Positions 1 through 32,983 of a stretch of 32,983 nucleotides of DNA are shown in pieces. How positions within the stretch are numbered: the stretch's first letter is position 1; each line of letters begins with the position of its first letter. The DNA is from Alicyclobacillus sp. (lineage in GTDB: Bacteria > Bacillota > Bacilli > Alicyclobacillales > Alicyclobacillaceae). The notes under the pieces were generated by a model. That model was not told the DNA's origin. It ran no database searches and saw nothing but the letters and a program-made list of their open reading frames with translations. Where the stretch lies: assembly GCA_023511725.1 (NCBI GenBank), contig JAIMAY010000004.1:1-32983 (forward strand), written 5' to 3'. Both the position numbers and the translations under genes were made by a program.

Positions 1-111
1 CAGTTGTCGCCTATAATGAGGGTGCAGTGAGCCACTTGTCCATGCGTTGGTGGGTGAGGTTCGCGAAATTTGCCCGCCAAGCCTTGAGTGGCAAGGGCTG
101 AGAGAGGAACC
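1..111 (+). promoter_or_regulatory. Probable CRISPR leader
   Basis: This stretch precedes the first repeat. It holds a perfect TATAAT at 12-17; a matching -35 would lie left of the window. The leader is placed on this side because the repeat at the opposite end (2310-2346) is degenerate, which is typical of the leader-distal end. It is not clearly AT-rich. Inference only. Confidence 0.45.
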
Positions 112-2346
112 GTCGATCCGCGGGATCGTCCCGCGGCCCCGTTGAAGCTGGGGAGCGGTGCTCGCGGTCGAACGCGAGCGGTGGTGTCGATCCGCGGGAT
201 CGTCCCGCGGCCCCGTTGAAGCGCTACGCTTATACTGGACAACGGCGCGCCGCTGCATAGTCGATCCGCGGGATCGTCCCGCGGCCCCGTTGAAGCTCAT
301 AGCATGAGCGGCATGACGGATGCGCAGAAGGCCGCGTCGATCCGCGGGATCGTCCCGCGGCCCCGTTGAAGCGGCGCTTCCGCCACACGGTATTGCACAC
401 CGTCCCGCTCCGTCGATCCGCGGGATCGTCCCGCGGCCCCGTTGAAGCACTGGACACGTCATCGTAAAGAAGCTCCGAAGGTGGTGTCGATCCGCGGGAT
501 CGTCCCGCGGCCCCGTTGAAGCGTTGGTGAGGACTGCCGCACTTCCAGCGTTGATCGGTCGATCCGCGGGATCGTCCCGCGGCCCCGTTGAAGCACCGCA
601 GTAGTCTGGGTCAATGCCATGTTCTTCCAAGTCGATCCGCGGGATCGTCCCGCGGCCCCGTTGAAGCTCTGTAGCCATCTGCACCAGGTCCTCCAGCGAG
701 TAGTCGATCCGCGGGATCGTCCCGCGGCCCCGTTGAAGCTCTACGTTCGCACAGACGTTGCCTTCGAGCGGTTTGCGGTCGATCCGCGGGATCGTCCCGC
801 GGCCCCGTTGAAGCTCGTCCGTCCGGCGTGGCAACGGGCGTATCAGCGAGTCGATCCGCGGGATCGTCCCGCGGCCCCGTTGAAGCTTGACCCGGACGTG
901 CCGGTCGAAAACGACGAGTACGTCGATCCGCGGGATCGTCCCGCGGCCCCGTTGAAGCCCGTCATATCGGATGGCCGGTGTCGCCGCTGCGGAGTCGATC
1001 CGCGGGATCGTCCCGCGGCCCCGTTGAAGCTTTGCGTATCTTGCAGGCGTCAAAATAGAGAGCCAAGTCGATCCGCGGGATCGTCCCGCGGCCCCGTTGA
1101 AGCAATCGCGGCCTCCCGCACCAGTCAACCTCCCTGCGTGTCGATCCGCGGGATCGTCCCGCGGCCCCGTTGAAGCGTTATGACGGGGGTAACGGTAGAG
1201 GTGACAAGAGCGTCGATCCGCGGGATCGTCCCGCGGCCCCGTTGAAGCGAGCCGCACCGGCTCATGTACTGGCCCAGCACCAGCAGTCGATCCGCGGGAT
1301 CGTCCCGCGGCCCCGTTGAAGCCCCAGCAGATTCACAACAACCTCGGATTCCAGTCGCGTCGATCCGCGGGATCGTCCCGCGGCCCCGTTGAAGCGTAAA
1401 AGCACAAGAAAAAGGAATTCGTAAAAGCAAAGTCGATCCGCGGGATCGTCCCGCGGCCCCGTTGAAGCTTGTACTGGACCAGGCACAAGAAAGAACCGCC
1501 GAGTCGATCCGCGGGATCGTCCCGCGGCCCCGTTGAAGCCGCATGTCGTTCATGATAGCTCTCTTGGCGAGGAGTCGATCCGCGGGATCGTCCCGCGGCC
1601 CCGTTGAAGCTTGGTACGGACGCAGTTGAAGTGGCATCCCGTGTTCGTCGATCCGCGGGATCGTCCCGCGGCCCCGTTGAAGCTTAAATTCGATCGAACT
1701 GATATTCTCATACGGGAAGACGTCGATCCGCGGGATCGTCCCGCGGCCCCGTTGAAGCGCAGGGTAGCCTCGCTCAGCGTCGTCGTGACGGTGGTCGATC
1801 CGCGGGATCGTCCCGCGGCCCCGTTGAAGCCCGATGTTGTTCCATGGCGTTCGTGGTCTTGCCCGCGTCGATCCGCGGGATCGTCCCGCGGCCCCGTTGA
1901 AGCCGCTTCGCCTAATCCTTGCTCGGCAACCCATTGTGTAAGTCGATCTGCGGGATCGTCCCGCGGCCCCGTTGAAGCAACTCAATCGTAACGCTGCGCC
2001 GGAGAGCAGTATTTCGGTCGATCCGCGGGATCGTCCCGCGGCCCCGTTGAAGCTTGGGGCGAACCAGAAGCGCCGACAATCCATCCTCGTCGATCCGCGG
2101 GATCGTCCCGCGGCCCCGTTGAAGCATGTAGTAGTACATGGTATCATCCTCCCATCGCCGCCGTCGATCCGCGGGATCGTCCCGCGGCCCCGTTGAAGCG
2201 CAGGCACCGACCCACCGGGCATGTCACCGCTCAGTCGATCCGCGGGATCGTCCCGCGGCCCCGTTGAAGCCGGTGGCACTATGGCAACGCTATGCCAGTC
2301 CGGTGTGGAGTCGATCCGCGGGATCGTCCTGCGGCCCTGTTAACGT
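112..2346 (+). CRISPR. CRISPR array, 31 repeats of 37 bp, 30 spacers
   Basis: Repeats start at 112, 186, 260, 336, 412, 486, 558, 631, 703, 778, 850, 922, 994, 1067, 1140, 1212, 1286, 1359, 1432, 1503, 1574, 1647, 1722, 1794, 1867, 1942, 2017, 2089, 2163, 2234 and 2310. The repeat starts GTCGATCC and ends GTTGAAGC. Its centre is a perfect hairpin, CCGCGGGA-TCG-TCCCGCGG: an 8-bp stem with a 3-nt loop. Spacers are 34-39 nt and all differ. The repeat at 1942 has one change. The last, at 2310, has about five, mostly at its 3' end, so transcription is probably left to right. The GTTGAAGC end would make an 8-nt crRNA 5' handle as in Cas6-processed type I systems. The GC-rich stem and this ending suggest I-G (formerly I-U), but that is a weak guess. 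No cas gene lies in the window. Confidence 0.98.
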
Positions 2347-2939
2347 GGAGCGGCTTTGGAGCAATCCATCGCCGGGACTCGGTCGTGGGAGCCGGCGATT
2401 GATTCTATATGGGCGCAACAAGGTCAAGCGCCACCGGATGACACAAGCACAAATTGTACGGGTCTTCCGGGCTATAGGGCTCATGACTGTCAGCGGTTAT
2501 GGGCGAGGGCTATAACAGCGCGAGGTGAAGAGCATCGGCAGGCCTCATGGGGGAACACGGTACGTACGGTTTGATAGGAAGGGCGCTGGCACGATAGCGT
2601 CCATTTGCTCAGTCAAACGTCTGCTTCTCCAGTCAGGTATCTCGGCGGCAGTGGCGGGTTTGTGGACGGAGTTGGAGGAGGTGGAGGGGGGACGGACCCG
2701 CCACCGCTGTGCGTTTTGTAGGTGTTTCAGGGAGCTGGCACGCCCCCTGAGACCCAGCGGGAGGAGGCGAGCTGGGGCGGCGACACGCCTAAAGGAAGAA
2801 TCCTCGTCACGACGTACATTCGCAATTTCGCCGAAACCCTGTGTCAACAATTCGCATCACGTGTACGTCGCATGAGCTGGAGGGCCCCGACGTTGGCGGG
2901 ATTGACAAGTCCTCATCCCTTCGGTACGATGACGGCGGA
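2347..2939. other. Decayed intergenic strip with no intact gene
   Basis: About 590 bp between the CRISPR array and the mrr stub. The open frames here have no recognisable motif. It holds the possible intron remnant at 2540-2604 and a perfect 9-bp inverted repeat, 2651-2659 (GTGGCGGGT) with 2696-2704. A smaller hairpin, TCAGGG...CCCTGA, lies near 2729-2750. Composition and lack of coding signal suggest remains of mobile or defence DNA. Confidence 0.5.
2540..2604 (+). mobile_element. Possible group II intron 3' end remnant (domain V/VI-like)
   Basis: The 33 nt at 2540-2572 align without gaps to the usual domain V layout of group II introns. The 3' strand ACGTACGGTTT is nearly canonical. The 5' strand (AGGCCTCATG) differs from the usual GAGCCGTATG and leaves two mismatches in the helix, and the catalytic AGC is not intact. 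Just downstream is a domain VI-like hairpin, GGGCGCT at 2581-2587 with AGCGTCC at 2596-2602, followed by AT, which fits an intron end in AY. No reverse transcriptase frame is seen. If real, it is a dead 3' fragment. Confidence 0.3.
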
Positions 2940-3038
2940 GTGAGGCGAGCCAAGGTTCCCATTCCAGACTATCAGACGTTGATGTTGCCATGGTTGAGGC
3001 TGGCAGCGGACAGCCAGGAGCACGTCTGCGGCGGGTGA
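2940..3038 (+). pseudogene. Truncated 5' end of an mrr-type restriction gene
   Basis: A frame from GTG 2940 to TGA 3036-3038 encodes 32 residues containing PIPDYQTLMLPWLRLAAD. This is the start of the N-terminal winged-helix domain of Mrr-family restriction proteins, where the pattern is (V/I)PD(F/Y)Q(T/S)LMLP.LR.AADG.EH. After QEH the match stops and the catalytic domain is absent. The next gene begins at 3056. The fragment lies beside a CRISPR array, consistent with a decayed defence region. The family match is from memory of the motif; the short length limits certainty. Confidence 0.55.
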
Positions 3039-3055
3039 CGAAAGGAAGGGCTGGC

Positions 3056-3736
3056 GTGTCCACGCATCGCGCGGGGGTTCGTAAGGGGCTTTGGATAGAG
3101 GGGATTTCCGTCCTGTGGATGGCCGTGGAGGCCGGCGTGGCGTTCGCCAGCGGGATGGCCGCGCACTCCTTGGCCTTGGTGGCGCTCGGTGCGGACAGCG
3201 TCATTGAATGGATTGCCGGAGTGGTCCTGCTGGGGCGGCTGTGGGTCGAAGCGGCAGGCGCGAAACGTGACCGGGTGGAGCGCGCCGAACGGATGGCATC
3301 GTGGACTGTCGGCGTTGCTCTGTTGTTGTTGGCGGCGTACATCGTGATCGCATCAGTCCATAAACTCTGGACCCACCAGGGCGCCGAGTCGAGTCCGCTG
3401 GGGCTGGCACTGGCCGTCGTCTCCGGACTCCTCATGCCGATCCTGTCCCGGGCCAAGATTCGGATCGGAACGGAGATTGGCAGCAGCGCGCTGCGGGCGG
3501 ACGGCGCCTGCAGCATCGTGTGTGCCTACATGGCGTGGACCGTCTTGGCTGGCGTTGTCGCCACGACGCTGTTCGGTTGGTGGTGGACGGATTCTGCCGC
3601 CGCCATCGCGTTGGTCTATTTTGTCGCGAAAGAAGGGTGGGAGGCCATCGAAGAGGCCCGTGGCGAATCGTGTGGATGCGGGTGCGGATGTGGTGGCGAC
3701 GAGCCCTCTGGGGATGGCGGGGGCCACTGCGACTGA
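3056..3736 (+). CDS. Short CDF-type metal cation transporter with Cys-rich tail
   Basis: A predicted inner-membrane protein of 226 residues with about five hydrophobic segments. It has the cation diffusion facilitator pattern: HSLALVALGADS in the second segment and a later ALRADG...WTDSAAA stretch, with Asp residues placed like the metal-binding ones of the family. The usual C-terminal cytoplasmic domain is missing. Instead the protein ends in a Cys/Gly/Asp/His tail (CGCGCGCGG...HCD), a likely metal ligand. GTG 3056 is preferred over ATG 2990 because AAAGGAAGGG sits at 3041-3050 and because the longer frame overlaps the mrr stub. Substrate is unknown; zinc, cobalt or cadmium would be usual. 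Confidence 0.75.
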   Translation: MSTHRAGVRKGLWIEGISVLWMAVEAGVAFASGMAAHSLALVALGADSVIEWIAGVVLLGRLWVEAAGAKRDRVERAERMASWTVGVALLLLAAYIVIASVHKLWTHQGAESSPLGLALAVVSGLLMPILSRAKIRIGTEIGSSALRADGACSIVCAYMAWTVLAGVVATTLFGWWWTDSAAAIALVYFVAKEGWEAIEEARGESCGCGCGCGGDEPSGDGGGHCD

Positions 3737-3760
3737 AGCTGGGTGGGGTGTTCAGTGATG

Positions 3761-3793
3761 AAAAAGAGGTGTTCGACTTCTCTTCGAACACCT
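3761..3793 (-). terminator. Rho-independent terminator of the MFS pseudogene
   Basis: A perfect 10-bp stem, AGGTGTTCGA (3767-3776) with TCGAACACCT (3784-3793), has a 7-nt loop. On the minus strand it is followed by CTC and then TTTTT (3765-3761). It lies 17 bp past the MFS stop. It may also stop transcription from the CDF gene, but there is no U-run on the plus side. Confidence 0.85.
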
Positions 3794-3809
3794 GCGATGC
3801 CCATCCGTT

Positions 3810-4675
3810 TCAAATCCGGGAGACGACCAACAGAAGTGCCGCCAATAATGCACAGGCTGCACCTGTTCCAAAGGCGGCCAAGGGGCCAAAGGCCTGCCCC
3901 AAGGCGCCTGCCATCAGACTGGCCGGAAGTGTGGCTAGCCCGGTTAAGGCGTTGTAGGTCCCCATCGCCATCCCCCGTTGCCCGGCGGGAACCAAGTCGG
4001 CGATATACGCCCTCGGAATCCCTTCAGTGGTCGCATAGTAAAGTCCATAAATGACAAAAAGAACCCAAATCCAAGCGCTGCTACGCGCCATGCCAAAGCC
4101 GAGATAAATCGCGGCGAAGATCAGGTAGCCCAACACCAGGACCTTGCGTCTCCCGATGCGATCCGACAGCACTCCCGCCGGCACGGCAAACACGCTGAAG
4201 GTCACATTGAAGGTAAAGTAGGCGAGCGCAACCAGTCGACTGGCCATCCCCACGTCCTGTGCCCGAAGCACCAAGAACGCATCCGACGAGTTCCCCAGAG
4301 CGAACAGGGTGGCGATGAGCCAAACCGGTCCAGGAAGCGGATGGCCAACACCTGTCCCCACGTGGCCGTGAGGGCGAACAGCGGTTTGATGAGATTCGAG
4401 AATCCGTACCCAGCCAGCATCAAAGGCTTTCGGCGGCCGATTCGGTCGGAGATCCACCCGGAGAACAGTTTCAAGATGCTCGCTGTACTCTCCGCGATTC
4501 CTTCGATCACTCCAATCTCTGCCACCTGCACGTGCAACACGGTGGTCAGGAACAGCGGAAGTGCCGGGACAATCATTTGGCTCGAGAGATCCGTCAACAG
4601 GCTGACCATCCCGGTGATGAAGACAATTGGATGGAGTCCTGCAATTTTCGCTTGGCTTTGCTCTCTGCGCGCCAC
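3810..4675 (-). pseudogene. MFS transporter broken by an internal deletion
   Basis: The N-terminal part starts at GTG 4675 behind GAGGTG. It reads about 119 residues, with the MFS loop motif (SGWISDRIGRRKP), up to RFLDRFG near 4319. The C-terminal part continues in another frame from about 4330 (WLIATLFALGNSSDAF) to the stop at 3810 and carries the second loop motif (GVLSDRIGRRK). Relatives have roughly 100 residues between these two blocks, including the DRFGKG.RTAPRDA stretch. So this is an out-of-frame internal deletion of about 300 bp rather than a one-base slip. The gene follows the deacetylase on the same strand after about 50 bp and ends at a good terminator. It was probably an efflux permease. 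Confidence 0.8.
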
Positions 4676-4727
4676 CGGTACACCTCACTCATGCGGACGT
4701 TGGTGTCGAACAAATCATACCCCACCT

Positions 4728-5684
4728 TTAAGTACTGCTCGAGCCCGGGCCAACCGACCGACCCAACGACGGCGCCAACGCCGCGGCGAAGCCAGCGAGC
4801 GACTCGCCTTCCCAGACGCGAATGCGGTGCAGAGCGTACGGGCCCTGTGTGGCCTGGGCGTAACCAGGTAGCTCGGTGAAGGCCAGCAGGTAGCCGTCCG
4901 CCTTCAGGTCGGCCTCGACGGTGGCGTTGAAACGCCCGCTCGGGTAGCAGAAGTACAGCACCGGATGGTGCAGGTGCGCCGAGAGAGTCTGGGCGGAGTC
5001 CACGAGCTCCGTCTGCACGGTGGAGGGTGGGGCGGAGGCGAGATCGAGATGGTGGACGGTGTGGGATTCCACGTCGATGAGAGCGCTTGCCTCCATCTGC
5101 GCCAGCTCGGACCATGAGAGCATCTGCAGTCGACCGTGATGGCCGACGGCGCCGGAGATCATGAAGATGGTGGCGGGAAAGTGATAACGTTCCAGCACCG
5201 GGAAGGCGCTGGTGTACACGCTCTCGTAACCGTCGTCGAAGGTGAGGACCACAGGGCGCGGCGGCAGGGTGTAGCCGCGATAGAACGCGGCGTACAGTTG
5301 GCCGAGGTTGATGGGGTGGAAGCCGTGATCGTGCAACCACTGCATTTCGGCGGCAAATTGGCCGGGCGCCATGCCGAGGCTGTTGCCGGGCAGGTATGAG
5401 ACGGCATGATACATGAGCACGGGGACCTCGACATGGCGATTGAGCGTCACGATGTGCGTCCGCGCGTACGCATCGGGTGAGGCGTGCCAACCCGTGGGCG
5501 TGACCATGGAAGACGTAGGCGTGGTGTGATGGACGTCGGCGATGGGCGGCGTGTGCCCAGGCGTATTGGATCTGGGCGGCGTAGTTTGCTCGGGTGTCGC
5601 GCAGCCGGCCGCGATGGCGGCTGCCACGATGGCGGATGCTGCGGCAAGCCATGCGGTCCGAGACTGTCTGCGGCGGCGTTGCAT
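4728..5684 (-). CDS. Polysaccharide deacetylase lipoprotein
   Basis: 318 residues. An Arg-rich start, a hydrophobic stretch and the lipobox IAAGC (Cys28) indicate a membrane-anchored lipoprotein on the outside of the cell. A Pro/Thr-rich linker follows. The NodB-type domain then has LMYHAV (about 90-94), TFDDGY (148-153, with the metal and catalytic Asp pair) and SHTVHH (207-212, metal-binding His). Members remove acetyl groups from peptidoglycan or other N-acetylglucosamine polymers. Start ATG 5684 has AGGAGG 10 nt upstream. Its stop is about 50 bp from the start of the broken MFS gene, so the two probably shared a transcript. Confidence 0.85.
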   Translation of the reverse strand: MQRRRRQSRTAWLAAASAIVAAAIAAGCATPEQTTPPRSNTPGHTPPIADVHHTTPTSSMVTPTGWHASPDAYARTHIVTLNRHVEVPVLMYHAVSYLPGNSLGMAPGQFAAEMQWLHDHGFHPINLGQLYAAFYRGYTLPPRPVVLTFDDGYESVYTSAFPVLERYHFPATIFMISGAVGHHGRLQMLSWSELAQMEASALIDVESHTVHHLDLASAPPSTVQTELVDSAQTLSAHLHHPVLYFCYPSGRFNATVEADLKADGYLLAFTELPGYAQATQGPYALHRIRVWEGESLAGFAAALAPSLGRSVGPGSSST

Positions 5685-5847
5685 GATGCATCGACCTCCT
5701 GCGAAGCGGCCGTGAGTGGCATTATCCCTACCGATGCTACCACGGCCACCGGGGAGAGGAAAGAGACTTCATCACCATGGGCCACACGTTTCTCACGAGG
5801 AAATCCCCACGGTCGGTCATCCACCACGTTCTGTTGCGGCCTTTGAC

Positions 5848-5899
5848 TTGAAATGACACCAAAAGGTGTCCTATGATGGACATGACACCCATCGGTGTC
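5848..5899 (+). promoter_or_regulatory. Promoter with twin operators of the ArsR-type regulator
   Basis: TTGAAA (5848-5853), an 18-bp spacer and TATGAT (5872-5877) form a sigma-A-type promoter. Two copies of the palindrome GACACC-N4-GGTGTC lie at 5855-5870 (between -35 and -10) and 5884-5899 (around the start of transcription), with centres 29 bp apart. This is the layout of an autorepressed gene: a dimer on either site would block RNA polymerase. The second operator covers the upstream GTG 5895, which argues against that codon as the start. Confidence 0.8.
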
Positions 5900-5930
5900 G
5901 AATCAGCCGAGGGACAGGAGGGGGTGGGAG

Positions 5931-6644
5931 GTGCGCGATGTGTATCATGCCATCGCGGACCCGACGCGCCGTCAATTGATGCGGATGTTGGCACAGGCGG
6001 GAGAGTTGCCTCTGCACGAGATGACGCGTCACTTTCGCATGGGCCGTACGGCCGTCTCAAAGCACCTGGCGGTGCTGAGGGATGCTGGGTTGGTGCGGGA
6101 TCGGAAGGCGGGGAGGGAAACCCTGTACCGCCTCAACGCGGAGCCCCTGCAAGAGGTCCAAGCGTGGCTGTCCTTTTACGAAAGGTTTTGGCAACCTCGC
6201 ATTCAAGCGTTGCAGCAATGGTTGGAGGAGGAGCCCCTGTTGAAGAAACTCGAGCTGGATTTCCACTTTCAAAGCCCCATCGAGAAGGTGTGGTTTGCGC
6301 TGACGGACTCCGCCACGCTCTCGAAGTGGATGATGTTCAAGGAGAACAACTTCAAGCCGGTCGTGGGTCATCGCTTCTATCTCAAAATGGAGGCGGTGGG
6401 CGACTGGAACGGCGTCGTGGAGGGCGAAGTGCTGGAAGTGGACGAGCCGCACCGCTTGTCGTACACGTGGGAGAGCCTCGGCGAGAAGAACACCGTGACG
6501 TGGACGTTGACCGAGGAAGCGGACGGATCGACAAGTGTACACTTTGAACAGGCCAACATCAGCTCGGACCAGGCGTTGACCGGGGCGAAGTATGGTTGGC
6601 AGGGCATGGCGAAGCAGTTGGAGGGTGTGCTCGCGGAGCTGTGA
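5931..6644 (+). CDS. ArsR-family regulator fused to an SRPBCC/AHSA1 domain
   Basis: 237 residues. Residues 1-90 are an ArsR-type winged helix (ADPTRRQLM...; TAVSKHLAVLRDAGLV as the recognition region). After a linker rich in Trp and Leu, residues from about 110 (LELDFHFQSPIEKVWFALT...) form an SRPBCC domain of the Hsp90-ATPase-activator-like type, a ligand-binding fold. No metal-binding Cys pair is seen, so the signal is more likely a hydrophobic ligand than arsenic. GTG 5931 is chosen because AGGAGGGGG ends about 6 nt before it and the family often starts MRDV.HAIADPTRR. The promoter carries two palindromic operators, so it probably represses itself. No other target gene is obvious nearby. 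Confidence 0.85.
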   Translation: MRDVYHAIADPTRRQLMRMLAQAGELPLHEMTRHFRMGRTAVSKHLAVLRDAGLVRDRKAGRETLYRLNAEPLQEVQAWLSFYERFWQPRIQALQQWLEEEPLLKKLELDFHFQSPIEKVWFALTDSATLSKWMMFKENNFKPVVGHRFYLKMEAVGDWNGVVEGEVLEVDEPHRLSYTWESLGEKNTVTWTLTEEADGSTSVHFEQANISSDQALTGAKYGWQGMAKQLEGVLAEL

Positions 6645-6688
6645 TGCGGTGGCGCGGTGCAACGCCTAATCTCGTGGAGCAAAGCGAA

Positions 6689-6719
6689 AGGGAGCCGGGC
6701 ACGCGTGGCCAGGCTCCCT
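6689..6719. terminator. Probable bidirectional terminator
   Basis: AGGGAGCC (6689-6696) pairs with GGCTCCCT (6712-6719) across a 15-nt loop. On the minus strand the stem is followed by TTTCGCTTT. It lies between the convergent ArsR-type gene and the DUF1292 gene. The U-run is poor on the plus side. Confidence 0.5.
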
Positions 6720-6787
6720 TCACCGCGGGGCGTGTCACCGATGAACGATGGCGCTGGCTCATCCAGCCTCACGCCACACCGCACATC

Positions 6788-7090
6788 TCAGCCTTCGTCG
6801 TCCTCGTCCTCCGCGTACTCCGCATTGTACGCTTCCACGACGCGCTGCCACTCCGCGTCATCCTCGATGTCGGCGAGGATCATCTCGTCGCCTTCCTCGC
6901 CTTCGATCCGGAAGATCACGCCTTCCTCAACGTCCTCATCGATGGGCAGCAGAATCGCGTAGTCCTTCCCGTCCACGGAGAGGACCTCGCCGAGGACAAA
7001 GTTGTGCTCGTTGCCCTCTTCATCTTCCAACACGATGATCTCGTCGTCGAACTCATCGTGATCATGGTCATGCACATGCTCGTCGGCCAT
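6788..7090 (-). CDS. DUF1292 family protein
   Basis: 100 residues, strongly acidic with a His/Asp-rich N-terminus (HVHDHDHDEFDD). The body has the DUF1292 pattern: IIVLEDEEGNEHNFVLGEV, then GKDYAILLPIDED, VIFRIEGEEGDEMILADIEDDAEW. This is a small cytoplasmic Firmicutes family (YrzB-like) of unknown function. ATG 7090 is preferred to the longer frame because it begins MADEHVHD and GGGTGG lies about 9 nt upstream. The gene follows ricA on the same strand by about 70 bp and faces the ArsR-type gene across a hairpin. The His/Asp head could bind metal, which is speculation. Confidence 0.85.
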   Translation of the reverse strand: MADEHVHDHDHDEFDDEIIVLEDEEGNEHNFVLGEVLSVDGKDYAILLPIDEDVEEGVIFRIEGEEGDEMILADIEDDAEWQRVVEAYNAEYAEDEDDEG

Positions 7091-7159
7091 GTCCAAAATC
7101 CACCCTTCCTCCAGCCAGGCGAAATAACTTGGCAATCATACCACGCTCGTGGCAATGTG

Positions 7160-7582
7160 TCAATCCACGTGCCGGGCGGCCTCGTCGGCGGGGCGCCAAT
7201 CCGCGCGGCAGGCGCTGCCTTCGGGCTCGTCGGCATGGCCGGCGGTCAGGACCTGCGCAATCCGCCCCGTGACCGCCTGCAGCAGGTCATTGACGGCCGC
7301 CTGCGCCTCCTGAAACGCCTTGACTTCCGGTATCTTCTCCAACTTGCCCAGGAGGGATTCGGATTCGGCCACGAGGTGCTTATAGTAAGCCTCGGGCACC
7401 CGCCTGGCCTGGAAGTCGGCAATCTCCTCCTGAAGTTCGCGAAGCTTTCGGATCATGGCCGTGGCCTGCGCGTTGGCGTTCATCCGCGCTTCCGCTTCAC
7501 GGTACCGGGCAATCTCGGGGCACTGCAGCAGCAGTTCCGCGAGTTCCTCCGCCTGTGCCCACAGTTCGTTCCGATCTACCAT
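7160..7582 (-). CDS. ricA: RicA (YmcA), YlbF/YmcA family
   Basis: 140 residues, nearly all helical. The stretch EARMNANAQATAMIRKL...EKIPEVKAFQEAQAAVNDLLQ follows B. subtilis YmcA closely (AEAQINEN...LEEIPVIQEFRDSQMEVNDLLQ) and YlbF less well. In B. subtilis RicA acts with RicF and RicT in a complex that promotes sporulation, competence and biofilm formation and helps RNase Y mature mRNA. The C-terminal tail (about 25 residues) is divergent and has a single Cys; the B. subtilis complex carries Fe-S clusters. GGGGAGG sits 5 nt before ATG 7582. The upstream neighbour, an 82-residue membrane protein, is separated by a hairpin. Confidence 0.85.
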   Translation of the reverse strand: MVDRNELWAQAEELAELLLQCPEIARYREAEARMNANAQATAMIRKLRELQEEIADFQARRVPEAYYKHLVAESESLLGKLEKIPEVKAFQEAQAAVNDLLQAVTGRIAQVLTAGHADEPEGSACRADWRPADEAARHVD

Positions 7583-7604
7583 GTCATCCTCCCCAACATA
7601 CGCA

Positions 7605-7629
7605 GAACAGGGCCGCAGGGGCCCTGTTC
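7605..7629 (-). terminator. Strong hairpin between the membrane protein gene and ricA
   Basis: GAACAGGGCC (7605-7614) pairs perfectly with GGCCCTGTTC (7620-7629) over a 5-nt loop. No U-run follows on either strand. It lies 23 bp before the ricA start, so it may be a partial terminator, an attenuator or an mRNA-processing element. Confidence 0.45.
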
Positions 7630-7644
7630 GCTTCGGCTGTGCCC

Positions 7645-7893
7645 TTACTGAGCGAGCGGCGATCCGCCATCCGGATGCGCGACCTCGTCATGGCCGTGCA
7701 GGTGGTGCAGTTCGTTGAAGCGCTTGAACGGCTCTGTCGGCGCGTTCTCAATCTTGTCGCCAATCACCCCGAGAACGATGGCGAGGATCACGAGGACGCC
7801 CAGCAGCGGGTATGACTTCAGGCACAGGCCGACGATGCACAGCAGGAACAACAGCCCGAACAAGACATATCGAATGCCGAGCGTCTTTCGCAT
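7645..7893 (-). CDS. Small two-helix membrane protein, unknown function
   Basis: 82 residues. A basic start (MRKTLGIRY) is followed by two hydrophobic helices (about 9-25 and 29-45), then a polar tail with several His (HHLHGHDEVAHP). No family was recognised. GGAAGGAG lies 9 nt before ATG 7893. A TATAAT on the minus strand at 7946-7941 may be its -10, though no convincing -35 is seen. It is upstream of ricA on the same strand with a hairpin in between. Both ends are supported by the good ribosome site and by the intergenic hairpin after the stop. Confidence 0.6.
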   Translation of the reverse strand: MRKTLGIRYVLFGLLFLLCIVGLCLKSYPLLGVLVILAIVLGVIGDKIENAPTEPFKRFNELHHLHGHDEVAHPDGGSPLAQ

Positions 7894-7991
7894 GCGTGCC
7901 CGCTCCTTCCCAGATGCGGAGTCGGAAAACTCCTGCTTTCATTATAACCAAACAGCGTTCGATCCGGCCAGCCACTTTCCGGCGCGCCCGG

Positions 7992-8020
7992 TTGATCCCC
8001 GCCCGCCACCACGGTATGCT
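7992..8020 (+). promoter_or_regulatory. Sigma-A-type promoter for the 53-residue protein gene
   Basis: TTGATC (7992-7997), a 17-bp spacer and TATGCT (8015-8020). It lies about 40 bp before GTG 8059 and faces away from the divergent membrane protein gene. Confidence 0.5.
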
Positions 8021-8058
8021 AACATTAAGAGAGTTTCGAGCGGGGAGGGGGATGGGTT

Positions 8059-8220
8059 GTGTCGAATGGCGTGATCGGCATGATTGTGGCGGCGCTGGCC
8101 ACCATTTGGATGCTGGTGGTGTGCGCATCGGAGACCAAGGAGAACTTTGACCGGGCGCTGGCCAAGGAGATGGGTGAGGAGGAGCCGGAACAGCTTCATC
8201 ATCCCTCCGTGCATGCGTGA
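8059..8220 (+). CDS. 53-residue single-span membrane protein
   Basis: The frame from GTG 8059 to TGA 8220 encodes one hydrophobic helix (about residues 5-22, VIGMIVAALATIWMLVV), then an acidic tail (SETKENF...EMGEEEPEQ). GGGGAGGGGGA lies 5-10 nt upstream, and a promoter with a 17-bp spacer is found at 7992-8020. No family was recognised. It precedes the DUF1292-like gene by 36 bp on the same strand, so the two may be co-transcribed. Confidence 0.55.
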   Translation: MSNGVIGMIVAALATIWMLVVCASETKENFDRALAKEMGEEEPEQLHHPSVHA

Positions 8221-8256
8221 GCGGCGTTGGGCGGTGAGTGAACGGGAGGGGTTGGC

Positions 8257-8733
8257 ATGGCGGAGACGCGCGGGATCGCGCGTTTTTCCTTTCCCAAGGC
8301 GAGTGCGCGGGCGTTTCTCTTCGAGAACGCCCCGCTGTTGCTTCTGCGCTGGGCCAGGGACGATGTGAAGATGCTGTTTTTGATCCGGGACCAGCGCGGG
8401 GATGAGCTGGTGCTGGATCATCCGGGGGAGATGTTCACGGACAGGGTGTTGTCCATCGTGGACGGCATCTTCCACATCCGGCTCAGCGACGACGATGGCT
8501 CCGCGCGCGATTACACGCTCGGCAGCTACTTCGAGGCCGGCAAACGGTTTTACGGCGCCTATTACGCGGAGGATGCGGAGCAACCGGATGTGGTCCTGTT
8601 TCGTATCGACGGCGAGCCTCCGGAATGCACCCTTGCAGTGCCCGACGAAGAGGAGTATCAGCGGGCGGCGGCCGCTTTCGTGGAGCAACACCGCGATTGG
8701 ATGGATATTCAGCGCGTGAATGAGGAAGGTTGA
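8257..8733 (+). CDS. Divergent DUF1292-like protein
   Basis: 158 residues, acidic, no signal or membrane segment. The C-terminal half (GKRFYGAYYAED...VVLFRIDGEPP...PDEEEYQRAAAAF) lines up with the DUF1292 protein encoded at 6788-7090 (GKDYAILLPIDED...VIFRIEGEEG...EDDAEWQRVVEAY). The first 45 residues are extra. So it looks like a diverged, longer paralogue. This relation was seen by eye and is an inference. ATG 8257 has GGAGGGG about 6 nt upstream. It lies between a small membrane protein gene on the same strand and the convergent DUF3055 gene. Function unknown. Confidence 0.7.
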   Translation: MAETRGIARFSFPKASARAFLFENAPLLLLRWARDDVKMLFLIRDQRGDELVLDHPGEMFTDRVLSIVDGIFHIRLSDDDGSARDYTLGSYFEAGKRFYGAYYAEDAEQPDVVLFRIDGEPPECTLAVPDEEEYQRAAAAFVEQHRDWMDIQRVNEEG

Positions 8734-8811
8734 GCTGGGTTGGGCACTGATGAGCCCACGCACTGGTGGGAAGACGGCGATGAGGCGACGGGCGCCATCA
8801 CGGCGCGCATG

Positions 8812-8838
8812 AAAAATCCCCGCCCGATGGGCGGGGAT
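8812..8838 (-). terminator. Rho-independent terminator after the DUF3055 gene
   Basis: A 10-bp stem, ATCCCCGCCC (8816-8825) with GGGCGGGGAT (8829-8838), has a 3-nt loop. On the minus strand it runs into TTTTT (8816-8812). It starts about 12 bp past the DUF3055 stop and ends the two-gene minus-strand unit. Confidence 0.85.
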
Positions 8839-8849
8839 GGGGTGCCGCG

Positions 8850-9119
8850 TCACAGATGCGCCAGCAGAAACCGCGAGAATTCGTCCGCTTCCGCTTCATC
8901 CTGAATGCCGAACGCCTCCATCAGGTAGGGGACGTTGGCCGCATCCTCGTCGCTCAGGATGGCCGTGCGTCCGTTCTGAATAACGCACACCAGCCGCTTG
9001 CCGTAAAAGTGACTCGTCTCCGTGATGGCCACGTCATACCGCGCATGTTCACCAGCGCAGCCGATGAAGCGCGTGCGCGTGTTCTCCGTCTCGTCGTACA
9101 GCACCCACCAATCCTGCAT
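8850..9119 (-). CDS. DUF3055 family protein
   Basis: 89 residues, cytoplasmic. The pattern WVLYDETENTRTRFIGCAGEHARYDVAI...FYGKRLVCVIQNGRTAILSDEDA matches what is known of the DUF3055 (SAV0927-like) family of Bacilli, whose function is unknown. ATG 9119 is preferred to the upstream start because GGTGAGGTG lies about 5 nt before it. It begins 8 bp after the stop of the YpiB-like gene, so the two form an operon that ends at the hairpin 8812-8838. Confidence 0.8.
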   Translation of the reverse strand: MQDWWVLYDETENTRTRFIGCAGEHARYDVAITETSHFYGKRLVCVIQNGRTAILSDEDAANVPYLMEAFGIQDEAEADEFSRFLLAHL

Positions 9120-9127
9120 GTCGCACC

Positions 9128-9604
9128 TCACCAAAACCGCCGCTCATCGGCCGCCATATCGAGCATCGTCAGTTGTCGCAGTTCCTCGGTGGCCCGCATG
9201 AACGTCTCTCTATCGCGCGCATCGAGCGCCTGGTCAATGATCTGCCGCAACTCTTCCTTCCGCGCCGCACGCTGCTGGACTTCCTCCAGCACCTGCACCA
9301 CCTCTTGCGGTACGCGCAAATCCGGCAGGTTGACGAACAGATACAGCGTGCTCTCGTTTTTTTGGAAGAAGCCTTGCAACAGTTCAAGGATTTCCTTGGG
9401 CTGACTGGCTTTTTGCACGCCGCCCCCCACCGGGATGCGGGCAATCATCCCATGCCGCCCGATGATCAACAGCGGCACATTCTCCAGCACAATGTGCGTC
9501 ATTTCAATCTGATGGTGCCTGGCGGCAAGAAAGTCGATGATGGTCTCTGCGCCGGCGGGCAGGATTTTTGTCTTGAGAAACAGGAGTTCCTCTTTCGTCA
9601 CCAT
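9128..9604 (-). CDS. YpiB-like (UPF0302) protein with C-terminal IDEAL domain
   Basis: 158 residues. The C-terminal part, IIDQALDARDRETFMRATEEL (about 122-142), is a clear IDEAL-type motif (ID.ALD.RD...F). The first 110 residues resemble the UPF0302 domain of B. subtilis YpiB in length and layout (LYLFVNLPDLRVPQEVVQVLE corresponds to the QLNF...PQYVAVLE segment), but with low identity. Function is unknown. ATG 9604 has GAGGAGGG 9 nt upstream. It is the first gene of a two-gene unit with the DUF3055 gene. The structured RNA candidate at 9695-9806 lies about 90 bp upstream on the same strand and could alternatively be its leader. Confidence 0.65.
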   Translation of the reverse strand: MVTKEELLFLKTKILPAGAETIIDFLAARHHQIEMTHIVLENVPLLIIGRHGMIARIPVGGGVQKASQPKEILELLQGFFQKNESTLYLFVNLPDLRVPQEVVQVLEEVQQRAARKEELRQIIDQALDARDRETFMRATEELRQLTMLDMAADERRFW

Positions 9605-9694
9605 ACCGACATCCCTCCTCGCGTCCGGACTCGGTGAGCACCGTGCCTCGGGTTCTGCCGCGGCGGCGGCGACGGCTGACAGGCCGCCTGTGAC

Positions 9695-9806
9695 GAGGTG
9701 ACGGGATGTGCCATCTGTGCTTCCAACATTCTATGTTGCTTGCAAGCCAGGGTTGCGGGCTCGGCGGGACAAGTCCCACGAGAGTTAACACACCCCACCC
9801 TACGCC
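9695..9806 (-). ncRNA. Structured RNA, possible short 6S-like RNA
   Basis: On the minus strand a closing helix joins 9796-9789 (GGGGTGTG) to 9710-9703 (CACATCCC). Inside are a hairpin at 9782-9760 (CTCG.GGGACTTGTCCC..CGAG), a 10-nt palindrome (GCTTGCAAGC, 9738-9747) and a 6-bp hairpin at 9738-9724 (CAACAT-AGA-ATGTTG). The 5' arm order GGTGTGTTAAC...GGGAC.TGTCCC...GAGCC resembles the 5' arm and central bubble of 6S RNA as I remember it. A TGG-TAAAAT extended -10 lies at 9819-9811, which would start the RNA near 9804. About 110 nt is short for 6S (usually 180-200), so the family call is uncertain. The structure is clearer than the name. Confidence 0.4.
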
Positions 9807-9831
9807 ACTCATTTTACCAAAATTCACGACC

Positions 9832-9861
9832 CGACACTAGGTGAATTTCGCTCCAGTGTCG
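9832..9861. promoter_or_regulatory. Inverted repeat, possible operator
   Basis: CGACACT (9832-9838) and AGTGTCG (9855-9861) form a perfect 7-bp inverted repeat with a 16-bp gap. It overlaps the expected -35 region of the minus-strand RNA promoter and lies about 130 bp upstream of the isochorismatase-fold gene. No regulator was identified. Confidence 0.35.
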
Positions 9862-9988
9862 AGAGACCAGGCCGTATCAGGTGTGAGCATTCTATGAACA
9901 ATTTTGGCCACATTCCGGACGGACTTTTCAGGCACGGCCTAGGCATGATACCATCAGGGCAGGGAAGACGCGGAAGGGTGTGAACGTT

Positions 9989-10456
9989 GTGAAAAAGGCG
10001 CTGATCGTGCTCGACGTGCAGGAGGACTTTCTGAAGAATATCCTCGACTACATCGCGCCGCTTTGCCAACGCTACCTGAATGAGCATGGCGACGAGTACG
10101 ACGCCATCATCCTCACGCAATGGGTGTACGAGGATCTGGGAGGCCGGCGCACCCTGCTCCTGTCGCATCCGAAGGCGCAGGTGGTGGAGAAGACCACGTA
10201 CTCCGCCTTCAATGAGCAGACGCGTCAGATCCTCGAAAGCGCTGGCATCGAGGAGGTTCACATCGCCGGCGTCGATTCGGAGATGAGCGTGCTGGCGACC
10301 ATGTTTGCCCTGGTGGACGCGGGGTATCACGTCAAGGTGCTGGAGCGGTTGTGCACGGGGTATCATGGTCTGAACTGGGAAGCCATGCGCATTGCGCGCA
10401 AGGTGGTGGGGGACTCCAACGTGGTCCCGGTCGGAGGCGGCCCGGTGTACTTCTGA
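9989..10456 (+). CDS. Isochorismatase-fold protein with Ser in place of catalytic Cys
   Basis: 155 residues with the fold of cysteine hydrolases of the isochorismatase/nicotinamidase group: KALIVLDVQEDFL (Asp9), VEKTTYSAF (Lys68), then HIAGVDSEMSVLATMFALVDAGY. In active members the last block is GV.T..CV.AT; here the Cys position is Ser100. So ordinary hydrolase chemistry through a thiol is not expected; it may be a different hydrolase or a non-enzymatic relative. GTG 9989 is chosen because GGAAGGG is 10 nt upstream, whereas GTG 9980 is only 1 nt from it. It stands alone, followed by a small gene on the same strand. Confidence 0.8.
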   Translation: MKKALIVLDVQEDFLKNILDYIAPLCQRYLNEHGDEYDAIILTQWVYEDLGGRRTLLLSHPKAQVVEKTTYSAFNEQTRQILESAGIEEVHIAGVDSEMSVLATMFALVDAGYHVKVLERLCTGYHGLNWEAMRIARKVVGDSNVVPVGGGPVYF

Positions 10457-10543
10457 TTTGCCGGATCATCCCGCTGCCGACAGGCTTTTTCGTGCTGGCC
10501 CCGCCTTCCCGCGGCCATACTAGCCGCAAGGGAGGGCGAGACC

Positions 10544-10723
10544 ATGGGCGACTGGGTGTACTTCGCGGGCCTGTACGACTCCAAGTTTGAAGCGTACTGC
10601 GCGGTCATGTGGGTCGAGGCGGACGAACGCATCCGGGGCGCCGTGGCACCGGAGGAGGTTCAGGTGTACCGCACCCGTCGCGGCAAGTACGGCGTACGGT
10701 TTCGCCGGCCCGTTCTGCAGTAG
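10544..10723 (+). CDS. 59-residue hypothetical protein
   Basis: ATG 10544 to TAG 10723, behind AAGGGAGGGCGAG. The sequence (MGDWVYFAGLYDSKFEAYC...VEADERIRGAVAPEEVQVYRTRRGKYGVRFRR) looks like a small alpha/beta domain with a basic C-terminus. It resembles peptides that fold around a beta-hairpin, but no family was recognised. It ends before a strong hairpin (10772-10805). Codon use resembles the neighbours. Confidence 0.5.
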   Translation: MGDWVYFAGLYDSKFEAYCAVMWVEADERIRGAVAPEEVQVYRTRRGKYGVRFRRPVLQ

Positions 10724-10771
10724 TGCCATGTGCATCGGACGCCGCGCGTGGCACTGTTCATAGGATCCCGC

Positions 10772-10816
10772 GGGCGGGCGCACGGACTGGCGAAGGCGCC
10801 CGCCCCCGGCGTTTTA
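10772..10816. terminator. Terminator between convergent genes
   Basis: GGGCGGGCGC (10772-10781) pairs with GCGCCCGCCC (10796-10805) over a 14-nt loop, followed by CCGGCGTTTTATT on the plus strand. It serves the 59-residue gene; its T-run overlaps the stop of the minus-strand DUF2892-like gene. Confidence 0.65.
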
Positions 10817-11488
10817 TTGCACGAAGTTCTCCTCGGTATCCTCCGACGCTGGAGCCGATTTGCGCCGGCCCCGGCTGCTGCCGTCGGCGCCGACGGCTTC
10901 CACAGCGGCCTTGAGGTCTTCGGCGGCGCGGATCAGCACGCGTTCAATGGATTTCGCGTCGCCGCCTGCGCTTTTGCCGTCCTCCGCGTCCGCACGGCGG
11001 CTTCTGCCCGCGCTCCCCTCGTCACCGGCGCCCGCTGCTTTTCGTCCCTGCGACGGGCGACCTGCATCCTCCGCCGTGCTGTGGCGCCCCGCAGACCTGG
11101 CTGCGTTCTGATCTCGCTCGTCTCCGGCCTTTTGATTCCATCCGCCCTTCATCGCCTCGGGCGCCGCGCTACTCGCCACGGCCTGCATCTCACCGGGTTT
11201 CCCCGCGCTGGCCTGGGCGGATTCTTGCTGCATCCCGGCCCCGCGCTGCGCCGACGCCTGTCCACCCTCGCTCGTCTGCGGTTGCGGCAGCGACTTCACC
11301 CCCGCGGCGTACATCAGCGGGCAAAAGCCCGTCACGCCTTCCGCAATTTTCATCGCACCGAATGACAGCAGCGCGGCCTTGGCGATCCCGCTCCCACGTC
11401 CCCGCCGCATACCCAGCGCGGCCCCGACGGCGAGGATGCCGCTGGCCAAGCGAATATACCTGTCGACGACGCCGATATTCGATTGCAT
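10814..11488 (-). CDS. DUF2892/YgaP-type membrane protein with long low-complexity tail
   Basis: 224 residues. The first 65 (MQSNIGVVDRYIRLASGILAVGAALG...AEGVTGFCPLMYAAGV) match the DUF2892 pattern, a two-helix membrane domain often linked to rhodanese proteins: N.G..DR..R...G, then G.TGFCP.Y...G. The rest is Ala/Gly/Ser/Gln-rich and charged, probably disordered, ending in EENFVQ. ATG 11488 is taken over the longer frame because GGAGGG is 7 nt upstream and the domain starts there. No rhodanese domain is present. Confidence 0.7.
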   Translation of the reverse strand: MQSNIGVVDRYIRLASGILAVGAALGMRRGRGSGIAKAALLSFGAMKIAEGVTGFCPLMYAAGVKSLPQPQTSEGGQASAQRGAGMQQESAQASAGKPGEMQAVASSAAPEAMKGGWNQKAGDERDQNAARSAGRHSTAEDAGRPSQGRKAAGAGDEGSAGRSRRADAEDGKSAGGDAKSIERVLIRAAEDLKAAVEAVGADGSSRGRRKSAPASEDTEENFVQ

Positions 11489-11717
11489 ACCATGCCCTCC
11501 CTGCATCAGGTGCCCTTCGCCGCTAGTGTGTCCCGCTGCGGGCGCACTATGATGGTCTGGCGCAGGTTGCGGTATGATGAGAGCGACAATGCGCCGAAAT
11601 GGGTGGTGATGGAGGGGCGTGCGCGCAGCGACAAGCGGCGGTGCGGGGAGCGGAATGAGCCAGTAGAGCAGGATCCACACATGGGGCGGGATCGACAACT
11701 TTACCGGGGTCGGACCG

Positions 11718-11763
11718 TTTGACTTTGACTTTCGTTGACTTTTTCGATCCGATGCTGCATACT
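11718..11763 (+). promoter_or_regulatory. clpP promoter with CtsR-type operator
   Basis: TTGACT (11735-11740), a 17-bp spacer and CATACT (11758-11763) make the promoter. Read on the minus strand, 11740-11724 is AGTCAACGAAAGTCAAA, which fits the CtsR consensus RGTCAAANANRGTCAAA at 14 of 15 defined positions. A third AGTCAAA heptad lies at 11724-11718. The operator overlaps the -35 box, as expected for repression of a heat-shock clp gene. The consensus is from established knowledge; ctsR itself is not in the window. Confidence 0.78.
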
Positions 11764-11814
11764 GGAATCAGCATCACCATGCATGCTCATGCACAGGCGA
11801 AAGGAGTGCAGATC

Positions 11815-12396
11815 ATGTCGCTCATCCCGTATGTCATCGAGCAAACGTCGCGCGGTGAGCGCAGTTACGACATCTACTCTCGGCTGCTCAAGGACAGGAT
11901 TATTTTCCTTGGCATGCCCATCGATGACCAGGTGGCCAACGTCGTGGTGGCGCAGTTGCTGTTCCTGGCGGCGGAGGACCCGGACAAGGACATTCAGATG
12001 TACATCAACAGCCCGGGCGGTTCCGTCACGGCGGCCCTGGCCATCTACGATACGATGCAGCACATCAAGCCGGATGTATCGACGATGTGCGTGGGTCTCG
12101 CGGCGAGCATGGCCTCCATCCTGCTGGCCGGCGGCGCCAAGGGGAAGCGGTTTGCGCTGCCCAACTCGGAGGTGCTGATCCACCAGCCGTGGACGGGCGG
12201 CATCCGCGGGCAGGCGTCGGACATCCAGATCCACGCCAAGCACATCATCGACACGCGCCGCCGCTTGAACGAGATCCTGAGCAAGCACACGGGTCAGCCG
12301 TTCGAGAAGGTGGAGCGGGATACGGACAGGGACTTCTGGATGACGGCCGACGAGGCAAAGGCGTACGGCATCATCGACGAGGTGCTGCGGCGTTGA
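11815..12396 (+). CDS. clpP: ATP-dependent Clp protease proteolytic subunit
   Basis: 193 residues, the usual ClpP length. The catalytic Ser is in GLAASMAS (Ser98), the His in [10 protein letters not shown] (His123) and the Asp in ERDTDRD (about 171). The handle region and the IGG-type loop ([14 protein letters not shown]) are intact. The protein forms the tetradecameric chamber that degrades substrates fed by ClpX, ClpC or ClpE. ATG 11815 has AAAGGAG 8 nt upstream, and a 45-nt leader follows a promoter with a CtsR-type operator. The MidA-type gene starts 75 bp downstream with no terminator between, so read-through is likely. Confidence 0.97.
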
Positions 12397-12471
12397 GCGC
12401 GGACGCGGACGGCGAGAAGGTGCGTGTGCGGCCTCGGCGCACAGCCCTAGGATGAGAGAGGACACCCAGAC

Positions 12472-13638
12472 ATGACCGACATACAAAACAGATCCACGGA
12501 TGCCATCGATCACGCCCGGCACACCCCCATGGCAGCCCCCGACGCCGCGCTGCGCGACGAGGGTATGCAGCCGGACCCGGATGTGTTGGCGCAGGTGGCA
12601 AGCGAGGCAGCGGCGCGTGGGCCGCTGCCCTTCTCGCGTTTCATGGACATCGCTTTGTATGGCCCCGCCGGGTATTACACCCGCCATGCCCGCATCGGCG
12701 CGGCAGGCGATTTCGTTACCGCCGCGGCTGTGCCCGCCTTCGCGGACACGATGGCACGCTGGGTCGACAGGCAGTGGCGGGCACTGGGCCAGCCCGAGGT
12801 GCTTCAGGTGGTGGAGATTGGCGCTGGCGAGGGGACGCTGGCGGCTGAGCTTACGAGTCGGCTCGCGGCGTGGCGGCAAGGCCAGGGCGGACGGCCGGAG
12901 ATCCGGTTCGTCATCCTGGAGACGTCGGAGATGCTGGCGCACAGGCAGAGGGACAAACTCGCCGGCGCGCCGCTGCCGGTGACCTGGGGAGCGCCTGATG
13001 CCGCTCTCGATACCACCCTCATCGCCAACGAGGTCCTGGATGCGCTGCCTGTCGAGCGCGTCCGGCGCATGCCCGACGGCCGCTGGGAGTGGGCGCTGGT
13101 GGCAGTGGGGGAGGCCGGTATGGAGCTGAGTTGGGACGTGGCACCGCCCGAGATTGCGGAGCTCTGCGAAACCTGGCTTCCCATCCCGCCCGGCACCACG
13201 GCCGAACTGTGTCCCGTCTATCCGTCGTGGTTCGAGTCGGCGCGCGCGTGGGGCCGGCGCATCCGCGCGGTGTGGTTGGACTACGGTATCACGCGGGCTG
13301 AGTGGGAGAGCGGCGTTCGCCCCGAAGGCACGCTGCGCGCGTTCCTCCGCCACACCCTGGTCCATCCCGTCCTCGCCGCTGGTCGTTGCGACATCACGGC
13401 CGACGTGCACTGGGATTGGGCGATGGCAGCGGCTGAAGCCGTAGGTTGGCGTGTGCTCGGGCTGCGGTCGCAGGGCGCCTTCCTTATAGCCCACGGCATC
13501 CTCGAGAGCCTCGTGCAGCCTGGGCTGCCCGATACGGAGCGCGTGACACGCACCGCAGCCGTGAAAACCCTCATCCTGCCAGGCGGCATGGGCGAACGCT
13601 TCTCCGCGCTCGAGTTGGCGTGGGATGGTGGGGCGTGA
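12472..13638 (+). CDS. SAM-dependent methyltransferase, MidA/NDUFAF7 family
   Basis: 388 residues. After a variable head, GPLPFSRFMDIALYGPAGYYTR (about 50-70) is the typical start of the MidA (DUF185) family; GDFVTAA follows, then motif I of the SAM site, VVEIGAGEGTLA (about 113-124). LIANEVLDALPV and DITADVHW (about 308) are other family blocks. The mitochondrial relative methylates an Arg of a complex I subunit; bacterial substrates are not established. Start ATG 12472 has AGAGAGGA about 9 nt upstream. The hairpin at 13677-13697 (GGTGCGGC...GCCGCACC) follows but lacks a U-run. Confidence 0.85.
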   Translation: MTDIQNRSTDAIDHARHTPMAAPDAALRDEGMQPDPDVLAQVASEAAARGPLPFSRFMDIALYGPAGYYTRHARIGAAGDFVTAAAVPAFADTMARWVDRQWRALGQPEVLQVVEIGAGEGTLAAELTSRLAAWRQGQGGRPEIRFVILETSEMLAHRQRDKLAGAPLPVTWGAPDAALDTTLIANEVLDALPVERVRRMPDGRWEWALVAVGEAGMELSWDVAPPEIAELCETWLPIPPGTTAELCPVYPSWFESARAWGRRIRAVWLDYGITRAEWESGVRPEGTLRAFLRHTLVHPVLAAGRCDITADVHWDWAMAAAEAVGWRVLGLRSQGAFLIAHGILESLVQPGLPDTERVTRTAAVKTLILPGGMGERFSALELAWDGGA

Positions 13639-13749
13639 TCAGCCGGAGGTGCGGCTGCGCCTGCGGGGTGCGGCATCGGGCCGCACCAGTTATCATGATG
13701 AACAGACGGACGCCGGGCTTGGTCCCGGTTCGACGGAAGGGTGACGCGC

Positions 13750-13845
13750 GTGCTGAGGCGCTTGGCGATAGCGTGCATGTTTGCGGGGGTCGGCTTTTTG
13801 GCGCTCGGGCTGCGCTTTCTGTACGAGCACCACATGCTGGGCTGA
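13750..13845 (+). CDS. 31-residue single-span membrane peptide
   Basis: The frame from GTG 13750 to TGA 13845 has a basic start (MLRRLAIA), one hydrophobic helix (ACMFAGVGFLALGLRFLY) and EHHMLG at the end. GGAAGGG lies 8 nt upstream, and a clear terminator follows at 13921. An earlier in-frame GTG (13741) overlaps that ribosome site. No family was recognised. Confidence 0.4.
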   Translation: MLRRLAIACMFAGVGFLALGLRFLYEHHMLG

Positions 13846-13920
13846 GCAGGCGAGGGCCCGGAAGCGCGTGCGGCCGCTTGACGCCGGGCCTCGGTTGGTG
13901 GAAGAGGAGTGGTACCAGAC

Positions 13921-13948
13921 GGGCGGCATGCACCGCCCTTTTTTGTTT
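13921..13948 (+). terminator. Rho-independent terminator
   Basis: GGGCGG (13921-13926) pairs with CCGCCC (13933-13938) over a 6-nt loop, followed directly by TTTTTTGTTT. It ends the plus-strand unit before the gapB region. Confidence 0.85.
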
Positions 13949-13952
13949 GGAC

Positions 13953-14178
13953 GGGTCGGCGCTGCGGCGGCCCCGGCGGAGCGAATAAGCGGGTCTTTCC
14001 ACCTTATGTGGCGCTGCGGCGGTTTCGGCGGGGCGGATAAGCGGGTTTTTCCGCCTTATGCGGCGCTGCGGCGGCTTCGGCGGGGCGGATAAGCGGGTTT
14101 TTCCGCCTTATGCGGCGCTGCGGCGGCTTCGGCGGGGCGGATAAGCCGGTTTTTCCGCCTTATGCGGCGCCATGGCAC
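13953..14178 (+). repeat. 52-bp repeat array upstream of gapB, four copies
   Basis: The core (G)GATAAGCGG-GTTTTT-CCGCCTTAT recurs at 13983, 14035, 14087 and 14139, with an exact 52-bp period. The first copy is diverged (GAATAAG...ACCTTAT); the next two are identical. The core is palindromic: ATAAG and CGG pair with CCG and CTTAT, with one bulged C, around a T-run loop. The linker is CGGCGCTGCGGCGG-(C/T)TTCGGCGGGG. A matching linker without a core precedes the first copy. The same element is found inverted at 15575-15797, on the other side of gapB. It is not a CRISPR and does not end in a U-run. Confidence 0.92.
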
Positions 14179-14214
14179 CTGGCCCCGCCCCGGTCGGGGG
14201 CGTGATCGAACAAA

Positions 14215-14289
14215 TGTGTCACTTTGGGCGGCCGCGCGCCAAATGTGACATACTAATTCTTTATCCCCTGCCGTATGATGTGTTACAAT
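14215..14289 (+). promoter_or_regulatory. gapB promoter with two CcpN-like boxes
   Basis: TGTGACATACT (14244-14254) fits the CcpN consensus, TRTGHYATAYW as I recall it, at all 11 positions. TGTGTCACTTT (14215-14225) fits at 9 of 11. They are 29 bp apart, and each is preceded by CAAA. The same region also reads as an inverted repeat, TGTCACTTTGG / CCAAATGTGACA (14217-14250). The -10 is TACAAT (14284-14289) with a poor -35. In B. subtilis CcpN represses gapB under glycolytic conditions, which fits the gene downstream. Confidence 0.65.
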
Positions 14290-14367
14290 AGGGCCGCAGA
14301 GATGATGCAGTTCGGTGCCCTGCGCTGGCAGCGGCGAACGAATCCGGAAAAGAGGGGCGTTCGACGA

Positions 14368-15498
14368 ATGACAACTCGTGTGGCTATCAACGGTTTCGGC
14401 AGGATCGGCAGGATGGTGTTCCGGCGCGCGGCGGAGATGCCGGATGTGGAAGTGGTGGCGGTCAACGGCACGGCGGATCCGGAAACACTGGCGCACCTCC
14501 TGAAGTACGATTCGATTCACGGGACGTGGGATCAGTCGGTGGAGGTGACGGACGGCGGATGGATGCTGGGGAACCGGTTCATTCGGCTGTTCTCCACGCG
14601 GGACCCGCACGAGTTGCCGTGGGGCGAGCTGGGTGTCGATGTGGTGATTGAGGCGACCGGCAAATTTCGCACGCGCGAGACGGCGGGTGTGCACCTGGCG
14701 CAGGGGGCGCAACGGGTGATCATCACGGCGCCGGCGAAGAGCGAAGCTGACGCGGACTTGACGGTTGTGATGGGTGTGAACGAGGAACAGTTCAATCCAG
14801 ATCAGCACTTCATCATCAGCGGAGCATCGTGCACGACGAACTGCCTCGGCCCGGTGGTGAAGGTGCTGCACGAGGCGTTCGGCATTGAAAGCGGGCTCGT
14901 GACGACGGTGCACGCGTATACCAACGACCAGCGGAACCTCGACAATCCGCACAAGGACCTGCGGCGGGCGCGTGCCTGCGGGCAGTCCATTATCCCGACG
15001 ACAACGGGTGCGGCCAAGGCCATCGGCCTCGTCATCCCCGAGCTTCGCGGTAAGCTCAACGGTCTCGCGCTGCGGGTGCCGACGCCGAATGTGTCCATCG
15101 TGGACCTGGTGGCGCAGACCGAGCGGCCGGTCACGCGCGAAGCGGTGAACGATGCGCTGCGGCGGTTTGCGGAGGGTCCGCTGGCGCACGTGCTGGGCTA
15201 CACGGAGGAGCCGCTGGTGTCCGTCGATTTCAACGGGGACGAAAGGTCCGCCATCGTCGACGGCGCCTCCACGATGACCCTCGGCGATCACTCGCTCAAA
15301 GTCCTCGCCTGGTACGACAACGAGTGGGGCTACTCCTGCCGCATTGTCGATCTCGCCTCCCACATCGGCCGCACCGTCACCGCGCGCCGTCAGGGTGGCT
15401 CGCGCCGCGATGCGTCGGCCGGCACCGAGCGCGCGCTGGCCTCGCGCCGCACGATGGAGGCGCAGACCGCGGCCGACGGCGCCGTGCTGTCGCGCTGA
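14368..15498 (+). CDS. gapB: Glyceraldehyde-3-phosphate dehydrogenase, GapB type
   Basis: 376 residues. NAD(P)-binding INGFGRIGR is at 8-16; the active site is SCTTNC (Cys155) with His182. TVHAYTNDQRNLDNPHKDLRRARAC and RVPTPNVS are standard. After the second beta strand the protein has NGTADPETLAHL, not the NDLTD of NAD-dependent GapA. The loss of that Asp and the general match to B. subtilis GapB point to the NADP-using gluconeogenic type. About 35 residues beyond the normal end (from TVTARRQGG...) are Arg/Ala-rich and unusual. ATG 14368 has AGAGGGG about 10 nt upstream. CcpN-like boxes precede it, and inverted 52-bp repeat arrays flank it. Confidence 0.92.
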   Translation: MTTRVAINGFGRIGRMVFRRAAEMPDVEVVAVNGTADPETLAHLLKYDSIHGTWDQSVEVTDGGWMLGNRFIRLFSTRDPHELPWGELGVDVVIEATGKFRTRETAGVHLAQGAQRVIITAPAKSEADADLTVVMGVNEEQFNPDQHFIISGASCTTNCLGPVVKVLHEAFGIESGLVTTVHAYTNDQRNLDNPHKDLRRARACGQSIIPTTTGAAKAIGLVIPELRGKLNGLALRVPTPNVSIVDLVAQTERPVTREAVNDALRRFAEGPLAHVLGYTEEPLVSVDFNGDERSAIVDGASTMTLGDHSLKVLAWYDNEWGYSCRIVDLASHIGRTVTARRQGGSRRDASAGTERALASRRTMEAQTAADGAVLSR

Positions 15499-15574
15499 GC
15501 CCAGCCGCGCGGCGCGGGTTGGCGCGGGGGGGGGGCGGCCGCACGGACGCACGGACGGGTGCCCTCGCCTCGTT

Positions 15575-15797
15575 TGCTCGCCCCGCCGGCTGCGTCTCGG
15601 CGCTGGATAAGGCGAAAAAACCGCCTTATTCGCGTCGGTGGGGGCGCGATCGCGCTGGATAAGGCGAAAAAACCGTCTTATTCGCCCCGCCGGCTGCGCC
15701 TCGGCGCTGGATAAGGCGAAAAAACCGCCTTATTGGCCCCGCCGAAGCCGCCGCTGCGCCGGATAAGGCGAAAAAACCGCCTTATTCGCGCCGCCAC
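15575..15797 (-). repeat. 52-bp repeat array downstream of gapB, four copies, inverted
   Basis: The 29-bp core GGATAAGGCG-AAAAAA-CCGCCTTATTCGC recurs at 15605, 15657, 15709 and 15761, again with a period of exactly 52 bp. Cores differ at only one base each at most. ATAAGGCG and CGCCTTAT are perfectly complementary around an A6 loop. The three 23-bp linkers differ in sequence (GTCGGTGGGG..., CCCGCCGGCT..., CCCGCCGAAG...) but not in length. Its reverse complement aligns without gaps to the unit at 13953-14178, at roughly three quarters identity. The A-run recurs about every five helical turns. No U-run follows, so it is not a normal terminator array. Confidence 0.93.
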
Positions 15798-15980
15798 CGC
15801 GCGCCCTGTCACCGCGCACCCTGCCTAGGCCGTCGCCTCCGCGCCGCCGCCCCGCCGAAGCAGCCGTCGCGCCCCGGCATCGCCATCGTTCCGCCCATCC
15901 TGCCCGCGCCCGATCCGGCCCCTCAGCCGGCTCGGGCGCTTTCCTTGTGTCCGCCACCCGACTTTTGTAAGCTAATACGG
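15798..15980. other. Intergenic, no feature recognised
   Basis: GC-rich sequence between the repeat array and the cysteine desulfurase. TTGTGT and TAAGCT spaced by 17 bp just before the ribosome site could be a weak promoter, but it would leave almost no leader. Likewise 15499-15574, after gapB, holds only a G-run and short ACGGACGC direct repeats. Confidence 0.3.
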
Positions 15981-15995
15981 AAAGGAGGGGGCGTC

Positions 15996-17180
15996 GTGGA
16001 ACTGTACTTCGACACGGCGGCGACGACACCGCTGCTGCCGGAGGTGCGCGAGGCCATCGCGGAGGTCCTCGACGTGTACGGGAATCCGTCGTCGCTGCAC
16101 CGCAAGGGCATGGAGGCGGAGGAGCGGTTAACGCGGGCGAGATCGGCCGTGATCCGCTGTCTCGGCGTGCAGGATGGGCGCGTGGTGTTCACCGGCGGTG
16201 GCTCGGAGGCCAACAACCTGGCCATCTTCGGCACGGTGCGGCGGTTCGCGCAGCGCGGGCGGCACGTGGTGACGACGCGCATCGAGCACCCGTCGGTGTT
16301 GGAGGCGTTCCGCGCCCTCGAGCGGCAGGGTTGGTCGGTGACGTATGTGGCGCCGGATGCGGACGGTGTGGTGCCGGCGGAACGTGTGCTGGCCGCGGTG
16401 CGCGACGATACCGTGCTCGTCAGCATGATGCACGTCAACAACGAGACCGGCGCGATTCAGCCGGTGGAAGCTGTGGGGGCGGCGTTGCGGGATAGGCCCA
16501 CCGTCATCTTCCATGTGGACGGCATCCAGGCGTTCGGCAAGATCCCGGCGTGCGCAGCGCGCGCAGGGGCGGACCTGTACACGGTGTCCGGGCACAAAAT
16601 TGGCGCGCCCAAAGGCGTCGGTGCACTGTGGCTGCGGCCGGGGCTGGACATTGAGCCCCTCGTGTACGGTGGGGGCCAGGAGTTCGGGCTGAGGTCGGGG
16701 ACGGAGAACGTGATGGGCATCCATGCGCTGGGCGTCGCGGCGGAGCGGGCGGCCGCCGAGGTGGAGACGGCGTGGACGCAGGTGCAGGCGCTGTGCGATC
16801 AGCTGCTGGCCGGGCTGCAGGAGGTGCCGAACATTGTGCTGCGCCGGCCGCGTCAGGCATCGCCTTACATCGTCGGCGTCAGCTTCCCCGGCTTGCGCGG
16901 CGAAGTGCTGGTGCATGCCTTCGAGCAGGAGGGGCTGTATGTGTCCACCGGCTCCGCCTGTTCCACGCGCGGCGGACATGCCCGCGGTAGCCATGTACTC
17001 GAGGCGATGGGCTGGTCCGACGAGGAGCGCACCGGTTCCGTGCGCATCTCCCTCGCGCGCTGGCACACCGCGGCGGACGTGGAAGCGGCGCTGGCTGTGA
17101 TGCGCAGACAGGTGACATGGCTGTACGAACTGCTCGGTCCTGCAACACCATCGCGCGGGCGCGCTCGGCGCAGAGGCTGA
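15996..17180 (+). CDS. Cysteine desulfurase (NifS/IscS family) paired with thiI
   Basis: 394 residues, a PLP enzyme that takes sulfur from cysteine as a protein-bound persulfide. The start YFDTAATTPL, IEHPS (His98), HVDGIQAFGK (Asp175), the PLP lysine in SGHKIGAPKG (Lys201) and the sulfur-accepting Cys in STGSACST (Cys322) are all present. GTG 15996 is chosen because AAAGGAGGGG is 6 nt upstream; the longer frame has no support. thiI begins 21 bp after its stop. That pairing is the same as nifZ-thiI in B. subtilis, where the desulfurase serves 4-thiouridine formation. No Fe-S scaffold gene is nearby. The C-terminal tail is Arg-rich. Confidence 0.9.
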   Translation: MELYFDTAATTPLLPEVREAIAEVLDVYGNPSSLHRKGMEAEERLTRARSAVIRCLGVQDGRVVFTGGGSEANNLAIFGTVRRFAQRGRHVVTTRIEHPSVLEAFRALERQGWSVTYVAPDADGVVPAERVLAAVRDDTVLVSMMHVNNETGAIQPVEAVGAALRDRPTVIFHVDGIQAFGKIPACAARAGADLYTVSGHKIGAPKGVGALWLRPGLDIEPLVYGGGQEFGLRSGTENVMGIHALGVAAERAAAEVETAWTQVQALCDQLLAGLQEVPNIVLRRPRQASPYIVGVSFPGLRGEVLVHAFEQEGLYVSTGSACSTRGGHARGSHVLEAMGWSDEERTGSVRISLARWHTAADVEAALAVMRRQVTWLYELLGPATPSRGRARRRG

Positions 17181-17201
17181 GCGTAGAGAGAGAGGGCGAA
17201 G

Positions 17202-18413
17202 ATGGGTCAGATCATCGCGAGATACGGCGAGATCAGCCTGAAAGGGCAGAATCGGTCCGAATTCGAGAAGGTCCTGGTGCAGAACATGCGCAGGGCCGTC
17301 TCACCGTGGCCAGGGGTGCACGTGGCGAGGGGGCAGGGGCGGATTGTCATTGAGACCGGAGATCACCCGGTCGATCCCGTCCTCACCGCGCTCTCCCGCG
17401 TCTTTGGCATCGTCTCGCTGAGTCCCGTGCGCAGCGCGGGTCTCAGCGAAGAGGCCATCGGCGCGGAGGCGGTCGCCTTGGTGCAGGAGGCGCTGGCCAG
17501 CGGCGAGATGCCGCGGCGGACGTTCAAGGTGGAGGTGCGCCGCGCCAATAAACGCTTCCCCATCCCATCGCCGGAGTTGGCGAGACGCCTGGGCGGCGTC
17601 ATCCTCAAATCCGTGCCGGGCCTGCACGTCGACGTGCATCACCCGGATCTGACGGTGAACGTCGAGGTGCGGGACGTCGAGGCGTTTGTCTATGGCAGGA
17701 CTGTCCCCGGGTTGGGCGGGTTGCCGGTGGGCGTGAGTGGGAAGGTGGGGCTGCTGCTCTCGGGCGGGATCGACAGCCCGGTAGCAGGTTGGCTCGCGAT
17801 GAAGCGCGGCGCGCAGGTGGAGGCCATCCATTTCCACAGCTACCCATTCACCAGTGAGCGTGCGCTGCAGAAGGTGGAATCCCTGGCACAGGTGCTCGCC
17901 GATTGGGGCGGTCGGGTGGTGCTGCACGTCGTGCATTTTACGGAGGTCCAGACGGAGATCCGCAAGCACTGCCCGGAACCGCTCACCATCACCATCATGC
18001 GCCGCATGATGATGCGGATTGCCACGGACATCGCCAGGCAGCGGGGGCTGTTGGCGATTGTCACGGGGGAAAGCCTGGGTCAGGTGGCCAGCCAGACGCT
18101 GGAGAGCATGTACACCATCGGCAGTGTCACGCGCCTGCCCATCCTTCGGCCGTTGGTGGCGGAGGACAAAGTGGACATCATCCGGCGCGCGCGCCAGATT
18201 GGCACGTATGACATCTCCATCCTGCCCTATGAGGACTGCTGCACGGTGTTTGTGCCGAAAAACCCGCGGACGCGGCCGAAGCCGGACGAAGCCGAGGCCG
18301 CCGAGACGCACCTCGATGTGGAGGCGCTCACCGCCAGTGCCGTGAAGCGGACGGAGATGAAGGTTTTTCACGCGCGCCGCGGGGTTGAGCGTTCCCTCTC
18401 CGGCACACCCTAA
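17202..18413 (+). CDS. thiI: tRNA 4-thiouridine synthetase ThiI
   Basis: 403 residues. An N-terminal ferredoxin-like and THUMP region (about 1-165, IIARYGEISLKGQNR at the start) binds tRNA. The PP-loop ATP site is SGGIDSP (187-193), and YEDCCTVF (about 347) holds the conserved Cys pair region. There is no C-terminal rhodanese domain, as in the shorter Bacilli proteins. The enzyme adenylates U8 of tRNA and inserts sulfur delivered by the upstream desulfurase. ATG 17202 follows GAGAGGGCGAAG. A small basic protein gene starts 22 bp downstream and may be in the same operon. Confidence 0.95.
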   Translation: MGQIIARYGEISLKGQNRSEFEKVLVQNMRRAVSPWPGVHVARGQGRIVIETGDHPVDPVLTALSRVFGIVSLSPVRSAGLSEEAIGAEAVALVQEALASGEMPRRTFKVEVRRANKRFPIPSPELARRLGGVILKSVPGLHVDVHHPDLTVNVEVRDVEAFVYGRTVPGLGGLPVGVSGKVGLLLSGGIDSPVAGWLAMKRGAQVEAIHFHSYPFTSERALQKVESLAQVLADWGGRVVLHVVHFTEVQTEIRKHCPEPLTITIMRRMMMRIATDIARQRGLLAIVTGESLGQVASQTLESMYTIGSVTRLPILRPLVAEDKVDIIRRARQIGTYDISILPYEDCCTVFVPKNPRTRPKPDEAEAAETHLDVEALTASAVKRTEMKVFHARRGVERSLSGTP

Positions 18414-18435
18414 ACCGCGAAAGGGTGTGGTGGAA

Positions 18436-18657
18436 ATGCGGTGGTTGGTGCGCCTGATCCGCGGCGGCATCACCCTGTATGGATATTGGTCGCTGTTTCG
18501 CAATCGGCGTTGGCTGGCCATGCTGGTGGCGGCCTGGCGCCTGTGGCGGCGGCGCCCGCTGCGCGACGCGCGGCGGCGTGCTCAGTGGCTGTTCGTCACC
18601 GCCGGCGAGCCGGCCATCTACCGGCGGCGGGGTGTGCGCCGGATTGGCAGTCGTTAG
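18436..18657 (+). CDS. 73-residue Arg/Trp-rich basic protein
   Basis: The sequence (MRWLVRLIRGGITLYGYWSLFRNRRWLAMLVAAWRLWRRRPL...) has one or two short amphipathic or hydrophobic stretches and a strongly basic C-terminal half. It might bind membranes or nucleic acid. No family was recognised. ATG 18436 follows GGTGTGGTGG; GTG 18427 or 18430 in the same frame are alternatives. It lies 22 bp after thiI on the same strand. Codon use resembles the neighbours. Confidence 0.5.
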   Translation: MRWLVRLIRGGITLYGYWSLFRNRRWLAMLVAAWRLWRRRPLRDARRRAQWLFVTAGEPAIYRRRGVRRIGSR

Positions 18658-18783
18658 CGTTCCGTGACGGCAGCGGCCTTTCCGCTGTCGCTGGTGGGCC
18701 TGGCCGCCACACGCCGTGAGCGAGCGGGTGTATACGCGGTGGCCTCGCTTTGGCGCGATGTTCCAAATTTGTGTACAGGCCGA

Positions 18784-18812
18784 GTATAGTTCCTTGCGTA
18801 AACGGGCATAAC
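18784..18812 (+). promoter_or_regulatory. Sigma-F-like forespore promoter of rsfA
   Basis: GTATA (18784-18788), 15 bp, then GGGCATAAC (18804-18812). This matches the sigma-F/sigma-G pattern GYWTA-N15-GGNNANANT except for the last base. In B. subtilis rsfA is a forespore gene under sigma-F, so the assignment fits the gene that follows. Confidence 0.6.
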
Positions 18813-18853
18813 ATAACTAGTTTCCGCCTCTTCCCAGCGGGGGAGGGGCCAGG

Positions 18854-18886
18854 ATGTCCGTGAAAGCGAGGGAAACAGTACTGTGA
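18854..18886 (+). CDS. 10-residue leader peptide overlapping the rsfA start
   Basis: ATG 18854 follows GGGGGAGGGG by about 6 nt, the best ribosome site in this interval. The frame reads [10 protein letters not shown] and stops at TGA 18884-18886, overlapping the rsfA GTG (18883) in GTGA. This suggests translational coupling of rsfA to a short leader. The peptide itself may be irrelevant. Confidence 0.4.
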
Positions 18887-19530
18887 CGCGGCAAAACGTA
18901 CGGACCATGCGGCAGGATGCGTGGACCGCGGAGGATGACCAGATTCTCGCGGAGGTCGTGCTCAAGCATATCCGCGATGGCAGCACGCAACTTGCCGGAT
19001 TCAACGAGGCCAGCCGGCGCCTGGGCCGAACCGCGGCGGCCTGCGGCTTCCGCTGGAACGCCTTCGTGCGCAAGCAGTACAAGCCCGCCATCGAGGTGGC
19101 CAAAGAGGAACGCAAGGAGCGTAAGTCGCAGAAGGTGCAGGCGCAGCTGGAGGGGGGCGATTATGATCACCCCACCGCCACGCTGATGAACTGGGCGCAG
19201 GTGCTGCGGTTTTTGCGCCAGGAGAAAAACACCGCGCAGATGTGGGCGTCGCGCTGGCGGCAAGCGGAGCGTCAGTGCGCCGAGTGGAAGGATAAGTTCG
19301 AGAAGCTCGACAAGGAGTACCGCAAGCTGAAGGAGGACCACGACCAGCTGGTGCGCGATCACGCCCAGATTGTGGCGGACTACCGCAAGCTGGTGGAGAT
19401 TGTCGAACGGGCGCGCAAAGCTGCATTTTTGCCGGAGACGGATCCCGAGGCCGGATTCATGTACCGGATAGACGAGTATGGGACGCTGGATCGGATTCAA
19501 CCCGGTGAGGCCATGTCGCAAGCGGAGTGA
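18883..19530 (+). CDS. rsfA: Prespore-specific regulator RsfA (YlbO)
   Basis: 215 residues. The N-terminal Myb/SANT-like domain, [28 protein letters not shown]...[25 protein letters not shown] (about 10-68), is close to B. subtilis RsfA. A basic linker and a long coiled coil (about 105-185, heptads around [19 protein letters not shown]) follow. In B. subtilis RsfA modulates sigma-F-dependent genes in the forespore. GTG 18883 is used; ATG 18907 is an alternative. The upstream sigma-F-like promoter and the downstream ylbP support the call, since ylbO and ylbP are neighbours in B. subtilis. Here ylbP is on the opposite strand. Confidence 0.9.
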
Positions 19531-19556
19531 CGCTCGCGACGGACGCACGCTGCACA

Positions 19557-19589
19557 AACAGCCCCAGGCATACGCTGGGGCTGTTTTTT
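19557..19589 (+). terminator. Rho-independent terminator of rsfA
   Basis: AACAGCCCCAG (19557-19567) pairs perfectly with CTGGGGCTGTT (19575-19585) over a 7-nt loop, running into TTTTTT. Confidence 0.95.
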
Positions 19590-19660
19590 ACGCCCCAGGC
19601 GCCACGACGGACGCGGGGCGAGCTGTCTTCACCGCACAGGAAGCATCCGGAGGGCGTTGA

Positions 19661-20107
19661 TCACGGCGTCCACACGTAGGGGTTCTGGCCTCGGTCGCGC
19701 ATGGGATCATACTTCACAGGCCGAAACCCGAGTTTGAGGAAGAACTCGTGCGCCCCGCAGCGCACATTGGTCTTGATGGGTTTGCCGAGCGACTGCGCGT
19801 ATTGCACCAGCGCACGTCCGTAGCCGCGCCCTTTATAGCCGGGGAGCACCTCCAGCTTCCACAGTTCGAAGTGGTCTCGCGGTGGGTCAAAATACCGGTC
19901 AAAGCGCGCTTCCACGGGATACAGGCTCATCCGTGCAATCAATCGGCCATCCTCATAGATGCCGTAAAACGGGGAATCGCTGTCGTTCTCGATGAGGTTG
20001 GCCTGCAGGTCCTCCAGCATCGACAGTTCCTCGAGGCCATTCTCGCGGAACTTTTTGAACTCCTCGAGCGTGCGGTAATTGATCTTCAGCCTTTCGACCG
20101 TCGCCAC
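19661..20107 (-). CDS. ylbP: GNAT-family N-acetyltransferase YlbP
   Basis: 148 residues. The order VERLKINYRTLEEFKKFRE...ELSMLEDLQANLIENDSDSPFYGIYEDGRLIARMSLY...LELWKLEVLP is almost that of B. subtilis YlbP. The acetyl-CoA site is LPGYKGRGYGRAL (Q/RxxGxG type, about 89-101). Substrate unknown. GTG 20107 has GGAAGGTGG 7 nt upstream; the longer frame has no support. It sits convergent to rsfA and divergent from the GerC-type gene. Confidence 0.9.
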   Translation of the reverse strand: MATVERLKINYRTLEEFKKFRENGLEELSMLEDLQANLIENDSDSPFYGIYEDGRLIARMSLYPVEARFDRYFDPPRDHFELWKLEVLPGYKGRGYGRALVQYAQSLGKPIKTNVRCGAHEFFLKLGFRPVKYDPMRDRGQNPYVWTP

Positions 20108-20229
20108 GGCAGATCCACCTTCCGTCCTGGGTGCACTCGTGATCACTTTCCATGTTAGCATGATTGCGCCCATCTTCGCCGCATGATCCCACTTCGCCCG
20201 AGTCACACTACGACGGGCAGGTGACGCAT

Positions 20230-21576
20230 GTGACGATGGGGAGAAACCATGCGGCCAGGGGGCGCTTCGCCCGGCTGCGCCGCTGCGCCGCCACAATCTG
20301 CGCCGTTGTCAGCCTGAGCCTTCTCACCGCAGGCTGCTTTGACCGCCAGGAACTCGAGCAGCAGGCATTCGTAACATCCATCGCCATCGACAAGGCGCCA
20401 GACGGTATGGTGGACTGCACCTTCCGCATCGCGCTTCCGGTCAACACCGCCGGAGGGTCGTCGAGCACCGGGAAGGATCCACAGGCGGGAACCACGCCGG
20501 TCACCTACCGCGCCCGGAGCATCACGGAGGCGATGGCACTGGCCAACACCAGCGTCGAGCGCGTGCTGACGTTCACGCATCTGACCTCCGTGCTGATTGG
20601 CGAGGACCTGGCGCGGGAGGGAATCAGCCAACAGCTGCAACCGCTGGTGCGCTACCGAGAGTTCCGGAGAACCGTGATGTTGGCCATCGCCAAGGGCAAG
20701 GCGCGCGACTTTCTCCTTTCGGATCAGCCGATGCTCGAGCGATCCCCCGCGCGCATGGCCGACGCCCTGGTCCAGGTGGGAGACTCCTCCGGCCTTATCC
20801 CCGGTGATAGGCTGCACGACTTTCTCACCGCCCTCGAGAATCCGCACGAGGACCCGGTGGCTTCGCTGGTCGCCGTCAACGCCGCCGTACAGCAGGATCC
20901 CCAGGGTAAGAGCGGGATCCAAGGGGACAATGTCTCGTACGACGCGGGCAGCATCCGTCGGGCCGGGGGCAATCCCGTGGAATGGGCGGGGACGGCCGTG
21001 TTCCAGGGCGATAAGCTGGTGGGTTACCTCAATGCCCGTGAGACCATCCTGCTGCAACTGTTGCGCGGGCGGCTGCGCCGCACCAAGCTGGAGTTCCCGG
21101 ACCCCCAGGATCCGACCAAAACCGTGGGGCTCATCCTCCGACGCGAGCGCTCGCCCCAATACGACATTCGCCTCAGCGACCCGCTGCGCGTCACCGTGCG
21201 GGTGCCTCTGGATGTGGATCTGACCTCTACCGAGGTGAAGACGGACTACACGCTGCCGGGCAACCGGGAATACCTGGAACGCCAACTCACGCACATGATG
21301 GAGCAGGAGATGGAGGCTCTTCTCATCAAACTGGAGCGGCAGTACCGGGCGGATGTGGTGCCCATCTCGCGCCAGGGACGTCCGAAGTTCGCCACATACC
21401 AGCAATTCGCGGCCTACCGATGGGAGGAAAAGCTGCCGGATGCGCAGTACCAAGTCCAGCCGGACCTTCATATCCGCCGCTTCGGCGTGCAGTTCGGGCC
21501 TGTGCAAAACCGCGCTGGCAACCTCCCCGCCGGCAACATTTCCGCCGAGTCCTCCGGCAATGCGGTGCAAAGGTGA
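20230..21576 (+). CDS. Ger(x)C family spore germination lipoprotein
   Basis: 448 residues. A basic start, a hydrophobic segment and the lipobox LLTAGC (Cys36) place it as a lipoprotein. GCFDRQELEQQAFVTSIAIDK is the typical start of GerAC-type proteins (usually GC.D..E......V..IGID). The C-terminal half (EVKTDYTLPGNREYLERQLTHMMEQEMEALLIKLERQYRADV) also fits. These proteins form a nutrient germinant receptor complex in the spore inner membrane with A and B subunits; neither gene is in the window. GTG 20230 is 5 nt after AGGTGA; ATG 20236 is an alternative. The insert after VNTAGG (SSSTGKDPQ) is low-complexity. Confidence 0.85.
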   Translation: MTMGRNHAARGRFARLRRCAATICAVVSLSLLTAGCFDRQELEQQAFVTSIAIDKAPDGMVDCTFRIALPVNTAGGSSSTGKDPQAGTTPVTYRARSITEAMALANTSVERVLTFTHLTSVLIGEDLAREGISQQLQPLVRYREFRRTVMLAIAKGKARDFLLSDQPMLERSPARMADALVQVGDSSGLIPGDRLHDFLTALENPHEDPVASLVAVNAAVQQDPQGKSGIQGDNVSYDAGSIRRAGGNPVEWAGTAVFQGDKLVGYLNARETILLQLLRGRLRRTKLEFPDPQDPTKTVGLILRRERSPQYDIRLSDPLRVTVRVPLDVDLTSTEVKTDYTLPGNREYLERQLTHMMEQEMEALLIKLERQYRADVVPISRQGRPKFATYQQFAAYRWEEKLPDAQYQVQPDLHIRRFGVQFGPVQNRAGNLPAGNISAESSGNAVQR

Positions 21577-21620
21577 CGCGCTTTGGGGCGCGTGCTGGTT
21601 GCGCCGCCTCTCGGTCGCGT

Positions 21621-22217
21621 TCACCAGAATTCCTCCCACTCCCATCCCCACGACGGACGGGCCTGGGTTGGGCGCTGCGCGGGCGCCCCCGCAGCCGCGG
21701 AATTCTGCGGTGGTGGCGCACTGTTCGCGCTGTGGCCGTTCGCCGCGGGCGCCTCGGGCAGAGGCTCGGCTGTCTGCGGCGGCGACGCGGTACGGCCGGA
21801 TTGCACCGCGGGTTGATCTCCGTCTCCGTTGCCGGCCTGCGCGCTCTGGCCGGCGTTTTTACCCCCGATACCCTGCAACTGCTCCGCCATCGCTTTGCTC
21901 AGCCATGCCACGATGGTGCCGAACAGCGGGTGTTTGACCCACTGCAGCAACCCACTCCCGTCGATCTCGCCCGATTTCCCGAGCCCCCCAATCCCCTGGC
22001 GGATGGCCGCGGACACGGCGATGACGAGCCGCAGGTAATCTGCGGTGGACAAGCCGAAGGCGTGGGCCTCGCGGCGCAGGGAGCGCAGCAACGAGGGCGG
22101 GATACGGGTGGCCGCTGTGCTCTCCTCCGCCTTCTGAGCTGGTTTGCGTGGCTTTCCGCCTGTGCCCGGTGGGCGGCCGCCGTGTCCTTGGCGCTGGCGG
22201 CCACGTCTCGCTGCCAC
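21621..22217 (-). CDS. Protein with RHH-like segment and disordered tail
   Basis: 198 residues. The N-terminus is basic (RRGRQRQGHGGRPPGTGGKPRKP), suggesting nucleic acid binding. TRIPPSLLRSLRREAHAFGLSTADYLRLVI (about 36-66) has the spacing of a ribbon-helix-helix DNA-binding domain. A helical stretch follows (LLQWVKHPLFGTIVAWLSKAMAEQLQG), then a Pro/Ala/Gln-rich tail ending in WGWEWEEFW. No family was recognised. GTG 22217 is 8 nt past AGGCGG; the frame is open to GTG 22226. It converges with the GerC-type gene. Coding is likely but not certain. Confidence 0.55.
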   Translation of the reverse strand: MAARRGRQRQGHGGRPPGTGGKPRKPAQKAEESTAATRIPPSLLRSLRREAHAFGLSTADYLRLVIAVSAAIRQGIGGLGKSGEIDGSGLLQWVKHPLFGTIVAWLSKAMAEQLQGIGGKNAGQSAQAGNGDGDQPAVQSGRTASPPQTAEPLPEAPAANGHSANSAPPPQNSAAAGAPAQRPTQARPSWGWEWEEFW

Positions 22218-22303
22218 GTCCGTCACCGCCTTTCATAGCATGGAATGCATGCGGTGCGGAGGGTGTGACAACGGCCCGCGCAAACCTTTGCGACGGTGAG
22301 GGC

Positions 22304-23071
22304 TCAGATCACCAGCCCGCCGTTGGGGCTGATGACCTGGCCGGTCAGATAGGACGCGGTGGGGGAGGCGAGAAACAGCACGCACTGCGCCACATCCTCG
22401 GGCTCGCCCAACCGGCCCACCGGCGTCTCTTCGCGGAGGACGGCTCTGGCCTCGTCACTCAGATTCGCCGTCATGTCGGTTTCAATCGCCCCCGGCGCCA
22501 CGGCGTTGACCGTGATCCCGGATCTCGCCACCTCTTTCGCCAGTGCCTTGGTGAAGGCAATCAGCCCGCCTTTGCTGGCCGAATAGGCCACTTCGCAGGA
22601 CCCGCCGGCGATGCCCCAGATGGAGGAGATGTTGATGATGCGGCCGTAGTGCTCGCGGATCATGTGGGGCAGGACCGCGCGCGTGCACAGAAACGGCGCC
22701 GTCAGGTTGTGATCCAAGAGCGTCCGCCATTCATCCAGGGTGGTGTCCACCAACAGCCCTGTTTTCGCAATGCCGGCATTGTTGACCAGGATCCGTGGCG
22801 GACCGAGCTTGGCCGCCTCCGACACCAGCCGCTCGGCCGCTTCCGGCTGGGTGACGTCGGCCTGCACGGCCAGCGCCCGGCTTCCTAGTTGCTGGCAGAG
22901 CGCCACCACCTCTGCGGCGGCCGTTTCCGCCTGCTTGTAGTTGACGATCACGATGGCCCCCGCCCGCGCCAGCGCCAGCGCGATGGCCCGGCCGATGCCG
23001 CGCGATGCACCGGTGACAATGGCGACCTGACCGTACAGGGGCCGGGTGGTGGAGTAGGTTTGCAGCGTCAT
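22304..23071 (-). CDS. Short-chain dehydrogenase, YmfI/FabG-like
   Basis: 255 residues, a classical SDR: TGASRGIG (NADPH site, about 19-26), NNAG (about 95), Ser in INISSIWG, and YSASK (catalytic Tyr and Lys). The stretch ISSIWGIAGGSCEVAYSASKGG resembles B. subtilis YmfI more than FabG; YmfI is the reductase that completes 5-aminopentanol modification of EF-P. This closer call is from memory. No efp or fatty-acid gene is nearby. ATG 23071 has AAGGGA about 10 nt upstream. It diverges from the carboxylase operon. Confidence 0.75.
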   Translation of the reverse strand: MTLQTYSTTRPLYGQVAIVTGASRGIGRAIALALARAGAIVIVNYKQAETAAAEVVALCQQLGSRALAVQADVTQPEAAERLVSEAAKLGPPRILVNNAGIAKTGLLVDTTLDEWRTLLDHNLTAPFLCTRAVLPHMIREHYGRIINISSIWGIAGGSCEVAYSASKGGLIAFTKALAKEVARSGITVNAVAPGAIETDMTANLSDEARAVLREETPVGRLGEPEDVAQCVLFLASPTASYLTGQVISPNGGLVI

Positions 23072-23336
23072 TTGAGCGTCGTCCCTTCTCTCATAGGAGG
23101 CAACCGATCCTGCCCATCTCTGAAAGTCCATCCCCGAATTGTAGCATACGCCGGATCCGCCCGCACGCGTCATTGTGGGGAGCGGCGGCCATCCAGGGGC
23201 TCCGCGCTCGCGCGCGCGCCGCGATGCGCCGCGGCTCTCGGTTCTCTCATTTTTGCAAAGAGGCCGCCAAACTGGTACGCTTGTGGCAGTACACGGCGCC
23301 TTCGCGCGGCGTGGTGCGGGATGGGGAGGGATGCGT

Positions 23337-24680
23337 GTGTTTCGCAAGGTGCTGATTGCGAATCGGGGCGAGATTGCCCGGCGGATCATCCGCACCTGCA
23401 GGCGTCTCGGCATCGCGACGGTAGCTGTCTATTCTGACGCCGACGTGAAAGCGCTTCACGTTCGAGAGGCGGATGAGGCGGTGCGGATTGGTCCACCGCC
23501 GGTGGCTCAGAGTTACCTGCAGGTGGAGGCCATCGTCCAGGCCGCCCGGGAGACGGGCGCGGAGGCGGTGCATCCAGGCTACGGCCTGCTCAGTGAGAAC
23601 GCGGCTTTCGCCCAGGCGGTGCGGGATGCGGGGCTCATGTTCATCGGGCCGTCGCCAGAGGCCATCGCGGCCATGGGAAGCAAGACCGCGGCTCGCCGGA
23701 CGGTGCAGGCCGCGGGTGTACCGGTGGTGCCAGGCAGCGAGGGCGCGGTGCCGGATGTGGCGGAGGCGCTGGCGATGGCCGAGCGCATCGGCTATCCGGT
23801 GATGTTGAAGGCGTCGTATGGCGGGGGCGGCATTGGCATGCAGGTGGTCCGAACACCGGCCGAGCTCGAGCGGGCGTTCGCCTCCAATTCGCAGCGGGCC
23901 AAGGCGTACTTCGGCAACGGCGAGATGTTCCTCGAGAAGCGCATTGAGCGGCCGCGTCACATCGAGATCCAGGTGCTGTTCGACAGCCACGGGCATGGTG
24001 TGTACCTGTGGGAGCGCGAGTGCTCCGTACAGCGCCGGCATCAGAAGGTGGTCGAGGAAGCGCCTTCGTCCTTTGTCGATGAAGACCTGCGGCGGCGAAT
24101 GGGCGAGGCGGCGTTGGCGGTGGCGCGTGCCATCGGCTACGAGAACGCCGGTACACTGGAGTTCTTGGTGGATGCCGAGAAAAACTTCTACTTCCTCGAG
24201 ATGAACACCCGGCTTCAGGTGGAGCACCCGGTGACGGAGATGATCACCGGCCTTGATCTGGTGGAGTGGCAGCTGCGCGTGGCCGCGGGCGAGCCGCTCG
24301 GCTTCCGGCAGGATGAGATTCGCCGCGAGGGACACGCCATCGAGTGTCGCGTGTACGCGGAGGACCCGGAGAAGATGTTGCCTTCTCCGGGCACCATCAC
24401 CAAGCTGGTGCTGCCGGAAGGACCGGGCGTGCGCAACGATGTGGGGGTCGAGAGCGGGTCAGAGGTGACCCCGTTCTATGACCCGATGGTGGGCAAACTG
24501 ATTGCGTACGGGCGCGACAGGCAGGAGGCCATCGCGCGCATGCGCGAGGCGCTCGACGCGTACGTGATTGAGGGCATCCGCAACAACCTGCCCCTGCTTC
24601 GGCGGATCCTGGCTTCACCGGCGTTTGCGGCCGGGGATACCACCACGGACTTCATCGAAAACTTACTCGCAGCCAAATGA
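23337..24680 (+). CDS. Biotin carboxylase subunit of an acyl-CoA carboxylase (YngH type)
   Basis: 447 residues. KVLIANRGEIARRIIRTCR at the start, the ATP-grasp Gly loop YGGGGIGM (about 164), and LEMNTRLQVEHPVTE near 290 are the standard biotin carboxylase motifs. It uses ATP and bicarbonate to carboxylate the biotin carried by the next gene's product. GTG 23337 is 6 nt after GGGGAGGG, whereas ATG 23331 is directly adjacent to it; GTG also gives MFRKVLIANRGEIA, the usual start. It is the first gene of an operon in the same order as B. subtilis yngH-yngHB-yngG-yngE. A weak promoter, TTGCAA-N17-TACGCT, may lie at 23253-23281. Confidence 0.92.
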   Translation: MFRKVLIANRGEIARRIIRTCRRLGIATVAVYSDADVKALHVREADEAVRIGPPPVAQSYLQVEAIVQAARETGAEAVHPGYGLLSENAAFAQAVRDAGLMFIGPSPEAIAAMGSKTAARRTVQAAGVPVVPGSEGAVPDVAEALAMAERIGYPVMLKASYGGGGIGMQVVRTPAELERAFASNSQRAKAYFGNGEMFLEKRIERPRHIEIQVLFDSHGHGVYLWERECSVQRRHQKVVEEAPSSFVDEDLRRRMGEAALAVARAIGYENAGTLEFLVDAEKNFYFLEMNTRLQVEHPVTEMITGLDLVEWQLRVAAGEPLGFRQDEIRREGHAIECRVYAEDPEKMLPSPGTITKLVLPEGPGVRNDVGVESGSEVTPFYDPMVGKLIAYGRDRQEAIARMREALDAYVIEGIRNNLPLLRRILASPAFAAGDTTTDFIENLLAAK

Positions 24681-24692
24681 GGAGGATGAGAC

Positions 24693-24905
24693 ATGGCATT
24701 GGTGACGGCAAGCATGGCGGGAACGGTGCTGCAGGTGCTGGTGGCGCCTGGGCAGACGGTCGAGGTCGGACAGGATGTGGTCGTTCTGGAGTCGATGAAG
24801 ATGGAGGTTCCGGTGCAGGCCGATACCAGCGGGGTCGTGGTGGCCGTCCGCGTGCAGCCGGGGGACTTCGTGAATGAGGGAGATCCACTGCTTGACCTCG
24901 AGTGA
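24693..24905 (+). CDS. Biotin carrier (biotinyl-lipoyl attachment) protein
   Basis: 70 residues, the size of a free-standing biotinyl domain. ESMKMEVPV holds the biotinylated lysine (Lys36) in the MKM motif. The preceding strand is VASMAGTVLQVLVAPGQTV in the usual form. The gene lies 12 bp after the biotin carboxylase and 34 bp before the HMG-CoA lyase, inside the operon. GAGGATGAG is just upstream of ATG 24693. It corresponds to yngHB by position and size. The two subunits, with the carboxyltransferase, would form an acyl-CoA carboxylase. Confidence 0.93.
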   Translation: MALVTASMAGTVLQVLVAPGQTVEVGQDVVVLESMKMEVPVQADTSGVVVAVRVQPGDFVNEGDPLLDLE

Positions 24906-24939
24906 CGGTTCGCACGGGCCCGCGAAGGGAGAGGAGAGC

Positions 24940-25842
24940 GTGGCGGAGCGAGTCTGGTTGCGCGAGGTGGGCCCGCGCGACGGTTTGCAGAACGAGAGCG
25001 TATCCGTACCCACCGACGTCAAGGTGGAACTGGTGGAGCGTCTCGCCGACGCGGGGCTCACCTCGATAGAGGTGTCATCGTTCGTGCATCCCAAGTGGAT
25101 CCCGCAACTGGCCGACGCGGATGAAGTGTTCGCGCGGATTCGCCGGTGTCCCGGCGTCGAGTACAGCGCGCTGGTCCCCAATGAACGCGGGCTCGAGCGT
25201 GCCCTGAAGGCGCGGGTGGATGCCGTGCACGTGTTCATGTCCGCCAGCGAGTCGCACAATCGCAAGAACATCAACAAATCCATTGACGAGACGTATCCCG
25301 TGCTGCAGCCGGTGATCCAACAGGCGCACGCGGCCGGCCTGCCCGTCCGCGCCTATGTGTCCACGGTGTTTGGCTGCCCATACGAGGGCCGCGTGCCCAT
25401 CGAGCAGGTGCTGCGCGTGGTGGATAAGCTGCTGGAGCTGGGGGCGGACGAGGTCTCTCTGGGGGACACCATCGGCGTCGCGGTGCCGACGCAGGTGACC
25501 GCGGTGGTGGAAGCGGTGGCGCGGCGCGCGCCGCTGGATCGGATCTCGCTCCACTTCCACGACACGCGCGGGATGGCGGCGGCCAACGTCTACGCGGGTT
25601 GGCTGGCGGGGATCCGGCACTTCGACGGTTCCATCGGTGGGCTGGGCGGTTGCCCCTACGCGCCTGGGGCCACCGGCAACGTGGCCACGGATGACCTGCT
25701 CTATCTGTTCCACGGCATGGGCGTGGAGACGGGTGTGGATGCCGACAGGCTGCAGGAGACGGCGGCCTGGCTCGAGGAGAAGCTGGGTAAGCCGCTGCCA
25801 AGCCATGCGCGGCAGGTGGCGAGATCGGCCTGCGCGGGTTGA
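24940..25842 (+). CDS. Hydroxymethylglutaryl-CoA lyase (YngG type)
   Basis: 300 residues, DRE-TIM metallolyase family. GPRDGLQNE (11-19) carries the catalytic Arg and Asp, SLGDTIG (173-179) and HFHDTRG (205-211) bind metal, and GGCPYAPGATGN (236-247) contains the active-site Cys238. It splits HMG-CoA into acetoacetate and acetyl-CoA, the last step of leucine breakdown. GTG 24940 has AGAGGAG directly upstream; the longer frame overlaps the biotin carrier. The carboxyltransferase starts 12 bp later. The operon context suggests the carboxylase acts on 3-methylcrotonyl-CoA, but no enoyl hydratase gene (yngF) is present here. Confidence 0.92.
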   Translation: MAERVWLREVGPRDGLQNESVSVPTDVKVELVERLADAGLTSIEVSSFVHPKWIPQLADADEVFARIRRCPGVEYSALVPNERGLERALKARVDAVHVFMSASESHNRKNINKSIDETYPVLQPVIQQAHAAGLPVRAYVSTVFGCPYEGRVPIEQVLRVVDKLLELGADEVSLGDTIGVAVPTQVTAVVEAVARRAPLDRISLHFHDTRGMAAANVYAGWLAGIRHFDGSIGGLGGCPYAPGATGNVATDDLLYLFHGMGVETGVDADRLQETAAWLEEKLGKPLPSHARQVARSACAG

Positions 25843-25854
25843 TGACGGAGGAGG

Positions 25855-27393
25855 ATGGCAGAGGCGATGGCGGACCACAGGTTACAAGAGATTCGCGAGC
25901 GCGTGCTGGCCGGAGGCGCGCCCAAGTACCATGAGAAAAATGCCGCGGAGGGCAAGCTGTTTGTGCGCGAACGGTTGCGTCTCCTGTTTGACGATGACAT
26001 CGAGGTGGAGGACGGTCTGTTCGCCAACTGCATGGCGGAGGATCTGCCGGCGGACGGCGTGGTGACGGGCATCGGCCGGATTCACGGGCGCCCCGTGGCG
26101 GTGATGGCGAACGACAGCACCGTCAAGGCCGGAAGCTGGGGCGCGCGCACGGTGGAAAAGATCCTGCGCATCCAGGAGACGGCGGAGAAGATGCGCATCC
26201 CGCTGGTGTACCTGGTGGATTCAGCGGGAGCAAGGATCACGGACCAGGTGGAGATGTTCCCGGGCCGGCGCGGCGCGGGTCGCATCTTCTACAATCAGGT
26301 GCGCTTGTCGGGGATGATCCCGCAGGTATGCGTGCTGTTCGGGCCATCGGCGGCGGGTGGCGCCTACATCCCCGCCTTCTGCGACGTGGTCATCATGGTC
26401 GAGAAGAACGCCAGCATGTATCTCGGCTCGCCGCGGATGGCGGAGATGGTGATAGGCGAGAAGGTGACGCTCGAGGAGATGGGCGGTGCGCGCATGCACT
26501 GCACGGTCAGCGGCTGCGGGGATCTGCTGGTGCCCGACGAGCGGTCGGCCATCGAAGCGGCGCGTCAGTATCTCAGCTACTTCCCGAGTTCCTATGAGGA
26601 GTTGCCGCCGGCAGGTCCGGCGAAGGAGCCGGCGCCGTACGAGGGGCGCATCGCTGACCTCATTCCCGAGAATCAGAACGCGCCGTTCAACATGCATGAT
26701 CTGATCATGCGTTTGATAGACGAGGGCAGCTGGTTTGAGATCAAGCGGCTGTTCGCTCAGGAGTTGATCACCGGCCTGGCGCGCATCGACGGCCGCGTGG
26801 TGGGCATCATCGCCAATCAGCCGCGCGTCAAAGGTGGCGTGCTGTTCGTCGACTCGGCGGACAAGGCAGCGCGTTTCATCACCCTCTGCGATGCGTTTCA
26901 CATCCCGCTCGTGTTTTTGGCCGATGTGCCGGGCTTCATGATTGGTACGAAGGTCGAGCGGCAGGGCATCATCCGCCACGGCGCGAAGATGATTGCGGCG
27001 GTGTCGGAGGCGACGGTGCCGAAGATCTCCGTGATCGTCCGCAAGGCGTACGGCGCGGGGTTGTACGCGATGGCCGGCCCGGCGTTCGAGCCCGATGTGT
27101 GCCTGGCGCTGCCCACGGCGCAGATTGCTGTGATGGGGCCGGAGGCCGCGGTGAACGCGGTCTACAGCAACAAGATTCAGGCGCTGCCCGAGGACCAGCG
27201 CGCCGCGTTCGTGGAGGAGAAGCGGGCCGAGTACCGGCGCGACATCGACATCTACCGGCTGGCGTCGGAACTTGTGGTGGATGGCATTGTCGAGCCGGAT
27301 CTGCTTCGATCCGAATTGATCCGGCGGCTGCGCGCCTACGACCGCAAGCAACTGGCGTTCGGTCGCCGTAAGCATCCGGTGTATCCGGTCTGA
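25855..27393 (+). CDS. Acyl-CoA carboxylase carboxyltransferase subunit (YngE type)
   Basis: 512 residues, matching YngE in length. Two crotonase-like halves: the N-terminal half has VTGIGRIHGRPVAVMANDSTVKAGSWG and GPSAAGGAYIPAF; the C-terminal half has VGIIANQPRVKGGVLFVDSADKAARFI, DVPGFMIGTK and KAYGAGLYAM. The architecture fits 3-methylcrotonyl-, propionyl- or geranyl-CoA carboxylases; the HMG-CoA lyase neighbour favours 3-methylcrotonyl-CoA. Start ATG 25855 lies directly after GGAGGAGG; ATG 25867 is an alternative. It ends the operon before a hairpin (27436-27467). Confidence 0.92.
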   Translation: MAEAMADHRLQEIRERVLAGGAPKYHEKNAAEGKLFVRERLRLLFDDDIEVEDGLFANCMAEDLPADGVVTGIGRIHGRPVAVMANDSTVKAGSWGARTVEKILRIQETAEKMRIPLVYLVDSAGARITDQVEMFPGRRGAGRIFYNQVRLSGMIPQVCVLFGPSAAGGAYIPAFCDVVIMVEKNASMYLGSPRMAEMVIGEKVTLEEMGGARMHCTVSGCGDLLVPDERSAIEAARQYLSYFPSSYEELPPAGPAKEPAPYEGRIADLIPENQNAPFNMHDLIMRLIDEGSWFEIKRLFAQELITGLARIDGRVVGIIANQPRVKGGVLFVDSADKAARFITLCDAFHIPLVFLADVPGFMIGTKVERQGIIRHGAKMIAAVSEATVPKISVIVRKAYGAGLYAMAGPAFEPDVCLALPTAQIAVMGPEAAVNAVYSNKIQALPEDQRAAFVEEKRAEYRRDIDIYRLASELVVDGIVEPDLLRSELIRRLRAYDRKQLAFGRRKHPVYPV

Positions 27394-27435
27394 CGGCGCG
27401 GTGCGCAGCGACGGGTGTATCTGTACGCGGATAGA

Positions 27436-27472
27436 CGAGGCCGCCGGTACGTCCCACGGCGGCCTCGCTTTA
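27436..27472 (+). terminator. Terminator of the carboxylase operon
   Basis: CGAGGCCGCC (27436-27445) pairs perfectly with GGCGGCCTCG (27458-27467) over a 12-nt loop, followed by CTTTA. The U-run is weak. The tail overlaps the -35 of the bshC promoter. Confidence 0.7.
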
Positions 27473-27497
27473 CTCCCATTTCCTGAGCATGTATGAT
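27469..27497 (+). promoter_or_regulatory. Probable bshC promoter
   Basis: TTTACT (27469-27474), a 17-bp spacer and TATGAT (27492-27497), about 38 bp before the start codon. Confidence 0.5.
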
Positions 27498-27534
27498 GGT
27501 CCTGGCCGGATTCGGTACAGGAGGAGCTGGTGGC

Positions 27535-29169
27535 ATGAACTGTACGGTGCGATCGGCCAGTACGGGCAACGCGTTGTCCGATGCGCACTCGTTTTCATTC
27601 GCCTCCGTGGCCGCGCTCTACGAGGGGCTCGATCCGGCGCGCCTGGAGACGTACCGAATGCGGGCGCAGTTGCTGACGGACAGTCATTCGGTGGCGCACC
27701 GCGCGGCGCTGGTGGCCGGGCTGCGCCCTTACCTGCAGCAGCACGGCGCGTCCGAGGCGTCGCTGCAGGCTCTGGAGCGACTGGCGGCACCGGATGCATT
27801 GGCCGTGGTCACCGGCCAGCAGGCCGGGCTCTTCACCGGCCCGCTGTACGCCGTGCACAAGGCGCTCACCGCCATCGGCGTCGCGCGGCGGCTGGAGCAG
27901 TTCCTGAGCCGCCCGGTGGTTCCCGTGTTTTGGATTGCTTCCGAGGACCACGACTGGCATGAGGTGAATCACGCCTGGCTGCTGGATGCGGAAGACCGCC
28001 CGGCGCGAGTCGCGCTGAACCTCCAGCCTCCCCACCACCAGATGGTTGGGCGCACGCCCCTGCCGGCGGCCGAGATCCGGCGCGTGCTGGGGGAGGCGTG
28101 GCGCATCGTCCCGGACGGTGTGGGCAAACGCGATGCGTTTGATCTGCTCGAGACCGCCGCGGTGCCGGACGGTTCGCTGGCGGACTGGTTCGCCGGGCTC
28201 ATGCTGCGCTGGTTCGCCGAGGACGGGCTGGTGGTCCTGGACCCGTGCCTGCCCGAAGTGCGCGCGTTGGTTCGCCCGGTGTGGACGCACGCGCTGGCGC
28301 ATGTCGATGAGGTGCAGGCGGCGCTCGAGGAAGCGTACCAGGCCGTCGAGGCGGCGGGTCATGCGCCGCAGGTGGTGCGCGATCCGCTCCACACCACGGT
28401 CTTCTACGTTCAGGACGGACGTCGCTATGTGCTCGAGCGTGCGGGCGAAGGCCGGTTGCGCGCGCGCGGTCTGGGTTTGGAGGCGCCTGTCCGCGAGTGG
28501 ATTGCGCGTGCCGAGGCGGAACCTGCTGCATTTTCGTCCAATGTGCTGCTGCGGCCGGTGGTGCAGGATACGCTGCTGCCGACGCTCGCATATGTGGGCG
28601 GCCCGGCGGAGATTGCCTATCACGCGCTGGCCCGCGGCGTCTTCCGGGCGCATGGGCGAACGCTTGTGCCGCTGATTCATCGTCAGCGCATGGTGCTGTA
28701 TCCGCCGCATCTGCAGCGGCTCCTCAAGCAGCACGATTTGACGCCGGAGGCGCTGGAGCGCCCCGTCGACTGGGAGCAGCGGCTCGCGGCGGAAGCCGGC
28801 GGCGACGTGCTGGCGCAAGAGTTTGCGGAATATCGCCAATCCGCCATCCGCCGCTGGGAGGCATGGGCGGCGGCCCATGCCGACCTGGGTCCGCAGGTGA
28901 TGGCGATGGCTCGCCGCCACGCGGAGACGGAGGCCGCGTCGCTGCTGCGCCTGGAGCGCAAGGTGCGACGGCTGTTGCTGCAACGGCAGGCCGCGCGGCT
29001 GGCGCAGTTGCAACGGATCGACGGATGGCTATGGACGGGCGGCCAAGCCCAGGAACGAAGGCTCTCGCCGGTGAGCGTATGCAGCGCCTGCGGCATGAGC
29101 TGGCTGCGGGAAGCACCGCGGTGGGGCGATGTGGAGCACCCGGCGCCGATTTTCCACCTGATGCTGTGA
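27535..29169 (+). CDS. bshC: Bacillithiol synthase BshC
   Basis: 544 residues, the normal BshC length. VVTGQQAGLFTGPLYAVHKALTAI is the hallmark block (about 87-110); PVFWIASEDHDWHEVNHAW (about 130-148) is the second, and a coiled-coil arm lies near residues 430-510. BshC adds cysteine to glucosaminyl-malate, the last step of bacillithiol synthesis, the Bacilli thiol used in place of glutathione. ATG 27535 has AGGAGGAG 8 nt upstream; the longer frame is not needed. As in B. subtilis (yllA) it lies just before mraZ, here with a very strong terminator in between, so it is not co-transcribed with the division genes. Confidence 0.95.
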   Translation: MNCTVRSASTGNALSDAHSFSFASVAALYEGLDPARLETYRMRAQLLTDSHSVAHRAALVAGLRPYLQQHGASEASLQALERLAAPDALAVVTGQQAGLFTGPLYAVHKALTAIGVARRLEQFLSRPVVPVFWIASEDHDWHEVNHAWLLDAEDRPARVALNLQPPHHQMVGRTPLPAAEIRRVLGEAWRIVPDGVGKRDAFDLLETAAVPDGSLADWFAGLMLRWFAEDGLVVLDPCLPEVRALVRPVWTHALAHVDEVQAALEEAYQAVEAAGHAPQVVRDPLHTTVFYVQDGRRYVLERAGEGRLRARGLGLEAPVREWIARAEAEPAAFSSNVLLRPVVQDTLLPTLAYVGGPAEIAYHALARGVFRAHGRTLVPLIHRQRMVLYPPHLQRLLKQHDLTPEALERPVDWEQRLAAEAGGDVLAQEFAEYRQSAIRRWEAWAAAHADLGPQVMAMARRHAETEAASLLRLERKVRRLLLQRQAARLAQLQRIDGWLWTGGQAQERRLSPVSVCSACGMSWLREAPRWGDVEHPAPIFHLML

Positions 29170-29230
29170 GTTCCCGCCCCCGCTGTGGCGGGGATGCGGC
29201 TGCGAAACTTTGCGAATCGGAACTCATGCT

Positions 29231-29270
29231 GCGCTCTCTTGACGCGACGCGTCGAGAGAGCGCTTTTTCT
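29231..29270 (+). terminator. Strong rho-independent terminator of bshC
   Basis: GCGCTCTC pairs with GAGAGCGC, and the inner TTGACG with CGTCGA (one G-U pair): a 14-bp stem around CGACG, followed by TTTTTCTT. Confidence 0.95.
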
Positions 29271-29354
29271 TGCGCATCTTCGCACAAAAAATTTTTCGTT
29301 TTCCCCGCGTGGGCCGGCAGGAGATCCTTTTTGGGGGGCGAAATGCATGAACAG

Positions 29355-29389
29355 TGGTGGTGAGTGGGGCAAAGTGGGGTAGAATGGGG
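29355..29389 (+). promoter_or_regulatory. MraZ operator at the head of the dcw cluster
   Basis: Three TGGGG copies lie at 29365, 29375 and 29385, exactly 10 bp apart (TGGGN with 5-nt gaps), the pattern known for MraZ. TGGTG at 29355 extends the series as a weaker fourth repeat. TAGAAT (29380-29385) sits inside it and may be the -10; no good -35 is seen. MraZ from the next gene would bind here and control its own operon. Confidence 0.85.
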
Positions 29390-29408
29390 CGGAAGGTGGT
29401 GAGGCCGC

Positions 29409-29840
29409 GTGTTCATGGGCGAGTTCCAGCACACCCTCGACGACAAGGGGCGCCTGACCATTCCTGTCAAGTTTCGCGAGGGACTGGGTTCGCCGTTCGT
29501 CATGACGCGCGGCTTGGACCGATGCCTGTTCGTATACCCCATGTCGGAGTGGGAGAGTCTGGAGAACAAACTCAAAGCTCTGCCCCTCACGCGGGCGGAC
29601 GCGAGATCGTTCGTGCGCTTCTTTTTCTCCGGTGCGACCGAGTGCGAGTTGGACAAGCAGGGGCGTGTGCTGATCCCGGCCACGCTTCGGGATTATGCAC
29701 GGCTCGAGCGTGATTGTGTTGTCCTCGGGGTGTCGAACCGGGTCGAAATCTGGAGTGAGAGCGAGTGGCGAAGCTATTCGGACCAGGCGGCGGAATCCTT
29801 CGCCGAGATTGCGGAGAAGCTCGTCGACCTCTCGCTGTAA
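29409..29840 (+). CDS. mraZ: Transcriptional regulator MraZ
   Basis: 143 residues with two SpoVT/AbrB-like halves. The first is [23 protein letters not shown] (1-23); the second is [17 protein letters not shown] (about 78-94). The DxxGR signature occurs in both. GTG 29409 is taken since family members begin MFMGE(Y/F)QH; ATG 29415 would lose two residues. It is the first gene of the dcw cluster and binds the TGGGN repeats just upstream. rsmH starts 9 bp after its stop. Confidence 0.96.
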
Positions 29841-29849
29841 CGCTCACCC

Positions 29850-30821
29850 ATGGAGGCGATCCCGCTGTTTTCCCACACCACCGTGCTGCTCAACGAGACC
29901 ATCGCCTTGGTCGCGCCCCACGCGGGCGGCCTGTACATCGACTGCACGTTGGGCGGCGGCGGCCACAGCGAGCGTCTGCTCGAGGCGTCCGCCCCGGACG
30001 GCCGGGTGCTCGGCGTGGATCAAGACCCCGCCGCGCTGGAGCATGCGACACAGCGCCTGGCGCGCTTCGGGGCGCGCTTCACAGCGGTCCGGGGCAACTT
30101 CCGCCGGATTGGGGAGCTGGCGCCGGCACACGGCTTTGCGGCGGTGGACGGGATCATCTTTGATCTCGGTGTCTCATCGCCACAGCTCGACGAGGCGGAG
30201 CGCGGATTCAGCTATCGCCATGACGCGCCGCTCGATATGCGGATGGACCCGTCCATCACGGTTACGGCTCGAGACCTCATCCACCAACTCGACGAAGAGG
30301 CGCTGGCCGACATCCTTTACCGTTACGGGGAAGAGCGGTTCAGCCGACGCATTGCCCGCGCCATCGTGGAGCGGCGCAGGCAGCGGCTCATCGAGACCAC
30401 GGGTCAGTTGGCGGAGTTGGTCAAATCCGCCATCCCTGCGCCGGCGCGGCGCAGCGGGCCGCATCCGGCACGCCGCACCTTTCAAGCGTTAAGAATTGCC
30501 GTCAACGATGAACTGGGTGCGCTGGAAGAGGCGCTTCACGGCGCGTTCCGGCTGTTGAAGAGCGGTGGGCGCATGGCGGTGATCACGTTCCACTCGCTCG
30601 AGGACAGGATTGTCAAAAGCACGTTTAGCGATTGGGCCAAGGGCTGCATCTGCCCGCCCGATTTTCCCGAATGCCGCTGCGGCAGAACACCGCAGGCGAG
30701 GCTTCTTGTGAAAAAACCGGTCACCGCAGGCGAGGCGGAACTCGCGACCAACCCGCGCGCAAGGTCCGCCAAGCTGCGCGCCGTTGAAAAGCTAGCCCCA
30801 TCCTCAGGAGGGAATGCGTGA
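29850..30821 (+). CDS. rsmH: 16S rRNA (cytosine-1402-N4)-methyltransferase RsmH
   Basis: 323 residues. HTTVLLNETI at 9-18, DCTLGGGGHS (SAM motif I, 31-40), DLGVSSPQLD (about 105-114), RTFQALRIAVNDEL and ITFHSLEDRIVK (about 246) are the known MraW/RsmH blocks. CICPPDFPECRCG near 270 has several Cys, as in relatives. It methylates C1402 in the ribosomal decoding site. ATG 29850 has no strong ribosome site, so translation is probably coupled to mraZ. Its TGA overlaps the next gene's ATG by one base. Confidence 0.96.
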   Translation: MEAIPLFSHTTVLLNETIALVAPHAGGLYIDCTLGGGGHSERLLEASAPDGRVLGVDQDPAALEHATQRLARFGARFTAVRGNFRRIGELAPAHGFAAVDGIIFDLGVSSPQLDEAERGFSYRHDAPLDMRMDPSITVTARDLIHQLDEEALADILYRYGEERFSRRIARAIVERRRQRLIETTGQLAELVKSAIPAPARRSGPHPARRTFQALRIAVNDELGALEEALHGAFRLLKSGGRMAVITFHSLEDRIVKSTFSDWAKGCICPPDFPECRCGRTPQARLLVKKPVTAGEAELATNPRARSAKLRAVEKLAPSSGGNA

Positions 30822-31213
30822 TGTTGGCCACCAAATCCTCCACAGCCGAAAAGCTTCATGTCCGCGCGACCGGCGCGCAGCGACAGACCCTGCCGTCCGC
30901 ATCGCCGCAGCGTCACCCAGCGCAGACCCAACACGCCTGGACGCGGCGGGACAAGCTCACGGTCGGCGTGAGCTTCGCCGTGTGCGTGGCCGTGTTATGG
31001 TTCCTGGCCGCACAGGCGGCGGCCATGTGGCGCCTCAACGATCAGGTGAGTCAGTTGCAGCGCCAGATTCGCACGGCGCAGGCGCAGAACGTCCAGCTGA
31101 CCACGCAGGTGGATCAACTCTCTCAACCCTCTCGAATTCTTGACATTGCCCTGAACAAGCTGCATATGCGTTACGCGCAGCCCATCTCCATTTCGCAGGA
31201 ATCCCGTCCGTGA
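30821..31213 (+). CDS. ftsL: Cell division protein FtsL
   Basis: 130 residues. A basic cytoplasmic head of about 45 residues, one membrane span (TVGVSFAVCVAVLWFLAAQAAAM, about 47-69) and an extracytoplasmic coiled coil (LNDQVSQLQRQIRTAQAQNVQLTTQVDQL) ending in a LxxxA...LxM pattern. This is the layout of FtsL, which joins DivIC and the divisome PBP; position after rsmH and before a class B PBP supports it. ATG 30821 overlaps the rsmH stop (TGATG); AGGAGGG is 8 nt upstream. GTG 30818 is in the same frame. Confidence 0.88.
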   Translation: MLATKSSTAEKLHVRATGAQRQTLPSASPQRHPAQTQHAWTRRDKLTVGVSFAVCVAVLWFLAAQAAAMWRLNDQVSQLQRQIRTAQAQNVQLTTQVDQLSQPSRILDIALNKLHMRYAQPISISQESRP

Positions 31214-31225
31214 CGGAGGTTGGCG

Positions 31226-32983
31226 ATGAAACGCATCTCTCCAAAGCAGCGGCCCAGCCGCCACCGTCGCCGCCTCCTGGTCTTGCAGGCCGCCCTCTGG
31301 GTGGGGCTCGGCGCCGTGGCGGTGCGACTCCAATTTGTGCAGGCCGTGTTTGGCCCGAGGCTGGTCTCGGCGGCAGATAAGACGCAGGTTCGGACCATCA
31401 CGGTGCAGGCCCCGCGCGGTAGTCTGCTCGACGCGCATGGCAACCCCTTGGCGTACGACGTGCAGGCGTACTGGGTGGATATCCACGTCGGCCGGTTTGC
31501 CGACAAGCAGGCGCTGGCCGCGGCGCTCGCCGGGCCCCTCGGCACCGTACAGGATACGGTGGCGAAGACGCTGGCCGCGGGCAGCACCTGGGTGCGCTGG
31601 CCCCACCCGGTGATGGAAACGCAGCGAACGCAGATCACGCAGGCCATCCAGAAACTCGCACCAACGGACGACGTCGGCCAAGATGTGACTTTCACGCCGA
31701 CGCAAGAGCGGATCTATCCCAACGGAGACTTTGCATCGAACACGCTCGGGTACGTGGACGCCACGGGACGTGGCCAGGCTGGGTTGGAGTTGGAATATGA
31801 CAACGTGCTCCGCGGCAAGGACGGCAAGCTGCAGGAGGAGGTCGAGGCTGACGGCACGCCCGTCGTGAACAGTGAGCAGGTCATTGAGACTCCCAAGCCG
31901 GGCGACGATGTGCAACTCACCCTCGACAGCACCATCCAGGGCTTCGTCGAGCATGAGATGGACAACCTTGTGAATCAGTATCATCCGGACCACGCGGCCA
32001 TCATCGTGATGAACCCCAAGACGGGGGCCATCCTCGGTATCGCCAGCCGCCCATCCTTTGACCCTAATCACTATGCGCAGGCGAGCCCCGAGGCGCTGTC
32101 GACCAACTGGGCCGTCAACACCGCGTTTGAGCCTGGGTCGACGTTCAAAGTGATGGTATTGGCGGCGGCCCTCGCCACGGGCACCATCACCCTCAACGAC
32201 ACCTTCACCTCCGGGCACCTGACCGTGGCGGGTCACCAGATCAGCGATTGGAATGGGCGCGGCTGGGGCGTCATCAATTTCCGGCAGGCGCTCGAATACT
32301 CGAGCAACGTGGGCTTCGCGACCATCGCGCTGAAACTGGGCTGGGATAAGCTGCTGCACTACATGCAGGTGTTCGGCTATCTGAACAAAACGGGCGTGGA
32401 TCTGCCGGCGGAGGCAAGTTCCATCATCTTCCCGCCGTCGGAGCGCGGCCCTCTGCAGCTCGCGACCAGCGGTTTCGGGCAGGGCATCGCGGTGACGCCG
32501 CTGCAGCAGATGGCGGCCATCGCCGCTATCGCCAACGGCGGCAAGCTGATGAGGCCGTACCTTGCGCAGGCCATCTTGGATCCCACGACGGGCAAACCGG
32601 TGCGCACCTTCGGACCCACCGTGGTCAACCCGCAGGTCGTGCCGCCGGACGTCGTCAAACAGGTGAACGACACCCTCATCCTGGACGTCTCGAAGGGTAT
32701 CGACGGCCAGGGCTACATCCCGGGTTACGACGTGGCGGGTAAGACGGGTACCGCTCAGGCGGTCGATCCGACCACAGGCCGCTACTACAGCAACCGCTTC
32801 ATCGTGTCGTTCATCGGCTATGCGCCAGGTTGGGACCCGCAGGTCGAGGTGTACGTCACGCTGTATTGGCCGAAGACGGCGGCCAGCAATCAGTGGGGCA
32901 GCACGGTGGCGACACCCGCTGCCCGTGACATCCTGAAGGAGTGCCTGGAGTACTATCACATCTCGCCGCGGCCAACGAACGAG
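31226..32983 (+). CDS. Class B penicillin-binding protein, FtsI/PBP2B type (3' end off the window)
   Basis: 586 codons are visible and open at the window edge. A basic start and one membrane anchor (about 16-35) precede a dimerisation domain (from VQAPRGSLLDAHGNPLAY, about 68). The transpeptidase domain has STFK (Ser305, Lys308), SSN (359-361) and KTG (506-508), all intact. It crosslinks septal peptidoglycan with FtsW. GGAGG is 6 nt before ATG 31226; FtsL stops 12 bp earlier. By position it should be the FtsI/PBP2B gene, with SpoVD the alternative; PASTA domains, if any, would lie beyond the edge. Confidence 0.93.
   Translation, partial: MKRISPKQRPSRHRRRLLVLQAALWVGLGAVAVRLQFVQAVFGPRLVSAADKTQVRTITVQAPRGSLLDAHGNPLAYDVQAYWVDIHVGRFADKQALAAALAGPLGTVQDTVAKTLAAGSTWVRWPHPVMETQRTQITQAIQKLAPTDDVGQDVTFTPTQERIYPNGDFASNTLGYVDATGRGQAGLELEYDNVLRGKDGKLQEEVEADGTPVVNSEQVIETPKPGDDVQLTLDSTIQGFVEHEMDNLVNQYHPDHAAIIVMNPKTGAILGIASRPSFDPNHYAQASPEALSTNWAVNTAFEPGSTFKVMVLAAALATGTITLNDTFTSGHLTVAGHQISDWNGRGWGVINFRQALEYSSNVGFATIALKLGWDKLLHYMQVFGYLNKTGVDLPAEASSIIFPPSERGPLQLATSGFGQGIAVTPLQQMAAIAAIANGGKLMRPYLAQAILDPTTGKPVRTFGPTVVNPQVVPPDVVKQVNDTLILDVSKGIDGQGYIPGYDVAGKTGTAQAVDPTTGRYYSNRFIVSFIGYAPGWDPQVEVYVTLYWPKTAASNQWGSTVATPAARDILKECLEYYHISPRPTNE

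Follow-up and report, generated by a model that had tools for sequence, protein, structure and literature searches.

The STAR elements of Staphylococcus aureus are short GC-rich repeats found at regular intervals between genes. Lrp/AsnC-type octamers place four dimers on helically phased DNA sites, and recombinase core sites share a general layout of two arms around a short centre. REP sequences are palindromes that carry a GTAG or CGTC tag at one end, according to one account (PMC3733652). Another describes BIMEs as containing regularly spaced REPs, with units that alternate in orientation, and report that BIME-2 binds gyrase (PMC2817692). A 74-bp family, Bhal-1, is listed for Bacillus halodurans in a further source (PMC2267715).

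The repeat unit at the locus described here is a 23-bp dyad, ATAAG-N13-CTTAT, in which the half-sites ATAAG and CTTAT lie 18 bp apart, start to start, and two 9-bp arms are arranged about a 5-bp centre. Its copies recur at spacings that change between species in steps of one turn of the DNA helix.

Layout of the Two Arrays

Two arrays of this dyad are present in the window, the whole stretch of 32,983 nucleotides of Alicyclobacillus sp. DNA that was analysed. Eight dyads match there with up to three mismatches, compared with 0.06 expected from shuffles. The downstream array (15607..15785, − strand) has dyads at 15607, 15659, 15711, and 15763, giving a period of 52 bp; its T-rich loop is on the − strand, and one of its dyads carries an internal C-to-T change. 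It sits between gap (14380..15498, + strand), which reads as glyceraldehyde-3-phosphate dehydrogenase from its translation alone and has an uncertain start codon, and a gene that reads, again from sequence alone, as a NifS-like cysteine desulfurase (15996..17180, + strand), located 3' of the array. The upstream array (13985..14163, + strand) has dyads at 13985, 14037, 14089, and 14141, the same 52-bp period, and the opposite orientation, with gap lying between the two arrays. Delimited as a tandem repeat, it spans 13957-14170. The first-pass annotation placed the repeats at 15605-15797, which captures the downstream array and leaves out this sister array. A 15-bp tandem repeat of about two copies adjoins the downstream array at 15795-15823, and a CRISPR-like array identified by Tandem Repeats Finder, with a 37-bp repeat recurring about every 72 bp, occupies positions 112-2271 of the window.

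The downstream array had been described as four nearly identical 29-bp cores separated by 23-bp linkers of equal length and unlike sequence. The cores (starts 15605, 15657, 15709, and 15761) are indeed 93-100% identical, and the constancy of linker length is borne out by a dyad spacing of exactly 52 bp throughout the array. The linkers do differ strongly, but they are not unrelated: linkers 1 and 2 are 57% identical, 1 and 3 are 48% identical, and 2 and 3 are 70% identical, whereas letter-shuffled versions of linkers 1 and 2 are on average 34% identical (95th percentile 48%). The window linkers are diverged relatives of one another. Counted between the 23-bp dyads, each is 29 nt long: linker 1, which contains CGATCG, at 15630..15658, linker 2 at 15682..15710, and linker 3 at 15734..15762. 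Because linkers related by descent could hold their length without selection, three linkers made a weak argument for selection on spacing. The conclusion itself, that selection would keep the dyad spacing and not the linker sequence, is nonetheless supported by relatives that have other linkers and other dyad interiors.

Copies in the Host Genome

The dyad pattern with two more letters fixed, ATAAGNNGNNNNNNNCNNCTTAT, matches the host genome 159 times with at most one mismatch, while the same pattern read backwards matches twice. Array structure was studied in the window and 19 stretches picked around known arrays, and further arrays may exist. These stretches hold 144 dyads, recognised by a criterion slightly unlike that of the ATAAGNNGNNNNNNNCNNCTTAT scan, in 24 clusters, one of which is a lone dyad. 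Neighbouring dyads in them (half-sites with up to 2 mismatches, dyads no more than 160 bp apart) are spaced 52 bp in 129 of 140 intervals; the remainder measure 51 bp (four), 53 bp (four), and 62, 103, and 104 bp (one each). Judged by their loop letters, the host arrays run head to tail save for two units in the stretch L063, and they differ in length by whole units. A second linker subfamily, with a period of 51-52 bp, is found in L063, L064, and L061 (host contigs C29, C11, and C5), and the L064 array reaches the contig end.

Dyad Spacing in Related Genomes

A two-dyad pattern with the gap left free (spacings 37-67 bp) matches nine stretches in named genomes: Paenibacillus contaminans (one), P. 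humicus (three), P. cymbidii (two), Cohnella nanjingensis (one), and an uncultured Clostridia bacterium (two). The Paenibacillus and Cohnella pairs are spaced 51 or 50 bp, and their linkers do not resemble the window linkers. In the two Clostridia pairs the spacing is 57 bp, which is off phase, and 50 bp, and they may be unrelated to the element. When spacings of 32-62 bp are left free, 8 of 398 Bacilli genomes match, the host included, and the element is thus patchy across Bacilli. The seven other matching genomes hold 78 pairs; the 29 that were listed are spaced 50 bp (2), 51 bp (22), 52 bp (1), 61 bp (2), and 62 bp (2).

The geometry is best seen in a sample of 1.2 Mb, made up of 400 kb in 20 stretches from each of three relatives, G015, G396, and G415 (60 stretches). 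Four of the 20 stretches of G015 and four of the 20 of G396 were chosen to include known pairs, so densities there are not genome averages; for G415, the initial 20 kb of each of contigs C1-C20 was taken. In these genomes, the separation of the words ATAAG and CTTAT peaks at 18, the dyad itself, and at 33, 51, and 69. Genome-specific peaks are found at 61 (G015), 72 (G396), and 62 (G415), along with sums at 112, 113, 123, and 164, where the expected count per word distance is 0.06-0.23. With at most one mismatch, the sample contains 72 dyad spacings in the range of 24-130 bp: 45 at 50-52 bp, 20 at 61-63 bp, three at 72 bp, three at 113 bp, one at 123 bp, and no other values, those of 113 and 123 bp being sums across a missed dyad. 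Four permuted motifs yield no spacings at all in the same 1.2 Mb. Without the eight chosen stretches, 55 spacings remain (34 at 50-52 bp, 17 at 61-62 bp, 1 at 72 bp, and 3 at 113 bp), 53 of them from the single genome G415. The Rayleigh R of the 72 spacings is 0.95-0.96 at periods of 10.3-10.5 bp, and these spacings are not independent because copies in one genome share descent. Counting each value once per genome (12 values, some of them sums) gives an R of 0.89-0.91 at 10.4-10.5 bp.

Larger spacings follow the same steps. A search of 11 whole genomes with the gap free at 59-89 bp returns 18 matches in five genomes, all at 61-63 or 72 bp: 61 (4), 62 (10), 63 (1), and 72 (3), a few of these being duplicated copies. 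Dyad pairs at 51 bp (up to 2 mismatches) occur in 10 of 41 family genomes, with 368 matches compared with 2 for the backwards control. Most are in G415 (189), G015 (74), and G001 (57), and the matches of three genomes that have one or two each may be due to chance. None of the 41 family genomes matches at the off-phase spacing of 46 bp. Length changes in steps of 10-11 bp, the pattern proposed in the first-pass annotation as the mark of selected spacing, are therefore what the relatives display, at 50-52, 61-63, or 72 bp. The 52-bp period of the host is 1 bp off the 51 bp of its relatives, and a stricter scan with two inner letters fixed matches the host alone among 61 genomes, 60 of them relatives.

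An extension of the element beyond Bacilli was rejected. Two of 398 phylum genomes, a set that included 16 Bacilli, match at 51 bp with up to three mismatches, and at this setting the phylum-wide matches outside Bacilli are background because the backwards control, also 2, equals them. Within one genus, a 74-bp two-dyad stretch is letter-identical on opposite strands of two genomes (G035:C236:10204-10277 and G036:C1:698251-698324), of which G035 has a single match and G036 has twenty; transfer or contamination is possible.

Viral DNA also matches the two-dyad pattern, in 31 stretches with 34 pairs (each place counted once) at spacings from 33 to 62 bp. The commonest spacing is 45 bp, at eight places, while two pairs are at 51 bp and two at 52 bp. 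Pairs of ATAAG-N13-CTTAT at exactly 45 bp are found in the viral stretches L173, L177, L180, L181, L184, L185, L191, and L194. A viral origin was set aside, since viral spacings centre elsewhere and no link to the 51-bp element is seen.

Four-Dyad Elements

Both window arrays consist of four dyads spaced 52-52-52 bp. Three relatives also carry four-dyad elements, of the form 51-61/62/72-51 bp. These were examined as frames in which the outer spacings are fixed at 51 bp and the middle spacing is free from 24 to 109 bp, over 400 kb per genome. The middle spacing is 62 bp in 19 frames and 61 bp in 4 frames of G415, 61 bp in 4 frames of G015, and 72 bp in 3 frames of G396. Rarer middles, with one or two frames each, measure 43, 91, 92, and 100 bp in G415, 63 bp in G015, and 62, 81, and 82 bp in G396, and at least one of the listed frames is a shifted reading of an adjoining element. 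The middle gap varies between species by about one helix turn.

In G415, short tandem repeats hem the elements at loci L138-L157 (e.g., L142 17104-17289 and L143 65-251). When flanks of 60 bp are scanned for tandem repeats at periods of 4-18, the 40 flanks of G415 have a mean tandem score of 17.3 compared with 5.2 for 736 other intergenic 60-mers. No such excess is found with 10 flanks each in G015 (5.7 versus 5.2) and G396 (5.7 versus 8.3).

Genomic Placement

The arrays are extragenic. With genes called by an in-house script, all 24 host clusters lie outside called genes, as do all 32 clusters of two or more dyads in relatives. Solitary dyads are divided, 14 of the 21 lying outside called genes and 7 inside. 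A hand tally of the 10 host arrays that lie between co-directional genes puts the T-rich strand with the genes in five and against them in five, so there is no strand preference in these 10 arrays. Four host gaps are convergent and four are divergent, and 6 of the 24 clusters have a called gene on one side only. The clusters of relatives occupy tandem gaps (15), convergent gaps (7), divergent gaps (3), and stretch edges (7).

The neighbouring genes share no evident theme. The 20 host flanking proteins that were scanned have varied functions; two are MarR-type regulators, one is a DDE transposase, and none is a recombinase. Comparison of 186 flanking proteins links 25 pairs from different genomes, of which several belong to common enzyme families and a few are seemingly orthologous, and no shared neighbour stands out as a candidate binder.

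A Proposed Model of Phased Binding Sites

Spacings of about 51, 61-62, and 72 bp are helix-turn steps, which suggests a protein complex whose sites must lie on the same side of the helix. Dyad spacing follows the helical repeat with the exception of the 57-bp pair of the uncultured Clostridia bacterium. The arrays are probably helically phased sites for a putative oligomeric DNA-binding protein, with a structural or regulatory role and not one in transposition. Each array would be one copy of a dispersed, intergenic element that acts at the DNA level and offers several dyad binding sites. Dyads in helix phase would seat dimers of one oligomerising protein on the same DNA face, and the assembly may serve to organise the nucleoid, form loops, or insulate adjacent genes. 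We infer protein binding, the oligomeric state of the protein, and its structural or regulatory role, and our confidence is highest for the phasing and much lower for the function.

More tentatively, the element could mark a previously undescribed nucleoprotein particle of Bacilli. Such a particle would consist of four dimers aligned along a single face of about 180 bp of DNA and would occur at many places between genes in some species. It would work like a nucleosome or as a looping unit, with a conserved geometry and a drifting sequence. The portion of the literature that was covered, which includes little from subscription journals, yielded no description of an ATAAG/CTTAT element. Sequence is the usual basis for classifying dispersed palindromic repeats. 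In this element, a half-site of 5 bp persists from one genus to another along with a geometry that varies by single helix turns. Such a pattern can be searched for computationally as the signature of a DNA-bound oligomer, and it lets the role of repeats as scaffold or passenger be probed.

Alternative Explanations

The alternative that survives best, itself unlikely, is that the dyads are REP/BIME-like sequences moved by a REP-associated tyrosine (Y1) transposase, with the regular spacing a by-product of copying. The element is dispersed, mostly intergenic, palindromic, high in copy number, arrayed in units, and patchy between species, as REPs and BIMEs are, and BIMEs are described as containing regularly spaced REPs and, for BIME-2, as binding gyrase (PMC2817692). 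The host genome has no match to Y1_Tnp (PF01797), although the assembly, with 76 contigs and 97.7% completeness, may have missed such a gene. Among genomes classed by a strict dyad pattern, PF01797 is matched in 6 of the 12 that carry the element and in 9 of the 14 that lack it. These results disfavour a RAYT as the agent. Copying also leaves the helix-turn steps between species unexplained, and the head-to-tail order of the host arrays, two L063 units excepted, stands against a BIME-like arrangement.

The host linkers bear on a neutral origin, in which a mobile miniature element or tandem repeat would keep its linker length through common ancestry and rare indels. There are 129 host linkers of 29 nt, 111 of them distinct; they share a common GC-rich column consensus, with CGATCG in 45 of the 111, and their mean identity is 80% within an array and 62% between arrays. 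From this consensus and identity the linkers are therefore diverged copies, and such homology is what a neutral repeat would leave. The neutral reading also gains slightly, and the main reading loses slightly, from the fact that nearly all the sampled spacings of relatives come from G415 once the chosen stretches are removed. Sequence and length have nevertheless changed unequally: parsimony on a tree of 129 units, with units of other length excluded from the substitution count, requires at least 319 linker substitutions compared with eight intervals changed by 1 bp and one 62-bp interval. Moreover, species with unlike linkers share a spacing of about 51 bp or differ from it by whole helix turns. 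A neutral repeat is quite unlikely.

Action at the RNA level is very unlikely. The dyads would then be tandem hairpins in transcripts, serving as a terminator, an mRNA stabiliser, or a small RNA, and RNA folding would hold the linker length. Host dyads are able to form short hairpins, yet positions 6 and 18 could pair in only 32% of the 47 distinct dyads compared with 45% when shuffled, that is, they are mismatched more often than shuffled letters. Interior complementarity does not rise above the shuffled level in the host, and among the 11 distinct dyads of G015 and the 11 of G396 any excess is no more than chance would give. Of the six interior pairs in the 20 distinct dyads of G415, a single one, positions 8-16, covaries (85% versus 55% shuffled, p 0.008), as a stem would also produce. 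The stems show little covariation. Rfam at the gathering score finds no match in the window, its two arrays included, and in 6 of the 60 stretches from relatives its only matches are to a c-di-GMP-I riboswitch, SRP RNA, and tRNA, none of them located at an element. Divergent gaps are occupied as well. Steps of about 10.5 bp are characteristic of B-DNA. The lack of strand preference in the 10 arrays, the little covariation, the absence of Rfam matches, and the steps of about 10.5 bp favour sites that are read as double-stranded DNA.

It is most improbable that the dyads are synapsis sites for a recombinase or transposase, phased for a synaptic complex in arrays that grow and shrink by recombination: the 9-bp arms and 5-bp centre recall the layout of a recombinase core, arrays differ by whole units, and relatives have discrete four-dyad elements, but the 20 scanned flanking proteins supply one DDE transposase and no recombinase, and visual inspection of flanks revealed no target-site duplication.

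Comparison with Known Systems

The element resembles REPs and BIMEs in that all are dispersed intergenic palindromes in arrays, present in high copy (159 dyads in the host), and patchy between species. The element differs in its ATAAG/CTTAT half-site and in spacing that steps by helix turns across genera. Its host units are mostly head to tail, which departs from the described alternation of BIME units (PMC2817692). The flanks of host dyads, read by eye only, have no apparent constant GTAG or CGTC. Bhal-1 is comparable by length alone, its 74 bp equalling the span of a dyad pair spaced 51 bp.

As in CRISPR arrays, near-identical palindromic repeats are separated by intervening sequence of equal length. 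The host linkers differ from unrelated spacers in that they have a consensus in common and are not all unique (111 distinct among 129). STAR elements are likewise short repeats placed regularly between genes, and are not known to be built from ATAAG/CTTAT dyads or spaced in helix-turn steps. The geometry of the Lrp/AsnC-type octamer is also similar, and on that geometry alone its four dimers would match the four dyads of each window array.
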